DNA from: Phycisphaerae bacterium
GTDB taxonomy: Bacteria > Planctomycetota > Phycisphaerae > UBA1845
Reading direction: 5' to 3'
Assembly (NCBI GenBank): GCA_028289375.1
Contig: JANQQK010000035.1
Coordinates: forward strand, 1 to 64,000
Length of the DNA stretch: 64,000 nucleotides
Within the stretch, counting starts at the first letter, position 1, and every line of letters begins with the position of its first letter. Below are positions 1 through 64,000 of this stretch, one piece after another. Made by a program: the position numbers and the translations under genes. Below the pieces are notes generated by a model, which searched no databases, had not been told where the DNA came from, and saw only the letters and a list, made by a program, of their open reading frames with translations.

Positions 1-1
1 T

Positions 2-1777
2 TACGCCGTCGGTGTGATTCTGTACGAATTGCTTTCCGGCCATCGCCCGCACGACGTTCGCGATCACACGGTGCCGGAAGCAGCACGGATCATTCGCGAC
101 GAGGAGCCTTCGCGGCTGGGATCTGTTCGCTCGGAATTTCGCGGCGACATCGAGACGATCGTGGCCAAGGCCCTGGAAAAGGACACCGCCCGTCGCTACC
201 AGACCGCCGCCGAGATGGCCGCCGACATCCGCCGCTACCTGCAGGATCAACCCATCCTCGCCCGCCCAGCCAGCACATTCTATCAACTGAACAAGTTCGC
301 CAGACGAAACAAGTCACTCGTTGGCGGCGTGGTCATGACCATTCTCGCGTTGACCGCGGGGCTCATCACATCCGGGACACTGCTATTCTCCGTCACGAAA
401 GAGCGAGACGCCAAGCAGGTCGCCCTCGACACGGCCACCGCTGTCACGGCGTTCTTCACCGACATGCTTTCCAAGGCCACCCCCGAAGGCGAAGGTAAAG
501 ACGTCACCGTGCGGGAGATGATGGATGCCGCTCGGGAGAATATGGGCGATGAATTCTCAGGAAAACCGCTTGTCGAAGCGAAGATCCGATCCACGATGGG
601 AACGTCCTATGTCTCTCTGGGCGAATTCGACACAGGCCGAGAGCAACTGGAGCGTGCGAATTCGCTGCTCGTCGATGTCCATGGCCCCCATCACGGCGAC
701 GTCTATCGAAACCGTCAACACCTGGCCTACATCAACGTATTTGAAGACAACTACGAAAAAGCACATATAGCCTTCGATGCACTGATTGACGACGCGACCA
801 CGCATAGCGTCCCTGGATTCACCGTCGCTGAAGCACTCGCCGCGCGCGCTGTTGCCAACATGCGGCTGCGTCGATTCAAGGTGGCCAAAGAGGACCTCGT
901 CCTTGCCATCAGTGAGTTCACCGAGTTGGAAGGGCCAGAGTCGCCCGAAGTCATCGACGCCAAGTCATATCTCGCAGAACTCTATTCGCGCGTCGGCTCA
1001 ACGGAAGCAGAACCTACCTACCGGGAGCTTATTGCATTATCAAAGAAGGTGCGGGGCGAGCAACATCCCGAGACGCTCTTGCTCCAAGGCAATTTTGCCA
1101 AACACCTCTTACGCGCGGAACGTCAACAGGAGGCCATCGAAATTCTATTCGAGGTCCACACTCGGCAGATCAAGCTACTCGGAGATGCTCATCGACAGAC
1201 ACTTATCACCGTGAGCAACCTGGCCCAAAGCCTCGCCGACGTCGGCAGAGTCGATGAGGCCTTCGACATCTGCCAAGCAGGCTTGAAAGTTTCCGACGAA
1301 AAGAACGGGGAACAGTCGGCTACGTCTCTGTTTCTCAACTACACACTGGGAAGTATCCTTCGCAAGACCGACAGGACCAACGAGACCGAACGCGCCCTCA
1401 AGCGAACGGCCGAATTGCACAAGATTGTCAATGGAGAGGACGCCCGCATTACCTGGACCTGTGAAGCACAACTCATCAACTACTACATCAAGACAGGCAA
1501 GTACGAGACTGCGATCGATCTCTCCGAAGCAATGAGAGACCGCGGCGTCAAGCAATACGGCGAATCCAACGCGCGAATCGTCGAGATTAATTTAAACGTC
1601 GGCAGGTGTTATCTGAGACTCGGTGATTATGAGAAAGCCGAGACGAATCTGCTTGCTGCGGCTGAGCACGCTGACAGGCGATGGCTTCCCGCCGTCAAAC
1701 GCCGACTCGTCGAAATGTACGAATCCACCGGTCGCCCCGACGAGGCCGACAACTGGCGCTGCACCGAGGGCGACTGA
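2..1777 (+). CDS. Ser/Thr protein kinase with TPR repeats, C-terminal part (5' end outside window)
   Basis: The reading frame is open from the first bases, so the gene starts before the window and lacks its ATP-binding lobe here. The visible part opens with the end of a Hanks-type kinase C-lobe (YAVGVILYELLSG, then a conserved LEKDTARRYQTAAEMAADIRRYL stretch). A single membrane helix follows (about residues 100-125, VVMTILALTAGLITSG). The rest is alpha-helical with TPR-like repeats of the kinesin-light-chain kind. It has the same architecture as the complete kinase at 14640-17222, including the V-T-V-R-E-M/I-M-D sequence after the membrane helix. It probably senses something outside the cytoplasm through the TPR part and phosphorylates unknown targets. 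Family call is firm; the substrate is unknown. Confidence 0.93.
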   Translation, partial: YAVGVILYELLSGHRPHDVRDHTVPEAARIIRDEEPSRLGSVRSEFRGDIETIVAKALEKDTARRYQTAAEMAADIRRYLQDQPILARPASTFYQLNKFARRNKSLVGGVVMTILALTAGLITSGTLLFSVTKERDAKQVALDTATAVTAFFTDMLSKATPEGEGKDVTVREMMDAARENMGDEFSGKPLVEAKIRSTMGTSYVSLGEFDTGREQLERANSLLVDVHGPHHGDVYRNRQHLAYINVFEDNYEKAHIAFDALIDDATTHSVPGFTVAEALAARAVANMRLRRFKVAKEDLVLAISEFTELEGPESPEVIDAKSYLAELYSRVGSTEAEPTYRELIALSKKVRGEQHPETLLLQGNFAKHLLRAERQQEAIEILFEVHTRQIKLLGDAHRQTLITVSNLAQSLADVGRVDEAFDICQAGLKVSDEKNGEQSATSLFLNYTLGSILRKTDRTNETERALKRTAELHKIVNGEDARITWTCEAQLINYYIKTGKYETAIDLSEAMRDRGVKQYGESNARIVEINLNVGRCYLRLGDYEKAETNLLAAAEHADRRWLPAVKRRLVEMYESTGRPDEADNWRCTEGD

Positions 1778-1963
1778 ATCAGGACGGACCAACCGCTTGG
1801 TTTCTATCTTGATGCGCCTGTACCCTGCGCATGCCGAGCCATCCGGCCCATTCTTTCAAACTGACGTTGGTTTGCATCAGCCACGCGCGGTTGAGCAATC
1901 AGAAAGTGCGCGATCAACATGAGCTGAGTATGATATGGCGCGGCAGACGACGAGATGCCAGGT

Positions 1964-2186
1964 TCGAAGACCAATTCGTCGTGCACCTGAATCAGCAGGC
2001 GTGACGGGCGGTCCTTGGCGCGGATCGACCGGTGAATGTCGATCATGGCCTTCTTGATCAAATCGGCAGCGCTGCCTTGCACGACGGAGTTGACAGCCAA
2101 CCGCTCGCCGAGGGCGACCTGCTGCTTGTTGCGCGAGTGCAGTTCGGGGATGTTGCGACGCCGGCCCATGATCGTCTCGACGTGGC
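1964..2186 (-). pseudogene. polA 3' fragment (inverted copy of 49180-49402)
   Basis: This 223 bp segment on the minus strand matches the 3' part of the intact polA at 49180-49402 with no gaps; I count 8 mismatches. It encodes the region from GRRRNIPELHSRNKQQ to the motif C sequence QVHDELVF. Five of the six changed codons that I can group by frame are silent or nearly so; the only amino-acid changes are D-E to A-K. The fragment has no polymerase start and cannot make an enzyme. Both ends stop abruptly: one joins an IS3 orfB start, the other joins unrecognised sequence. It is a transposition or recombination scar. Confidence 0.93.
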
Positions 2187-2608
2187 TGACCAGGAACTTT
2201 GCATGCCCGCCTCTCGGATACGTCCAGTGTTTGGATCACACGTTGTACCGTCATCCGCTTCCGCTGCGGGCTTGGTCCCGGCGCGCCGGGATGGGTTCGC
2301 CGCTTCACGGAAAGTGGCTTTGTTCAGCTCCGCATCAGCCAGCAACCGCTTGAGGCGTGCGTTCTCACGTTCCAGTTCCTTGAGCCGCTTAGCCTGGTCG
2401 GGTTCACGCTCCTTTCTCAGTCGCATGCACTCCCGCCATATTCGAGACGCCAACGACACTGAAGGCGACCAAGGTGGGAGCCTGAAGCAAAATCCGTGAT
2501 GCCGAGCTGCTTGCAGGTCCGTGCAACCGTGTTGCCCTTGGCCAGCAACACATCTGCCTCGCGCAGCTTGTTGACGATCGCCTCTGCCGAGTAACGCCTA
2601 CGTCTCAT
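2187..2608 (-). mobile_element. IS3-family insertion sequence remnant (orfA and start of orfB)
   Basis: On the minus strand from 2608, after a GGAGGA ribosome site, the frame begins MRRRRYSAEAIVNKLREADV and continues TVARTCKQLGITD, the helix-turn-helix start of an IS3-family OrfA. The frame then breaks near 2430-2500 and resumes in another frame with DQAKRLKELERENARLKRLL, the OrfA leucine-zipper end. A third frame carries VSERRACKVPGQP, a typical OrfB beginning, cut off at 2187 where the polA copy starts. No DDE catalytic region and no clear terminal inverted repeats remain, so the element is dead. Confidence 0.88.
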
Positions 2609-3094
2609 GACCAATCCTCCTTGATCCAACGCCCATTCACGAGAGTCCACAGGATCGCGATGCTGCAACGATCTCTGAATTCTTGTGGGCTCAGTCCCGT
2701 TTCGACGCACGAATCGACAAGTCGCGAAAATTCCACACCCCCGCGCGAGAATCCCAGATTTTGTTACGGGTCTCCAGCTGCGGATTCGTTCCTGCAGATG
2801 AAGGATCAGTTTCTTGTCAACCATGTACCCCGGCACGACGGGGCCACCACACAAGTGAAGGGACGGATGATGGACGATTTCAGGCAATATGAGCACGCTC
2901 GCCTATCTCCATGTGCTCGATCCGGGGCATTTCTGGTCCCCAACGCTGCGAAGAACAGTGCCCGGAAACTCACTCGGGAACTGTTCCAGCCAACACAGCA
3001 GAATTTACCAATACGGCGTCTCGGCTCACTCTTGCGTGACCGATACGCGTGCGTAACCAGGCAACCACACTCTCACAAGAGCGAGGAAGCGAGA
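2609..3094. other. Gene-less stretch between IS remnant and surface-protein gene
   Basis: No convincing gene is visible. A frame on the plus strand runs through this stretch into the surface-protein gene, but its translation is low-complexity and has no signal peptide until residue about 160, so I treat it as untranslated. A short CCCCG-GCACGA-CGGGG hairpin lies near 2830-2845. The stretch may hold the promoter of the gene at 3095. Confidence 0.5.
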
Positions 3095-6043
3095 ATGGAT
3101 TCAGAAAAGAGAACGAAGATGCACATGAGGGTCACACTTGCGGCAACATTCAGCGTCCTCTTGGTGACGGTTTCGGTCCATGCCGAAGCTATCGGCACGT
3201 CGTTTACCTATCAAGGCGACGTACGTGAGGGCGGAACACCCGTCAGCGGCGATTGCGATTTCGAGTTCACGTTGTGGGACGCAGCTGCAGGCGGCATGCA
3301 GATTGGCCCGACGTTGACGCCAACTGTGACCGTGACTGACGGCGTGTTCACAGCCGATCTGGATTTCGGCGTTGACCGTTTCCAGGGCTCGCCGCGCTTC
3401 CTGGGCATTCAGATCTGCTGCCCGTCTGCCTGCGCCCCGGGTTACACGCCGCTCAATCCAAGGATTGAGCTTAAGCCAGCACCGTACGCGCTGTCGCTTC
3501 CGGCATTGCGGAATACGCCAAGCGACAACCTAGACTCGCCGCACAGTCACAACGTCCTTGGTGGCCATCAAGACAATAGCATTGGGGTCGGTGTTGGCGG
3601 AGGGACAATCGCCGGCGGCGGCGACACGAGCCTGAACAACTCGGTGACGCGTTCTTTCGGCACAGTGGGTGGGGGTGCAGATAACGACGTATTCGCGGCG
3701 TTCGGAACGATCTCAGGTGGTGGATTCGTCGGAACGGATCCAACGTGTATTGGTGGCCCTGACGATGGAAATCTCTGCGGCTCCTGCGTTGGCGGTCCTA
3801 TTCCCGGCGCACCTTGTCCGGGAGAGAAGGGGTGCCTTGGGGGAACGTGCGAGCCGGACCCGGCGCGATGTGGAGATCCCGGCGTTTGCTCGCTCGTCTC
3901 TCCCGGCAACCGCGTGTTTGACAACTTCGGGACGGTGGGCGGCGGTGGTCGGAACCAAGCCGGTGCCGACGACGGAAATGCCACGAATGCGCCATTTGCG
4001 ACGGTCAGCGGCGGTGAAGGCGGTGTCGCGCGAGGCTCCCATGCCACCGTCGGCGGTGGTAGCTTCAACGTGGCCAGCGGAAACGGATCCACCATTGGTG
4101 GCGGCACATCCAATCAGGCCTTGGCAGCCAGTAGTACCATCGGCGGCGGCAACCAGAACACCACGAACGGTGGCGGTACCATCGCGGGTGGCTTTCTCAA
4201 TGTGATCCTTGGCGGTGCCAGCTCATTCAACAACACGATCAGCGGTGGCCAGCAGAATTCAGCCGGCGGCGGCTCTGCCACCATTTCGGGCGGAGCGGAT
4301 AACACCGCCAACGCGCTTCGCTCAACGGTCGGGGGTGGCACGCGAAACGTGGCAAGTGGGACGAACGCGGTGGTCGCTGGCGGCGGTGGCTTTTTCGGTG
4401 GATCGCCGCGCGGAAACACGGCCAGCAACACCAGTTCGACCGTCGGCGGCGGTTCCGAGAACACCGCCAGTGGTGGCTTCTCGACGGTCAGTGGCGGCTC
4501 GTTGGGCACCGCGGGCGGCAGCCATTCGACCGTAAGCGGCGGCAATGGAAATACCGCCGGCGGAAACTTCTCGTCTCTTGGCGGTGGCTCAACGAACGCC
4601 GCCGACGCGAACTACGCGACCGTGGGGGGCGGTGGAGACAACGTTGTCTTTGCAACTTTCGGCACGATATCCGGTGGCGGGTTCGCAACAACAGATCCAA
4701 CCTGCATTGGTGGCCCCAACGATGGAAGTCTTTGTGGCTCCTGCGTTGGCGGACCTTTCCCCGGTGCGCCCTGCCCCGGCGAGAAGGGGTGCTTTGGGGG
4801 TGTCTGCGAGCCAGACCCGGCGCGTTGTGGAGCACCGGGCGTGTGTTCGCTCTCAACTCCTGGCAATCGCGTGTATGACGACTTCGGAACGATTGGCGGC
4901 GGCTCACGAAACGAAGCCGGTAGCGACGACGGCAACGCGGCAAGTTCATCATTTGCAACGGTGAGCGGCGGCGACGGAAACGTTGCAAGCGGCACCAATG
5001 CGACCGTTGGCGGCGGGAGTTTCAACTTGGCCAATGGTGATGGCTCTACCATTTGTGGCGGAAACGCCAATCAGGCGCTGAGCGGCGGAAGCACCATCGG
5101 CGGCGGCACCCAAAACACCACGAACGGTGGCGGTACCATCGCGGGCGGCTTCCTCAACATCATCCTTGCCGGAGCCGGCTCATTCAACAACACGATCGGC
5201 GGTGGCCAAGAGAACACGGCTGGCGGCGGCTCTGCCACCGTTTCGGGCGGATCGGACAACACTGCCAACGCACTTCGCTCAACGGTTGGGGGTGGTACGC
5301 AAAACGTGGCGAGCGGAGCGAACTCGGTAGTCGCAGGTGGAGGTGGGTTCTTCGGTGGCTCGCCACGGGGCAACTCGGCCAGCAACACAAGCTCGACGGT
5401 CGGCGGCGGATCGGAGAATGCGGCCAGCGGAAGCTTCTCGACCGTACCGGGCGGCGGTCTCAATACCGCTGCCGGGAGCTACAGCCTCGCTGCAGGCCGG
5501 CGTGCCAAAGCCAACAACAATGGCTCGTTCGTCTGGGGCGACAGCACAGACGCAGATATTGCTTCAACCACAGACAACCAGTTCACCGCACGGGCGTCCG
5601 GCGGCGTGCGATTCTTCAGCGATGCCGCATTGTCGACAGGTGTTGAGTTGGCCGCCGGTAGCGGGTCTTGGACCAGCGTCAGCGATCGCAACCTCAAGGA
5701 AAACTTCTTGCCTGTCGATGGTCGCGCCGCGCTCAAGAAGGTCGCGTCGATCCCCATTCTCACCTGGAATTACATGGCGCAGGATGACAGCATCCGCCAC
5801 ATCGGCCCCATGGCTCAGGACATTCACGCGGCGTTCGGCGTAGGCGAAAAGGAGACCGCCATCTCTGTCGTCGATGCTGACGGCGTGGCGTTGGCGGCCA
5901 TCCAGGGATTGAACCAGATCGTTGAAGAGAAGGACTCGAGGATTAGCGAGTTGGAAGCGGAGAATGCCCGAATCAAAGATCGCCTGGCACGGATCGAGAT
6001 GCTCCTGGCGCGGATCAATGATGCCGACGGAGGTGCCAAGTGA
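3095..6043 (+). CDS. Secreted YadA-head/tail-fibre-like protein with C-terminal peptidase S74 chaperone domain
   Basis: This 982-residue protein has a signal peptide (HMRVTLAATFSVLLVTVSVHA). Next comes an N-terminal domain with GTSFTYQGDVREGGTPVSG, which is common in large planctomycete secreted proteins. Residues 180-800 are glycine-rich 14-15-residue repeats of the TVGGGxxNxASGxxS type, as in the left-handed beta-roll heads of YadA-like adhesins. Two Cys-rich inserts (8 Cys each) interrupt the repeats. Near the end, SDRNLKENF has the Ser and Lys spaced as in the S74 self-cleaving intramolecular chaperone, followed by a coiled coil (SRISELEAENARIKDRLARI). It is probably a trimeric surface fibre trimmed by autocleavage. 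The start at 3095 follows a GAGGAAGCGAGA site and puts the signal peptide at the N-terminus; ATG 3119 is an alternative. Confidence 0.85.
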   Translation: MDSEKRTKMHMRVTLAATFSVLLVTVSVHAEAIGTSFTYQGDVREGGTPVSGDCDFEFTLWDAAAGGMQIGPTLTPTVTVTDGVFTADLDFGVDRFQGSPRFLGIQICCPSACAPGYTPLNPRIELKPAPYALSLPALRNTPSDNLDSPHSHNVLGGHQDNSIGVGVGGGTIAGGGDTSLNNSVTRSFGTVGGGADNDVFAAFGTISGGGFVGTDPTCIGGPDDGNLCGSCVGGPIPGAPCPGEKGCLGGTCEPDPARCGDPGVCSLVSPGNRVFDNFGTVGGGGRNQAGADDGNATNAPFATVSGGEGGVARGSHATVGGGSFNVASGNGSTIGGGTSNQALAASSTIGGGNQNTTNGGGTIAGGFLNVILGGASSFNNTISGGQQNSAGGGSATISGGADNTANALRSTVGGGTRNVASGTNAVVAGGGGFFGGSPRGNTASNTSSTVGGGSENTASGGFSTVSGGSLGTAGGSHSTVSGGNGNTAGGNFSSLGGGSTNAADANYATVGGGGDNVVFATFGTISGGGFATTDPTCIGGPNDGSLCGSCVGGPFPGAPCPGEKGCFGGVCEPDPARCGAPGVCSLSTPGNRVYDDFGTIGGGSRNEAGSDDGNAASSSFATVSGGDGNVASGTNATVGGGSFNLANGDGSTICGGNANQALSGGSTIGGGTQNTTNGGGTIAGGFLNIILAGAGSFNNTIGGGQENTAGGGSATVSGGSDNTANALRSTVGGGTQNVASGANSVVAGGGGFFGGSPRGNSASNTSSTVGGGSENAASGSFSTVPGGGLNTAAGSYSLAAGRRAKANNNGSFVWGDSTDADIASTTDNQFTARASGGVRFFSDAALSTGVELAAGSGSWTSVSDRNLKENFLPVDGRAALKKVASIPILTWNYMAQDDSIRHIGPMAQDIHAAFGVGEKETAISVVDADGVALAAIQGLNQIVEEKDSRISELEAENARIKDRLARIEMLLARINDADGGAK
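3659..4495 (+). repeat. Internal duplication, copy 1 (offset 957 bp)
   Basis: About 837 bp inside the surface-protein gene, encoding roughly 279 residues of glycine-rich head repeats with one 8-Cys insert (near codons for PTCIGGPDDGNLCGSC). It aligns to 4616-5452 at a constant 957 bp offset without visible gaps. Many substitutions separate the copies, so the duplication is not recent. Confidence 0.85.
4616..5452 (+). repeat. Internal duplication, copy 2 (offset 957 bp)
   Basis: Second copy of the segment at 3659-4495, in frame, with its own 8-Cys insert (PTCIGGPNDGSLCGSC). The shared landmarks SVVAGGGGFFGGSPRGN and FATVSGG occur at the same relative places in both copies. Confidence 0.85.
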
Positions 6044-7254
6044 TCGATGCACGGACACTCAGTTCTGTGGCGATGGTCTGTGCGATTTCAATGATCGCAT
6101 GGAGTGATCGCAGTATCGCACAGAGTGGTGGGAATTTTGAAATTACAAAAAGTACGATCGACGGCGGCGGCGGATCAAACACCGGTGGACTCTTCGCACT
6201 ATCGGGCACGATCGGCCAACCAGACGCACACCAGCCAGTGGTGGGTGGCGATTTTGCCCTGACTGGCGGGTTCTGGTCTGGTTCGGCCGTTGTTCAGACA
6301 ACCATCTGTGTGCAGGACTGCGACTGCTATCTCGATGCGGTGGATCGTGCGGCGAAGGAAGGGGTTGATCCCAACGCGCTGCTCGATGTGTGCGACTATC
6401 ACCATTGCGACATTCCGGTGGGCGAAACGGTGGGCACCTGCACAGCCTGTTCACGGCGCTTCGGAAACACCTGTGCGCCATACGGCGGCTTCGTTCAGAC
6501 AGATGATATTCTCTGTGCGGTGGCTGGATTTGGAACCTACTGCGCCTGCCCGAATGGCGACCTGATCGCGTCGGGTGGAGCCAAGGGGCCCAGTGGATCA
6601 CCGCTCGGAACGGATGACATCCTTGCCGTCGTCGGCGCGTTCGGTGGCCAGAATCCATTCGCGTGTCCCGTACCATCTCCTGCAACTTGTGACGACACAC
6701 CGCCGCCGACCACTGGTGGTTGTGGTGCCACTGCCGCATCGGTCGCTACGTTGACCGGGCTGGCGACAGAGGGAGTCACACTGACTGCTGAAGGCCCACC
6801 GGTTCATACAGCGAGTATGGTCATCGTCCCGCGACAGCGTTCTGTCCGTGTCGGTGGTCAGATCGACGTTGACGTGTATGTGAATGGCGTCACCGGTCTC
6901 ATTGGCTACGAGTTTGGCGTCAGTACCAAGGACAGCCGCGCCCGACTTCTGGATGCAACGGTGGACACGCAACGTCGCGACTACGTGTTCAACCGTTTGG
7001 CCAACTTCCCGGCCATGGACAACGAGCTTGGCCGCGTCGGTGGCGTGGTCATGGATGCCGGCGTCACAATCCCGACGGGCAAGCGTGCCTACCTTGGGAC
7101 CTTTGCGTTTGAAGTACCGGCTGAAGCTCGTGGCTCGGTCACGCTCCAGCCACTGAACGACTTCGTTGCACTCTACACGGCGACAGGCCAGCAGTTGGTA
7201 GCTCCTGTGGAGGATGTGGCAGTCATCGTGGTCGACGCTGGTAGCAGACGATAA
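6040..7254 (+). CDS. Secreted protein with paired DDIL-type repeats and a cohesin-like C-terminal domain
   Basis: The GTG start overlaps the stop of the upstream fibre gene by 4 nt (GTGA), so the two are translationally coupled. The 404-residue product has a signal peptide ending near SIAQS. A GGxF-x-L-x-GTIGQPD...GGF motif pair follows (LSGTIGQPDAHQPVVGG and ALTGGFWSG), a known hallmark of secreted planctomycete proteins. A Cys-rich section holds two D-D-I-L-x-x-V-x-x-F-G repeats (TDDILCAVAGFG and TDDILAVVGAFGG). The C-terminal 150 residues look like a cohesin-type beta-sandwich (SVRVGGQIDVDVYVNGV). It may be a partner or anchor of the fibre protein; no enzymatic motif is seen. Confidence 0.8.
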   Translation: MIDARTLSSVAMVCAISMIAWSDRSIAQSGGNFEITKSTIDGGGGSNTGGLFALSGTIGQPDAHQPVVGGDFALTGGFWSGSAVVQTTICVQDCDCYLDAVDRAAKEGVDPNALLDVCDYHHCDIPVGETVGTCTACSRRFGNTCAPYGGFVQTDDILCAVAGFGTYCACPNGDLIASGGAKGPSGSPLGTDDILAVVGAFGGQNPFACPVPSPATCDDTPPPTTGGCGATAASVATLTGLATEGVTLTAEGPPVHTASMVIVPRQRSVRVGGQIDVDVYVNGVTGLIGYEFGVSTKDSRARLLDATVDTQRRDYVFNRLANFPAMDNELGRVGGVVMDAGVTIPTGKRAYLGTFAFEVPAEARGSVTLQPLNDFVALYTATGQQLVAPVEDVAVIVVDAGSRR

Positions 7255-7708
7255 CGTCATCATCGCGTATCGAAATCCACGGCGGTGGTCTGATCGAGAG
7301 GTCGGCCACCGCCTTGTCTTTGCGTGATCTCTGGCGATCCTTGGTGCGCATGCCGGAAAATCAACGCAAGAAATATCAGTCCATCGGGGATGGGGATGGG
7401 GCGGGCAGTGACTGCCCCATGTCGACCCAGAATACGCGTTGCCCAGTGTCGCGCGGGCCAATTCAGCCACTACGAAGATCCCGCAGCCCTGCGCGCGTGC
7501 TCGCAAAGCACCTGACATCTGACCGCGGCGCAATGGCAGGCACGACGATGCAACTTGTGCTACGTCGTGCCTCCTGACTCAACGCCAACATGTGCGTGTC
7601 TTGGTGCTGTGGGAACGGGTGATCATGCACTAACCCCCGTCTGCACTTCCGGAACTCCTGGCTCCGTCACACCAATCCGGCACGGCGCTTGCGTCGAGTT
7701 TCTTACTG
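7255..7708. other. Gene-less stretch between convergent genes
   Basis: No convincing gene. Besides the hairpin at 7281-7320 it holds a GGGCAGT-G-ACTGCCC palindrome (7403-7417) and a 9 bp inverted repeat, GGCACGACG (7539-7547) with CGTCGTGCC (7563-7571). Both lie between convergent transcription units and may be RNA structures or degenerate sequence. Confidence 0.5.
7281..7320 (+). terminator. Possible terminator of the fibre/cohesin-like operon
   Basis: GGCGGTGG (7281-7288) pairs perfectly with CCACCGCC (7306-7313) across a 17 nt loop and is followed by TTGTCTTT. The T-run is broken, so intrinsic termination is uncertain. Confidence 0.45.
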
Positions 7709-8626
7709 TTATTCGCTCGTCGGAACACTCCCTCGATAGCTCTGAGCCACGTCGCCGACAACACGGTGAGACGTAGTAGTCGCTCGAAGGTCCCGGACAT
7801 CCTGCGGCGACTTCCTTTGCCCATTCGTCGGCTTGACCATCCGTGTCTTCTGGTCGGCAGGTGGCGGGCTGACTTGCATGCGGGCCTTCGAAGCACGCAT
7901 GGCGTTCACCGCCGCCTCGGTTTTCCAGACATGACTTGCGATCATGCGGAAGTTGACCAACGCGGCCTTGTAGCCATCATAATCTGGCACAACAGCCGCT
8001 GCCGTCGCGTCGCTCACAACCGAAACCTCAAACCCCTGCTCGACAAGCTCCCGCATATGCGACTCGGTGCACAGGTTGGCGGACATGCCGGCAAGAATGA
8101 CTTTATCGATTCCCCGCTTTCGAAGCTGCAGAACAAGGTCGTTCGTCTCCGGCCCATAGACTTTGTGTGGGCTGACAACAACCGTTTGCCCATCGTTGAT
8201 GTAGGGTTTGTATCGTTCCAGCCAATCGGCCCCGGACCCCGCAAAGTTCTCAACGTTGAGCGGACCCTTGCGATCGAACATGCCGATCTTGTGCATCAGG
8301 GCCTCCAGCGCGCCCTCAAACTTCCATCGATGATCATGCTTGTAGTAATAGTGCGGAGACACAAACACCTCGATCCCCGATTCCTTGGCAGCCTTGAACA
8401 GCGCTTCGAGGTTCTCAACCGTGCGGTTCTCGGTAACGCTCTTTCCAACCACGCCCCAGGTGACACCCTCCGGACTGAGGAAGTCATTCTGCGGATCTGT
8501 CACCACCAAGGCGGTACGCTCCGTGTCAATGGTAAAGCCAGGATCCGGAAGCTGCGCCGACGCGGGCATGTGGGCCACAAATGCAACGGCTGCGAGCAGG
8601 ATGGTCGTTTGTTTCTGTTGCGTCAT
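7709..8626 (-). CDS. Exported isochorismatase-family cysteine hydrolase
   Basis: The 305-residue product starts with a signal peptide (ILLAAVAFVAHMPASAQ). The isochorismatase fold follows with the expected Asp-Lys-Cys triad: D44 (VVTDPQNDF), K155 (SPHKVYGPETND) and C186 (MSANLCTES). Members hydrolyse amides such as nicotinamide, biuret or carbamoyl compounds; the substrate cannot be read here. The gene is second in a minus-strand operon behind the NTF2-like gene (gap about 74 nt) and is probably under the sigma54 promoter at 9203-9218. The last 70 residues after the fold (from about ASKARMQVS) are unusual, polar and basic, and may be an extension created by loss of an earlier stop. Confidence 0.88.
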   Translation of the reverse strand: MTQQKQTTILLAAVAFVAHMPASAQLPDPGFTIDTERTALVVTDPQNDFLSPEGVTWGVVGKSVTENRTVENLEALFKAAKESGIEVFVSPHYYYKHDHRWKFEGALEALMHKIGMFDRKGPLNVENFAGSGADWLERYKPYINDGQTVVVSPHKVYGPETNDLVLQLRKRGIDKVILAGMSANLCTESHMRELVEQGFEVSVVSDATAAAVVPDYDGYKAALVNFRMIASHVWKTEAAVNAMRASKARMQVSPPPADQKTRMVKPTNGQRKSPQDVRDLRATTTSHRVVGDVAQSYRGSVPTSE

Positions 8627-8700
8627 CTTGATTCTCCTTCTTCGTCATTGGTTCTTTGCTGTAAGATTCACACACTTCAACTACAGACGGGCAATCAGTG

Positions 8701-9126
8701 TCAGCCGGATTGGCCAATGCGTCGTTCATGGTCCTCGATGGGCACATCATTGATGCTGGCGTCTCGCCTCCGCATCAAGCCGTTGTCATCGAACTCCCAA
8801 TGCTCGTTACCATGTGACCTGAACCACTGGCCGGACGGGTCGTGCCACTCGTACTCGAATCGCACCGAGATTCGGTTCTCGGTAAATGCCCAAAGCTCTT
8901 TCATCAGGCGATAGTCAAGTTCGTTGGCCCACTTGCGCTGAAGGAACGCCCTGATCGCAGACCGTCCCTGGATGAACTCGCCGCGATTCCGCCATAACGA
9001 ATCTTCCGTGTACGCCAGCGCCACACGCTCAGGGTCACGTGAATTCCAGGCGTCCTCAGCTGCCTGAACCTTGGCAAGTGCACTGGCGCGAGAAAAAGGT
9101 GGCTTGATGGCGGTTGGCGACGGCAT
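8701..9126 (-). CDS. NTF2-like / DUF1348-type small protein
   Basis: A 141-residue protein of the SnoaL/NTF2-like cone fold, close to the DUF1348 subgroup: helices with [20 protein letters not shown], then [18 protein letters not shown] and [12 protein letters not shown]. Family members are enzymes or ligand-binding proteins acting on small organic molecules, and many are of unknown role. It is the first gene of the minus-strand unit with the exported isochorismatase-like hydrolase. A sigma54 promoter lies about 65 nt upstream of its start and the divergent activator gene begins at 9373, so induction by that activator is likely. Confidence 0.85.
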
Positions 9127-9202
9127 TGCTTTCTCCTGCGCTAAAGCGCCTCATCGATTCGAACTTGGCCGTGCCGATCACGGCGAGTTGTGCCATGCCA
9201 AT

Positions 9203-9218
9203 AGCACTCGCCATGCCA
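9203..9218 (-). promoter_or_regulatory. Sigma54 (-24/-12) promoter of the NTF2-like/isochorismatase unit
   Basis: Read on the minus strand: TGGCATGGCGAGTGCT, matching TGGCAYR-N4-TTGCT with the GG and GC dinucleotides exactly 10 nt apart. The GG lies at 9216-9217 and the GC at 9204-9205, giving a start of transcription near 9192, about 66 nt before the ATG at 9126. Confidence 0.75.
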
Positions 9219-9287
9219 ATTCGCCGTGCGAACACAAATCATTTCCTTAAAATGACTTACGGCCAAAGATGCCAAAGACATCGGGCA

Positions 9288-9324
9288 ACGATATTTCGTA
9301 GTTAACGAAATATCGTTGCGATAT
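9288..9324. promoter_or_regulatory. Palindromic operator / enhancer of the sigma54 activator
   Basis: ACGATATTTCGT (9288-9299) and ACGAAATATCGT (9305-9316) form a perfect 12 bp inverted repeat with a 5 nt spacer. The right arm overlaps a second palindrome, AATATCG-TTG-CGATATT (9308-9324). The site is 70-105 bp upstream of the sigma54 promoter, the usual place for an activator site, and just upstream of the activator's own start, so it may also serve autoregulation. Confidence 0.75.
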
Positions 9325-9372
9325 TGCGTAATCGAGCTAGAATTCTCAACCATGCAATCACTGGGAGAACGA

Positions 9373-10971
9373 ATGTCCGTCTCCGACGCACTGAAGAACC
9401 TTCTTCTGGACGTGGGACAGCAGCGATCACTCGAGTCCGCCTTGCGCGTCGTCGTCAAACGCCTCGCCGGCGAGGAACACGTTGCGCTTGCCCGCATCTG
9501 GCTCATGCGACGAGGCGACATCTGCGCGAGCTGCCCGATGGCCCGTGAATGCCCCGATCAGTCACAGTGCCTCCATCTCGTGGCGAGTGCGGGCCGAGCG
9601 TCCAAGGGCGATCAGGAAGCATGGAATGGCATCGCGGGGTCCTTTCGACGTTTTCCCATTGGCGTTCGGAAGGTGGGACATGTTGCGGCGACCGGCGAGC
9701 ATGTCGCGGTACCCGACGTCCAGAGCGACACCAAGTGGATCGCCCGACCCGAATGGGCTCGAGAAGAATCGATCCACGGCTTTGTTGGTCAACCGCTTGT
9801 GTTCAAGGGTGAGATTCTCGGCGTCCTCGCGATCTTCACACGCGTGACACTAAGTCAGCAGAGCATGGACTGGCTTCGGATGATCGCCGATCTCGTGGCA
9901 GCATCAATCGCCAATGCACGCGCTTTTGACGAGATCAAATCGCTCCGCACGCAACTTGAGCTGGAAAATGCGTACCTCAAACAAGAGGTGTCTGACGCGC
10001 GGGCATTCGGCGAAATCGTGGGGCAAAGCCCGGCGTTGCGCAACATCATTCAGCAGATCGAACTGGTCGCCCCCACAGATGCAAACGTTTTGATTCTCGG
10101 AGAATCGGGGACAGGCAAGGAACTTGTCGCACAGGAGATCCACCGGCGAAGTCAACGACGAAGCCGCGCAATGGTTCGCGTCAACTGCGCTTCGATACCC
10201 CGAGAACTGTACGAGAGCGAGTTCTTCGGACACGCCAAGGGCGCTTTCACTGGTGCCGTGCGTGACCGCGCTGGTCGATTCGAACTGGCCCACAACGGAA
10301 CGCTCTTACTGGACGAGGTTGGTGAGATACCCCTGGAGCTTCAAGCAAAACTTCTTCGCGTCTTGCAGGAGGGCACTTACGAACGAATCGGGGAAGACAA
10401 AACACGCGAAGCAGACGTGCGCGTGATCGCATCGACGAACCGCGATCTGAAGATGGAGGTTGACGCGGGCCGATTTCGGGAAGACCTATTCTACCGTCTC
10501 AATGTGTTTCCGATCGAGGTCCCTCCTCTTCGTGAACGAAAAGAAGACATACCGTTGCTTGCGAAGACCTTCCTGGCACTGGCGGGCCGTCGCCTCAACC
10601 GAGACACAAGGTCGCTCAGCCAGGGCAACATTGCGGCAATGCAATCGTATGACTGGCCAGGAAACGTACGCGAATTGCAGAACGTCATCGAACGCGCGGT
10701 CATCACATCGCGCTCCGGCACGATACGCCTTGATCTGAAACAAACACCGTCCGGCCCGAAACGCTCGACCACGCCACCCTCTCAGTCGAGCCAAGGCACC
10801 GTTCTGCCTGATACCGAGATGAAACGCCTTGAGCGTGAGAACATCCTTGCCGCTCTACGCCAGACAAACTGGCAGGTCCACGGCCCGGGCGGAGCAGCCG
10901 AACTCCTGGGCCTTCGACCAACCACTCTCGCCTCACGCATCAAGCGAATGGGACTAACGAGAGAGAAGTGA
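9373..10971 (+). CDS. Sigma54-dependent transcriptional activator (GAF, AAA+, Fis-type HTH)
   Basis: With the start at ATG 9373 (GGGAG site upstream) the protein has 532 residues; ATG 9352 and TTG 9316 are in frame, but the latter lies in the operator. Residues 1-185 form a GAF-like sensor with four closely spaced Cys (C51, C54, C60, C66; [10 protein letters not shown] then CLHLVASAG). A short coiled coil follows. The AAA+ domain has Walker A GESGTGKE (243-250), the sigma54-contacting GAFTGA (290-295) and LLDEVGE. A Fis-type helix-turn-helix ([16 protein letters not shown]) ends the protein. It activates sigma54 RNA polymerase, most likely at the divergent promoter at 9203-9218. The signal sensed by the Cys cluster is unknown; metal, redox or nitric-oxide sensing are guesses. 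Confidence 0.95.
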
Positions 10972-11311
10972 TCGGGCGATGAAACCTGAAGCGGACTCGA
11001 ACAGCCCACCCAAGCCGATCACGCCACCTCTTGGCTTTGGCAACAGCATGCGTCGCTGCCAAAGCCCGAATTCCCCCGCCCAGGAATCGAACAGACAATG
11101 GCACGGGGTATATGCCGATGATGCAGGCAATCCGTTCTGAAGCGCAACGGCCAACGGGCCTCCAGTCAACCTTCTCGCCAAGCCCGAATCCATACAAAAC
11201 CAAACTCATCACCCGAAACGCGACAAGACGTGCGCCGATTGACAAACCTCGCATCGACCGATGCAGTGCCAAAGCGAGCATTCGGCAGGCTGCGTCAATA
11301 CGATCAATCAT
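10940..11311 (-). CDS. Possible small hypothetical protein, convergent with the activator gene
   Basis: A 123-codon frame starts at ATG 11311 with a GGTAGG site 5 nt upstream and overlaps the end of the activator gene by about 30 bp. The translation has two hydrophobic stretches (VAFRVMSLVLYGFGLG and ACIIGIYPVPLSVRFLG) and a basic tail. I do not recognise the family, and the stretch could equally be non-coding. Apart from this frame, 10972-11453 shows nothing. Confidence 0.3.
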   Translation of the reverse strand: MIDRIDAACRMLALALHRSMRGLSIGARLVAFRVMSLVLYGFGLGEKVDWRPVGRCASERIACIIGIYPVPLSVRFLGGGIRALAATHAVAKAKRWRDRLGWAVRVRFRFHRPITSLSLVPFA

Positions 11312-11453
11312 ACATGCCTACCATTAAGCACCTCAGGGCTACGAACGGGATTAACGCAAAAAGTGGGACTGAGCAGTCGGGTGATTGAACCACGACTGCC
11401 CAGCCCCTTCGCATCGGAGTGTTGAAGACTCATCCTCGCACGAGGATCTAGAA

Positions 11454-13760
11454 TTAGTCGTTGTAGAGCGTGACCTCGAATTCAAACTCAATTCCGTTGG
11501 AATAGAGAACAGGATTGAATGGATCGAGCGACGCGAATCGCGGTACGGCTGTCACCTTTCCATGCAGGAATGGGAAACCAGAGTCCTCGTAGAGCTCGAA
11601 GCCGGTGATTTGACCCGGATCGCCGGGAATGGGGCCGTCAGCAGACATGACAACGCCACCAAAGCCCGCATCTCCAGCCAGCAGACGGACAGGATAATAG
11701 TGAATGGGTCCACCAGCGTACTCCTGCCACACTTGCAGATGCAGTGCGACGAAGTCCGTCCCACCACCCAGATCAGCGCGAATCACGATGTTCGCCCCAC
11801 CACTGTAGGCGTTCCCAGCCACCACGTTGCCGTCGTTGTTGGCGTCATCGAATGGGTAGTTGTACTGGCTGCTGCCCGGTTCATTCTCTAGCACACGGTT
11901 TCCCTCGTTGTCGAACAGGGCAATGATCGTGTCGTCTGACTCCGAGACGTGATGCGTACCAATGGGAAGCACATTCGATGTCGTTGATGACACCATCACA
12001 GTTCCACGGTCGCCCTGTGCCGGAACCTGCTGTTGCGTAAACGCAATGTCAAGGACGTACGGACTGCCGATGGCTTCCTGGGTATTGGGGTTCCACCATG
12101 GATATACCTTTACATAGTAAGCACCGGCATCGACCTGGAGGCTTAGTTGCTCATTGGACGTGGGTGTCTCGGAAACGGCGACGGCGTTCAGCGTGTTCGG
12201 AGCCGCGAATAGCCTGAGATCGAGGTCCCCCTCCCATCCACTCACCGCAATGTTCAGCGTGCCCTGGCCGGCCAACTCAATGCGGAACCAGTCATCGTTC
12301 CAGCCCTGAAGTGAATAGGTGCCCGGTTCAATATTGGTCGCGGTTGCGATCGAGTCATTCGGCTCAAACGCGTCGTCGTCTTCCACGCAGCCACCCGGCA
12401 GGCTCGTACACATCTGATTCGTGTCACAGGCATCGATGGTGCACGGGTTACCGTCGTTGCAGTCGGAATCCGAGTCACACAGTTGCGCAGGCGCTGCAGA
12501 CCAGGATCCCAGGGCAGCGCTGGGGCCCGACCAAGTGCCGTTGCTGATCAGGTCTCCAGATGCACTGACCCGAGCCTGATAAGTGGCCAAGGCGATGTTG
12601 TCCGCGTTGACCAATTGATAACCCTCGATCTGCAGGTCGAGATCCTCTGACAACGTTCCGGCGAACAGTTCGCGTCCTCGGAATTCACCGTTGCTCTTCC
12701 AATCGAAGTACCCTTCCAGCACGAGGCCGGTGTTGCCGAGCTCCTGTGACGTGAAGACGAGTTCAGAACCCGTCCAGTCGGACCCATCCTGCCCGGATAC
12801 GATCCAATCGGTCGTCGTCAAGTCGAAGTCAAACGTGACCGGACAGCTGCCGGCGTGCGCGACTGAAGACCGTACCATCTCCGCATGACACCGACTGGGA
12901 TAGGTCGTGCCATCGCAGCCGCAAACCGGATCGAATGCTCCGCCGCATTGTTGCGGAGCGCGCTTGCAGACGCCGTCCGCCGAGGTTGCATCACAGTGCC
13001 CGGATGTGAACCAGCAGAATTCTGTCGGTCCACAATCTACATCTGTCACGCAAGTGGTCGGCGTCGTCGTACACCCGACGACGCTGGGTTCTGATGTTCC
13101 CCGCTCATTCCGTACGCGAACACGATAACAGTACTCTGTCTGCGGCTCTGCATAGCCAATCGTGTGTATGCGGTGGTCACCGAAACGTGGATCCAATTCG
13201 GGATCGGAGTCGAGGCTGTTGGGCAGGTTATGAAACACTGCGTAGTTGCCGTTCGGCCCGTCGAGTGATCGTTCAACGATAAAGCGGTCAACGTCTTCAG
13301 CGTTGTTTCGGAACCGCAGAACAACCTGCAAGCCAACATCAGGATGAATTTCCTGAGCCGAAACGACCGTGAACTCCGTTGGCGCCTTTGGCTGAGCGAA
13401 GAAGCGATTCAACCAGTCCTCGCGGCCAGCCGGAAGGTCGATACCGCGGAAACCACCCCGAAAGAGGGCGGCCTGCTCTGCGACATCGCCGGACTCCGCG
13501 GAGTCACTGTCAGTGGTTTCCGCATTCATCCCGTCATCCATGGACATCATGTCGTCATCCATGGGCAGCACATCGTCATCCACGACAGGCAAAGAACCAC
13601 AGCCCATCGACGCCACAAGCGTGATCGCCAAGACCACGATGAATCGCGCTGCCGTCCAACCCCTCATATTCCAACGAATGAAACTGCTTCCCGATCGACT
13701 CAAAGGACCACCCTGCTCGACGATGCTGTTCCGCTTGTTGATCAGTGTGTACGCGTTCAT
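11454..13760 (-). CDS. Large lipoprotein with Kazal-type and PPC-type domains
   Basis: The product has 768 residues if the start is ATG 13760 (AGAGGAG site 8 nt upstream; ATG 13667 would give a shorter signal). A hydrophobic segment (ARFIVVLAITLVASMGCG) carries a plausible lipobox with Cys54. An Asp/Met-rich acidic linker (VVDDDVLPMDDDMMSMDDG) comes next. A fibronectin-III-like segment follows (near VVLRFRNNAEDVDRF), then a Kazal-like Cys pattern (CGGAFDPVCGCDGTTYPSRC), a Cys-rich DxDCNDGNPC motif and a bacterial pre-peptidase C-terminal (PPC) beta-domain (EPNDSIATATNIEPGTYSL). No catalytic motif is visible. It is probably an outer-surface or periplasmic binding or protease-inhibiting protein. 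Confidence 0.82.
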   Translation of the reverse strand: MNAYTLINKRNSIVEQGGPLSRSGSSFIRWNMRGWTAARFIVVLAITLVASMGCGSLPVVDDDVLPMDDDMMSMDDGMNAETTDSDSAESGDVAEQAALFRGGFRGIDLPAGREDWLNRFFAQPKAPTEFTVVSAQEIHPDVGLQVVLRFRNNAEDVDRFIVERSLDGPNGNYAVFHNLPNSLDSDPELDPRFGDHRIHTIGYAEPQTEYCYRVRVRNERGTSEPSVVGCTTTPTTCVTDVDCGPTEFCWFTSGHCDATSADGVCKRAPQQCGGAFDPVCGCDGTTYPSRCHAEMVRSSVAHAGSCPVTFDFDLTTTDWIVSGQDGSDWTGSELVFTSQELGNTGLVLEGYFDWKSNGEFRGRELFAGTLSEDLDLQIEGYQLVNADNIALATYQARVSASGDLISNGTWSGPSAALGSWSAAPAQLCDSDSDCNDGNPCTIDACDTNQMCTSLPGGCVEDDDAFEPNDSIATATNIEPGTYSLQGWNDDWFRIELAGQGTLNIAVSGWEGDLDLRLFAAPNTLNAVAVSETPTSNEQLSLQVDAGAYYVKVYPWWNPNTQEAIGSPYVLDIAFTQQQVPAQGDRGTVMVSSTTSNVLPIGTHHVSESDDTIIALFDNEGNRVLENEPGSSQYNYPFDDANNDGNVVAGNAYSGGANIVIRADLGGGTDFVALHLQVWQEYAGGPIHYYPVRLLAGDAGFGGVVMSADGPIPGDPGQITGFELYEDSGFPFLHGKVTAVPRFASLDPFNPVLYSNGIEFEFEVTLYND

Positions 13761-14045
13761 GGCTATCACTCCTCTGCGACGGTCCGCCTCTCCTCGCCGG
13801 TCGGCGAGGGTTCAATTGACCCTTCTCAGGAAACAGGCGTCGTTCGGTGAGTGCACCCTTCAGATTTTTTTGCTAGTTTCTGGCAGGTGGATGGTCGCGA
13901 GGATCTGAGCGAAGATCCCTGCCGATCAACGATGTGGCCCCGCTTCGGTTCAATGGCCGATAATTGGCCCCCGCGCAAGCACATTGGAGACGCGGAGCAG
14001 ACGCGCCTCGCCGGCGCTAATTGTTTTCAGGACAACATCTTACGG

Positions 14046-14636
14046 ATGACCGACAATACCCAGCCATCAACCCCTGAAGGCCCGCAGCCGGAACAGAATC
14101 GCCCCCAACTGGGCGATGTTCTGCCACTCATTTACAAGGAGTTGCGTGCCCTTGCCGCCGGCTACATGCGGCAGGAACGACCCAACCACACCCTGCAACC
14201 AACGGCTCTGATAAACGAGGCATTCCTGCGGATCAGCGATCGAGATGACGTCGACTGGTCTGACCGGCGGAGCTTCTTCGCGGCAGCCGCTCAGGCAATG
14301 CGCCGATTGCTTGTCGATCACGCCCGAAGCAAAGGGCGCGACAAGCGCGGAGGTGGTCATGAGCGGGTACCGTTGCAGGACATACTCGCGTTGACCGGTG
14401 TTGACTGGGAACAGCAACTCGATCTGATCGGTTTGGATGAAGCGCTCGACAAACTCGCCGCCATCAACGCAGACCATGTTCGCATCGTGGAGTTACGCTT
14501 CTTCGCCGGGTTGTCCGTCGAAGAAACAGCATCAGCCATGGGTATTTCCGTAAGCAGCGTCGAACGCGGCTGGCGAACGGCCAAGGCATGGCTGTTCCGC
14601 GCGTTGAGTGAATGCCAAGGCCCACAGAACACCTGA
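14046..14636 (+). CDS. ECF RNA polymerase sigma factor linked to a Ser/Thr kinase
   Basis: This 196-residue sigma factor belongs to the planctomycete-rich ECF type (TIGR02999-like). Region 2 has YKELRALAAGYMRQER and LINEAFLRI, then the characteristic RRSFFAAAAQAMRRLLVDHAR. Region 4 has ELRFFAGLSVEETASAMGIS and SVERGWRTAKAWL. The family is typically encoded beside membrane kinases that control it in place of an anti-sigma factor. The kinase starts 3 nt after the stop. I chose ATG 14046 because the upstream in-frame sequence is unlike the family. The 285 bp upstream (13761-14045) should hold the operon promoter; no clear motif was identified. Confidence 0.93.
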   Translation: MTDNTQPSTPEGPQPEQNRPQLGDVLPLIYKELRALAAGYMRQERPNHTLQPTALINEAFLRISDRDDVDWSDRRSFFAAAAQAMRRLLVDHARSKGRDKRGGGHERVPLQDILALTGVDWEQQLDLIGLDEALDKLAAINADHVRIVELRFFAGLSVEETASAMGISVSSVERGWRTAKAWLFRALSECQGPQNT

Positions 14637-14639
14637 CCC

Positions 14640-17222
14640 ATGACAGATGATCGCACATCACGGGTCTACGCATTGCTCGAACAGGCATTGGACTTGCCCG
14701 AAGTCGAGCGACAGTCGTTTCTCAACGAGTCCTGCGCTGATGATGTCGCGTTGCGCAGCGAGGTTGAATCGCTCCTCGCCGCTGATGCAAGCGCCGGGAC
14801 TTTTCTTGAACCGCCATCTGTGGGCACACAGGCAGCCGCCGATGACTACGTCGGCCATTCGACACCGGACCACATCGGGGATTTTCGGATCATACGACTG
14901 ATTGGCGAAGGCGGAATGGGACGGGTCTACGAAGCCCGTCAGTCCAATCCGGACCGTGTTGTTGCACTAAAGGTCATGAAACGCGGCTTTGTCACGGGTG
15001 ATTCGTTGCGTCGATTCGAGTTTGAAGCCCAGGTCCTCGGGCAATTGCGCCACGCCAACGTCGCGCAGATTCACGCTGCCGGTACCCACGAGGAAGATGG
15101 CCAGAGTGTGCCATATTTTGCACTGGAGTACGTCCCCGACGGATGCCCGATTACAGAACACGCAAGGATCAACAAGCTCACGATCGACGAAAGACTGGAG
15201 ATAGTCGTCAAGGTCTGCGACGCCGTCCACCATGGCCATCAACGCGGCATCATTCACCGCGATCTCAAACCAGCGAACATCCTGCTGGACAGCGAAGGAC
15301 AACCGAAGATCATCGACTTCGGCGTTGCGCGGGCAGCAGACTCTGACGCCGCACACGCATTGACAAAGACCAGCGACGGCACCCTCGTCGGCACTCTGCA
15401 GTACATGAGCCCCGAGCAGTGCTCCGGGGATCCAACGAGCATTGATACCCGCAGTGACATCTACGCCCTCGGAGTGATCCTGTATGAGTTGGTACTGGGT
15501 CGGCTTCCCTTCGACCTGTCGCGGACACCGCTTCCCGCTGCCATCATGACGATCAGTCAAAGCGACCCGCCACGCCCACGAACACTGATCCGAAGTCTCG
15601 ATGCTGATCTTGAGACCATCATCCTCAAAGCTCTGCTGAAAGACCGCGAGCGGCGATACGCGTCTGCGGCGTCGTTGGCTGATGATGTCCGGCGCTTCCT
15701 GAGCAAGGAACCCATTTCAGCCCGCCCCACGAGTCTCTGGTATCAGGCACGCATGTTTGCACGTCGGAATCGTGTTGCAAGCGTGGCTGTCATGTTGGCG
15801 GCAGCGTCAATGCTCTCGGCTACGGCGATCTCCGTGCGTTTCGCGGTCAGCGAGAAACGGCAGAGAATCGTCGCAGAGCGTGCGCAAAGCCAAGCAGAGG
15901 AACAACAGTCACTTGCAGCCAGGAACGCCGAAGAGGCGCTCAGGCAATTCAAGACGGCCACGGCGATCAATGACTTTCTGCAGGTTGATCTACTCTCTGC
16001 CGGCAATCCGATGAACCAACCCGATCGGGATGTCACAGTCCGTGAGATCATGGACCAGGCTGCAGCAAGAATCGATCAGAAGTTCGCTGATTCACCGTTG
16101 GTAGAAGCCGGGATTCGACGAGCAATCGGTCTGGCATACAAGAACCTTGGCGAGTACACCGAGGCCGATCAACATCTTCGGCGGTCGCTGAATCTCATCG
16201 TCTCGCACAACGCCAACGACCTCGCAACCGCGAGCGATGTCAGAAACGACCTCGCCATTCTGTATCTCCAGTCAGGTCGTGTTGCTGAAGCAGAGGCGCT
16301 GCTCGTGGAAAATGCCGAGCTTCTCCGCCGTGAGTTCGGTGAGCAAGACCTCCGGTATCTCTTGACCCTGTCGGATCTCGGTCACCTGCGATACCAGCAA
16401 ATGGACTATGTTCGGGCTGAGCCCCAACTCATGGCCGCGCTGGACGGGCTTCGACGCGTGGCCGGAGAACAGGACAGGAGCACCATCATCGCCGCGAGCA
16501 ACCTGGCAGCGCTCTATCGCGACCAGGGCAAGCCCGCAATAGCACGTCCACTCGCTCAGGAAGCCGTTGCGAATCTGACGTCCCTGTTGGGAGAGCAGCA
16601 CCCCGATACCCTGAGTGCCATGCACAATCTGGCCAGCATCTACGAGAGTCTTGACCAATTCGAGGACGCAGAACAGCTGTATCAAAGAACGCTCGAGTTG
16701 CAGCGCGCGGTCCTTGGCCCCGAACATCCACTCACATTAAACACGATTGGCAACCTCGGTTACCTGCAAGGCAGGGTTGGACGATTCTCGGAGTCGGAGT
16801 CGCTCTACACAGAAGTTCTCAAAGCCCGTCAACGTGTCCTGGGCCGTCAGCATCCCGACACGCTCATCTCCATGAACAATCTCGCAGGCGCCTTGAGAGA
16901 CCAGCAGAAATGGACAGAAGCGGAGAAGCTCCTCGCGGGGGCCACGTCGATGGCAGAGAGAACACTCGGCACTGATCATGCCTACACGGTCATCTTTCGC
17001 GCCGCATGGGGGCAATGCCTGATGAAGACAGGCCAACTTGAATCGGCAGAGGCACAGCTCACGCGGAGCTACAACGACATGGCAGCACTATTCGGTCCTG
17101 ACCATTTTCGGACACAGAAAGTCGTCGGGTACAACATTGAGTTGCACGAATCGCTCGGAAACGAAAACAGGACACGGGAATTCCAGCACAAGCTCGCAGA
17201 GACACGACAGCAAAACGAGTAA
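14640..17222 (+). CDS. Membrane Ser/Thr protein kinase with TPR sensor region
   Basis: The 860-residue product has a complete Hanks-type kinase: glycine loop GEGGMGRVYEA (89-99), catalytic Lys111 (ALKVM), HRDLKPAN (from 206), DFG (226-228) and the activation-segment end GTLQYMSPEQ. One membrane helix lies near residues 375-400 (VASVAVMLAAASMLSATAIS). About 420 residues of kinesin-light-chain-like TPRs follow, with LGEQHPDTLSAMHNLASIYE-type repeats. The N-terminal 80 residues resemble the alpha-helical leader common to this kinase group. It is transcribed with the ECF sigma factor and probably controls it by phosphorylation. Confidence 0.95.
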   Translation: MTDDRTSRVYALLEQALDLPEVERQSFLNESCADDVALRSEVESLLAADASAGTFLEPPSVGTQAAADDYVGHSTPDHIGDFRIIRLIGEGGMGRVYEARQSNPDRVVALKVMKRGFVTGDSLRRFEFEAQVLGQLRHANVAQIHAAGTHEEDGQSVPYFALEYVPDGCPITEHARINKLTIDERLEIVVKVCDAVHHGHQRGIIHRDLKPANILLDSEGQPKIIDFGVARAADSDAAHALTKTSDGTLVGTLQYMSPEQCSGDPTSIDTRSDIYALGVILYELVLGRLPFDLSRTPLPAAIMTISQSDPPRPRTLIRSLDADLETIILKALLKDRERRYASAASLADDVRRFLSKEPISARPTSLWYQARMFARRNRVASVAVMLAAASMLSATAISVRFAVSEKRQRIVAERAQSQAEEQQSLAARNAEEALRQFKTATAINDFLQVDLLSAGNPMNQPDRDVTVREIMDQAAARIDQKFADSPLVEAGIRRAIGLAYKNLGEYTEADQHLRRSLNLIVSHNANDLATASDVRNDLAILYLQSGRVAEAEALLVENAELLRREFGEQDLRYLLTLSDLGHLRYQQMDYVRAEPQLMAALDGLRRVAGEQDRSTIIAASNLAALYRDQGKPAIARPLAQEAVANLTSLLGEQHPDTLSAMHNLASIYESLDQFEDAEQLYQRTLELQRAVLGPEHPLTLNTIGNLGYLQGRVGRFSESESLYTEVLKARQRVLGRQHPDTLISMNNLAGALRDQQKWTEAEKLLAGATSMAERTLGTDHAYTVIFRAAWGQCLMKTGQLESAEAQLTRSYNDMAALFGPDHFRTQKVVGYNIELHESLGNENRTREFQHKLAETRQQNE

Positions 17223-17419
17223 CCTGCTGATGATGGAACGCAACTCGGATAGCGTCTCGAGCGACATCCGGATTGGTACTCCCGAGTGGAGCGTCGCCGA
17301 TTCGAATCCTGTCACTGGCGTTGCACAACACCGCGCCCAGTTGCGTTCGCGCCACGCGCGTGTAAAGTCCGAGCAGTCAACCGAGGCAACTGTCGCCGGT
17401 TGACACAGGGACCTCACCA

Positions 17420-17995
17420 ATGCTGGATGCCATCACCGCCGCCTTCGACGATCATGCACAAGTGATGACCGCACTGCGCGAGCAAACGCTGGTCATTCAC
17501 CAGATCACCGACACCATCATCCACACGCTCCGCAACGGCGGACGCGTCTACACCCTCGGCAACGGCGGGTCAGCCGCGGACGCCCAGCACATCGCAGCCG
17601 AACTCCTCGGGCGATTCAAACGCGATCGCAATGCCCTCCCCGCCGTCGCACTCACCACCGACACGTCCGTCCTCACCGCCGTCGGAAACGACCTCGGATC
17701 AGACGACATCTTCCGCCGGCAGGTTGAAGGCCTCGTCACCGAAAAAGACCTCGTCTGGGCACTTTCCGTCTCTGGTTCCTCCCCCAACGTCATCGCCGCA
17801 CTCAAACGCGCCCGTCAATTGAACGCAACCATCGTCGGCTTCACATCCACAAAAGGAACGACAATGGCCGAACTGTGCGACCACTGTCTGCAGGTCCCCG
17901 CCACCAGCAGCGACCGCGTCCAGGAAGCCCACGAACTCTGCTACCACATCATTTGTGACCTCGTCGAGCAAACTTTCGCCCAACCAACGTCGTAA
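17420..17995 (+). CDS. gmhA: Sedoheptulose-7-phosphate isomerase (SIS domain)
   Basis: A 191-residue SIS-domain protein with the GmhA signature GNGGSAADAQHIAAELLGRF, the T-T-D-T-S motif (LTTDTSVLTAVGND) and SVSGSSPNV. GmhA converts sedoheptulose 7-phosphate to D-glycero-D-manno-heptose 7-phosphate, the first step to ADP-heptose for lipopolysaccharide core or S-layer glycans. The length is typical. The next step (HldE) is encoded at 50680-52170; the following phosphatase GmhB was not found. The SDR gene directly downstream may act in the same sugar pathway. A gmhA-like DiaA function is a less likely alternative. Confidence 0.9.
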   Translation: MLDAITAAFDDHAQVMTALREQTLVIHQITDTIIHTLRNGGRVYTLGNGGSAADAQHIAAELLGRFKRDRNALPAVALTTDTSVLTAVGNDLGSDDIFRRQVEGLVTEKDLVWALSVSGSSPNVIAALKRARQLNATIVGFTSTKGTTMAELCDHCLQVPATSSDRVQEAHELCYHIICDLVEQTFAQPTS

Positions 17996-18004
17996 GATAC
18001 GCCC

Positions 18005-18940
18005 ATGCCCATGAACGTTCTCATCACCGGATCAAGCGGACAGATCGGCACCAACACCGGCATCGCCCTTCTCGATCAAGGCCACCGCGTCGTCGGCATC
18101 GATCGCCGTCCGAACGCCTGGACCGATCGCATCGACACCCAAATTCTCGACCTCCGAACCGCAACCCCAACCGACTTGCCCGATCGCAAGTTCGACGTCG
18201 TGCTTCACCTCGCCGCCAACGCCAAGGTTCATGAACTCGTCGTCCACCCCGACCGCGCCCTCGACAACGTCACCACCGCCTTCAATGTCCTCGACTTCTG
18301 CCGTCGAACCGAAACACCCATCGTCTTCGCCAGCTCGCGCGAGGTCTATGGCGACATCCACCGCCACGTCACCGACGAATCCACCGCCGACTTCGTCGTG
18401 GCCGAAAGCCCATACTCCGCCAGCAAGATCGCCGCCGAAGCGTTCATCTACTCCTACGCAGAATGCTACTGGCTCCCCTACCTCGTCTTCCGCTTCAGCA
18501 ACGTCTATGGACGATTCGACAACGACCTCGACCGCATGGAACGCGTCATCCCACTCTTCATCGACCGCATCGCCCGCGACGAACCCATCACCGTCTTTGG
18601 CCGACAAAAGGTGCTCGACTTCACCTATGTCGACGACTGCGTCAGCGGCATTATCCAGGGACTCACCGCCCTCGTCGAAGAACGCGTGCAGAATCAGACC
18701 ATCAACCTCGCCTACGGCAGCGGCAATTCGCTCGATGACCTCGTAAACATGATCTCAACCAACCTCGGCAAGACACCGAACGTGTCGTTTGAAGATGCCC
18801 GACCCGGCGAGGTCACACGCTACGTCGCCGACATCACCAAGGCCCGCGAACTGCTCGACTATGGCCCCCAGACGTCGCTGCAGGAGGGATTGAAACGCGC
18901 CATCGCATGGCAGCGTGAAACGGGAGCCTTGTCCGCGTAA
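18005..18940 (+). CDS. NAD-dependent sugar epimerase/dehydratase (extended SDR)
   Basis: A 311-residue extended short-chain dehydrogenase with Rossmann motif TGSSGQIG, the DxxD region (VLHLAANAKVHE) and a catalytic Tyr-x3-Lys (SPYSASKIAAE). Members interconvert NDP-sugars. It starts 9 nt behind gmhA, which suggests heptose or other NDP-sugar use; the exact substrate is unknown. ATG 18011 is an alternative start. Coding is C-rich at third positions like gmhA. Confidence 0.85.
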   Translation: MPMNVLITGSSGQIGTNTGIALLDQGHRVVGIDRRPNAWTDRIDTQILDLRTATPTDLPDRKFDVVLHLAANAKVHELVVHPDRALDNVTTAFNVLDFCRRTETPIVFASSREVYGDIHRHVTDESTADFVVAESPYSASKIAAEAFIYSYAECYWLPYLVFRFSNVYGRFDNDLDRMERVIPLFIDRIARDEPITVFGRQKVLDFTYVDDCVSGIIQGLTALVEERVQNQTINLAYGSGNSLDDLVNMISTNLGKTPNVSFEDARPGEVTRYVADITKARELLDYGPQTSLQEGLKRAIAWQRETGALSA

Positions 18941-18958
18941 ACGATCCGCCACGCCGGT

Positions 18959-20998
18959 TCACACCCAGTGCGTCCATTCCTCGTCAGGTTCCTCTTCCGC
19001 ATCCAGTGCTTCCAGGTGCGCCCGATCGAAGAAACGATTCAGCATCAATCGTACCGGCACCGTCAACGCAATCACCAGCGGAAACACAATCGCGAACGCA
19101 CTGGCCTTCACGACCCACAACGCCACCAAACACGCCAGCTGCACCAGCGTGAACTTGTGCACCGCCCGCTTCGGAACGCGACGAATGTAGTGCGTCGCAG
19201 GATAGGCCGACGATTCCATCGCCCACAACCGCAACCGCTCGAAGAACTGATTGCCCGACATCGACACAACGCCCATGAACAAAAACAGCCCATAAAGCAC
19301 AGCCATCGGCACCGACTTCAACAGAGGCAACAAGAACAGCGATAACCCAAGCAAGAGGTGAATCGCCAATCCCGTCAGCCGCGTCTCACGCACGTGCAGA
19401 ATCCGATCCCGCGTCTCCCCGCCGGTCGTCACTTCCTCGGTCGTGGCCAAACTTCGCATGTGATTCAACGACCGCACCGTCGCCGCCACATGCCAAGGCA
19501 GCCCGAATACCGAACAGATGCCCATCAGTGTCCCGACCACCGCCAGATCAAGGTGATAACCGGAACCCTTCTTCAACTTGTTGTCCGCGTTATTCACAAG
19601 GCGCGACGTGATGTTCTGATCCAGGTACATCAGCACGGTCAACAGCGCCGCTGGCGCAATCGCACCGAAGTACGCCCAAGTCGGAAGACTGAACAAGTCC
19701 ACAAGCCAAGAGCGGCCGCTTGTCGTACCCAAAGACTCCGGCACCGCCATCACATCGAGATTCACCTCATGAAGCCATACCGCCACCAACGACATCGCTG
19801 CCAGCGCAATCGTCGGACCAAAGTCCGCCAGCAATTCACGCAGCTTCGGCAACAGGTAGCGACTCTTCCGCATCCCCGACAGATTCATCGCAATGTAAAA
19901 CGTCCCCAACGCCAACAGCAACGTCAGCAACGCCGTCGCATGATCCTTGTTCCCCTCAAGATCCGTGAACATGCCCGCCAACGCGCGAATGGCCTCAAAA
20001 ATGAAAATCATCGAGATGAGCGCTGCGAACATCTCATCGGTAAAACGCGTGAAGTAGCGCATCAACGCGCAAGCATCCGTAAACGCCAGAATCAGCGTCA
20101 TGACCGATGCCCATATCCCCACCCACGCGAATACCGGCAGAAACGGCAGATCGAAATTCTCAGGCTGACACAGTCGATAAAGAGTGTACGTGAAGATCAA
20201 CATAGGCCCCGTACCGCCAAGAATGATCAGCGGTTGGCCGGCAAAAAACGAATACACAATGCCGCAAAACGAGCACGCCACCAGCATCTCGACGACACCG
20301 ATCTGCCCGCCCGTCTTCTCAGCCATCACACCACCGAACGTGATCGTCGGTGCCAGGCACGCAAAAAACAGAAACAGCGTCGCACCCAGACACTTCGCAT
20401 TAAGCCCGTCTCGAAAGTCCGACACATACTGCGGCCACCGGCGGCGGATGTCCGCCTTCAGTCCGCCGAACAACTTGCCCGAATAAGTCAGGCTCGCATC
20501 CGGCTTCGCCTCCTCCTTCTCCGCCACGCTGGTCCGCTGAATGAACCGCTGCATGGCCGACAGCAGATCCGGACCGCTCTTCGCCTGTCGCGCGTCATAC
20601 CGAAACGTCTCGTCCGACATCAGACGCGCAATGTTGGCCAGCAAATCAAGATGGAGTGACGCAGAGTCCGGCGGCCCCATCAAGAAGAACAGAAACCGCG
20701 TCGGCCGACCGTCCGGCGCGCCCAGGTTCGTCGGTTTCGCAAGCCGAACAAATACAATCACCGGCTCCGGCACCGCTTCGAGATATGCGTGCGGAATCGC
20801 CACCGAGTTACCGATGGCCGTGGAGTTCAGCTCCTCGCGTGCGAGCAGGGCAGCCTCAACATCGTCCCCTGAATCTGGCGGCAGGGCACCATGCGCCACG
20901 ATCCGCCGGACCGTCTGCTCAATGATCGAGTGGATATCCCGGGCGTCCAGATCGAGGATGAACTGCTTGTCATCGATCGCCTTGGCAAGCAATTTCAT
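18959..20998 (-). CDS. SLC4-type bicarbonate/anion transporter with N-terminal PTS EIIA-like domain
   Basis: A 679-residue protein. Residues 1-150 match the fructose/mannitol-type PTS EIIA fold and keep the phospho-histidine motif [11 protein letters not shown] with His70. Then follows a hydrophobic domain of about 12-14 helices that resembles the SLC4 (Band 3/HCO3-) family, with [15 protein letters not shown] matching the QPLLxxGxTGPLLVF signature. Eukaryotic SLC4 cytoplasmic domains are known to have an EIIA-like fold. The start at ATG 20998 (GGGAGG about 11 nt upstream) removes an unlikely 26-residue extension. It probably moves HCO3- or related anions; whether the EIIA domain is phosphorylated is open. 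It is divergent from the TetR gene. Confidence 0.85.
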
Positions 20999-21228
20999 CC
21001 TGTCGCACGCCTCCCTGTGATGCGATGTGCCCGAATCAGGTGCCAGCCAATTTCCAGCCCGCAACCGCCCTGTCACGCCTCAATGCCGCCGCCAAACTAG
21101 CGAATCGCCCCCGATTGTCGAGAACCACAGGAACCGGCTCCGCAGTTCGAGAACACCGACGACCCACCACCGGTAAGGCGTCCCCAAACGCCGAATCCGG
21201 AATTTTTGTGATCATGCTCATTTTTGGC

Positions 21229-21275
21229 TTGCCTCAATCCGATCATGGTGTATATTATGAGCGTGTTCATAATAT
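21229..21275 (+). promoter_or_regulatory. Promoter and palindromic operator of the TetR gene
   Basis: TTGCCT (21229-21234), 16 nt spacer, TATATT (21251-21256) form a sigma70-type promoter. A perfect 9 bp inverted repeat, ATATTATGA (21252-21260) and TCATAATAT (21267-21275) with a 6 nt centre, overlaps the -10 and runs into the ATG at 21274. A repressor bound here would block its own gene, as is usual for TetR regulators. Confidence 0.7.
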
Positions 21276-21915
21276 GGAGAATGCCGTGAGAGTCACAGCC
21301 GAAACCAAGATCGCCACCCGCGACCGCATCCTCGATGCCGCCCGTAACCTCTTTTCCGAAAAAGGGTTCGATCAAACGACGACACGCGACATCGCCTCCA
21401 CCGCCAAGATCGCCACCGGCACCCTGTTCAACTACTTCCCAACCAAAGAGGCGGTCGCCACCACGATCGTCGCCGATCTGCTCAATCACGCACAAACTGG
21501 AAACTCCACCAACGCCAACGCAACGGCCATCGAAGAACGGCTCTTCGCCTTCATCCTGGACAGCCTGAAATCGCTCACCCCCGTCCGCCATTACGTCGGC
21601 GCCGTCGTCGAAACCACCCTAAGCCCCTTCGCACGAAGTCCCCAATGTGAAGCGGCAGAGGACATCCGAGTCCGGCATCTGGAAGCGGTGGCCGACATCC
21701 TCGCCAACCATCCGACCGCTCCGCAGCCATCATTCGTGACCGCCCATCTTTACTGGTCGCTCTACCTCGGCGTGCTCGCGTTCTGGTCCACCGACGAATC
21801 CGAGAACCAGGAGGACACCCTCGTCCTGCTCGACCAGGCCACGAGACTCTTCGTGGCCTCTGTCTTCGACAACCACACGAAATCGGCCCCCGCCGACAAG
21901 GGAGGCCTGTCATGA
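21274..21915 (+). CDS. TetR-family transcriptional regulator
   Basis: With the start at ATG 21274 the protein has 213 residues. The DNA-binding part is classic: [47 protein letters not shown]. The C-terminal ligand domain is not assigned. The upstream in-frame sequence has no family similarity. The ABC1/UbiB kinase gene follows 51 nt downstream on the same strand and is likely cotranscribed; the SLC4 gene is divergent, so either may be a target. The operator at 21252-21275 suggests autorepression, possibly from a very short leader (near-leaderless transcript). Confidence 0.9.
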
Positions 21916-21966
21916 TCCAAAAGCGTCCCATGCAATTGTCTACCCCAGCATCAACGGAGGTGAATC

Positions 21967-23382
21967 ATGTCGCCTGACATGGGAGATCTCGTCGCACAAC
22001 TGCCAAGCGAACTCGACGAACCCACCACGAATCAGGACGCGTTACGCGATCTGCTGCTCAAGCTCTCGCACAAATCCGTCCCGGTCGGATCACTCAATCG
22101 CCTCTGGTCGCTCGGCGGCATGCAGGCCCGAATCGTCCTCGCCTACGTCGCTTACTTCATTCGCAGCACCTACACCGCCAGGGATGAACGCGACCGCCAG
22201 CGCAACGAAGCACACCTGACCGCCGCCCTGAAACTCCTCTCCGGCATGGGCTACATGCGCGGCGCCATCATGAAAATCGGACAACTGTTGGCCGCCTACC
22301 CCAAAGTCATGCCCGACCAGTACGCCGACATGCTGGGCGCGCTGAACTTCAACGCACCACCGATGCACTATTCGTTGCTGCGTGAACTGCTTACCAACGA
22401 ACTCGGCGGCGACCCGCAGGAGGTGTTCGCAGAATTCGAAACAGAAGCGTTTGCAGCAGCGTCACTGGGCCAGGTGCACCGAGCACGGCTCAAAACTGGC
22501 GAACAGGTTGCGGTAAAAGTGCAATATCCCAACATTGCCCGCACCATCCGCGATGATTTCCGCAACATGTGGGCATTTCTCACCCCCATGCGCCTGTCGG
22601 GCGATTGGGAAAATCTCCGCGAACAATTGGAAGAACTGCGCGATGTGCTCGAACGCGAAACCGACTATGTGTTTGAGGCACAGATGCTCCGCAAAGCCCG
22701 CAACATCTTCGCCAATGAAACCAGCTACGTCGTGCCGAAGGTCCACGACGACTTCTCGACCGGTCGCGTGCTCACGGTCGACTTCTTGGATGGCCTGCAC
22801 CTCGATGACTACCTCAAGACCAATCCGTCACAGCAGGATCGCGACCACTTCGGTACCCTGCTTATGCACCAGTCGTTCATCTTCTACTACCGAGGCCAAA
22901 TGCTCCAAGCCGATCCAAACGTCGGCAACTTCCTCTTCATGCCCGATGGCCGACTGGGCCTGATCGACTTCGGATGCGCACGTCCCTTCACCGAAGAGGA
23001 GTGGCAATTCCTGCTCGATTGCGATGAAGTCGTCAAAGGACCGCAAGAGGATTGGGTCCCCGTGATGGAACGCAGCGTCGCGTGCGAAGATCTCGCCCGA
23101 AAGAATCCGGAGTACCTCCGCATGCTGCTGGATTTGGCCGAGTGGTTGTGGCGACCACTGATGACCGAGGGCAAGTTCGACTTCGCAGGCGACGAATACT
23201 TTCCCGAGGGCATCGAAAAGTATGCGGAGTTCACCCGCCGCCGCTACATCCGCGGTATCCCGTTGCAGAACTGGCTGAACCGCACCTTCGTCGGCCTCCG
23301 CGCGATTCTCTATCGCCTCAACGCCCGCGTCGACGTCAAGACAATGTACGACGCTGAAAGTGCATCAGCCGTGAACAGCTAG
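21967..23382 (+). CDS. ABC1/AarF/UbiB-family atypical kinase
   Basis: A 471-residue UbiB-family protein: KxGQ motif (MRGAIMKIGQLLAAYP), the Ala-rich loop in place of the glycine loop (FAAASLGQVHRA), VAVKVQYP with the ATP-site Lys, QADPNVGNFLF for the catalytic Asp-Asn region, and LIDFGCAR in place of DFG. Members support quinone or lipid metabolism through an ATPase-like activity and are not ordinary protein kinases. It is probably in one operon with the TetR gene. The role here is inferred only; a UbiD-family gene lies at 39885. Confidence 0.92.
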   Translation: MSPDMGDLVAQLPSELDEPTTNQDALRDLLLKLSHKSVPVGSLNRLWSLGGMQARIVLAYVAYFIRSTYTARDERDRQRNEAHLTAALKLLSGMGYMRGAIMKIGQLLAAYPKVMPDQYADMLGALNFNAPPMHYSLLRELLTNELGGDPQEVFAEFETEAFAAASLGQVHRARLKTGEQVAVKVQYPNIARTIRDDFRNMWAFLTPMRLSGDWENLREQLEELRDVLERETDYVFEAQMLRKARNIFANETSYVVPKVHDDFSTGRVLTVDFLDGLHLDDYLKTNPSQQDRDHFGTLLMHQSFIFYYRGQMLQADPNVGNFLFMPDGRLGLIDFGCARPFTEEEWQFLLDCDEVVKGPQEDWVPVMERSVACEDLARKNPEYLRMLLDLAEWLWRPLMTEGKFDFAGDEYFPEGIEKYAEFTRRRYIRGIPLQNWLNRTFVGLRAILYRLNARVDVKTMYDAESASAVNS

Positions 23383-23390
23383 AGTCCGGT

Positions 23391-23445
23391 AAAATCGGGT
23401 AGATGCGTAAAATGCAGCGTTGACGTTGCATGCCGATTTTCTTTC
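23391..23445 (+). terminator. Probable terminator of the TetR/ABC1 operon
   Basis: Just after the stop at 23382, ATGCAGCG (23412-23419) pairs with CGTTGCAT (23424-23431) around a TTGA loop (7 of 8 pairs plus a G-T wobble). An outer AAAATCGG (23391-23398)/CCGATTTT (23433-23440) arm extends it. It is followed by a T/C-rich run. Confidence 0.6.
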
Positions 23446-23742
23446 CCAATTTACCCATTGACGCCATTTTTGAATTATTCTACCTTCCCAACTGACCCAT
23501 GCGGTGGGCATGACTTGCCGCGTCGGTCAAACCGGCGCTTGCGATGGTTCATCCATCGTTTCGCGGGATCGAGGCACCTCAACGGTGCAAACGGTCGCTT
23601 TCCGGTGGGGCAAGGGAAGCTGTTGGCCAAGCAGGTGATCATTCACCGGTTTGGCCAATGTGCTTTTCAGGGGTGCACGCCGGGCGAATACAACCAATCA
23701 TCTGATCACGAAATTCTTTGGAGTCAGGACGGGAGAGGGAGG
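23446..23742. other. Gene-less stretch between convergent genes
   Basis: No gene, RNA or clear repeat was recognised between the terminator after the ABC1 gene and the ferredoxin gene on the other strand. A few short frames occur but their translations look random. Confidence 0.5.
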
Positions 23743-24018
23743 CTACTGGATCTGACGAGCAAGGTCCGGCACCATCAGAACCTGATCGGTCGGCACCATC
23801 GTGATCACATCCCACGGGCAAACCTGGGCACACAGCTTGCAACCAATGCAAACGGGCAGGTCAATCGTGCAAATCCCCATGGCGTAACCGGGGTGCTTCG
23901 GGTCGGAAACCTTATCGATGCAATCGACCGGGCAGACAGTCACACACGCATCGCAGCCGGTGCACAGATCCTCATCGAGGATGGCGAGTTGCTTGGGAAG
24001 TCTCTTTTTCTTGGCCAT
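23743..24018 (-). CDS. Ferredoxin with two [4Fe-4S] clusters
   Basis: A 91-residue protein with two CxxCxxCxxxC clusters: C19, C22, C25, C29 (CTGCDACVTVCP) and C57, C60, C63, C67 (CIGCKLCAQVCPWD). The second Cys of the first group is followed by the usual Pro. It is a bacterial-type low-potential electron carrier in the cytoplasm. The N-terminal 15 residues are basic. The isochorismatase-like hydrolase upstream on the same strand starts at 24854 and ends at 24102, 83 nt before this gene, so they may be cotranscribed. The electron partner is unknown. Confidence 0.95.
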   Translation of the reverse strand: MAKKKRLPKQLAILDEDLCTGCDACVTVCPVDCIDKVSDPKHPGYAMGICTIDLPVCIGCKLCAQVCPWDVITMVPTDQVLMVPDLARQIQ

Positions 24019-24101
24019 GTTCCGACACTTGCCTGCGAGCCATTGTTTCCTTGCGGTAGTCTATGAAACTCCCTCTGGATCGGCAAGCTGGTCCGGCGTC
24101 A

Positions 24102-24854
24102 TCAACCGAATTGTCGCAGCGATTCGGACGAACCGGGACGGTTGATGTCCGACTGAAGAAGCTGCGGATCGATTCGCGTCGCAGGGCGGTTCTCGGCAAT
24201 GAAACGGGCCTCACCGTCGTACCAGCGACGCCGTACCTTCCGCTCCGTTAATTCGTCGATCGTCAGCAGCGTCGCCCCCTTCGCTTCCACCTGCCGCAGC
24301 GACAGGTCCGCTTCCATCTGGTTCCAGCAGCCGCACGCATCGCTGATGACGCTGACTTTCTTGTTGCGTGCAAGCAGGCCGAGCGTGACCGCTTTGACGT
24401 CCTGCTCGCAGAGCGCGCCAAAAACGATGAACTCATCCACGCGGACCTGCGTCAGGAAACGATCTGCCTTGGGATTGGCAAACAAATCGAGCGACCGCTT
24501 CGGGAAAATCACTTGCTGATAACGGCGGAAAAGGTCGGTTGCGATGGCGAGCGTGTTGTCGCCGGCGACAAAAATTCGGCTTGGCAGCAGCGTGTAGTCG
24601 ATCTTGGTGTGCCCCGGCGTGCCGGCGATACAGCGTTCGGGCTGTGTGTCGCGATGCCGGTGTGTCTGCATGGTCGAGACCACGGGAATGTGATTCCGCT
24701 TCATCCATGCGACCACGCGTCTGAGCGGTGTTCGCAACCCCTCCGCATAAACGACCGGTGTCGCCCCAGCAGGATCGAAGAAATCGTGCTGAGTGTTCAA
24801 ATCGATCAAAGCGAACGGAAACGTGAATGGCGTAATCTTCTTGCCGTTCAGCAT
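24102..24854 (-). CDS. Cytoplasmic isochorismatase-family hydrolase
   Basis: A 250-residue protein with no signal peptide. The isochorismatase/nicotinamidase triad is visible: D18 (ALIDLNTQHDFF), K119 (IFPKRSLDLF), C149 (VFGALCEQDVK). Hydrolases of this group often act on nicotinamide or other small amides; the substrate is not certain. ATG 24854 was chosen because a GAGGC site lies just upstream and upstream in-frame sequence is unlike the family. It forms a likely unit with the ferredoxin gene downstream. The paralogue at 7709 is exported. Confidence 0.88.
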   Translation of the reverse strand: MLNGKKITPFTFPFALIDLNTQHDFFDPAGATPVVYAEGLRTPLRRVVAWMKRNHIPVVSTMQTHRHRDTQPERCIAGTPGHTKIDYTLLPSRIFVAGDNTLAIATDLFRRYQQVIFPKRSLDLFANPKADRFLTQVRVDEFIVFGALCEQDVKAVTLGLLARNKKVSVISDACGCWNQMEADLSLRQVEAKGATLLTIDELTERKVRRRWYDGEARFIAENRPATRIDPQLLQSDINRPGSSESLRQFG

Positions 24855-25242
24855 GTGCCTCTTTCCCCACTTAGCCCACGTGATTGGCGACGCTTGGCAA
24901 TTCAAAGAACCCCGCGCGCAAGCCCGATGCTTCAAGCCGAGCTGCTCACCAACCGCAAAGAACTGACAGGCTGCTGGTGAACATGAGCAATCGTATCACC
25001 CGGTCAGGCCGATGGCGACTTTGGGGCTGAGTGTTTTTCACAAATTATTTGTCTTCAAAAGGTTGTGTCCCACTTTATTCGGCCGATCGCTCCGGAAAGC
25101 CCCGGATATCGGGCTGTGAGTTGTTGCGGATGGCCGCCCATCCGATTCGATCATGACCGCGCGATCGCGCAACCTTCGGGCCGATAACAGTTTGGAATGT
25201 GCCGACGATGCCGGCCCCTGACTGGAGGATGCCAACGATCCG
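24855..25242. other. Gene-less stretch upstream of the isochorismatase-like gene
   Basis: No convincing gene. It separates two minus-strand genes and should hold the promoter for the gene starting at 24854. It contains an A/T-rich patch (CAAATTATTTG, around 25040) and a perfect GCGCGATCGCGC palindrome at 25159-25170. No terminator with a T-run was found after the ferritin-like gene. Confidence 0.5.
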
Positions 25243-25704
25243 CTAAGGCTTGATGGCGAGAAGCGATTCGGCGTGTTCCTCGCATTCCTCGGCCATCTCC
25301 TGATAGAAGTCGCCAAGGGCACCGTCGGGCATGAGCTCGTGCATGACCTGGTAGAACAGGCCGGTGCGTTTCTCGGTGTCGTGGAGAAACTGCATGGCCC
25401 GATTGAACGATTCGGTATCGGTCACTTCGAGCATGCGGGTGCCGACGATAACCATCTCCTTGTCCTTGTCGCTGAGGACGAAGTCGGCGTCGGGGAAGCG
25501 CTTTTGGGCGAGATCGCGCAATCGCTCCTCGTGCTCGTTTTCCTCCTCCTGCATTCCGAGGAAAATCTCACGGTGACGCTCGTTGAGCGCCTTTTCGGCG
25601 AGCACGCCGTAGCGATAGGCCGCCACCTGTTCGCCGTAGATGGCGACGGCGATTTTCTTGGCGTCGGGCATGGTCTTGAGATATTCGCGGAACTTGTCGG
25701 GCAT
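25243..25704 (-). CDS. Ferritin-like/rubrerythrin-type di-iron domain protein
   Basis: A 153-residue four-helix protein. E/EExxH-type iron ligands are seen in helix 1 (IAVAIYGEQVAAYRYG), helix 2 (FLGMQEEENEHEERL) and the C-terminal helix (YQEMAEECEEHAESLL). No rubredoxin zinc site follows. Such proteins act in iron or peroxide handling, or as COQ7-like hydroxylases. ATG 25704 was preferred over GTG 25722. It is divergent from the alpha/beta hydrolase gene. Neighbouring genes do not suggest a pathway. Confidence 0.8.
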   Translation of the reverse strand: MPDKFREYLKTMPDAKKIAVAIYGEQVAAYRYGVLAEKALNERHREIFLGMQEEENEHEERLRDLAQKRFPDADFVLSDKDKEMVIVGTRMLEVTDTESFNRAMQFLHDTEKRTGLFYQVMHELMPDGALGDFYQEMAEECEEHAESLLAIKP

Positions 25705-25825
25705 GTTCGTACCGTAGCCCACTCTCGCTCGCCAGACAAGATGTGCGCGGTGCTCGTTTGATTGTCACGAATGGCTGTGATATCTTCTTCGGCGGGTATT
25801 CGAGATCAGTGAGGCCATTACGTTG

Positions 25826-26713
25826 ATGAAGCAAACGACAAATCGGGTGACGGGCCTGTTCGTGCTGACGCTGGCGACGTGTGCGGCGGCGCAAAAGCCG
25901 ATCGTGGTCTCGTTCAAGGCAACGGACAGCGTGCAGTTGGAGGCGGACTACTTTCCCGCAGCCGAGGAGAAAGCTCCCGCGGTGATCTTGTTGCACATGT
26001 TCAAATCGGACAGGTCCGCGTGGGCGCCCTTGGTGCCGCATCTGCATGAGGCTGGCTTTGCGGTGCTCGCGGTCGATATGCGTGGGCATGGCAACAGTCT
26101 CAAGCCCGACAAGTTCCAGCTTCGCGAGCGGGCCTTCAACCGTGACCCGTCGCTTTTCAACTCGATGTACTGGGATGTGGAAGCGGCGTATGCGTTTCTT
26201 GCGAATGAGCCGGGCGTGGACATGACGCGCGTCGGCCTTGTCGGAGCAAGCATCGGGACGAGCGTGGCGATCATGGCGGCATCTAAGAATCCCGCGATCG
26301 ATGCGGTCGTGTGCATGACGGCTGGCGACAACTACCTCGGCGTGCCATCGGTCGACCATATCAAGCAATGCAAGGGCCAACCGATACTGCTGATGACCAG
26401 AGAGGACGAGCGCCGCGCGACGGATATTCTCGCCAAGCTGAACACCGACGCCAAAGCGCGCATTTACCCAGGCGAGCGGGCGCATGGCACGCGAATGTTC
26501 GGCAAGGTCGAGGGCGTCGAAGAGGACATCGTGGCCTATCTCGAGCGGCATCTCGGCGGTCCGGCGGACAAACCGGTCGTCGCCCACTATGGCAAGAAGT
26601 CATTCGTTCCCGCCAATAGCGAATCGCACAAGGCCATGCGATCCGATCGGGTGATCTGGTTCTCATCAGCCGACGAGGCGACGCGGCGCGGCTTGAAACC
26701 GGCAAGCGAGTAA
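25826..26713 (+). CDS. Exported alpha/beta hydrolase with an Ada-like C-terminal domain lacking cysteines
   Basis: A 295-residue protein. A signal peptide (FVLTLATCAAAQ) precedes an alpha/beta hydrolase with Ser142 in GASIG, D194 and His220 (ERAHGTRMF) as the likely triad; DMRGHGNS resembles the oxyanion loop region. The last 45 residues (from YGKKSFVPANS to WFSSADEATRRGLKP) resemble the small Ada-type metal-binding fold often found at protein ends, but no Cys is present where zinc would bind. It ends 10 nt before the Dus gene. Substrate unknown; an esterase or dienelactone-hydrolase-like activity is plausible. Confidence 0.85.
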   Translation: MKQTTNRVTGLFVLTLATCAAAQKPIVVSFKATDSVQLEADYFPAAEEKAPAVILLHMFKSDRSAWAPLVPHLHEAGFAVLAVDMRGHGNSLKPDKFQLRERAFNRDPSLFNSMYWDVEAAYAFLANEPGVDMTRVGLVGASIGTSVAIMAASKNPAIDAVVCMTAGDNYLGVPSVDHIKQCKGQPILLMTREDERRATDILAKLNTDAKARIYPGERAHGTRMFGKVEGVEEDIVAYLERHLGGPADKPVVAHYGKKSFVPANSESHKAMRSDRVIWFSSADEATRRGLKPASE

Positions 26714-26723
26714 CATCCCCATC

Positions 26724-27782
26724 ATGCAATTGGGATCAATCGAATTGGACATGCCGTTCGTGCAGGCGGCCTTGAGCGGATACAGCGATCTTCCGATGCG
26801 GCGGATCGCTCGCCGATTTGGCGCGCCCTACACGCTGAACGAAGTCGTGCTCGACAAGATCGTCGTCACCAAGGGTCGCAAACAGCGCGAGATATTGTCC
26901 ATCGCCGATGATGATCATCCCGTTGGCGGGCAGTTGATGGGGGCGGACCCGGAAGTGTTCGGCCCGGCGGCGGAGATGATGGCTGAGGCGAGTTACGACG
27001 TCATCGACATCAACTTCGGCTGTCCCGTGCGGAAGGTGCTGGGGCGCTGCCGAGGCGGTTTTCATCTGTCACAACCGGAGATCGCGCTCGACATCGTGCG
27101 ACGCGTGGTTGACGCCGTGGCATCCGATCGACCGGTGACGGTCAAGATGCGACGCGGCATGGACGACTCGCCCGAGAGCGAAGCCAACTTCTTCCGCATT
27201 CTCGACGGTGCCTTTGATATGGGGGTGTCGGCTGTGACAGTGCATGGTCGAACGGTGACGCAGCGGTACGTGGGGCCGAGTCGATGGGAGTTCCTGGCCA
27301 AGGTGAAGGAACACGTCCGCGATCATGTTGTGCTGGGCAGTGGCGACCTGTTCAGCGCAGAAGCTTGCGTGCGTATGATTCGCGAGACGGGCGTCGACGG
27401 CGTGACGGTCGCGCGTGGCTGCATCGGCAATCCGTGGATCTTCCAGGAGTGTCGAGCGCTGTGGAATGGCCAGCCGCTGCCCGATCCGCCATCGGTGGCC
27501 GAACAGGGTGCTGCCATCTCCAAGCACTTCCGTTATTCGATCGAACACTACGGCGAGCAGTTGGCCGGCCGCATGATGCGCAAGTTCGGCATTAAGTACA
27601 GCGAGCATCATCCGCATGCCCGCGAGGTTCGCGACGCGTTCGTGGCCGTGTCGTCACCGGACCAGTTCGACGACGTGATGGGGCGATGGTACGACGCGTC
27701 GGTCGATTGGCCGCCGGTGGTGCGTCGCAGCGGGCATGGCGATCTTGTCGCGGCTGGTGCGACGTCGTGCGAGGCGGGCTGA
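26724..27782 (+). CDS. tRNA-dihydrouridine synthase family protein
   Basis: A 352-residue TIM-barrel flavoprotein of the Dus family: start LDMPFVQAALSGYSDLPMRRIARRFG, then the INFGCPVRKV motif that holds the catalytic Cys, VKMRRGMDDS, TVHGRTVTQRYVG, LGSGDLFSA and VARGCIGNPW. It reduces uridines in tRNA D-loops using NAD(P)H and FMN. The usual GxGaaLL after the Cys motif is replaced by GRCRGGFHL, so it is a divergent branch. It lies 10 nt behind the alpha/beta hydrolase gene. Confidence 0.9.
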   Translation: MQLGSIELDMPFVQAALSGYSDLPMRRIARRFGAPYTLNEVVLDKIVVTKGRKQREILSIADDDHPVGGQLMGADPEVFGPAAEMMAEASYDVIDINFGCPVRKVLGRCRGGFHLSQPEIALDIVRRVVDAVASDRPVTVKMRRGMDDSPESEANFFRILDGAFDMGVSAVTVHGRTVTQRYVGPSRWEFLAKVKEHVRDHVVLGSGDLFSAEACVRMIRETGVDGVTVARGCIGNPWIFQECRALWNGQPLPDPPSVAEQGAAISKHFRYSIEHYGEQLAGRMMRKFGIKYSEHHPHAREVRDAFVAVSSPDQFDDVMGRWYDASVDWPPVVRRSGHGDLVAAGATSCEAG

Positions 27783-27819
27783 CCAGACGTCGCCGGTTTG
27801 TGATATTTTGTTTATCTGA

Positions 27820-27848
27820 TTGACTTGCAAGCGGTTAGGCGATATCCT
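27820..27848 (+). promoter_or_regulatory. Sigma70-type promoter of the DEAD-box helicase gene
   Basis: TTGACT (27820-27825) and TATCCT (27843-27848) with a 17 nt spacer. It predicts a leader of about 110 nt before the start at 27968. A long leader is common for cold-inducible helicases, but no specific cold-shock box was identified. Confidence 0.55.
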
Positions 27849-27967
27849 CCTGCAACCTGAGGTTCAGGGGCAGAACCACCACAGATTTCAACAACCAGGC
27901 ATTGATGCGTTTGATACCCGCCCCAGGCAACTGACATTTCCCGCCTGAATACACAGAAAGCAACTTG

Positions 27968-29287
<1,320 letters not shown>

Positions 29288-29290
29288 CCG

Positions 29291-29878
29291 ATGTCGATCA
29301 AGACGATCCTGTTTGAGAATCCCTACATGCTGGTCCCGATTCTGTTCGGGATCGAGTTCATCTTCGTGGCTGCGTGGAACCTGCGGCGGACGCGGCTGAC
29401 CGGGCGGTTGGCGGTGGCGGGGTTGATTCTTTTCCCGCTGATGGTACTGGTGCAGACAATCGTCGTGACGGATGCGGAGCGCGTTCGGGCAACCTGCGAT
29501 CGCGTCGTGCGGGCGGTCGTCGAGGGGGACGTGCGAAGCGTGGCCAACCACATCGCCGGTGACTTTCGGTACGAAAATCGCGGCGACACCTGGGACAAGG
29601 CCGCACTGGTGGACCGCATCGAGCAGGCGCTCACACGATGGGACGTGAGCAACTGCAGCGTGTCGCAGTTCGAGGTGACCGAGGATGATCGTGGGGTGCG
29701 GTCGTCGTTTCAGGTCACCTGCCGCATGTCGTCGATGGACGCCTCCATCCCGACGTTTCCGTCACGCTGGGAACTGGGCTGGCAACTCACCGATGACACC
29801 TGCCACATCACCGAGATCAAACCCATCCGGACGCAGTGGATGCCGTATGACCGTTTGGACGAAGTCCTTCGGCGTTGA
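29291..29878 (+). CDS. Hypothetical membrane protein with NTF2-like C-terminal part
   Basis: A 195-residue protein starting 3 nt after the helicase stop, so probably cotranscribed. Two membrane helices (MLVPILFGIEFIFVAAW, LAVAGLILFPLMVLV) are followed by an extracytoplasmic domain of about 130 residues with VRAVVEGDVRSVANHI and WDKAALVDRIEQALTRWDV, resembling a SnoaL/NTF2-like fold. I recognise no specific family; function unknown. Confidence 0.75.
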   Translation: MSIKTILFENPYMLVPILFGIEFIFVAAWNLRRTRLTGRLAVAGLILFPLMVLVQTIVVTDAERVRATCDRVVRAVVEGDVRSVANHIAGDFRYENRGDTWDKAALVDRIEQALTRWDVSNCSVSQFEVTEDDRGVRSSFQVTCRMSSMDASIPTFPSRWELGWQLTDDTCHITEIKPIRTQWMPYDRLDEVLRR

Positions 29879-29993
29879 CAAGCATCGCCGGCGACGACGA
29901 GTCCTGGACTCCCCGCGATTTCGCTTCGTCGATATCGGACGGTCGCTCGTAGCGATTTCCGAAGAGCACCCCTTGGTGAACATTTTGAAAAAA

Positions 29994-30022
29994 TTGACAA
30001 AATGTGGGTGCGGACGTAGACT
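29994..30022 (+). promoter_or_regulatory. Promoter of the ParD/ParE-like pair
   Basis: TTGACA (29994-29999), 17 nt spacer, TAGACT (30017-30022). Transcription would start near 30029, about 23 nt before the antitoxin ATG. Confidence 0.65.
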
Positions 30023-30051
30023 TGTGAGTGTTCAAGTTGGGGGTAATGCTC

Positions 30052-30315
30052 ATGAGCCGCATTTCGATCGACGTGACACCCGAGCAGCATCAGCGATTGA
30101 AAGCGCTGGCTGCCTTGCAGGGTAAGTCCATTAAGGAGTTTGTGCTGGCCAGCACGCTCGGCACCCTTGGTGTCGCAGATCATGCCCTCTCTGAGCTTGA
30201 GGCTGTTCTCGACGCGCGCATCAGTGAAGCAAACGCTGCTCGAAGAAGCACGCAAACGGTGGAAAGCGTGTTCAAGCAGGCCCCTGATGAGCTAGGCCCG
30301 AAGCCAAATGGCTGA
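30052..30315 (+). CDS. ParD-like ribbon-helix-helix antitoxin
   Basis: An 87-residue protein. Its start, SRISIDVTPEQHQRLKALA, then LQGKSIKEFVL, is the ribbon-helix-helix DNA-binding region of ParD/RHH antitoxins. ATG 30052 fits the family start and follows a GGGG-containing site; ATG 30046 is not in frame with it. Its stop overlaps the toxin start by 8 nt, the usual arrangement. It would bind its own promoter and the toxin. Because the toxin is frameshifted, it may now be an orphan antitoxin. Confidence 0.88.
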   Translation: MSRISIDVTPEQHQRLKALAALQGKSIKEFVLASTLGTLGVADHALSELEAVLDARISEANAARRSTQTVESVFKQAPDELGPKPNG

Positions 30316-30614
30316 GTATGAACTTGCCCCCGCCGCGGAACGTGACCTGCTGCACATCGCTCGCTACACCATTGAAAAGTCGGGGAATGGAACAAGCGGC
30401 CCGATATGAGGCAGCCCTTGCGAAACATTTTCATGGCATCGGTCGGGGCGAAGTCCGAACCAAAGCACCTCTCGAACATCGCCCTGAGTTGATGTACAGC
30501 CGGTGCGAACACCACTACGTGTTCTTCATGACGCGCGACGACGCCTGCCCGCTCATTCTCGCCGTTCTCCACGAGAATATGGACCTGATTGCGCGGATAT
30601 CGGAACGACTTTGA
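30308..30614 (+). pseudogene. ParE/RelE-superfamily toxin broken by a one-base insertion
   Basis: From ATG 30308 the frame reads MAEYELAPAAERDLLHIARY then EKSGNG and stops after 33 codons. The following frame, shifted by one base, continues EQAARYEAALAKHFHGIGRG and ends HENMDLIARISERL at 30614. Removing one base near 30381 (TCGGGGA instead of TGGGGA) restores EKWGMEQAARY. Both parts match ParE toxins, which inhibit gyrase or, in RelE-like members, cleave mRNA. Either the toxin is inactivated or the base is an assembly error; raw reads would decide. Confidence 0.9.
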
Positions 30615-30709
30615 CAGCCACGCCCAGTGACCGTCGGACTATTCTCCCAAGGGGACGATTAGCGCAGCGCAGTCGAGTGGGTACTCAGGCTCGCCAGTGA
30701 TAAGCCAAT

Positions 30710-30940
30710 CTACGCGGTCAGGGTTTTCAGGTCGGCGTCGGTGATCTTGCTGGCGGCTTTTTCGAGTTTGCGACTCAGCCAGCTCATGACGTCCGGGGTG
30801 AAAGGCAGGCTGCCCGACTTGACGGTTGCGAGCATGCGGGCGTCGCGGCGGATACGCTCCCTGGACTTGGCCTTGTGGTTGACGGCCTTGGCGTGGGCGT
30901 GATCGATGGCACGAAGTTTGAAACGAACGCTGCGACGCAT
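30710..30940 (-). CDS. Small basic hypothetical protein
   Basis: A 76-residue protein with a clear AGGAGAG ribosome site about 6 nt before ATG 30940. The first half is Lys/Arg-rich (RRSVRFKLRAIDHAHAKAVN) and the second half is amphipathic (PDVMSWLSRKLEKAASKITD). I do not recognise a family; a nucleic-acid-binding role is a guess. It lies alone between the toxin remnant and the ABC exporter. Confidence 0.6.
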   Translation of the reverse strand: MRRSVRFKLRAIDHAHAKAVNHKAKSRERIRRDARMLATVKSGSLPFTPDVMSWLSRKLEKAASKITDADLKTLTA

Positions 30941-31021
30941 GGTGGACTCTCCTGGCTGTGAAATCCTTCGAGCCGCGTATTGTGCAAAATCCCCCCGGAT
31001 CGGTCAAGCCGACCCCGCCGC

Positions 31022-32068
31022 TTAGGTCCAGCGGAACCAGCGGATCGCGAGAACGAAGGAAACCACGCCCCAGGCAGCGAGAATGAGGATGGGGATGCCC
31101 TGATCGAAGACGGTGGCGCCCTCGAGGATGATCGAGCGGAGGGCGTCGTTGAGCTGGGTCAGCGGCAGGGCCTTGATGAACGGCATCAGCACGTCCGGGA
31201 AGCGTTCATAGGAGAAAAACACACCCGAGCACAACCACATCGGCAGCATGACGAGGTTCATAAGGCCCGAAATCGTCTCGATTTTCTCGGCTCGGCTGGC
31301 GACGAGCAGGCCTATCCCGGCGAAGCTGAGGGCACCGATCAGCGCCATCGCGATGATGTTCAGCAGGCCTCCCTCAACCGAGACGCTGAAGACCATCCAG
31401 CCAGCCCCGAGCAAAGCGATCATCTCCGGAATGGTAAACACAAGCCGTCCACCGATCAGCGAGAGCAGAAAATCGGTCTTGCTCATCGGCGTGGCGATCA
31501 GTCGCTTGAGCAGTTTCTTGACCCGCATGTCCGTCAGGACAAACCCGCAGCCCCACAACCCGCCGCCCATCAGGTTCATGCCCAGAAGCCCGGGCACCAG
31601 AAAATCAATGTAGCGGGCGCCGGGCTTGGTGATTTCGTTGTCGGTGACGGCGATGGGATCCGTTCTGCCGCCGACGGCGCGCTGGAAGGCATCGTCAATC
31701 TTGGCACGCGCGAGCGTGCTTTCGGGCCGCGTCGGGTCGAACTGGTATTCGACGGTGCCGTCGTCGCCGGGTTTGACGATAATCGACGTCTTGCCGTAGC
31801 GGAGACGATCCGCGCAGGCGTCAGGCTCGTTGATCTGAATGTCAAACACCGTCTCGCTCTCGGAGAGCTTGGCCTTGATCGATTCGGCGGTTTCCGATGC
31901 AACGATGTCGACCGCGATCACTTCCACCGGCTTGCTGCGAAACGCGAGACCCAGCGCCAGCGTCAACAGGATCGGAAAGCCATACGTCCAGAACATCGCT
32001 TCCGGCTCGCGATAGAACGTCCGCATGCGGTAGAGAAACAGTTCCTTGAGCGGGTTATAGCGTGTCAT
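31022..32068 (-). CDS. ABC-2-type exporter permease
   Basis: A 348-residue membrane protein. An N-terminal helix (MFWTYGFPILLTLALGLAF) is followed by a large soluble loop of about 110 residues and then five helices (VPGLLGMNLMGGGLWG, IPEMIALLGAGWMVFSV, NIIAMALIGALSFAGIG, MNLVMLPMWLCSGVFF, ILILAAWGVVSFVLAI). This is the ABC-2 layout of drug, polysaccharide or lipid exporters. Its start overlaps the stop of the ATPase gene by 14 nt, so they form one unit. Substrate unknown. Confidence 0.92.
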   Translation of the reverse strand: MTRYNPLKELFLYRMRTFYREPEAMFWTYGFPILLTLALGLAFRSKPVEVIAVDIVASETAESIKAKLSESETVFDIQINEPDACADRLRYGKTSIIVKPGDDGTVEYQFDPTRPESTLARAKIDDAFQRAVGGRTDPIAVTDNEITKPGARYIDFLVPGLLGMNLMGGGLWGCGFVLTDMRVKKLLKRLIATPMSKTDFLLSLIGGRLVFTIPEMIALLGAGWMVFSVSVEGGLLNIIAMALIGALSFAGIGLLVASRAEKIETISGLMNLVMLPMWLCSGVFFSYERFPDVLMPFIKALPLTQLNDALRSIILEGATVFDQGIPILILAAWGVVSFVLAIRWFRWT

Positions 32069-33020
32069 CGAGTTCCTCAGCCGCGAGATGCCGACCGGTC
32101 AGCGTCACAAACACGTCTTCGAGGCTGACGTGACGCGTGGTGATCCGGGCCAGCGAAAGTTGGTCCGATTCAAGCTTGTTGATCAGGGCGGGCAACGCCA
32201 CGTGCGGCTCCGTCACGGTCAGGCAGTAGCCGTCGTTCTCAAACCGCGCCGTGGAGACCGCCGGCAGGGACGTAAACGCATCCGCACTGGTTTGGCCATT
32301 GGATTCCGCCAGGGCGAACTCGATGATGTGCTCGCCGCCGAGCTGGTGAATCAATTCAGACGGTGAGCCGAGGGCGATCACCTTGCCGTGATCGACGACA
32401 GCCACCCGGTCACACAATCGTTGGGCTTCGTCCATGTAATGTGTGGTCAGCAGGGTCGTGCGTGATCGCGATTTCTGCTCGCGGATGATGTCCCACAGCT
32501 CGCGGCGCGACTGCGGATCGAGACCGGTTGTCGGTTCATCGAGACACAGCAGCTCCGGATCCCCCGCCAATGCGCACGCGACGGCCAACCTCTGCTTCTG
32601 CCCGCCTGAGAGCTTTCCGACCCACGCATCCGCCTTCTCCTCGAGGGCGACCATGGCGATGACCTCGTCGGGTTCGCGTCCCTCGCGGTAAAAGCTGCGA
32701 AACAGCGTGGCTGTCTCGCGGACGGTCAGCTTCTCGTTGAGGCGGGTTTCCTGCAGGCTGATGCCGAGGCGTTGGCGGATGGCATCATCATCCTTGCCGT
32801 TCCACTGTCGGCCCAGGACTTCAACGTAGCCCGATGTTTCCTTGAGCATGCCTTCGAGGATTTCGACGGTGGTCGTCTTGCCGGCGCCGTTGGGCCCCAG
32901 CAGCCCGAAGCACTCGCCGACCTCGATTTCAAGGTTGAGGCCATTGAGCGCGTCGACCGGTTTCTTCTTCTTCGCGTCGTACCGCTTATAGAGGTCGCGA
33001 CAACTGACAGCCAATGCCAT
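32055..33020 (-). CDS. ABC transporter ATP-binding protein (ABC-2 exporter partner)
   Basis: With the start at ATG 33020 the protein has 321 residues. Walker A GLLGPNGAGKTTT, Q-loop ISLQE, signature LSGGQKQRLAVACAL, Walker B LLCLDEPTTGLDP and the H-loop TTHYMDEA are all present. The C-terminal 90 residues match the DRA-type regulatory tail of this exporter class. It energises the permease gene that overlaps its 3' end. The ClC gene lies upstream on the same strand with a 99 nt gap. Confidence 0.95.
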   Translation of the reverse strand: MALAVSCRDLYKRYDAKKKKPVDALNGLNLEIEVGECFGLLGPNGAGKTTTVEILEGMLKETSGYVEVLGRQWNGKDDDAIRQRLGISLQETRLNEKLTVRETATLFRSFYREGREPDEVIAMVALEEKADAWVGKLSGGQKQRLAVACALAGDPELLCLDEPTTGLDPQSRRELWDIIREQKSRSRTTLLTTHYMDEAQRLCDRVAVVDHGKVIALGSPSELIHQLGGEHIIEFALAESNGQTSADAFTSLPAVSTARFENDGYCLTVTEPHVALPALINKLESDQLSLARITTRHVSLEDVFVTLTGRHLAAEELDDTL

Positions 33021-33119
33021 GCTCAGTCCATCCTTGCTCGTGAAGGTGAGGCCATGCCCCGGCAGCGCCGGGATTGTAGCGGTCTGGAGGTGTCGGTCCA
33101 ACCGGCCAACCGATGTGCG

Positions 33120-35270
33120 TCATGGCTGATTCGGCAACTCGCCGTCGGGTGTCGCATCCGCATGTTCCGTCGTGGCGCCGGATTGAGCGTCGTTCTGCCA
33201 CACGACGGCGACGAGGCGGTCGCTCATGGTCAACGGGGCGTCGATGTCGGGCGGGCATTGGATCGAGCCGTCAGGCTTCTCGATGGCGATGACCTGCGCG
33301 CCGAAATTGCGGCGGAAGTCGGCATCACGGAGGGATTTGCCAAGTGCCTGCATCGGCACGATGAGACGCTGGATCTGATCGGTCCGCATCGGGTTGACGC
33401 CCATGACAAGCTGCTGCAGTTGGCCTTCCTGCTCGATGGCGGCCAATCCCGCATGCTCCTTCATGACGGCTTGTTGGGTCTCCTGAACGCGTTGGCGGAC
33501 GGCTTCAAAGACGCGTTCGCGCGTGAGCATGCCGACCCAACGCCTGCGACGATCACGCGAGACGACCGGGAGCACGTCATGGTTCTCGATGCGGAACACG
33601 TTGAGGGCCGAGTATAGGTCGTCGTCGGCGAAAACCGTGGCGAGTTCCTCGGTCATGATGTCGTCTGCGATCAACGCGTCGGCCAATCCCGGTTCGGCCA
33701 TGATGCCTTCAAGGTCGGGCACTGAGATCAGACCAGATAATTTGCTATCGTCGACGACGGCGAACACGGGTCGCGTACCGGGTTGAATGCGTTCGACGAG
33801 TTGCGACATGCTCATGTCACGCGTGGCGACCAGCGGCCAATCGCGCTCCATGATCTGTTCGACGCGGTTGGCTTCGAGAATGTGAATGACGGCGTCGGCC
33901 GCGTGTGCGGGGGACTCGGCGGCGGAGCGGAGCTGCTCGTGATTCAGGCCAAACCGCCGCCCGACGACGTACGAGGTCATGCAGACGAGCATGAGCGGAA
34001 CGATCAGCCCGTAGCTGCCGGTCATCTCCATGACCATCACGATGGACGCAAGCGGCACGCGCATCGACGCAGCCAACACGCCGCCCATGCCGACCGGGAT
34101 CAACGCCAGCCGCAATTCGTCAGGAACCTGCCCCGGGTAAAGGGCTTCCATCGCAGCCCCGAGAAACGCTCCGACTGCCCCACCCACGAACACGCTCGGG
34201 CCCAGCACGCCGCCCGATGCGCCGCTGCCGACGGTCAACGCGGTCGCGATGCACTTGACGACGGCCACCGCGCCAAACAGGCCGGCCCAGGTCCACCAAT
34301 CGTGCTCTGTGTAGACAAAGGCGGTCGGGTTGCCGGGTGCGGACATCGCGTTGCGAATGAAATCGTATTGGCCATCCATGACCTGTGGCAGCACGCACGC
34401 CAACCCGCCTGTCGCAAGTCCGCCGATGGCTGGGGCGAACCATCGGGGCAATCGTGACCACGGCAGCAGTTTCTTTTCAACCGTCCACATGCACAGGCTG
34501 AGCAATATGCTGACCAAACCGCAAAGCGGGCCGAGCACGAGATAGGGCACGAGATGCCAGACGGTTGTGAAGGCAAGCGTGCTCGCGTGCGGCAGCAGGA
34601 ATTCGCCGAATCCGTAGAAGGCCATGAACGTCGAGTATCCGATCACGGATGCGACGAAGGCGGGCACGATGGCGTCGGTTTCGAATTCCGGTTCCTTATA
34701 CAACACGCCAGCTGCGAAGAGCGCGCCGCCCAGCGGGCACTGGAAGATCGCGCCGACACCGGCAGCGCAACCCGCCACGAGCAGCACGCGTCGTTCGCGC
34801 GGGGTCATGCCGAACAGGCTGCCCATGGTTGATCCGATCGCGGCTCCGAGCGCGGCGATCGGACCCTCCGGACCGGCTGACCCGCCGCAGGAGATCACGC
34901 CGGCGGCAGCCGCCCCCTTGATGGCCGGCCCCTTGAGTGGGAACTTACCCATGTTGTGGTGGAAGGCGCGGGTCAGCGCATCGGTGCCGTGGCCAAACGC
35001 GGTCGGGCAGAACCACCAGACGACGAGTCCGGACACGAGTCCGCCGGCAGCCGGCAACAGCAGCACGCCGAGATGAAATCGCCCGATGTCCTCGCCGGCG
35101 ACGTGCGTGAACTGCCCGACCAGATGCTTGACGCCCTCGTGGAGTGCCCATTCCAGCCCCGCCGCCGCCAACCCACCAAGCAGGCCGACCAGAATGCCCA
35201 TTCCAAAAAGACGCGACCAACTCGCCGCCGGCTTCGGGATGCGCGCCAGAATATTGGCCTTGCGTGGCAT
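33120..35270 (-). CDS. ClC-family chloride channel/antiporter with CBS domains
   Basis: A 716-residue protein. The ClC core has the anion-filter motif GGSAGPEGPIAALGAAIGS, with the gating Glu in GPEGP, and GASGGVLGPSVFVGG. About 120 residues with two CBS repeats follow (WPLVATRDMSMSQLVERI, MTEELATVFADDDLYSALNV). The last 80 residues (DFRRNFGAQVIAIEKPDG, TMSDRLVAVVWQ) resemble the RCK-C/TrkA-C ligand domain. Nucleotide or ligand binding to the CBS/RCK parts likely gates anion flux. The exact stoichiometry (channel or H+/Cl- exchanger) cannot be read. Confidence 0.92.
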   Translation of the reverse strand: MPRKANILARIPKPAASWSRLFGMGILVGLLGGLAAAGLEWALHEGVKHLVGQFTHVAGEDIGRFHLGVLLLPAAGGLVSGLVVWWFCPTAFGHGTDALTRAFHHNMGKFPLKGPAIKGAAAAGVISCGGSAGPEGPIAALGAAIGSTMGSLFGMTPRERRVLLVAGCAAGVGAIFQCPLGGALFAAGVLYKEPEFETDAIVPAFVASVIGYSTFMAFYGFGEFLLPHASTLAFTTVWHLVPYLVLGPLCGLVSILLSLCMWTVEKKLLPWSRLPRWFAPAIGGLATGGLACVLPQVMDGQYDFIRNAMSAPGNPTAFVYTEHDWWTWAGLFGAVAVVKCIATALTVGSGASGGVLGPSVFVGGAVGAFLGAAMEALYPGQVPDELRLALIPVGMGGVLAASMRVPLASIVMVMEMTGSYGLIVPLMLVCMTSYVVGRRFGLNHEQLRSAAESPAHAADAVIHILEANRVEQIMERDWPLVATRDMSMSQLVERIQPGTRPVFAVVDDSKLSGLISVPDLEGIMAEPGLADALIADDIMTEELATVFADDDLYSALNVFRIENHDVLPVVSRDRRRRWVGMLTRERVFEAVRQRVQETQQAVMKEHAGLAAIEQEGQLQQLVMGVNPMRTDQIQRLIVPMQALGKSLRDADFRRNFGAQVIAIEKPDGSIQCPPDIDAPLTMSDRLVAVVWQNDAQSGATTEHADATPDGELPNQP

Positions 35271-35451
35271 CCGGGCATCCTATCGACGTGTGCGGATCGT
35301 GGGTAGCCGTGGTGATCGGACGTCGTCGGATGCCGCGACTTGCCTAGCGGGAGATGCCAAGAGCAAGTCCATCGATTCCGATTGACTTGGGCCGGGGGTG
35401 TGTCATGTTAGAGGTAGAGGGAGTCACAGAGACGCTTCCGGAGGTGTTGCG

Positions 35452-35634
35452 ATGCTACGCATCACGCTGAGCATTGTGGTGTTCCTGCTTTGCGTTCTGG
35501 CCGTTCCGACACAGGCGTCGGGTGAACTGGGGCTGGTCCGGGCCGACCCGGTGGGCAACCTGCTGTTCCTGCCGGCGTTCGCCGTTTTGATCATGCACCA
35601 CGTGCACCATCACGGCCGACGGCGAGCGCACTGA
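35452..35634 (+). CDS. Small membrane protein with His-rich tail
   Basis: A 60-residue protein with a strong GGAGG site 8 nt before ATG 35452. A signal-type helix (LSIVVFLLCVLAVPTQA) and a second short hydrophobic segment (LLFLPAFAVLIMHH) lead to a HHVHHHGRRR tail that might bind metal. I do not recognise a family. The terminator at 35634-35656 follows directly, so it is a monocistronic unit. Confidence 0.6.
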   Translation: MLRITLSIVVFLLCVLAVPTQASGELGLVRADPVGNLLFLPAFAVLIMHHVHHHGRRRAH

Positions 35635-35656
35635 CGCGGGTTTGATCCGCGTTTTT
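35634..35656 (+). terminator. Intrinsic terminator after the small membrane protein gene
   Basis: ACGCGG (35634-35639) pairs perfectly with CCGCGT (35647-35652) around GTTTGAT and is followed by TTTT. It starts at the last base of the stop codon. Confidence 0.75.
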
Positions 35657-35827
35657 GACCGGGGTGAATCCCTGCGCTTCCGCTACCTCCTCAGCGTGAC
35701 CGCCGACGCTCATACCCCGAGACATACCCCGTTTTCAGTCCTGCCAAACCGACATCAACTTTCCCCCTGCCGCGACCGATAAACCCGTGTGGGCTTAATG
35801 GACGGCCCCATGATCGAGGGATGCACC

Positions 35828-36037
35828 ATGCCCGACGAACCGGGACAGATCAACGACTGCGCGCAACCTGCTGCAGAAAATGAGGATACACCTGGCCACG
35901 ACCATGCGCAAACGACCCACTCGCGTCGTGCGGTCATGGGCGGGGCGACCAGGCTGCTGGTTTACTCGGCGCCGCTGATCCAACTGTTCAGGCCCTCGGA
36001 GGCATTGGCGGCCAGTGGTGTGAGTTCCACATCATGA
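35828..36037 (+). CDS. Short Arg-Arg-signal peptide, candidate substrate of the PqqD/HprK-like cassette
   Basis: A 69-residue peptide from ATG 35828, chosen because a GAGGG site lies 7 nt upstream. The N-terminal 31 residues are polar and acidic (MPDEPGQINDCAQPAAENED). A twin-Arg motif and hydrophobic stretch follow (SRRAVMGGATRLLVYSAPLI), then FRPSEALAASGVSSTS, which ends in Ser-Ser-Thr-Ser. Its stop overlaps the next ATG by 4 nt (ATGA), so it is coupled to the PqqD-like gene. It is not a known named precursor. It may be a Tat-directed membrane peptide or a ribosomally made substrate whose C-terminal Ser is modified; this role is inferred from the neighbours only. Confidence 0.6.
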   Translation: MPDEPGQINDCAQPAAENEDTPGHDHAQTTHSRRAVMGGATRLLVYSAPLIQLFRPSEALAASGVSSTS

Positions 36038-36360
36038 TTTCGACGGTTGGTAGCCAAGTGGGTGTTCCAGTCGACGGCGCGGACCGATTTGTGCGTCGCG
36101 GTGACGTCGATGTGCACGAACTCGACGGCGAGGCAGTGCTCTATGACCTCGTCTTGAACACGACCTGTCGGCTGAATGGGACGGCTTACTTCGTTTGGCA
36201 GTGCTGCGACGGGAAGATGAGCGTGGATGACATTTGTGCGGCGATACTGAGCCGGTTCGATGTCGGCGGGGCTGTGGCCCGTCGCGACGTGCGGATGGCG
36301 GTCAGCGCGTTCTGGGAATCAGGGCTGGTCGAGCGGATGGATGATGGGGTGGTGGCGTGA
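36034..36360 (+). CDS. PqqD-like peptide chaperone (HPr-rel-A-system type)
   Basis: A 108-residue protein with the PqqD/RRE layout: a beta-strand start (FVRRGDVDVHELDGEAVLYD), then LNTTCRLNGTAYFVWQCCDG, SVDDICAAILSRFDV and a final WESGLVERM. PqqD-like domains bind leader peptides and present them to modifying enzymes. In the TIGR04353-type family they sit beside HprK-related kinases, as here. It overlaps both neighbours by 4 nt (ATGA and GTGA), suggesting coupled synthesis. The recognised peptide is probably the one encoded just upstream. Confidence 0.88.
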   Translation: MISTVGSQVGVPVDGADRFVRRGDVDVHELDGEAVLYDLVLNTTCRLNGTAYFVWQCCDGKMSVDDICAAILSRFDVGGAVARRDVRMAVSAFWESGLVERMDDGVVA

Positions 36361-37283
36361 AGACACTCTGGTCGCGGCTGGAGGATCGTCGGTTGCCGGC
36401 GGATCGGCTGGCGGCATTTGCCGAGGCTGCGGAGGTCGCGCACTTCCAAATCGGGGTGATCGGGGTTTCGCTGCATTGTCCGTATGGTCCTGCATTGCGG
36501 GATTTCTGTTCGCTGTATGACGACTGCCGGGTCGAGGTGCCGCCGCCGGATGCGATCAGGGTTGACGTGAAGCCGACGCGGCTGGGGCGGATGAAGCGTC
36601 GGCGGTACGAAGTGTGGGCGGACGACGAGCACCGGTTCACGGTGTGGAACAACCCGTCGGTGCTGCCGCACATCGAGTGGGCGATCAATTGGCACATCAT
36701 GTTGTATCAGCCCCGGTACTACCAGATTCATGCCGGCGTGGTCGAGTGTGATGGTCAGGGCGTGATCCTGCCGGCGGGTCCGGGTTGCGGAAAGACAACG
36801 CTGACGGCTGGGCTGGTGCGAAGCGGTTGGCGTTACCTGTCGGACGAGTTCGCGTTGATTGATCCTGATGATCTGCGATTGCGGGCGTACCCGAAGGCGT
36901 TGTGCGTGAAGGAAGGTTCGTTTGCGGTGCTGGACGCGATGGGACTGCGGGCTGCGCGGCGACGGGATTATCAGAAGGGGCAGAAGGGCCGCGTCACGTT
37001 TGTGAAACCGAGCGAGTTGAATCCGTCGGCGATTGGCGGGCGTTGTCCGGTTCGGTTTGTGATGTTTCCCAAGTTTGAGGCTGCCCGATCGCCGCGTGTA
37101 CGGGAGATGTCGCGGGCGGAGGCGGTGCTGCGGTTGAATGAGGTGTCGTTCAATTTCACGAAGTATCGGGCGGCGGGCGTGCAGATCATGGCGGACATTG
37201 TGCGCGAGGCGCGGGTGTTCGAGCTGGATGCGGGGCCGGTGGACGAGACGGTGGAGCTGGTGCGATCGGTGGTGCGTGGGTGA
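36357..37283 (+). CDS. HPr-kinase-related kinase (HprK-rel-A type)
   Basis: A 308-residue protein with GTG start overlapping the PqqD-like stop by 4 nt. The kinase core has a P-loop GPGCGKTT (141-148) and LSDEFALID, matching HPr kinase/phosphorylase relatives, but the usual HPr partner residues and fold context are absent. It fits the TIGR04352-like group. Related kinases in some lasso-peptide clusters phosphorylate a C-terminal Ser of the precursor; the candidate peptide here ends in Ser. The N-terminal 130 residues are family-specific. Substrate inferred, not shown. Confidence 0.87.
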   Translation: MKTLWSRLEDRRLPADRLAAFAEAAEVAHFQIGVIGVSLHCPYGPALRDFCSLYDDCRVEVPPPDAIRVDVKPTRLGRMKRRRYEVWADDEHRFTVWNNPSVLPHIEWAINWHIMLYQPRYYQIHAGVVECDGQGVILPAGPGCGKTTLTAGLVRSGWRYLSDEFALIDPDDLRLRAYPKALCVKEGSFAVLDAMGLRAARRRDYQKGQKGRVTFVKPSELNPSAIGGRCPVRFVMFPKFEAARSPRVREMSRAEAVLRLNEVSFNFTKYRAAGVQIMADIVREARVFELDAGPVDETVELVRSVVRG

Positions 37284-37312
37284 GATCGACGATCGTTCAA
37301 GGTGGGGATTCG

Positions 37313-38458
37313 ATGGAGCAGGTACTCGAATTATCGCGGATGGTGCGCGGCGATGACGCGTTTCCGGACGCGCAGGATGGTCGTCGTTGGGCGCGATTTG
37401 CCTGTATCGCCGGTCGCGAAGGCGTGGCTGGGATGTTGTGGGCAGCGGTGCGTGAGCGCGGGGTTGCGGTGCCAAACGATGCTGGCCGGGAGTTGGCGAC
37501 GGCGGCGGAGCAGGTGTCGAAGCTGAACCGATTTCGGCTGTCGCGACTTGAGCGGATTGTCGCGGCGTTTGACGAAGCCAATGTGCGGCTGGTGGCGCTG
37601 AAGGGGGCGGCGCTTTTGCGGACGTTGTATGACGACCTGTCACTTCGGCCGATGACGGACATTGATCTGTTGATTCACCCGCGGGATGCGGATCGTGCGG
37701 ACGTGGTGCTTGGTCGGTTGGGGTATGAGCCGGGGCGGAATCTGTTGCGGTCGGATTTCTATCCGCGGTTTCACTATGAGCGGGACTACGTCGGACGCGG
37801 TTCGAACGGCGTGCGACTGGATGTGCACGTGCGACCCTGGAGGCCGCTGAGATATGCCCGGACGGTTCCGGACGGGGCGATGATGCTGGATACGGTTTTA
37901 GTGCCATTGGGTGGCACCAATATGCACGTACCTTGTCCGACGAACATGGTGATTCACCTGTTGTGTCATGCGGCGTTTCATGGTGGCGGGCGACTGGTTT
38001 GGGCGGAGGATGTGCGGCGGTTTGTTGATCGGTACGAAGGAGACATTGACTGGTCGCTGCTTCTGTTGCGGCTGCGGGTTTGGCGGCTGACGTTTGCGGC
38101 GCGGGTTGGGGCGGATTGGGTGGAATCTGTTTCGGGGGAGGTGTTGCCGGAGCGTGTTCGGGAGACGCTGCGTGCGACGCGTGTATCGTGGCGGGATCGG
38201 TGGGCGGTGCTGCAGTCGCCGCATGATGCGGAGCATCCGGTTCGTCGGACGGCGGTGGACATGTTGTGCACGCCGGGGTGGCGATTCAAGCTTGGTTATC
38301 TGCACGCGGTGACGGTTCCGGATGCGGGTCATCTGGCCGAGGGCTATCGCGGGCGTCATCCAGGGTGGACGTGGTGTGCGTTGGCATCACGATGGGTGCA
38401 GAGTCCCATGCGGGCCATACTGCCGTCGGGTTCTGCTTCCACGGGGGCGGCTCGTTAG
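37313..38458 (+). CDS. Nucleotidyltransferase (PF14907-type) of the peptide cassette
   Basis: With the start at ATG 37313 (GGTGGGGA site upstream; a GTG at 37280 overlaps the kinase stop) the protein has 381 residues. The fold signature is LKGAALLRTLYDDLSLRPMT followed by DIDLLIHPRDA, with the paired Asp of the NTase active site. Such proteins occur with HprK-like kinases, and in some lasso-peptide clusters attach phosphate groups or nucleotides. The C-terminal 180 residues are unassigned (GTNMHVPCPTNMVIHLLCHAAFHGGGRL). It closes a four-gene run and is followed 11 nt later by a zinc-ribbon membrane protein gene. Confidence 0.88.
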   Translation: MEQVLELSRMVRGDDAFPDAQDGRRWARFACIAGREGVAGMLWAAVRERGVAVPNDAGRELATAAEQVSKLNRFRLSRLERIVAAFDEANVRLVALKGAALLRTLYDDLSLRPMTDIDLLIHPRDADRADVVLGRLGYEPGRNLLRSDFYPRFHYERDYVGRGSNGVRLDVHVRPWRPLRYARTVPDGAMMLDTVLVPLGGTNMHVPCPTNMVIHLLCHAAFHGGGRLVWAEDVRRFVDRYEGDIDWSLLLLRLRVWRLTFAARVGADWVESVSGEVLPERVRETLRATRVSWRDRWAVLQSPHDAEHPVRRTAVDMLCTPGWRFKLGYLHAVTVPDAGHLAEGYRGRHPGWTWCALASRWVQSPMRAILPSGSASTGAAR

Positions 38459-38469
38459 GGAATCACGTC

Positions 38470-38982
38470 ATGCAGATCTCGGACGTCACGGAGACCGCGG
38501 AAGCCGAAGGCGAGCTCGGTCGTCAGGATCAAGATCCGACGCTGCACTGTTCATGCTGTGGGTACAACCTGACGGGGCTTGTACAAGAGCGATGCCCCGA
38601 ATGTGGCGATGGGTTTGACCGGGCTGCGATGATTGAGGTGTTGCGCAACCCTCGGCCTCTTGTTCCATTCTTGACCGTTGCGTTTGCGTTGGGCAATCCT
38701 GCGTTCATTGTGTCACTTGCCACCTGGTTGTGCACGAACCATCACCAGTTTCGCATTTGGCTTTGCGCCGCGCTCGCTGCCGGACTGTGTTCGGCGATCA
38801 TTCTGTCACGTCGCATTCTGATTGGGCGTAGTGCGCGTTCCGGACGGATGAATCGTGGTGTGCGACATTATCTTGCCATTGCGGGGTTGATCATCGCCTT
38901 CTTGGTCATTGAGTTGCTCGTCGTGATTGCATCACGTTGGACATACAAGGTGGATATCTTTTCGCCACCAGTATGTCAGTGA
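38470..38982 (+). CDS. Zinc-ribbon membrane protein
   Basis: A 170-residue protein from ATG 38470. A small zinc ribbon (CSCCGYNLTGLVQERCPECG) is followed by three hydrophobic helices (LTVAFALGNPAFIVSLATWL, FRIWLCAALAAGLCSAIIL, YLAIAGLIIAFLVIELLV). The CxYxLTG...RCPECG ribbon is common in planctomycete membrane proteins of unknown role. It may belong to the cassette or simply follow it. Confidence 0.75.
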   Translation: MQISDVTETAEAEGELGRQDQDPTLHCSCCGYNLTGLVQERCPECGDGFDRAAMIEVLRNPRPLVPFLTVAFALGNPAFIVSLATWLCTNHHQFRIWLCAALAAGLCSAIILSRRILIGRSARSGRMNRGVRHYLAIAGLIIAFLVIELLVVIASRWTYKVDIFSPPVCQ

Positions 38983-39135
38983 ATCGGCTTTTCGGGGGAT
39001 GGATGATCGCCGGGGGCGCACAGAGCGCAGGAGGCTTGCCGATTCACACACTCAGGCTGCTCCGGTGGCGTTGGTAACGCCGTCGCGACGATCGACCACG
39101 ACCGGTCGTTGCGTATTCGAAACGCTGATAGCAAG

Positions 39136-39639
39136 ATGTCCTTCATGGCAGCCCGCCCTCCCACATCGACGGACGACATCACGTTCTTTTGCTTTGACTG
39201 TGATTACAACCTGACGGGGATTGAGGCGGATCGCTGTCCGGAATGCGGTGCGGAGATTGATCGCGACGCGATTCGGGCCGGGACGGACTACGCGTTGCGG
39301 GGGCTGAGCGAGTCGACGAGGGTCCTGCTGTTGAGCGTTCCGGCGCTGACGCTTGCTGTCATGCTCGGTTGCCTTGCGCTTGAATGGGAAGTTGCGGGGG
39401 CTTTTGTGGGCGCGATGCTCATGTTGATGCTGCCTTATGGCCTTGTTGCGGCTTACTATGTGGCTTGGCGGATGCGGATTCGTCGCCACGCGCAGGCTGG
39501 CGTGAATCCGTACGCACAGCGTGGTCGGGTGCGATTCGCTCTGGACTTTTTCGTGGCGATCGCCGTTCAGGCAAGCATTATGATGCTCGTGGTCATTATC
39601 GTAGCGGTTGTGGCTTCTGAGTTTGCACGTCGTGTATGA
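39136..39639 (+). CDS. Zinc-ribbon membrane protein, paralogue of the 38470 gene
   Basis: A 167-residue protein from ATG 39136. The ribbon (CFDCDYNLTGIEADRCPECG) is followed by helices (LLLSVPALTLAVMLGCLAL, VAGAFVGAMLMLMLPYGLVA, FFVAIAVQASIMMLVVII). It is related to the protein at 38470 by ribbon and topology, suggesting a local duplication. Function unknown. Confidence 0.72.
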   Translation: MSFMAARPPTSTDDITFFCFDCDYNLTGIEADRCPECGAEIDRDAIRAGTDYALRGLSESTRVLLLSVPALTLAVMLGCLALEWEVAGAFVGAMLMLMLPYGLVAAYYVAWRMRIRRHAQAGVNPYAQRGRVRFALDFFVAIAVQASIMMLVVIIVAVVASEFARRV

Positions 39640-39748
39640 TCGTCGTGGAACACTGTCTGCGATGTTCCTGGCGGTCGTGCTGTTCTTGGTGCAAGTCGTT
39701 TTGGTCCTGATCGCGTCGTTCACGTCTGAGTTATTCCGTGGTCGCTAG
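39632..39748 (+). CDS. Possible 38-residue membrane peptide
   Basis: A GTG-started frame overlapping the stop of the upstream gene by 8 nt. It encodes YDRRGTLSAMFLAVVLFLVQ then VVLVLIASFTSELFRGR, a single helix that resembles the last helix of the zinc-ribbon protein before it. It could be a truncated paralogue tail or a real small protein. No clear ribosome site. Confidence 0.3.
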   Translation: MYDRRGTLSAMFLAVVLFLVQVVLVLIASFTSELFRGR

Positions 39749-39884
39749 CGAACTTGGGACGCCACAAGCGCAACCTCCCTCTTCCCAGGCCCGACGAACG
39801 GGGGTATGCAGGCTATGATGATCGAAACGGCGGGGCTTTCGTGTCGTCGGGTTGAGTGACGGAATCAAGAGGAGCATCAGAGAC

Positions 39885-41381
39885 GTGCCATTTGCGGATT
39901 TGCAGTCGTTTATCAGTGCATTGGACGAGCGGGGACAGTTGAAGCGGGTGTCGACTCAGGTCGATCCGGTGCTGGAGATCACCGAGATCGCCGATCGGGT
40001 GAGCAAAGCGCCGGCGGCTGGTGACGTTCCGCCGCCGACGACCGATCCGGTGCATGGGACGCGCGGCGGTCATGGGTTGCTTTTTGAAAACGTGACCGGT
40101 TCGGATATGCCGGTGGCGATCAACCTGTTCGGCAGTTACGAGCGGATGCGGATCGCGCTGGGATGCGAGTCGTTCGAGCAGTTGGCCGACCGCGTGCAGC
40201 AGCTGGTCAAGCCGGAGATTCCGACGACGCTGATGGCCAAGATGAAGAAGCTGCCCGATCTGGTGAAGCTGGCGGGGTTTGGTCCGAAGGTGGTCAAGCG
40301 GGGCATGTGCCAGGAGGTGGTGAAGACGGATGGTGCGAATCTGTTCGATCTGCCCGTGATTCAGTGTTGGCCTGATGATGGCGGGAAGTACATCACGTTC
40401 GCGGGTATCTATACGAAGGATCCGGAGAACGGCGAGCGGAACGTCGGGATGTATCGGGTGCAGTTGTTCGAGCCGAAGATGACGGCGATGCATTGGCATA
40501 TGCATCATGATGGGGCGCGTCACTATCGCAAGTACAAGGCGCGGGGCGAGAAGATGCCGCTGGCGATTGTGCTGGGTGGTGAGTCGGTGTTGCCGTATGC
40601 GGCGACTTGTCCGTTACCGCCGGATGTGAGCGAGTTGCTGTTTGCCGGGTTCCTGAACAATGGCGGGATTGAACTGGTGCCGTGCAAGACGATTCCGATC
40701 GAGGTTCCTGCGAATGCGGAGATCGTGATCGAGGGGTATGTGGATATCGATCGGACGATCATCGAGGGGCCTTTCGGGGACCATACGGGGTTCTACTCGG
40801 CGGCGGGTCCGTATCCGACGTTTAACGTGACAGCCATCACGCATCGGAAGAACCCGGTCTATCTGACGACGATCGTCGGGTTGCCGCCGCAGGAGGATTA
40901 CTATCTGGGCAAGGTGACGGAGCGAATCTTCCTGCCGCTGTTGAAGATATTGATTCCGGACATTGTTGATTATTCGTTGCCGATGTGGGGGGCGTTTCAC
41001 AATTGCATCTTCATCAAGATCAAGAAGTACTATCCGTATCAGGCCCGCAAGGTGATCAGCAGTGTGTGGGGTGCGGGGCAGATGATGTTCACGAAGGTGG
41101 TGATCGTGGTGGACGACGACATCGACGTGCATGATGAGCAGGAGGTGATGTTCCATCTTTGTGCGAACGTCGATTGGCGGCGGGACACGGTGATCGTGGA
41201 TGGGCCTGTGGACATTCTGGATCATGCGTCGCCGTTTGAGGGGGCGGGATCGAAGATCGGCATCGACGCGACTCGGAAGATGCCGGGCGAGGGTGAGGTG
41301 CGTGAGTATCCTCCGATCATCGAGATGTCGGACGCGATCAAGGCGAAGGTGACGGAGCGGTGGGCGGAGTATGGGTTCTAG
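39885..41381 (+). CDS. UbiD-family prenylated-FMN decarboxylase
   Basis: A 498-residue protein. GTG 39885 is preferred because GAGGAG lies 9 nt upstream and gives the usual start (MPFADLQSFISALDERGQLKRV). UbiD motifs include NLFGSYERM, QCWPDDGGKYITF, GMYRVQLFE, EGPFGDHTGFYS with the catalytic Glu, and KKYYPYQARKVISSVWG. UbiD enzymes remove CO2 from aromatic or unsaturated acids with prenylated FMN, often in quinone synthesis. No ubiX was seen in the window. It may supply the same quinone pathway as the ABC1 kinase, but no direct link is visible. Confidence 0.92.
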   Translation: MPFADLQSFISALDERGQLKRVSTQVDPVLEITEIADRVSKAPAAGDVPPPTTDPVHGTRGGHGLLFENVTGSDMPVAINLFGSYERMRIALGCESFEQLADRVQQLVKPEIPTTLMAKMKKLPDLVKLAGFGPKVVKRGMCQEVVKTDGANLFDLPVIQCWPDDGGKYITFAGIYTKDPENGERNVGMYRVQLFEPKMTAMHWHMHHDGARHYRKYKARGEKMPLAIVLGGESVLPYAATCPLPPDVSELLFAGFLNNGGIELVPCKTIPIEVPANAEIVIEGYVDIDRTIIEGPFGDHTGFYSAAGPYPTFNVTAITHRKNPVYLTTIVGLPPQEDYYLGKVTERIFLPLLKILIPDIVDYSLPMWGAFHNCIFIKIKKYYPYQARKVISSVWGAGQMMFTKVVIVVDDDIDVHDEQEVMFHLCANVDWRRDTVIVDGPVDILDHASPFEGAGSKIGIDATRKMPGEGEVREYPPIIEMSDAIKAKVTERWAEYGF

Positions 41382-41694
41382 TTGGGCAACCGTGTGTTGC
41401 GGCTGGCAGAGTTCGATTCAGTCATGCTTTAGGCCGGGCGGGCCACGTCCGAATTCTTCGTGCCCACAACGTCTTGTCGTTGCGATGGTTGAGGACATTC
41501 CTCGAATTCGGTTTGGCGGTTCTGTTTGATTCGTGACCGCGCACCTCTACGATATCGGCGTGATTATCGGGCGGCGGGTTGGTCTGTGGTCCGATCGCCA
41601 TTGAAACGCGGTGCTGTTGAAGCGATTGAGCCGATAGATGATCCAGCGTGACAGGATGGTTTGTCGCGGGAACGGCATCTGAAGGGAAGCAACC
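41382..41694. other. Gene-less stretch upstream of the epimerase gene
   Basis: No gene or clear signal except a GAAGGGAAG ribosome site just before ATG 41695. The long antisense frame here has an Arg/His-rich translation and is not supported. Confidence 0.5.
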
Positions 41695-42657
41695 ATGGCG
41701 CATGTGCTGGTGACAGGCGGGGCGGGATTCATCGGGTCGCATCTGGTCGAGCGGCTGCTCGCGATGGGCGAGAAAGTGTCGATCATCGACGACTTCAATG
41801 ACTTTTACGATCCAGCCATCAAGCGGCGGAACATCGAGACGGCGTTGACGCACTCGGGGTGCCGACTTTACGAGGCCAGTATTTGCGATGCGTCGGCGCT
41901 GCAGTCGGTGTGGACTCGGGAGCCGGTGGATATCGTGGTGCATCTGGCGGCGCGTGCGGGCGTCCGTCCGTCGATTGCTGAGCCGGAGCTGTACTGCGAG
42001 GTGAACATCACGGGCACCGTGCGAATGCTTGAGGCGGCGCGAAAGTATGGTTGCGACAAGTTCATCTTCGCAAGCAGCTCCAGCGTCTATGGCAACAACA
42101 CGAAGACGCCTTTCCACGAGGATGATCGCGTCGACCACCCGATATCGCCGTATGCGGCCACCAAGAAAGCCGGCGAAGAGATTTGCCACACCTACCACAA
42201 GCTGTATGACATGCCGATCACGTGTCTGCGGTTCTTCACGGTGTATGGACCACGTTGCAGGCCGGATCTGGCGGTGTCGAAATTCACGCGGCTGATCGAC
42301 GAGGACAAGCCGATCCCGATGTTCGGTGACGGCACGATGCAGCGCGACTTCACGTACATCGATGACATCATCGACGGCGTGGTGAGGTCGATGGAGAACT
42401 GCAGCGATTACCATGTGTACAACCTCGGCGAGTCGAAGCCGGTCGTGCTGAAAGACATGATCGATACGATCGGCAAAGCGATGGGCAAGACGCCGGAGAT
42501 TGATCCGCAACCCGAGCAGCCGGGTGACGTGAAAATCACGTATGCCGATGTCAGCCGTGCGCGTGAAGAGCTTGGCTACGATCCAACGATGCCGTTTGCG
42601 GAGGGCATTGAGCGTTATGTTGCGTGGTATCGCGACGTGTGCGCACCGGCGTCCTGA
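41695..42657 (+). CDS. NAD-dependent sugar epimerase, UDP-glucuronate 4-epimerase-like
   Basis: A 320-residue extended SDR with Rossmann motif TGGAGFIGSHL, DDFNDFYDPAIKRRN typical of UDP-glucuronate epimerases, SSSSVYG and the catalytic YAATKKA (Tyr-x3-Lys). C-terminal RFFTVYGPRCRPD is also diagnostic. It probably makes UDP-galacturonate or a related sugar for surface polymers. Small membrane genes follow. Confidence 0.88.
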   Translation: MAHVLVTGGAGFIGSHLVERLLAMGEKVSIIDDFNDFYDPAIKRRNIETALTHSGCRLYEASICDASALQSVWTREPVDIVVHLAARAGVRPSIAEPELYCEVNITGTVRMLEAARKYGCDKFIFASSSSVYGNNTKTPFHEDDRVDHPISPYAATKKAGEEICHTYHKLYDMPITCLRFFTVYGPRCRPDLAVSKFTRLIDEDKPIPMFGDGTMQRDFTYIDDIIDGVVRSMENCSDYHVYNLGESKPVVLKDMIDTIGKAMGKTPEIDPQPEQPGDVKITYADVSRAREELGYDPTMPFAEGIERYVAWYRDVCAPAS

Positions 42658-42703
42658 TTGATGGACGGCGTGACAGTGGTGCCCGGTCGACTATCATCGA
42701 TGC

Positions 42704-42880
42704 ATGGATGCACGTCGAAAACGTGACCTCGCGACGGCTGCCTTGGCGATTCTGTTGCTGCCGACGGCGTACGCGATGTTGATGGGGCATTTCCTGCTTG
42801 CGGCGATTTGCGTCGGCGGCATTGTGCTTGTGCGGGTGATCGGCATCTCCAAAATCCCCCCCGAAGACGACGATGAGTGA
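42704..42880 (+). CDS. Small membrane protein (58 aa)
   Basis: Not listed among long frames because of its size. Starts MDARRKRDLATAALAILLLP with a basic N-terminus, then two hydrophobic helices (TAYAMLMGHFLLAAICVG, GIVLVRVIGISK) and an acidic end (PPEDDDE). Its stop overlaps the next ATG by 8 nt. The regular layout suggests a real protein, but no family is known to me. Confidence 0.45.
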   Translation: MDARRKRDLATAALAILLLPTAYAMLMGHFLLAAICVGGIVLVRVIGISKIPPEDDDE

Positions 42881-43346
42881 TGAGCGAACGAGGGCGTCGC
42901 GCGGCGAGATGGCGTTTGACGCGGCGATCGATTCGGAGACACGCGAGGTGATCCGCGCGATGTGGCGGACGCGGCTTGCCGGCTTCGCCGAGATCGATCT
43001 GACTTCGTACATGCGTCACAACACGTCGCAGACACGTTACAAGATCGGTCGATGGCGACTTGGTGGCGACTGGTTCAGGCGGCTGAGTTGGTTGCTGTTC
43101 GTGGCGCGTCGGGTCATGCGCGTGGTTGGTGTGACGGTGTCGGCGGAGATTTACGATGCCGTCGTGGTTCCACGTGGTCGCGAGTTTGCGACACAGGGCG
43201 AATTGTGTGTGCGCGTGTGCGGTCGTGTTCTGCGGCGTAAGGCGATTGACATGACGGCGGTGAGCGACGGGGACAACGGTTGGCGGTGGGGAAACGTCGT
43301 TGCGACGCGCCCCGCGCGTATGGGGGCAGCGTCGCAACGGTTGTGA
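42873..43346 (+). CDS. Hypothetical protein
   Basis: A 157-residue frame coupled to the small membrane gene by 8 nt. It has RTRLAGFAEIDLTSYMRH, then WFRRLSWLLFVARRVMRVV, then AEIYDAVVVPRGREFATQG. No family recognised. Codon use is like neighbouring genes (G-rich third positions), supporting coding. Confidence 0.45.
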   Translation: MSDERTRASRGEMAFDAAIDSETREVIRAMWRTRLAGFAEIDLTSYMRHNTSQTRYKIGRWRLGGDWFRRLSWLLFVARRVMRVVGVTVSAEIYDAVVVPRGREFATQGELCVRVCGRVLRRKAIDMTAVSDGDNGWRWGNVVATRPARMGAASQRL

Positions 43347-43845
43347 TTCCCGAAGTGAGTTTGGATGCTCCTCGACACGGCATTTTGGCACGGGTCCAAG
43401 CGGGTGCCGGGCGGGGCGATCATACGAACGTTGATTCGGCGTCCGAGTCGTGCGTTTCGCGGTCCGGTGCGTTGCATTGGGACGTCAACGGTCCGGTGCG
43501 AATGGTGCACATTGAAACGAGCAAACGTTCAGGCTACGCCGTCATGGTCGTTCGGGTTGTTCGCCTCCCATCGTTACCTGCCGACAGAGAAGCAGCATCC
43601 TCTCCTGACTCATCTTCTTACTGACTTGTTGCTCGACACATTGCGGGCATTGGCGTGCCGTAACGAGAGGGCAACACCGCATCTGCGGTTGAACCGCCAT
43701 CGGACAGCCAACCCACCGGGTCAAGCTCATTTCTTGCATTCGCGAACGTCAGAAATGGTCGTCGCGAAAAACCAACACGGCTCCTCGCAACCTTGTAAAA
43801 GTCTACTACACGCGATTTGCAAACGCAAGGAAAATGTCGATTGCG
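43347..43845. other. Gene-less stretch between convergent genes
   Basis: No gene, hairpin with T-run or repeat was recognised between the hypothetical gene ending at 43346 and the kinase gene ending at 43846 on the other strand. Several frames run through, but none has a family signature. Confidence 0.5.
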
Positions 43846-46338
43846 TCAGTGTGTCCTGCCCGTGTCGTCGACGTCATTCAGGTAGCGATGAAGTGATTCG
43901 TAGGGCGCGGGTTGACGTGCGATGGCAACGGACTTGCGCAAGGCGGCAAGGGCTTCGGCGGTGTTGTCCAGCGTTTCCAACGCGCGCGCTTTCTGTTCCC
44001 ATGCGTCGGCTTCCATGCGGCGATTGCCGTGCCGCTGGGCCAGTTCGATGCGTTTTTGGATCGCCGGCAAGGCATTTTCGGGTTGGCCTGCCTGCAGATA
44101 CATCTCGGCCATGTGTTCATACACGAGGGTGAGTCCGTTCCAGAAGCTGGTGCGTTCAAGGGTTCCGAGGGCGGCGTTGAACCAGACGCGGGCTTCGTCG
44201 AAGTTTCGTTGCAGGCAGGCGCAGCGTCCGAGGTTCATCTGGGAAACGCCGACCATGACGCGGTCGCCGACTTCCTCCGCGAGTCGAAGGGCACGTTGAT
44301 GAAACTCGCGTGCCTCGGCCAATCGTTGCAGCTTGAGAAGCACGGAACCCATGCCATTGTAAGGCCAGACCATCGCGACGAGGTCGTTGAACTGTTTGGC
44401 AATGTCGATGGCGCGTTCGAAGGCTGCTTCCGCTTCCTTGAACTTGTTGAGTCGCGACAGGACCATGCCGAGGTTGCCGTAGAGTTTGCCGGTGTCGTGG
44501 GTGGAGTCGATTTCGCGGCTGAGTGCGGCTGCGCGGTCGAGAAATTCGAAGGCGACGGCGTATTCGCCTTTGTAGTAGTAGGTTGCACCGAGATTGCTGA
44601 GGGCGGTGGCGATGCCGACGATGTGTTCGCGGTCTCGGGCGAGTTTCTCCTGGCGGTGGTGACATTCGACGGCGCGTTCGTACTTTCCCATACGCGCGTT
44701 GCAGGCGCCTTCGAGGCTGATGGGCTCCTCATAGGCGGTATCGAGTTGTTGGGCATTGACGGCGTGTTTGATGGCGGATTCGTAGTCTCCCTCTGCGAAC
44801 GCCCGTTGTGCGTGGATGTACTGCTCATTGGCTTGCAAGTTGGCGGTGCCGCCCTGCATGTCGGCGCGGTCAGGCTGTTTCGATTCCGGCTGAATGGTCG
44901 ACACAAGCATGCCGACGAGTTGATCTTCGAGATCGAACAGATCGGTGCGCTTGCCCTGCACCCTCCCGATAAGTGTCGTTTCGCCACTGTCACGGTCGAG
45001 CATGTTGGCCACCACGCGGATGTCGTCGCCCTGGCACTGATAGTTGCCGGTGACGATAACGTCGACGCCGACAAGTCGCCCGGCTTCAGAGAGTTGCGTT
45101 TCCATCATGGACAGGGTTTCGTCGCTGTCGATCGATAGCACTTTGCTCACGGCGGCGCGGTCGGCCACATGCACTCTGTCGCATGCCATCAGGCCGCTGT
45201 TGAGGTATTCCGCGATCGCATCGCCGATCCATGCGTCTTCCTGCTGCCGCGAGAGATTGCGGAACGGCAGGACAGCCACGCCGCGTGTCGCCGGTTTCTC
45301 GATGGAGAGCGGTTCACGCATGGGGCGTCGTCCGCCGGTCAGTTCGCTGATGATTTCGTCGGCGGAGGCGAAGCGGTGTTCGGGTCTCTTGGCGAGGCAT
45401 TGTTCGACGACGTGTCGGAGGCGTCGCGGGATGCGTTTGATCTGTTCATCGTTCCATGTCACTGGATCGTGTCGGTGCTTTTGGGCGATTTCACGAAGGT
45501 CGGCGGCTTCGAACGGCGTGCAGCCGGTGAGCAGGTTGTACATGGTGGCACCAAGGGCGTAGATGTCGGCGCGGTTGTCGACATGTTCGGAGACGTTGAA
45601 CTGTTCGGGGGGCATGTAGAACGGGGTACCGACGATCTGACCGGCATGCGTGATCGACATCGACGGATCGCGCTGACAGAACTTGGCCAACCCGAGGTCC
45701 ATGATCTTGATAACGCCATCGGTCGAGAGCATGAGGTTTGATGGCTTGATGTCGCGGTGGACCATGTCGCCGCGGTGGATGGCAGCCAGACCGCGCGATG
45801 CCTGAACAAACGCGTCGGTCGTTTGCTCGGGCGACAGATGGTGTAATTGCTGGAGCAGGCGTCGCAGGTTATCGCCACGGATGTACTCCATGACGAAGTA
45901 CCACGTTTGATCCACGCAGTCGCAGTCGAGTACGCGGGCGACGTTGACATGGTTCACGCGTATGCCGGCATGGGCTTCGTTGCGCAGTCGTGCATTGGCC
46001 AGGTCCGCCCACAGCGCGTCGGCGTTGGTGACGATCTTGATAACGCACGGTTGATCGAGATGGCGATGATGGGCGAGGAGGATGCGGCCTTGAGCGCCAG
46101 TGGCCAGGGCGCGGACGACGTGGTAGCGATCTGATCGAATCGGCCCCCATTTGCCCGTCCAGCTGTCATCGTCATCGATTGGACGCAGCTCGGCCAGGTT
46201 TTCCTGATGGTCGGGCAGAGGATAGGCGAATCCGCATGAGGTGCATCGCCAGAAACTGTCTCCGTGAATCGTGGCAGACTCGGTATGGCTCTCGCAGTGT
46301 GGGCATGACCAGGTGAGATCGGTGGATGGGGCAATCAT
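43846..46338 (-). CDS. Zinc-ribbon Ser/Thr kinase with TolB-like and TPR domains
   Basis: An 830-residue protein from ATG 46338. It begins with a zinc ribbon (C12, C15, C32, C35; CPHCESHTES and RCTSCGFAYP). A kinase follows: GAQGRILLAH loop, K101, HRDIKPSNL, DLGLAK in place of DFG, GTPFYMPPEQ. Next is a TolB/FlgO-like segment (GVAVLPFRNLSRQQEDAW, IGDAIAEYLNSGL, VIVTGNYQCQGDDIRVVANM), as in adenylate-cyclase-like regulators. TPRs complete it (GNLGMVLSRLNKFKEAEAAF and others). No transmembrane helix was seen, so it may be cytoplasmic. It is divergent from polA; regulation of or by polA is not implied. Confidence 0.88.
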   Translation of the reverse strand: MIAPSTDLTWSCPHCESHTESATIHGDSFWRCTSCGFAYPLPDHQENLAELRPIDDDDSWTGKWGPIRSDRYHVVRALATGAQGRILLAHHRHLDQPCVIKIVTNADALWADLANARLRNEAHAGIRVNHVNVARVLDCDCVDQTWYFVMEYIRGDNLRRLLQQLHHLSPEQTTDAFVQASRGLAAIHRGDMVHRDIKPSNLMLSTDGVIKIMDLGLAKFCQRDPSMSITHAGQIVGTPFYMPPEQFNVSEHVDNRADIYALGATMYNLLTGCTPFEAADLREIAQKHRHDPVTWNDEQIKRIPRRLRHVVEQCLAKRPEHRFASADEIISELTGGRRPMREPLSIEKPATRGVAVLPFRNLSRQQEDAWIGDAIAEYLNSGLMACDRVHVADRAAVSKVLSIDSDETLSMMETQLSEAGRLVGVDVIVTGNYQCQGDDIRVVANMLDRDSGETTLIGRVQGKRTDLFDLEDQLVGMLVSTIQPESKQPDRADMQGGTANLQANEQYIHAQRAFAEGDYESAIKHAVNAQQLDTAYEEPISLEGACNARMGKYERAVECHHRQEKLARDREHIVGIATALSNLGATYYYKGEYAVAFEFLDRAAALSREIDSTHDTGKLYGNLGMVLSRLNKFKEAEAAFERAIDIAKQFNDLVAMVWPYNGMGSVLLKLQRLAEAREFHQRALRLAEEVGDRVMVGVSQMNLGRCACLQRNFDEARVWFNAALGTLERTSFWNGLTLVYEHMAEMYLQAGQPENALPAIQKRIELAQRHGNRRMEADAWEQKARALETLDNTAEALAALRKSVAIARQPAPYESLHRYLNDVDDTGRTH

Positions 46339-46766
46339 GGGCGAGCACCTTTGCGGACATTGGTCGGGGGCTGACTCGATGTGCGGCCGACGCGGCGGGG
46401 CATCCGTACCCGCGCCGCCCTGCAACCCCAAGGCCTGACAACCAATCGGAGGGACGTCGCTCGATGGGAAACATACCACGGCCACGTCGAAACTGCGATC
46501 GAAAACCTGTGAATTTTTCAGGAAAAGACGCCCCATTGACTCGTATCCAGTTGGTGTAACGTCCGTATTTTCCCTTGTTTTCATGTGCAGATCAGCCAGT
46601 CGCACTGATCGCAACAGGTTGCGCAGGCAGCGAATCTTGCGTCAATTCACAGGCTTGCCATCGACAAACTTTGCGCACGTTGACACGCTTGTCACGCATT
46701 CCTAAAGTGACCCCCGTCGCGATCGCGTTCGACCGACCGCACGCACGTCGCCACGCTTCATGCTCC
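46339..46766. other. Divergent intergenic region between the kinase gene and polA
   Basis: 428 bp without a gene. The polA-side promoter is at 46680-46708. For the kinase no clear promoter was found. GC-rich at the kinase side and A/T-richer near 46500-46570. Confidence 0.55.
46680..46708 (+). promoter_or_regulatory. Sigma70-type promoter of polA
   Basis: TTGACA (46680-46685) and TAAAGT (46703-46708) with a 17 nt spacer; transcription would start near 46715, about 50 nt before ATG 46767. Confidence 0.65.
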
Positions 46767-49529
46767 ATGGCCAAAACGCTCTACATCGTTGACGGACACT
46801 ACCAGATCTTTCGGGCGTACCACGCTCCCTACGCGCGGCTGACAAGTCCAACCGGCGAGCCGACCAAGGCGACGCATGCGTTCTGCGGCATCCTGTTCAA
46901 TCTGATCCGTAAGCGCAAACCCGACTACCTTGCGATGGCGCTCGATGCCGGCGACGACACGGTCTTCCGCAAGGAGATCGACCCGAACTACAAAGCCAAT
47001 CGCGAACCACCGCCCGAAGATTTCGCACCGCAGGCGGACCGCATCGTCAGCATTATCGAAGCCATGCAGATTCCGATTCTGATTCTGAGGGGCTACGAAG
47101 CGGATGACATCTTCGCGACCGTCGCGCGGCAGTTTGAAGACGACGATCTCGACATCTACATCGTCAGCCGTGATAAGGACCTCGATCAGCTCATCACCGA
47201 TCGCGTTCGGATGTATGACCCGGTCAAGGATGAAGTGATCGACGCCGACGCAGTGTTGGAGAAGAAGGGCTTCACACCATCGCAAGCGGTCGAAGTGCAG
47301 ACGCTCGTCGGCGATTCGACCGACAACATTCCCGGCGTGCACGGGATTGGTCCGAAGACGGCGGCCAAGCTGATAAACAAGTATGGGACGGCACAGTCTG
47401 TTCTTGAGCACGCATCCGAGCTGACTCCGAAGCAGAAGGAACGCGTCCTTGCCTTCGCCGATCAGCTGCCCATCACGCGGCAACTCGTCACACTTCGCGA
47501 CGATGTGCCCATCGAGCTTGACCTTGAGGCGTCACTGTTTGACCCGACGCAACTCGAGCCGGCCCGCGCAATCTTCAAGGATCTGGCCTTTACGCGCATG
47601 GTCGAACAACTCGATGCGATCACAGGCCGCAAGCCGACGGAGGAGAATCGCAAGAAGGCAGCATCCACGCCGCCCGGCATGCTCTTTGGCGATCCGTCAT
47701 CGTCTGACGACGACAGTCCGGCCGATCTGACCGGTGACTACCACATCATCGACACGAAGAAAGAGCTCACCGCGTTTGCGAAGAAGCTGGCCAAGCAGAA
47801 GCGCTTCGCTTTCGACACCGAGACCACATCGCTCAACCCCGTCGATACTGATCTGGTCGGCGTCGCGATCTCGTGGCAGGCGGGCGAGGGTTACTACATT
47901 CCGGTGCGCGGGGTCGGCAAGACGTTGCCCGAAGAAAATGTCATTGACGAGCTGCGACCCATCTTCGAAGACGCCGACATCCAAAAGGCGGGGCACAACC
48001 TCAAGTTTGACATCGGCGTCATGCGAACAGCCGGCATCCGTACACGAGGCATCTGGTTCGACACGCTTGTCGCCAGTTTCGTGCTGCAATCGGATCGGCC
48101 TTCCCATGGCCTCAAGGCGCTGGCTTTCGACATCCTCGGCCACCGAATGACGCCGATCACCGATCTCATCGGCCGCGGCAAGAGTCAGATTACCATCGAC
48201 AAGGTTGAGATCGACAAGGCCGGTCGCTACGCCGCGCAGGATGCGGACTTTACCTGGCGGCTGGTCGAACACTTCGAGCCGCAAATGGCTGCTTCGTCCT
48301 TTGCACCACTGTTCGAGCATCTTGAGATGCCGCTCGTTGAGGTGTTGGCTGACATGGAGCATGCCGGTGTTGCACTGGACGTCTCCGTTCTCGAGGAGAT
48401 CAATGAACGCATCGGCGACCGCATCGAGCAACTGTCGCACGATATCCACGATGCGGCGGGCCATCCGTTCAACATCGACTCGACCAAGCAACTTGCCGAG
48501 GTGTTGTTCGACGAGTTTGAACTGCCCGTGGTCCGCAAAACCAAGACCGGTCGATCGACCGACGCCGACACGTTGCAGACGCTAGCCTCGACGACCGATT
48601 GCCCCATCCCGCCGCTCGTGCTCGAATACCGTGAATTGACCAAGCTCCGAAGTACCTACATCGAAACGCTGCCGAAGATGGTCAGCCCCCGCACCAGCCG
48701 CATTCATGCGTCCTTCCACCAGACCGGTGCCGTCACGGGCAGACTGTCGTCGAGCGATCCCAACCTGCAGAACATCCCGATTCGCACGGAAACAGGCCGC
48801 CAGATACGCAAAGCCTTCGTCGCCGGTGACGAGAGCAGCGTGCTCGTCGTAGCCGACTATTCGCAGATCGAACTCCGGGTTTTGGCCCATTTCTGCAAGG
48901 ACGAAGCGCTCACACAAGCCTTTGTCGACAATCAGGACATCCACGCCTTTGTGGCTGCCCAAGTCAACAACGTCGACATCGCGGACGTCACCAAAGAGCA
49001 ACGCTCCGCCGCCAAAGCCGTCAACTTCGGCATCGTTTATGGCCAGACCGCGTTCGGATTGGCTCGCGGACTCGGCATTCCGGTTCCCGAAGCCCGGGAC
49101 TTCATCGACAAGTACTTCCTGCGTTACCCCGGCATCCGCCACTTCATCGACCAGACCATCGCTGCCGCGCGCACGCAAGGCCACGTCGAGACGATCATGG
49201 GCCGACGTCGCAACATCCCCGAACTGCACTCGCGCAACAAGCAGCAGGTCGCCCTCGGCGAGCGGTTGGCCGTCAACTCCGTCGTGCAAGGCAGCGCTGC
49301 CGACTTGATCAAGAAGGCCATGATCGACATTCACCGGTCAATCCGCGACGAAGACCGTCCGTCACGCCTGCTGATTCAGGTGCACGACGAATTGGTCTTC
49401 GAGGTCCCCCGGAGCGAAGTCGACACTGAAATGCAGATGATCACCGAAAAGATGTGCAACGCCATCCCCCTCGACGTCCCAGTCGTCATCGACATCGCCC
49501 AGGGGCGGAACTGGTTGGAGAGTAAGTAA
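46767..49529 (+). CDS. polA: DNA polymerase I
   Basis: A 920-residue DNA polymerase I from ATG 46767. N-terminal 5' nuclease (MAKTLYIVDGHYQIFRAYHA, YEADDIFATVARQF, DKDLDQLI, GDSTDNIPGVHGIG). The 3'-5' exonuclease domain keeps D-E (FAFDTETTSLN). The polymerase domain has DYSQIELRVLAHF (motif A), KAVNFGIVYGQTAFG (O-helix, Phe present) and QVHDELVFEV (motif C). It fills repair gaps and removes Okazaki primers. Its segment 49180-49402 is duplicated at 1964-2186 in inverted orientation. Confidence 0.97.
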   Translation: MAKTLYIVDGHYQIFRAYHAPYARLTSPTGEPTKATHAFCGILFNLIRKRKPDYLAMALDAGDDTVFRKEIDPNYKANREPPPEDFAPQADRIVSIIEAMQIPILILRGYEADDIFATVARQFEDDDLDIYIVSRDKDLDQLITDRVRMYDPVKDEVIDADAVLEKKGFTPSQAVEVQTLVGDSTDNIPGVHGIGPKTAAKLINKYGTAQSVLEHASELTPKQKERVLAFADQLPITRQLVTLRDDVPIELDLEASLFDPTQLEPARAIFKDLAFTRMVEQLDAITGRKPTEENRKKAASTPPGMLFGDPSSSDDDSPADLTGDYHIIDTKKELTAFAKKLAKQKRFAFDTETTSLNPVDTDLVGVAISWQAGEGYYIPVRGVGKTLPEENVIDELRPIFEDADIQKAGHNLKFDIGVMRTAGIRTRGIWFDTLVASFVLQSDRPSHGLKALAFDILGHRMTPITDLIGRGKSQITIDKVEIDKAGRYAAQDADFTWRLVEHFEPQMAASSFAPLFEHLEMPLVEVLADMEHAGVALDVSVLEEINERIGDRIEQLSHDIHDAAGHPFNIDSTKQLAEVLFDEFELPVVRKTKTGRSTDADTLQTLASTTDCPIPPLVLEYRELTKLRSTYIETLPKMVSPRTSRIHASFHQTGAVTGRLSSSDPNLQNIPIRTETGRQIRKAFVAGDESSVLVVADYSQIELRVLAHFCKDEALTQAFVDNQDIHAFVAAQVNNVDIADVTKEQRSAAKAVNFGIVYGQTAFGLARGLGIPVPEARDFIDKYFLRYPGIRHFIDQTIAAARTQGHVETIMGRRRNIPELHSRNKQQVALGERLAVNSVVQGSAADLIKKAMIDIHRSIRDEDRPSRLLIQVHDELVFEVPRSEVDTEMQMITEKMCNAIPLDVPVVIDIAQGRNWLESK

Positions 49530-49621
49530 CGCGTTCAGCGTATCGCCTCATGTAACGTCCCCCCTTGTTGGTGACGGGCGGGCCTTCGCCGTCCGCGGGG
49601 CCACCATTGTTCAGGGTGATG

Positions 49622-50275
49622 TCACGCCTTGCGCTTGAACGTCATCATGATCGGTGGAAGTTGGATGCGCTTGATCAGCCAAAAAATGCATGCCACTGTG
49701 ATGATGCCGCCAACGATGAGTACACCGGTCGAGCCAAGGAATTCGAGGACCCACGCGAGGAGTCGCTTGAGAAGTGCCCTTCGCCCCTCAATGTCGGGCG
49801 TTTTACCTTCAGCGATTTCACTCGCCGCGCCCGAAAGCAATGCGGTCGCGCCGACTACTATGGCTATCCAGATGATTGGTGCGAATGCGCCACGAGCACG
49901 GCTGAATTCGCGGCAATCGTAGGTGTGCGTCGAATCCAGCTTTCCGCGAAGTGCCTCAAATAATTGATCGCGCGCTTCCTGTGATGCCATGGAAATGTTG
50001 TCGGCTTCGAGTTTCCCGTCGGAATCGTGCTGATAGTCCACCATGTCCGAATGCTTGTTCGACGAGAGCTTCTTGATTTTGTCAAACCGTATCGTCTTGG
50101 CCTTGCTGCCGAGCGCTTCAAGCACGGGTTGGCCAGCCTCGATCTTCTGCTTGGCAGCCTCAGGCTCGCCATCGCCAGACGGGTTTGCGACTATCAACGC
50201 ACCGTCGACAAGAACGACGATGCGATCAAACAGAGAATCCGGATCGATCCAGACGCGTGGATGGCTGTCCTGCAT
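49622..50275 (-). CDS. Hypothetical membrane protein
   Basis: A 217-residue protein from ATG 50275 with an AAAGGG site upstream. The N-terminal 140 residues are soluble (RIVVLVDGALIVANPSGD, ALGSKAKTIRFDKIKKLSSN, NISMASQEARDQLFEALR), and two helices follow (APIIWIAIVVGATALLSG, TGVLIVGGIITVACIFWLI). No known family. Convergent with polA. Confidence 0.65.
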   Translation of the reverse strand: MQDSHPRVWIDPDSLFDRIVVLVDGALIVANPSGDGEPEAAKQKIEAGQPVLEALGSKAKTIRFDKIKKLSSNKHSDMVDYQHDSDGKLEADNISMASQEARDQLFEALRGKLDSTHTYDCREFSRARGAFAPIIWIAIVVGATALLSGAASEIAEGKTPDIEGRRALLKRLLAWVLEFLGSTGVLIVGGIITVACIFWLIKRIQLPPIMMTFKRKA

Positions 50276-50397
50276 GGCATGTTCCCTTTGATTGGAGAAC
50301 ATTACTGGGGCAACTGTAGACTGAACTATCGCATGTCGCAAGGCGGAGAAGTAGGCAACTTATTTATTGAATAGACTTGCATGCGGGAATTCGTCGA

Positions 50398-50679
50398 CTA
50401 CCGGAGCAGAGGTTCAATGGACAATCGTATTGTGTGTTGATTCGCGTCTTCTGACAAATACATCGCTCCCGGATGATTGACCAGGACGAATCGAATGGCG
50501 CCGGCGGGGGCTTTTTTCCTGCGGGAGGAAGGCGATGATCTGATCGGAATCGATGTCGGGCGGCAATGCAGTTGGGAGGTTGAAGGCGGCCAGTAGTGCG
50601 GCGACGCGGGTGTATAGAGAATCGCCACAAACCCATCGACATCAATTAACCCGTGTTCAACCGCCTCCTTATAGCTAGC
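50398..50679 (-). pseudogene. Remnant of a 3-dehydroquinate synthase (aroB) 3' end
   Basis: Immediately after the hldE stop, minus-strand frames read YKEAVEHGLIDVDGFVAILY, then in a second frame TRVAALLAAFNLPTALPPDI followed by DSDQIIAFLPQEK, then back to the first frame with APAGAIRFVLVNHPGAMYL. This resembles the C-terminal end of AroB: a helix pair, LPTALP, then a K-K..GxIRFVL motif. At least two frameshifts and the missing N-terminal part make it a pseudogene. Assignment to AroB is probable, not certain. Confidence 0.6.
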
Positions 50680-52170
50680 TCAACGCGGTAGTTGGCTGTC
50701 GCGGATCTTTTGGAGGATGGTGGTGGTGCTGTAGCCTTCGAGGAAGGGTAGAACCTTGACCGTGCCGCCGGTGGATTGGACGAACTCGGCGCCGACAACG
50801 GTGTCGGGGGTGTAGTCGCCGCCTTTGACGAGGACGTCGGGGCGGACCTTTTCGATCAGGGCCTGGGGGGTGTCCTCGTCGAAAATCGTGACGTAGTCGA
50901 CGCACTCGAGGGCGCCGAGCATGGCTGCCCGGAAGGACTCGTTGTTGATCGGGCGGTCGGTGCCCTTGTCGAGGCGGCGTACGGAGACGTCGGTGTTGAT
51001 GGCGACAACCAGGAAGCTGCCCAACTCGCGGGCCTGGGTGAGGTAGTGAATGTGGCCTGGGTGGAGGATGTCGAAGACGCCGTTGGTGAAAACAACGGTT
51101 TCGCCGCGATCCTTGCGGAGGGTGATCTCGGGGATGAGTTCGTCGCACGTACGGAGCTTGCCATTCTTCTGGCGATGCTCGATGCGGAGGTCGGCCAGCA
51201 TTTCGTCGGCGGCGATCGGGACGCAGCCGAATTTTTCGACCTCAAGCCCCCCTGCGATGTTGGCCAATCGCGTTGCGTCGGACCATGATGCACCGGTTGC
51301 GACGGCGGCGGCGAGGCAGGCGAGGACGGCGTCACCGGCGCCGGTGTTGTCGTAGACGCTGCGCGGTCGTGTTGGCAGATGGACGGGGTCACTACCCTTT
51401 TGGATGACGACGGCGCCGTCGCGGTCGAGTGTCACGACGAGGCACTGGAGGTTCCACTTATCGAGCAGAGCCGGGCCTGCGGTGATGACAGATTCCGGTG
51501 TTGGGAAGCGTTGGCCGGCGGCGTGTTCGAGTTCGGAGCGGTTGGGGGTCATGGCGGTGACGCCGCTGTACATGACGAAATCGTGAACCTTCGCAGGGTC
51601 GACGATGATGGGGATGTTGGCTTTGTTGGCGGCGGCGGTGATCGCGGCCACAAGGTCGGGCGTGATGATGCCCTTGGCGTAGTCCTCGATGCAGACGACA
51701 TCGACATTCGCAATGCGGGTGGTGACGTTGTCGATCAACTCTTTGGCGGTAGCAGCGGGCAACGGTGCGGTGGATTCCTCGTCGAGGCGGAGCAGTTGTT
51801 GCCTGTGGCGATGCTGGGCGAGGCCAACCAGGCGGGTCTTGGTCGTGGTGGTGCGATCGTCTGGTGCGACGCAGCCTGAGACGTCGACGCCGGAGTCGGC
51901 CATCAGGGATCGAAGTCGTCGACCGGCGGCGTCGTCGGCAATGGCCCCGCAGCAGTGGACATCGACATTCAGCGCTCGCAAACAGGCAGCCACGTTGGCC
52001 GACCCACCGACGCGTTCCTGCGTTTCGACAGCGCGGAGGACGGGGACGGGGGCTTCGGGGCTGATGCGTTCGGCGTCGCCGTAAATGTAGCGGTCGAGGA
52101 TCAGGTCGCCGACGAGCAGGACGCGCTTCTTCGGGAAGGCGTCGATGATGGGGCTTAGCTGATTGAGCAT
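50680..52170 (-). CDS. hldE: Bifunctional heptose-7-phosphate kinase / heptose-1-phosphate adenylyltransferase
   Basis: A 496-residue fusion. The ribokinase-like N-terminal domain has VLLVGDLILDRYIYGDAERI, RVGGSANVAACL and DNTGAGDAVLA with the catalytic Asp. The C-terminal nucleotidyltransferase has VFTNGVFDILHPGHIHYL (HxGH motif), KGTDRPINNESFRA and VKGGDYTPD. HldE phosphorylates heptose 7-phosphate at C1 and later forms ADP-heptose, the step after GmhA. gmhA is at 17420, 33 kb away, and no GmhB phosphatase was seen. An aroB remnant adjoins the 3' end. Confidence 0.94.
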   Translation of the reverse strand: MLNQLSPIIDAFPKKRVLLVGDLILDRYIYGDAERISPEAPVPVLRAVETQERVGGSANVAACLRALNVDVHCCGAIADDAAGRRLRSLMADSGVDVSGCVAPDDRTTTTKTRLVGLAQHRHRQQLLRLDEESTAPLPAATAKELIDNVTTRIANVDVVCIEDYAKGIITPDLVAAITAAANKANIPIIVDPAKVHDFVMYSGVTAMTPNRSELEHAAGQRFPTPESVITAGPALLDKWNLQCLVVTLDRDGAVVIQKGSDPVHLPTRPRSVYDNTGAGDAVLACLAAAVATGASWSDATRLANIAGGLEVEKFGCVPIAADEMLADLRIEHRQKNGKLRTCDELIPEITLRKDRGETVVFTNGVFDILHPGHIHYLTQARELGSFLVVAINTDVSVRRLDKGTDRPINNESFRAAMLGALECVDYVTIFDEDTPQALIEKVRPDVLVKGGDYTPDTVVGAEFVQSTGGTVKVLPFLEGYSTTTILQKIRDSQLPR

Positions 52171-52312
52171 CGGGTTATGGTAGGGATGGGGGAAATGGGG
52201 GTCAATTTGTTTCGTTTCGCTGGGCGGTGGATTGCTGTATCACAGTTTGGTGAATCCAATCGCAGATTTGCCTGTTCGTCACCCGCAAGGGGCGACGATA
52301 CAGCAAACATCG

Positions 52313-53827
52313 CTACCGAACATCCTGGGAGTGTTGTCGCCACCACTGTTCGATTCTCTCGCGGTCGGTGTCGGCGATGCGTTGGCGGATGCGTTCGAGG
52401 AGGTCGTGAACGTTGTAGGATTCGTCGGGAGCGGTGATGACGGGCAATGACGCGCCGAAGAGGTTGATCGTGAGGATGCGGTTGCCCTTGGGGCCATGGG
52501 TGCCGCGGACGTGAAGACGGTCGCCGATGAGTTCGAGTTCGACGCCGAGTTTCGTGTATTCGACCGACTCGACGGCGTCGGGGATGACCTGCGTGGCGTC
52601 GAAGCCAAGGGCGAGTTCGGACAGGTGCTTGAGGACGTCGCGATCGATGGTGCCGGGAGCGTCTGCGGGTGGAACGGCTGTCAGCACGATGTTGGCGTCG
52701 GCAATGTCGCCGTCGACGATCTGGAAGGCGTTGACCGTCACGTCGAGCGAACCGGTGACGGTGCCCTTGCCGAGGAGTTCGGTGAGCGTGTCGAGGGGGA
52801 GGCGGTCGGCTTGGCCGGTGGCGGAAAGGTAGGCGAGTTGCTTCTGTTCGAGGACGGCGTTGTGGACGCGGAGGTCGATGGTGCCATCAATGGTCGGGAG
52901 ATTCAACGCGGCGGTCACCTGCTTGAGATGCAGGTCGTGGATGCTGCCGTTGAGGCGAAGGATGTCGAGTTGTTGGTTGCGGATGTCGGCCAGGTCGACG
53001 GCGAGATCGACGCGCCCTTCGTATGGACCGTTGGGCAAGGTGCGCGTGAGTTCCAGGAGTTGGGCATTTTCGATCGCACCCTGAATTTGAACGGATTGGC
53101 CATCGCCGTCGCGGTAGATGACGCTTCCGCGAAAGGCGCCACTGGAGACTGCTCCGCCGACAAGGGGTTCAATGGCCAGCGCGGTGAGCGGGCAGCGCAC
53201 GATGTCGAGCGTGACGTGGTGGAAGCGCACGGACTGACCGGGCGTGAATTCGGCGGTGATGCGAATCGGGTCGGGGACGGTTGAGCCGTTCAGGTTGGGA
53301 GCGGTGAGGATGGCGTGGCCTGTGTTGGTGTCGTCAAAATCGATGCGTCCCTGGGTCTCGCAGGCAGAGAAGGTGAACTGAGGGTGTCGCCATTCGAGGT
53401 CGATGTTCTGCAGATCGATGTCGGTCAGGCCCATTTCGGCGAAGTCGTGTCCGAGTCCGCTTTCGAGCACCTGCTCGTAGTCGCCGCGCTGCCACTGGTC
53501 TTCGCCGACGAGGATTTGGCCATCGATCAGCTTGAGCGTGCGCACGGGTTTGGGTCGGTTGGCGATGCGGGTCCATTCGACGGTGTCGCAGCGGAAGATC
53601 TCGACGTCGCGCTGTGTTGAGACGACCAACACGTCGCGCAGCGTGCGCGTTCGGGATGATTGCGATACTTTTCCGATGGAAACGTCGAGATTGAGTTGGG
53701 TCGAGAGTTTCTGTTCGAGGCGGGCGCGATAGTAACCGGTGGTCGGGTAGATACGGACGACCAGCCACGCTACGAGGATCACGGCGAGGGTGCCGGCGGC
53801 GATGATGGTGGATCGTTGGCGGGTCAT
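52313..53827 (-). CDS. AsmA-like inner-membrane-anchored protein
   Basis: A 504-residue protein with an N-terminal membrane anchor (TIIAAGTLAVILVAWLVV) and a long beta-rich extracytoplasmic part (STQLNLDVSIGKVSQSSRTR, LDVTVNAFQIVDGDIADANI, KGNRILTINLFGASLP). The layout and LNLDVSIGKVSxxxxxTxxL pattern fit AsmA/TamB-type envelope proteins that move lipids or assemble the outer membrane. No specific family is certain. It lies between hldE and aroC on the same strand with a small gap to aroC. Confidence 0.65.
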   Translation of the reverse strand: MTRQRSTIIAAGTLAVILVAWLVVRIYPTTGYYRARLEQKLSTQLNLDVSIGKVSQSSRTRTLRDVLVVSTQRDVEIFRCDTVEWTRIANRPKPVRTLKLIDGQILVGEDQWQRGDYEQVLESGLGHDFAEMGLTDIDLQNIDLEWRHPQFTFSACETQGRIDFDDTNTGHAILTAPNLNGSTVPDPIRITAEFTPGQSVRFHHVTLDIVRCPLTALAIEPLVGGAVSSGAFRGSVIYRDGDGQSVQIQGAIENAQLLELTRTLPNGPYEGRVDLAVDLADIRNQQLDILRLNGSIHDLHLKQVTAALNLPTIDGTIDLRVHNAVLEQKQLAYLSATGQADRLPLDTLTELLGKGTVTGSLDVTVNAFQIVDGDIADANIVLTAVPPADAPGTIDRDVLKHLSELALGFDATQVIPDAVESVEYTKLGVELELIGDRLHVRGTHGPKGNRILTINLFGASLPVITAPDESYNVHDLLERIRQRIADTDRERIEQWWRQHSQDVR

Positions 53828-53845
53828 GGATCGGTGGCAGCGTCG

Positions 53846-55009
53846 CTAGGGTGACTGACCGATGTTGCGGGCGGCGGTGAGGTAGTGGTCGAAGCTGTTA
53901 CGAATCTCGGTCATCGTGTCGCCGGCGAACTTGTCGAGGAAGGCGGCTGCGATTTCGAAGGCGACGACGTTCTCGGCGACGACGCTGGCGGCTGGCACGC
54001 TGCAGACGTCACTGCGTTCGTAGTCGCTGCGTTCTGGTTGTTTGGTGTCGAGGTTGACGCTGGCCATGCCCTTCATGAGCGTGCTGATGGGCTTCATGGC
54101 GCCGCGGATGACGATGGGTTGGCCATTGGTCATGCCCCCTTCGATACCGCCGGCGTTGTTGCGTGCGCGGGTGAACCCGAGCGACGGCGTGTCGCGGTTG
54201 GCGGGTTCATAGCCGATTTCGTCATGTACGTCGCTGCCGAGGTTGCGGGCGACGTCGAAACCCATGCCGATCTCGACGCCCTTGAAGGCCTGGATCGCGC
54301 CAACGGCTTGCATGAGCTTGCCATCCAATTTGTCGGACCATTGGACAGACGTGCCCAGTCCCGGCGGATGGTTGTGGACCTGCACTTCGACAATACCGCC
54401 GAGGGTGTCCTTGTCGCGCTTGGCCTGCTTGATTACGGCGATCATCTCGTCGGCGGCTTGCGGATCGGGGCAGTAGGCTTCGTTGGCATCGCGGCGAGCG
54501 ACGAGTTCATCGGGGGTCCACGCCGGGTCTATCGTCGCATTCACGTTGAGAATCGTTCGAACGTAGCCAACGACCTTGATGTCGAACGCGTGCAGCAGGC
54601 ATCGGGCAAGAGCACCGGCTGCGACGCGCGAAGCTGTTTCGCGGGCGCTGGCGCGTTCGAGTGTTTCGCGGCAGTCATCGGTGAGGTATTTGAGGCTGCC
54701 GGCGAGGTCGGCGTGTCCCGGACGTGGTCGCTGGATGACAGGGGCGGAATCGATGCGCCAGTCACGATTGACGATTTCGATGGCGATGGGCGAGCCGATG
54801 GTCGTGTTGTTGCGGATGCCCGAGAGGATGTTCACGCCATCCTTCTCGATGGCCATCCGCCCGCCACGACCATATCCACCCTGCCGACGGCGCATTTCGT
54901 GGTTCATCATGTCGAGGTCGAGCGGGAGGCCCTTCGGCATGCCCTCGACGAAGGCGATCAGCCGCTGACCATGCGATTCTCCGGCGGTTTTGTAGGTAAG
55001 TCTGCCCAT
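53846..55009 (-). CDS. aroC: Chorismate synthase
   Basis: A 387-residue enzyme with the AroC signatures: GESHGQRLIAFVEGMPKGLP, RRRQGGYGRGGRMAIEKD, RPGHADLAGSLKY, ERASARETASRVAAGALAR, NNAGGIEGGMTNGQPI and RSDVCSVPAASVVAENVVAF. It turns EPSP into chorismate using reduced FMN. It is transcribed in front of the AsmA-like gene. Given the aroB remnant at 50398, the shikimate genes seem to have been rearranged. Confidence 0.97.
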   Translation of the reverse strand: MGRLTYKTAGESHGQRLIAFVEGMPKGLPLDLDMMNHEMRRRQGGYGRGGRMAIEKDGVNILSGIRNNTTIGSPIAIEIVNRDWRIDSAPVIQRPRPGHADLAGSLKYLTDDCRETLERASARETASRVAAGALARCLLHAFDIKVVGYVRTILNVNATIDPAWTPDELVARRDANEAYCPDPQAADEMIAVIKQAKRDKDTLGGIVEVQVHNHPPGLGTSVQWSDKLDGKLMQAVGAIQAFKGVEIGMGFDVARNLGSDVHDEIGYEPANRDTPSLGFTRARNNAGGIEGGMTNGQPIVIRGAMKPISTLMKGMASVNLDTKQPERSDYERSDVCSVPAASVVAENVVAFEIAAAFLDKFAGDTMTEIRNSFDHYLTAARNIGQSP

Positions 55010-55097
55010 CGGGGGAATGATACGTGGTCGTGCACGGGTGCGAAAGTGTCATCACTGAACGCTTGGAGGATGCAGGCCGGGTCGTTATTCTCTCGCC

Positions 55098-56300
55098 ATG
55101 GGTTTGATCCGCATCATCACCAGAACTGTTCATTCGCCAGCATGGCATGTCGCCATGTTTTGCGCATTGATCGCGATCACAAGTTCGCTGGTCGGTTGCA
55201 CGAGTCTCGGCCAGAAGTCCGGGGCGAAACGCGAGCGACGCGAGCGGCGGGCCAACATGCGACCGGTCAAGCAGGCGGAGGATGTCTCTTACGCCGAGGC
55301 TGATCCCAAGTCGTCCGACGCTGTCGACGTGATGACCATCAACAACGAACGGATCACGGCGGGCGAAGTGCTCGAACCGATCATGCCGGATCTGATCGAG
55401 CGGTCGAAGAAGATGCCGCCCGACGTGTACTCGGCGTTTCTCGGGCAGGCGATCGAAGCCCGCGTGCGACAACTGGCCCGCGAAGCGCTGGTCCATCAGG
55501 AGGCGATCAAGAGCCTGACAGATCAGGAGTCAGCCTTTCTCGACGGCATCGTCGATGACCGAATCAAGGAGCGAATCAACAAGGAGTTCGGCGGTCGGCA
55601 GTCACGATTTGAGAAGATGCTGTCGGACTTGGGGATGACGATGGACGACGCGCGTTCGCTGGTACGTCGTGAGATCATGATCATTCGCTACCTGCAGATG
55701 AACATTCGACCGCGCGTGGCCGACCCGACGCGCGAGGAGCTGTGGGCCTTGTACGAGCGCGAGCGGGCGGAGCTGGAAAAACCCGAGCGGCGGAAGATGC
55801 GCCTGATTGAGGTGGCGATCGATTCACCCTCGCCGGAAGCACGCGAGGCCGCGCGCGACAGAATATCGCAAGCACGCAAGGACCTGCTCGCCGGGGCTGA
55901 CTTCTCCGCAGTCGCCAAGGAGCACTCCACCGGCTTGAATGCCACACTCGGGGGCGAATGGGGCTGGGTGACCAAGGGCAGTCTGCGCGAGCGATACGAG
56001 CCGGCTGTCGAAGCGATGTTTGCCTTGGATCAGACCAACGTCGTCAGCGAACCAATCGAAACCGATCAAGCCATGTTCCTGGTCATGGCTGCCGAAATCG
56101 ATCCGGGTGGTGGGCCGACGTTCGAGAGCCTCCAACCGAAGCTGCTGAACCGCTACCGCGATGAGCAGTTCGAGAAACTCGTCGATGCCGAAATCCGTTC
56201 CCTGCAGTCGCAGGCGATGATCCGCCCGAAGGACATCACGCGCTTCCTGCGCGCCGTGGCCGCGACCGCCCCACAACCGTCCTACGTTTCCGCACCTTGA
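55098..56300 (+). CDS. Parvulin-type peptidyl-prolyl isomerase lipoprotein
   Basis: A 400-residue lipoprotein (lipobox SSLVGC, Cys34). The first half is a SurA/PrsA-like helical domain (VDVMTINNERITAGEVLEPI, ARQLAREALVHQEAI-type). The second half is a parvulin (PPIC) domain with ISQARKDLLAGADFSAVAKE, TLGGEWGWVTKGSLRE and ETDQAMFLVMAAEIDPGGG. It folds exported proteins in the periplasm. Start ATG 55098. The EamA gene follows 16 nt downstream. The catalytic side chains expected for parvulins were not checked one by one. Confidence 0.88.
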   Translation: MGLIRIITRTVHSPAWHVAMFCALIAITSSLVGCTSLGQKSGAKRERRERRANMRPVKQAEDVSYAEADPKSSDAVDVMTINNERITAGEVLEPIMPDLIERSKKMPPDVYSAFLGQAIEARVRQLAREALVHQEAIKSLTDQESAFLDGIVDDRIKERINKEFGGRQSRFEKMLSDLGMTMDDARSLVRREIMIIRYLQMNIRPRVADPTREELWALYERERAELEKPERRKMRLIEVAIDSPSPEAREAARDRISQARKDLLAGADFSAVAKEHSTGLNATLGGEWGWVTKGSLRERYEPAVEAMFALDQTNVVSEPIETDQAMFLVMAAEIDPGGGPTFESLQPKLLNRYRDEQFEKLVDAEIRSLQSQAMIRPKDITRFLRAVAATAPQPSYVSAP

Positions 56301-56316
56301 ACCCCCGAACGAACCC

Positions 56317-57312
56317 ATGCTTGCCGCGATTCTGATGGTCATCGACTGGTCCACGTACGTCGGACAGGCAGCCGGCATCGGGACATCACTTGGCTGGACC
56401 GGCACGTCTCTTTTCTTCGCAGCCGCGGGTCGGCGAATCGGTACGACCAATGTGAACACGTATCGGCTTGTGTTGGCCGTCATGTTCTGCGGTATCACGC
56501 ACAAAGTCTTGTCCGGTACGTGGTGGCCTGAGGCGACAGGCGAGCAGATCGCCTATCTCGCCGCGTCCGGACTTGTTGGTTTGACCATTGGGGACCAGGC
56601 GTTGTTCACCGCGTTCGTCGACATAGGCCCACGGCTGTCGACGCTGATCATGACAACGTCACCGCTGTTCGCGGCGCTGTTTGGATGGGTCGTGCTGGGG
56701 GAACGGTTGACTTCGGTGGCGACAATCGGGATGGCCATCACCATTGGCGGCATCGGATGGGTGGTGCTCGAGAAGCAGACATCGGCGGTCAAGCCGAAGT
56801 CGCCGCTGTACGGTCGCGGGGTCTTCCTCGCCTTCGTGGGTGCAGCCTGCCAAGCCGCGGGCATGCTGCTGAGTAAACAGGGCATGGGCGAGGGGATCGA
56901 GGTGGCCACCGAGATTAAACCGCAGGCGGCGACTTTTGTGCGGATGGTATTCGCCCTGTTGGGGATGGCGCCGGTGCTGGCGGTGTATCGCTACCGAGAG
57001 CAGCGTCGGCGTCAGGCTGGGCGACTGCCGGAACGGATCGGTTCACCAACGGCGGGGTATCTTTTCGCGACGGGCGGTGCAATCGTGGGGCCTTATCTGG
57101 GCGTGTGGTTTTCACTGATCGCGGTGAAGAACGCACCGGTGGGCGTGGCCCAGACGCTCTGCTCGCTATCGCCCGTCTTCGTGCTGCCGTTCGTGCGGTA
57201 CATTTACAAGGAGCACGTCAGCCTGCGTGCGGTCATCGGCGCGTTCGTGGCTGTCGGCGGTGTCACGGTGCTGATCTTCGAAGAGCCGTTGATACGTCTG
57301 TTCAGCCATTGA
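56317..57312 (+). CDS. EamA/DMT-family transporter
   Basis: A 331-residue membrane protein with the duplicated EamA layout: ten helices with LVGLTIGDQALFTAFVDIGP, PLFAALFGWVVLGERLTSVA, VFLAFVGAACQAAGMLLSK, and the second-half matches PVGVAQTLCSLSPVFVLPFV and ISVRAVIGAFVAVGGVTVL. Family members export metabolites or drugs. The gene follows the parvulin gene by 16 nt; no functional link is evident. Confidence 0.92.
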   Translation: MLAAILMVIDWSTYVGQAAGIGTSLGWTGTSLFFAAAGRRIGTTNVNTYRLVLAVMFCGITHKVLSGTWWPEATGEQIAYLAASGLVGLTIGDQALFTAFVDIGPRLSTLIMTTSPLFAALFGWVVLGERLTSVATIGMAITIGGIGWVVLEKQTSAVKPKSPLYGRGVFLAFVGAACQAAGMLLSKQGMGEGIEVATEIKPQAATFVRMVFALLGMAPVLAVYRYREQRRRQAGRLPERIGSPTAGYLFATGGAIVGPYLGVWFSLIAVKNAPVGVAQTLCSLSPVFVLPFVRYIYKEHVSLRAVIGAFVAVGGVTVLIFEEPLIRLFSH

Positions 57313-57334
57313 GCTTGTCGCAGAATTCGCCCGC

Positions 57335-58807
57335 CTAGCGATATCGCTTCTTAAGCTCGCCAATACCGCGATCTGCGGTTCTGAACATCGCAATAGCCTC
57401 TCGGACGTCGGTGGCGAGACTTGCGGGAAGCTGGCCACTGGTGATGGCGCGGTCGATTTCCTCCAGTGCACTCAACCCATTTGGACCGGCAACGGTGAGG
57501 GCTTTGATCGACAGGCGGGCGAGCAACGTCGATGGATTTCGGCCATCAGCGTACGTCCAGGCGATACCCAGCGCTGGCCAAGCAGCAGGATCAACCCCGT
57601 CGATCAGCCACTGCAGCGTTTGGCCACTCTCGTCATGCGCGGACAGTCGTCCAAGGGCGAGCATCGCTTCTGAGATCTCAGCCAGCTTGGCAGGTGCGGC
57701 CTTGCCCGTCGGTGACGTGACACATGCGGTGAGATTGCTGCATCGGGACGCGTCGCCGCACAGGCCCAGCGCGCGGGCGACGTTGAACGCGTATGGCTGA
57801 TGACGCGGATCATCGAGCATGTCCGCCAACATCGTGGTCGTGGCGGCATCGGCGTTGGCAAACACATCGCGCGGAATGCCGGACAGGTATTGGCGACGAA
57901 TGATCCGCTCCAGCCAATCCTGCACAGACTCATCCGCCCCCCGATGCAGATCATGCATGGGTGCCTTCGCTTCACCACCAATGACCAAGGCCTTCGCAAG
58001 GCCGCCCGGCGTCGGTGATAGAAACGCATTCCGCTCGAATTCGTTGAGCGCGTTCGTGTTCGCCTCGAAGGTGTGCATCAGGTTGCGCGGGCAATCGTCG
58101 CGATGACCAAGTCCCTGCACGTGACCCCATTCGTGCGCCCACACATCCGGATCGGCCAGCGCAGCCACCACTGCTGTCCCACCCGTGGCGGCACAGCCAA
58201 TCACGACGGTCATGTCCGACGGATCGGTCACGCCGCACACACCCACGAGGAGTTCGACGATCTTGATGTCCTGCGGTTCGTCGAAGATGGCATCAAGATC
58301 GGATTCGCGCGTGATCACCGGGTCACCGATGTCAAACGTCGACAAACTGCCATCACGTTGAAACGTCACCGACGCAACCACATCAGGACAGTCGTTGTCC
58401 TGCTGCGTCAGCAACGAGGTGGCCGACGCGAATACCTCATCGACCCCGGATTCGGTAAACGGCTGCCCCACATGCCGAGCAACGGTCAGATTGAAGAGAT
58501 TGTCCGCGTCAGGATCAGCCGGTGAACTGCCGGGCGATTGCGGATTGTTGTCGCAGAAGTTGATGAAATTCAATTCGTCGTAATCCGAGCAGCCATCGCC
58601 GTCGGTGTCGATGGGATTGGCGGGCGTGTCGTTGGCATTGTTGGGGTCGGACCCGGGGATGCCGTTGCGCTCCTCGATATCAGAGAACCCATCGCCATCG
58701 GAGTCGACAAGCGTGCCCGTCCCTCCGCCGCCAATGCCAATACACCCGAGATACGACGACATCGCCATCAACATGCACATGCCGGCAAGCCAGTTCCACT
58801 TACGCAT
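57335..58807 (-). CDS. Zincin metalloprotease-like lipoprotein with TSP3-type repeats
   Basis: A 490-residue lipoprotein (SSYLGC, Cys22). Residues 32-100 hold thrombospondin type-3-like calcium repeats (DSDGDGFSDIEER, DTDGDGCSDYDEL). A zinc protease motif HEWGHVQGLGH lies at about residues 225-235 (His225, Glu226, His229, His235), matching HExxHxxGxxH. The last 200 residues are helical repeats (LADMLDDPRHQPYAFNVARA and others). A secreted calcium-stabilised protease is likely; target unknown. Confidence 0.85.
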   Translation of the reverse strand: MRKWNWLAGMCMLMAMSSYLGCIGIGGGGTGTLVDSDGDGFSDIEERNGIPGSDPNNANDTPANPIDTDGDGCSDYDELNFINFCDNNPQSPGSSPADPDADNLFNLTVARHVGQPFTESGVDEVFASATSLLTQQDNDCPDVVASVTFQRDGSLSTFDIGDPVITRESDLDAIFDEPQDIKIVELLVGVCGVTDPSDMTVVIGCAATGGTAVVAALADPDVWAHEWGHVQGLGHRDDCPRNLMHTFEANTNALNEFERNAFLSPTPGGLAKALVIGGEAKAPMHDLHRGADESVQDWLERIIRRQYLSGIPRDVFANADAATTTMLADMLDDPRHQPYAFNVARALGLCGDASRCSNLTACVTSPTGKAAPAKLAEISEAMLALGRLSAHDESGQTLQWLIDGVDPAAWPALGIAWTYADGRNPSTLLARLSIKALTVAGPNGLSALEEIDRAITSGQLPASLATDVREAIAMFRTADRGIGELKKRYR

Positions 58808-58936
58808 CGCAATTCATCTCCGCGGGCCGGTCGCTCTCGACACATATCCACCAACGGGCGAAAAAGTCGTGACACACCCCATCCGATACATCGGACAATG
58901 GTAGGGGTCGCACGATGGCGTGGTGCTGGAATCGCC

Positions 58937-59000
58937 GTTTTTTTCGGAATCAGCGAAAAAAAAAGACGGGTGGGGTGTCCCGGTTCGCCGCAGCGAACCG
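58937..59000 (-). terminator. Possible terminator after the coiled-coil protein gene
   Basis: Read on the minus strand after the stop at 59082: a perfect 8 bp hairpin, CGGTTCGC-CGCA-GCGAACCG (58981-59000), then a 9 nt T-run (58956-58964) about 16 nt farther on. A second A/T hairpin (CGTTTTTTTCG-GAATCAG-CGAAAAAAAAAG) overlaps the T-run. The spacing is longer than usual, so termination is uncertain. The remaining 58808-59081 holds nothing else. Confidence 0.4.
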
Positions 59001-59081
59001 TGTGGTCGCGACACGTTACCGCTCAATCAAGAACGGCCCCACCCGCGGGATGTGCGGGGTATGGTCCGTCGCCTGGCGTTT

Positions 59082-59978
59082 CTACCACGCGAAGACGTCG
59101 ATCATGCTCTTGAGCACATCGTGCTCAGCTTCCGTCCCGAGAATGCTGACGGTGTCGGCATCGCGACGGGAAATCACCACGCGTACGTCGTTCGGCGCGA
59201 GCATGGCATACAACGTATTAATGTGCTCCTCGCGAGACGTGTACAACTTGCGCACGCGCTCGCCCTGAATCATCTCCTCAAACAACGCACCACGCCGAGT
59301 CCAGTTGAGCAATTCCATGGCCGCATCGAGCGCGTCGATCTCGGCCTTGGTGCCACGAACGGTCACACGGTTGCCCTGACGCGAAACAACGACCGTCACA
59401 TAGGATGGCGCCAACTGCTCGTACAAGAGGTCAGCCTGACGGTCCGAAAGGCGATATTGGTTGACAGCCTGATATTCGCGGGCGGGCGGGGTCTCGGGGC
59501 GTGGGTCGGTTTCGCCATGCCAATGGCGCTCAATTTCGCGCTGCCAATCCCGCCATGCGTCAGCGTGTTGCTTCAGATCTTTTTCGAGTTCCTCATAGCG
59601 GTCACGCGCGTCTTCCTCCCATGTCTGCCAGCGATCGCGCCACGCCTCGGCATATCGCTGCATTTCCTGATACGGCAGCGCATCGGGTCTGGGGGGACGC
59701 GGCGGCTCGGGCAATGCCATCGGACGCGAATGCATGCGCCGCTCCATGCGCTCCAGGGTTTCGGTCAGCTGGGCCAACCGCGCTTCCATCGACGCAAGAC
59801 GCGCCTCCAGCCGGGCCATCGATTCTGCGCTCGGTGACGCTGGTGCAGCCTGCGGCTTGGGCGGGGTTGGTGGTTTTTGATCACGAGCGCCCGCCAGTAC
59901 AGGCAACGCCAACGCAACGACAAGCGTGGCCGACAGACACCAGACCACCACACGATTCGTACTCTTCATTCCGGACAT
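59082..59978 (-). CDS. Secreted coiled-coil protein with duplicated C-terminal domain
   Basis: A 298-residue protein (ATG 59969 is an alternative start) with signal peptide (VVALALPVLAGA). A helical coiled coil follows (ARLEARLASMEARLAQLTET). A helical segment with W/D/E-rich repeats leads to two copies of a 55-residue module at the end, each ending in a short hydrophobic stretch: YRLSDRQADLLYEQLAPSYV and YTSREEHINTLYAMLAPNDV, then VTVVVSRQGNRVTVRGTKAE and VRVVISRRDADTVSILGTEA. The module is similar to secretin N0/STN-type or BON-type domains. Function unknown. Confidence 0.6.
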   Translation of the reverse strand: MSGMKSTNRVVVWCLSATLVVALALPVLAGARDQKPPTPPKPQAAPASPSAESMARLEARLASMEARLAQLTETLERMERRMHSRPMALPEPPRPPRPDALPYQEMQRYAEAWRDRWQTWEEDARDRYEELEKDLKQHADAWRDWQREIERHWHGETDPRPETPPAREYQAVNQYRLSDRQADLLYEQLAPSYVTVVVSRQGNRVTVRGTKAEIDALDAAMELLNWTRRGALFEEMIQGERVRKLYTSREEHINTLYAMLAPNDVRVVISRRDADTVSILGTEAEHDVLKSMIDVFAW

Positions 59979-60375
59979 GACACTACTCCTACGACATTGC
60001 TCGGTGCTGCGAGGTGGCTGATTGCTGCTGACGCACGCACCGTGACATGTCTCCTGAGATTAACCGGGTCACCATCTGGATGCGACGCGCACCATGTAAA
60101 AAAGGGTCAGTCGTCGTATCCCAATCCGCCAACCTGTTGTTCGTTGATGGCGGCCAATTATTGGCTGATACACCCGGAATCATCCCGCGTCGCAGGCATG
60201 ACCATGTTGCGCGAATGCACTGCGACCACTGCTTTTACCTTAACGCGAAAACCCGTCCATTGTCGCTCAATTGAGCATTTTCGCCTGACAATTGAGATGG
60301 CTGCGGAAAATCTGAAAACCCAGTTCAGTCGCATTGGCCAATACCCGATGTCCGATTCAGGTGAGCAGATTCTCA
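59979..60375. other. Gene-less stretch upstream of a small membrane gene
   Basis: No gene or clear RNA found. It should hold promoters for the coiled-coil gene on the minus strand and the small gene at 60376 on the plus strand. Confidence 0.45.
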
Positions 60376-60552
60376 ATGGGTGCGACCATCATGGATACCG
60401 CGCAGTCACAGCCGGACCACCGCCAACGCGATGACCGCCAACACTCGCACGGCGTGCGCTGGAAGCCCGATCATCATTGGGCCGGCTGGGTCGTCGGCAC
60501 CACGCTTGCCATCGCTGCGCTGGCCCTTTTCTTCATTTCGCTGATGTGGTGA
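60376..60552 (+). CDS. Possible small membrane protein
   Basis: A 58-residue frame from ATG 60376 (AGGTGAG site about 9 nt upstream; ATG 60391 also possible). A polar His/Arg/Gln-rich start (QSQPDHRQRDDRQHSHGVRW) precedes one helix (AGWVVGTTLAIAALALFFIS). No family known. Between two minus-strand units. Confidence 0.4.
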   Translation: MGATIMDTAQSQPDHRQRDDRQHSHGVRWKPDHHWAGWVVGTTLAIAALALFFISLMW

Positions 60553-60646
60553 AACGTCACCGAGAAGCGGGATCAAACCGAAAACACACCAGTGTTGCCC
60601 CAGCAAGACGCGTTAGCACTCGTGCGATGTTTTGGAATGCTCAGTC

Positions 60647-61846
60647 TCACTTGGGCCACTTGTTGCTGCGATTGACCGGAAACGGCTTCCAGGGATCGGG
60701 GTCGGGCTGGGTGACGAGTGGGCCCAAATCGACAGCGCGGGCGAGCAACGGCTCAAAGCCATATTCAAACCGCCCCTTGCGAACGACGACTTGAACCGGT
60801 TCGCCCGCGGGAACCATGTACAGTGACTGGACGAGGTGCTGGGCGGAATTGAGTTCCTTTCCGTTGGCACTGATGATTTTGTCGCCCGGGCGAATGCCAA
60901 GTTCAAACATCGGCGACGGGTTTGCCACGCCGACAATCAGCAGTCCATCCATCGGGCGACGGCTGAAGCGGATTCCCAGCCAACCTCGGTAGATCGATTC
61001 GCCATATTTCAGTTCGTCGGTGATGGCGTCCACACGGTTCTTGGGCAGCGCGAATCCGATGCCCGCATCGTAGAACTCAACGCCGGCCAACTCCCCGGGA
61101 CGCTGGGCCATCGGCACGCAGATACCGAGGACGCGGCCTTCCACGTCGATCAGCGGTCCGCCGTAGTTGGCGGGAGAGAGCTTGGCGTCGGTTTGCACGG
61201 CATTGCCCATCATGCGGTTTCGCGCGGACACGACACCGATCGTGACGGATGGCTGGCTGCCACCGAATCCGCGCCCCAGCGCGATCGCCCATTGGCCAAT
61301 CTGTATGCTGCCGGGCGCCACCCACTCTGCGGGCTCGAGGTTGTCGGCGTCGATGCGAAGCAGCGCGAGTTTTCGGACTTTGTCGCTGGCGATCAGATCA
61401 GCCACGTATCGCCGGTCATCGCTGAGACGCACCGTGATGTGGGTGGGATTGCGTACGAAGTTGAAACTGCTGGTGATGATGTATCCATCGGCAGAGAGAA
61501 TGATGCCAGTGGTCGGACCGTCGGCGACGACGAAGTCGGATCCGAGCGTGTCCTGGAACGGATTGGGTTGATCGGCTTCTTTGGGCATGCCGTCTTCTTC
61601 CTCCATGTTCGGCATACCATCATCGAGTGGCACTTCGGACGTGGGACCGAAGTCGAGGTCGGAGATGACGCCGCGCGGGACAGCGCCGCCGACGGTTTCA
61701 ATCTGCACGGTGTAGCGGGCAGCGTGCTCGATGGCTGATCGGAAGACGCGCTGGTGGGCACGCTGCAGTTCGAGACCTTCGTCGCCAGCCAACGTCGGAC
61801 CGGTGACGACGATCGCCAGCAGGATGGTGCGAATCGTCTTTGTCAT
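60647..61846 (-). CDS. HtrA-like pseudoprotease with PDZ domain (triad lost)
   Basis: A 399-residue protein with a signal peptide. The S1C trypsin-like fold is clear (GIILSADGYIIT, LALLRIDADN, ANYGGPLIDVEGRVLG), and a PDZ domain follows (YRGWLGIRFSRRPMDGLLIV, GDKIISANGKELNSAQHLV). By alignment with HtrA, the catalytic His is F128, the Asp is K159 and the Ser is Y228, so it cannot be a serine protease. It overlaps the upstream HtrA-like gene by 4 nt (ATGA). It may bind substrates or regulate the active member. Confidence 0.88.
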   Translation of the reverse strand: MTKTIRTILLAIVVTGPTLAGDEGLELQRAHQRVFRSAIEHAARYTVQIETVGGAVPRGVISDLDFGPTSEVPLDDGMPNMEEEDGMPKEADQPNPFQDTLGSDFVVADGPTTGIILSADGYIITSSFNFVRNPTHITVRLSDDRRYVADLIASDKVRKLALLRIDADNLEPAEWVAPGSIQIGQWAIALGRGFGGSQPSVTIGVVSARNRMMGNAVQTDAKLSPANYGGPLIDVEGRVLGICVPMAQRPGELAGVEFYDAGIGFALPKNRVDAITDELKYGESIYRGWLGIRFSRRPMDGLLIVGVANPSPMFELGIRPGDKIISANGKELNSAQHLVQSLYMVPAGEPVQVVVRKGRFEYGFEPLLARAVDLGPLVTQPDPDPWKPFPVNRSNKWPK

Positions 61847-62877
61847 CGTGGTTCCTCGAGCGTGATGGTGGTGTTCACGAGCTTGTTCTTGCGAATCACA
61901 CTGACGTCGATCATGTCACCAGGGGACTTGGTGCGCATCACCCGATGGAACGCGTCGATGTCGGCGATCTTCCGCCCATTGATCGAGACGATGAGGTCGT
62001 CCTTTCGGATGCGGGCTTGGTGGGCGGGTGAGCCACGCTTGACGCGTTCGACGTAGACGAGGTCTTTCTGATAGCCCATCTCGAAAAGCTTGATGCCGTG
62101 GTATGGCTCAACGTTGTTTTCGGCAATGAGGTCTGTGGCGGCGGAATCCGGGTTGCGGTAGCGGTCGATGAACTGCTGGACAACCTCGACGGGGATGGCG
62201 TAGTTGAAATTCGTGTGTGTGCGGTTGGAGATCACCAGTCGGCCAACGATGCCGACCCAGTTGCCTTCGAGATCGACGAGTGGACCGCCGGGTGTCCCGG
62301 GGGTGCTGGTGATGGCGTCGATGACGAGAACCTCGCCCTGATAGGGAAAGTCGCGGGCTTTGCGCTTGGCGTCGAGATCGGTGCGGGCACTGAAGACGCC
62401 GCGCGTGACGGATACCTGTTCAAGCCCCTCAGCCACCTTGAAGGGGTTGCCGGCGGCGATGACCCATTCGCCGGGGAAGAGTCGCTTGGAATCGCCAGGT
62501 TTGAAGTATTGGAACGCGCCCGGACCCGAAGGCGGGTCGGGAGCACGTTCGCCGCGCGCGTTGTACCTCGGAAGCGGATTGAGCTGCAGAAGGGCCAGTT
62601 GCAGGTCGTCGTCGGCGGTGAGCAGTTTGGCTCCGTAGACGTTGCCATCGTGTGTGACGGCGCGGAGCCGTTCGGAATCGAGAAGGAGCGACATGACGGT
62701 AACGACCATGCCATCATCGGAGACAATTGTGCCGCTGCCGTACCCGGCGGAGAGGCCGGCTTTGAGACCATATAGACGTACGGTTCGCGTACCGACGTTG
62801 TCAATGGCCTGTTCGAATCCGTCTGCGAACAGCGGTCCTGCGATCACACAAGCCAGCAGGATAGAGCGGATCAGCAT
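61843..62877 (-). CDS. HtrA-like pseudoprotease with PDZ domain (triad lost), second copy
   Basis: A 344-residue protein from ATG 62877. It has a signal peptide and the trypsin-like fold (SGTIVSDDGMVVT, LQLALLQLNPL, TPGTPGGPLVDLEGNWVG) and a PDZ domain (VYVERVKRGSPAHQARIRKD, DLIVSINGRKIADIDAF). By alignment, the His position is S63, the Asp position Q93 and the Ser position P196, so it is catalytically dead. The start shares one base with the stop of the upstream gene (TGATG). A second degenerate paralogue next door suggests a complex of related subunits. Confidence 0.88.
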   Translation of the reverse strand: MLIRSILLACVIAGPLFADGFEQAIDNVGTRTVRLYGLKAGLSAGYGSGTIVSDDGMVVTVMSLLLDSERLRAVTHDGNVYGAKLLTADDDLQLALLQLNPLPRYNARGERAPDPPSGPGAFQYFKPGDSKRLFPGEWVIAAGNPFKVAEGLEQVSVTRGVFSARTDLDAKRKARDFPYQGEVLVIDAITSTPGTPGGPLVDLEGNWVGIVGRLVISNRTHTNFNYAIPVEVVQQFIDRYRNPDSAATDLIAENNVEPYHGIKLFEMGYQKDLVYVERVKRGSPAHQARIRKDDLIVSINGRKIADIDAFHRVMRTKSPGDMIDVSVIRKNKLVNTTITLEEPR

Positions 62878-64000
62878 CACCGCGCCACCTCCAGCTGTTC
62901 GATCGACTCGGTAAAGTTCAGGCTTTCGGACTGGACGGTCATCGCGTGAGGCCAAACGACGTCGGATGCTTCGCGGTAGTCGTCGAATGTCACTTCGAGG
63001 CGTTTCTGCGTGAGACGATCAAACACGACCATGCGCGCCGGCAGCGCTAAATCGAGTTCAAAGCCCACCTGGATGGTGACGTCTTCGTCGGGCTGCCATG
63101 CGATCGTTTGCAGACGCCGCTCATTGGCGATCCGGCCATTGTCGTCGATGGTGATCAACGCATTAGACCCGTCGTGGCGGATGTTCTCATCTTCGTGGAA
63201 ATTGTTGCGCGTCAGGTAGTCCCAGCGCAGTGCACGCATGGCGCGGTAGAGCAACCGCTGATCGGTGGAGAGGGTGAACTGGCGTTCCTTCTCGGTCCAG
63301 TATGCATCGTCACGGGTGACATGGACCGTGCGCTGGGTGTCGCCTTGCGCGTTCTTCTCGACGCGGGTCAGTTCGCGGTTCGTGTCTTTGATGGTGAAGG
63401 TGGTCGTGTTGCCGTTGTCGTCGACGCGCTTCGCCGACCATGACCATTCGTCGGGATCGCTCCCGGATGCGTTGGCTGCGGCGCGAAAAGCGTTGAGCGC
63501 ATCCTCAACGGCTGCTCGGTTCTGTTCTTCCGGAGCGATGTACTCGCCACGCAGCGGCGGCGGGGCGGGGTCGAGTCGGAGTACTTTGTGAAAGACGCGG
63601 CTGCCGGATTGATACGTGATCGGCACGGGCCAGCCGGTCGGGTAAGTGCCAAGAAGGCTGGCGAACTGGTTGGCGCTGTGAATATCAACATCGCCAAAGC
63701 GCAGTAGGCGGTCATACTCACGAATGCCCACATTGTAGGCGGGGCCTTCCTCAACACGATTGAAGACCACGTCGTCGACGTAATCCGTCGTGGTGGCATG
63801 CATGGTGCCGTGGACGCCGAGGTTGCCGGCCATCAACGTCGGAATAAAGCGTTTGATCTGGTTGATCGAGATGGCGTAGCCAAGACCGACATTGAAGCGT
63901 CCGCGGGCGTACTTGTGCATCTCGGCGGAGATCCGGCCATTGATACCGATGACCTCGCCGTCCATGTTGAAGAGCGGTCCGCCGGAATTGCCGGGATTGA
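62877..64000 (-). CDS. HtrA-like S1C serine protease, partial (5' end outside window)
   Basis: The frame is open to the window edge; the visible 374 codons begin with NPGNSGGPLFN, which keeps the catalytic Ser of HtrA/DegP proteases. A PDZ domain follows (VFNRVEEGPAYNVGIREYD, RLLRFGDVDIHSANQFASLL). The C-terminal 200 residues form a family-unlike extension (RVDDNGNTTTFTIKDTNREL, FELDLALPARMVVFDRLTQK). His and Asp lie outside the window. It is the first gene of a coupled triple whose later members have lost the triad. Confidence 0.87.
   Translation of the reverse strand, partial: NPGNSGGPLFNMDGEVIGINGRISAEMHKYARGRFNVGLGYAISINQIKRFIPTLMAGNLGVHGTMHATTTDYVDDVVFNRVEEGPAYNVGIREYDRLLRFGDVDIHSANQFASLLGTYPTGWPVPITYQSGSRVFHKVLRLDPAPPPLRGEYIAPEEQNRAAVEDALNAFRAAANASGSDPDEWSWSAKRVDDNGNTTTFTIKDTNRELTRVEKNAQGDTQRTVHVTRDDAYWTEKERQFTLSTDQRLLYRAMRALRWDYLTRNNFHEDENIRHDGSNALITIDDNGRIANERRLQTIAWQPDEDVTIQVGFELDLALPARMVVFDRLTQKRLEVTFDDYREASDVVWPHAMTVQSESLNFTESIEQLEVAR

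Follow-up and report, generated by a model that had tools for sequence, protein, structure and literature searches.

The closest described counterpart of the locus analysed here is LPP (linear polyphosphorylated peptides), a cyclase-free RiPP family of Bacillota composed of an RRE, an HprK-like kinase and an NTP-transferase (Popov et al. 2026, PMC13381572). The LPP precursor contains Tyr at position -16, Pro at -13 and Val at -11, is cut after residue -1 by a SpI-like peptidase, and has a core starting with AQSN, in which Ser3 is phosphorylated. The kinase LppK adds one to four phosphates to this core Ser3 (AQSNWK), the linear precursor being presented by LppB; in the crystal structure of the LppB-leader complex (9X8Z), Asp70 is in contact with Tyr of the leader, whose kink at Pro is held by Asn33. 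LPP loci were also found in capsule loci (PMC13381572). Comparable enzymes tailor lasso peptides: PsmK converts the C-terminal Ser of pseudomycoidin to phosphoserine, to which PsmN attaches hexoses (PMC9266682). In NCBIfam the kinase/PqqD pair is named the "HPr-rel-A system" (TIGR04352/TIGR04353), and the precursor peptides are covered by no family of this database. HprK-related and PqqD-related proteins also occur together in the SynChlorMet cassette (ScmC/ScmD), which has radical SAM enzymes and to which the genes described here show only weak profile matches.

The planctomycete cassette resembles LPP in four respects: (i) it has a discrete PqqD-like RRE, an HprK-like kinase and an NTP transferase, with no cyclase; (ii) the leader carries a YxxPx[V/I] motif at -16/-13/-11, with the same spacing from Tyr to the cleavage site; (iii) a Ser is present at core position +2/+3 (AGSN in many Cys-type cores versus AQSN of LPP); and (iv) the loci are often located near glycosyltransferase genes. 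It differs in its Tat-like leader, which ends with AxA and lacks the HQxIxFET sequence, in its cores, which are either short and Ser-ended or knottin-like and accompanied by a VKOR-DsbA partner, and in its distribution, which is near-universal in one family of another phylum, whereas that of LPP is patchy. No SpI-like LppS was found beside the window genes or among the recurrent neighbours of the relatives that were read, and no MsbA-like LppD is encoded in the operon; in a neighbourhood that was partly annotated, an opposite-strand ABC pair (31022-33101) is not MsbA-like by eye. The cassette would work like LPP but is not filed here as LPP, because neither the FET leader end nor an adjacent LppS was found and because LPP has been described as restricted to Bacillota (PMC13381572).

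Organization of the operon

The window, i.e., the whole 64,000-nucleotide stretch of DNA analysed, contains an operon of four tightly packed genes, which encode a peptide of 69 aa, an RRE of the PqqD type, an HprK-like kinase and a nucleotidyltransferase (NTase) of family PF14907 (Table 1). Reading of the DNA and profile searches confirmed these genes and their positions as given by an earlier, sequence-only reading, together with the 4-nt overlaps of peptide and PqqD genes (ATGA, 36034) and of PqqD and kinase genes (GTGA, 36357), and the 29-nt distance between the kinase stop codon and the ATG (37313) of the NTase gene. The 4-nt peptide/PqqD overlap is also present in several relatives, and the gene order peptide-PqqD-kinase-NTase is kept in the short-core loci (see below).

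Table 1. Features of the operon and of the precursor gene (positions in the window).
Feature	Coordinates	Strand	Basis or remark
Shine-Dalgarno-like GAGGG	35816..35820	+	sequence; 7 nt 5' of precursor ATG 35828
Precursor gene, 69 aa; leader 1-61, proposed core 62-69 (ASGVSSTS)	35828..36037	+	
Ser-Arg-Arg twin-arginine (Tat-like) motif	35921..35929	+	RR present throughout an alignment of 31 leaders
YSAPLI, predicted RRE recognition motif (Y -16, P -13, I -11)	35963..35980	+	PMC13381572, PMC12710340
Ala-Leu-Ala, predicted signal-peptidase-like leader cleavage site	36002..36010	+	A(-1) in 57/61 relatives
Core ASGVSSTS, with Ser core +2 and the C-terminal Ser as candidate phospho-acceptors	36011..36034	+	
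PqqD-family RRE, 108 aa	36034..36360	+	PF05402; LppB 9x8z; Foldseek
HprK-related kinase (HPr-rel-A type), 308 aa, GTG start	36357..37283	+	
Kinase P-loop GPGCGKTT	36777..36800	+	
PF14907 nucleotidyltransferase-fold protein, 381 aa; KG...DxD motif, D116/D118	37313..38458	+	

The PqqD and NTase proteins match their Pfam profiles (PF05402, 54 bits, and PF14907, 162 bits, respectively), and the peptide has no significant match in the Pfam or NCBIfam families. The kinase scores 178 bits (E 2e-52) with the NCBIfam profile HprK_rel_A (TIGR04352) and the operon has the same kinase-NTase order with PqqD as the HPr-rel-A system; it differs in that the kinase score lies below the 200-bit cut-off and PqqD matches TIGR04353 weakly.

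Three residues or motifs of the kinase, namely His125, G145-K146 (P-loop) and Asp163, align with the His, P-loop and Asp of HPr kinase structures and are invariant in 27 relatives, including HprK-related kinases of Vibrio and Sphingomonas. The NTase model (pLDDT 78) has a nucleotidyltransferase fold (MenT1, ANT(2'')) and also shows a likeness to FKRP, a ribitol phosphate transferase that uses CDP-ribitol as donor. The proposal that kinase and NTase are of the lasso-tailoring kind is supported.

Just 5' of the operon (35452-35634) there is a short, putatively coding ORF, whose N-terminus resembles a signal sequence and whose end is rich in His (HHVHHHGRRRAH), and on the other side two adjacent genes (38471-38982 and 39109-39639), probably tandem paralogues, encode small membrane proteins with a zinc-ribbon N-terminus (CxxCxYNLTG...CPECG).

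The precursor peptide and its leader

The corresponding peptide of a congeneric relative (L038/L035) is HSRRAVMGGATKLLVYSAPLIHLFRPSEALAASGVSATS. Compared over 40 codons, starting with HSRR and ending at the stop codon, its gene and that of the window differ by 18 silent changes and 3 residue changes (R/K, Q/H and S/A), and 17 of the 21 base changes in this C-terminal part of the precursor fall at codon position 3. As judged from this comparison, the precursor is a true gene under purifying selection. A chance ORF was ruled out by the leader profile matches across the family and by the silent codon changes.

The twin-Arg stretch and Ser/Thr tail noted earlier are present; on closer definition they form a complete Tat-like signal ending with ALA and an 8-residue core. 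The peptide has the features of a Tat substrate (S/T-RR, a hydrophobic stretch and AxA), and the genome encodes TatC and signal peptidase I, an S26 peptidase gene being located on a different contig. We infer from the leader sequence that the precursor is exported and that the leader is removed at AxA; the good conservation of this site suggests cleavage. An exported product of 8 residues would be very small, and the peptide could alternatively be an uncleaved membrane anchor.

Probable leader recognition by the PqqD protein

The spacing within the leader was analysed in 61 non-redundant peptides, aligned gap-free from the first residue of Y/F-x-x-P. Counting from Y/F, the invariant Pro is residue 4 (position -13) in all 61 peptides and the Ala of AxA is residue 16 (position -1) in 57 of them. 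The distance from RR to P varies from 15 to 23, in contrast to the fixed distance from Y/FxxP to AxA, which equals that between the RRE motif and the cleavage site in the LPP of Bacillota.

Among PDB sequences, that of LppB (9X8Z; E 0.0027) matches the window PqqD protein best. The residue aligned to LppB Asn33 is Asn in 45 of 50 relatives, and that aligned to Asp70 is Asp in 13/19 Tyr-leader loci and 0/14 Phe-leader loci (Fisher p 5e-5, a value that ignores shared ancestry); in five Tyr-leader RREs His stands in place of this Asp. The PqqD protein is thus most likely an RRE binding Y/F-x-x-P of the leader, as far as these alignments indicate.

In a Foldseek search with the AlphaFold model of the PqqD protein (pLDDT 79), the closest structures were the lasso B1-leader complexes TbiB1 and TfuB1. 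An RRE, an HprK-like kinase and an NTase homologue are shared with the paeninodin and pseudomycoidin pathways (PadeK, PsmK and PsmN; PMC9266682), where the RRE binds the leader, the kinase acts on the C-terminal Ser and the NTase homologue decorates the phosphate, and the operon could accordingly be read as part of a lasso-peptide pathway with its cyclase and protease genes in another part of the genome. However, the planctomycete core is linear and much shorter or Cys-rich, cores of 5-8 residues or with six Cys not being lasso cores, and the leader ends with AxA, lacking the lasso Thr at -2. The lasso leader peptidase (B2, PF13471) is represented in the organism's own genome by just one sub-cut-off match, which contains stops, and no Asn-synthetase-like macrolactam cyclase was found among the ORFs beside the operon; the absence of lasso genes noted earlier was upheld in this respect. 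A lasso pathway was rejected on the basis of the PF13471 search, and we regard it as highly improbable. The related suggestion that the pathway appears different stands as to the missing lasso protease, but a precedent exists in LPP (PMC13381572) and in the NCBIfam HPr-rel-A system.

Two types of core and a putative disulfide-forming partner

Two core types were distinguished. The cores of the window type (18 loci) comprise 5-9 residues and are rich in Ser (e.g., ASGVSSTS, ASPSS, ASHVSS and SNHSS), and 15 of 16 intact distinct short cores end with Ser. The Cys-type comprises 44 distinct peptides, whose core often starts with AGSNHSC or a similar sequence. A six-Cys pattern, C-C-CC-C-C, most commonly with gaps of 6, 5, 4 and 4, occurs in 39 of these 44 cores and corresponds to the knottin spacing C-x-C-x-CC-x-C-x-C. 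Their matches to the Pfam knottin/ICK families were all below the cut-off, the negative profile results of three trimmed peptides with placeholder N-termini being set aside. By their Cys spacing, the Cys-type cores are candidate knottin-like peptides.

Of 18 Cys-type loci, 16 have a gene for a VKOR-DsbA fusion in their vicinity, and of 18 short-core loci none, counts that ignore ancestry, the short-core loci forming one or two clades in the tree. This association is consistent with disulfide formation outside the cytoplasm, and hence with export.

A Ser is present within the first six core residues of all 61 peptides; a constant Ser lies near the new N-terminus, mostly at core +3 in the Cys-type and at +2 in the window type. 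The sequence-only reading referred to modification of a peptide end by relatives of these enzymes in lasso-peptide clusters. The C-terminal Ser is still a candidate, but most relatives are Cys-rich and share with LPP the constant Ser at +2/+3. In the core of the window the acceptor could be either Ser +2 or the C-terminal Ser, each of which has a precedent. By analogy with the systems described above, the precursor would be phosphorylated at such a site and the NTase would act on the product.

In many Cys-type loci (about 18) genes for GT2 and GT4 glycosyltransferases lie 3' of the NTase gene (in L082 at +2222 and +3320 from the kinase gene).

Distribution of the cassette

Of the 51 genomes that represent the planctomycete family, many of them fragmented assemblies, 47 have the leader (RR, Y/FxxP, AxA), 47 the kinase and 47 the NTase; among the 30 good genomes the number is 28 for each. 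G035 (94% complete) and G044 (98% complete) lack all three. Two genomes have the kinase without the leader (G006 and G027) and two the leader without the kinase (G007 and G041), all four being fragmented assemblies. Enzymes kept beside a missing peptide, which the sequence-only reading had named as evidence against the link, were seen locally in some loci; these genomes (e.g., G021, G026 and G036) encode the peptide elsewhere. G021 has a tandem array of five genes encoding six-Cys leader peptides (L147, G021:C1, 5394-7995), separated from its kinase locus by some 330 kb.

A profile built from the aligned leaders, in which R-R and P are invariant, matched 66 places in the 51 family genomes, nearly all beside the kinase gene or representing extra copies (the E-values for this short leader come from one-genome searches). 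Such a small number of kinase-linked matches or extra copies indicates that the leader is not a generic Tat signal, which was rejected as the whole explanation.

Beyond the family the kinase is rare: in a phylum sample of 294 genomes, 16, the organism's own among them, gave a match at E 1e-15, with 2 above the cut-off. In other planctomycete families (L110:6940-7842 (-), L107:1309-1614 and L109:6-326 (-)) the gene order PqqD-kinase-peptide(-NTase) occurs, with leaders that contain RRKLLKLxVYxxPAI or a similar sequence and peptides with GLS or SLS at the C-terminus; in L110 a Cys-rich domain (CGTACSKCC) precedes the peptide in a fusion protein. The proteobacterial comparison covered plasmid records, and in plasmids of Vibrio alfacsensis and Sphingomonas parapaucimobilis (L115:6641-7453 and L116:6987-7472) an RR-leader "hypothetical protein" is encoded directly 5' of the HPr-rel-A genes. 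These proteins are candidate substrates of the orphan HPr-rel-A system, for which an RR-leader substrate may therefore be general.

Natural fusions of the peptide with the kinase or the PqqD domain

In five loci (L070, L080, L084, L085 and L088) the reading frame of the kinase runs on into the peptide. No ATG, GTG or TTG occurs in the 75 codons preceding the leader in L084; an internal ATG is present in L080, L085 and L088, so a separate peptide start is possible there. The fusion-type kinases group together in the tree (support 87/60). Members of this clade have no NTase gene 3' of the kinase gene, and several have a large gene instead. In three further loci (L066, L150 and L163) a PqqD domain is placed ahead of the leader and core, with no start codon between the domain and the leader in L066. 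The RR motif is retained in the fusion proteins, too, in which the signal has an internal position; this is atypical of a Tat signal and counts against the export reading.

The link between peptide and enzymes, which earlier depended on gene coupling only, is now supported by synteny, co-loss, natural fusions and leader-RRE covariation, which identify the peptide as the partner of the PqqD protein and the kinase. The same evidence bears on a rival view, in which the peptide is a small protein of a common kind, exported through Tat/Sec or anchored in the membrane, the kinase and NTase have another substrate, and the operon reflects co-regulation. The resemblance of the leader to a complete Tat signal, the presence of TatC and signal peptidase genes, and the association with VKOR-DsbA, which suggests that Cys-type peptides end up outside, would agree with it. 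The direct fusions of the peptide with kinase and PqqD, their co-loss, the fixed spacing from Y/FxxP to AxA and the covariation of the leader with the RRE pocket speak against it, and we consider it quite unlikely.

Proposed pathway and significance

The explanation that we favour, and consider probable, is a RiPP-type pathway working like LPP, with a leader of dual use. In this pathway (i) the PqqD RRE would bind Y/F-x-x-P in the leader and present the peptide to the HprK-like kinase; (ii) the kinase would phosphorylate a core Ser (core +2/+3 or the C-terminal Ser); (iii) the NTase-fold protein would then add a hexose, nucleotide or sugar-phosphate to the Ser phosphate; (iv) the leader would double as a twin-arginine export signal, removed at AxA; and (v) in the six-Cys relatives the exported core would be oxidised by the neighbouring VKOR-DsbA. 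A leader serving as an export signal would make a dedicated protease and exporter of the LppS/LppD type dispensable.

A different fate of the peptide was also considered, in which it would remain uncleaved as a membrane-anchored carrier whose Ser receives a phosphate and then a glycan, serving as an anchor or primer of a surface polysaccharide. The glycosyltransferase genes that follow the NTase gene in many Cys-type loci and the occurrence of LPP in capsule loci (PMC13381572) fit such a carrier, as do the FKRP-like NTase model, the hexosylation of phosphoserine by PsmN and the near-universality of the cassette, which suggests a structural role. The window operon has no adjacent glycosyltransferase genes, however, and the well-kept AxA site suggests cleavage; we judge the carrier unlikely, and the LPP-like pathway with an exported core remains our preferred explanation.

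Within the open-licence literature no paper on this system in Planctomycetota was found. The new elements are its occurrence in another phylum, its near-universality in one family, an RRE-binding Tat-like leader and two core types. Cyclase-free kinase/NTase RiPPs are thereby extended from Bacillota to Planctomycetota, the orphan HPr-rel-A kinases gain a candidate substrate, the natural enzyme-substrate fusions are suited to structural work, and the Cys-type peptides form a candidate bacterial knottin-like family with its own disulfide oxidase. We tentatively propose, with slightly more doubt than confidence, an undescribed RiPP class in which a single leader acts as both RRE element and Tat signal, for family-wide export of phospho- or phosphoglyco-peptides, including cystine-knot-like ones, that would be a core surface component, not a sporadic antibiotic. 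A near-universal family trait argues for a housekeeping or envelope role, and together with the frequent downstream glycosyltransferase genes it suggests that the peptides of this planctomycete family probably function at the cell surface or in the envelope.
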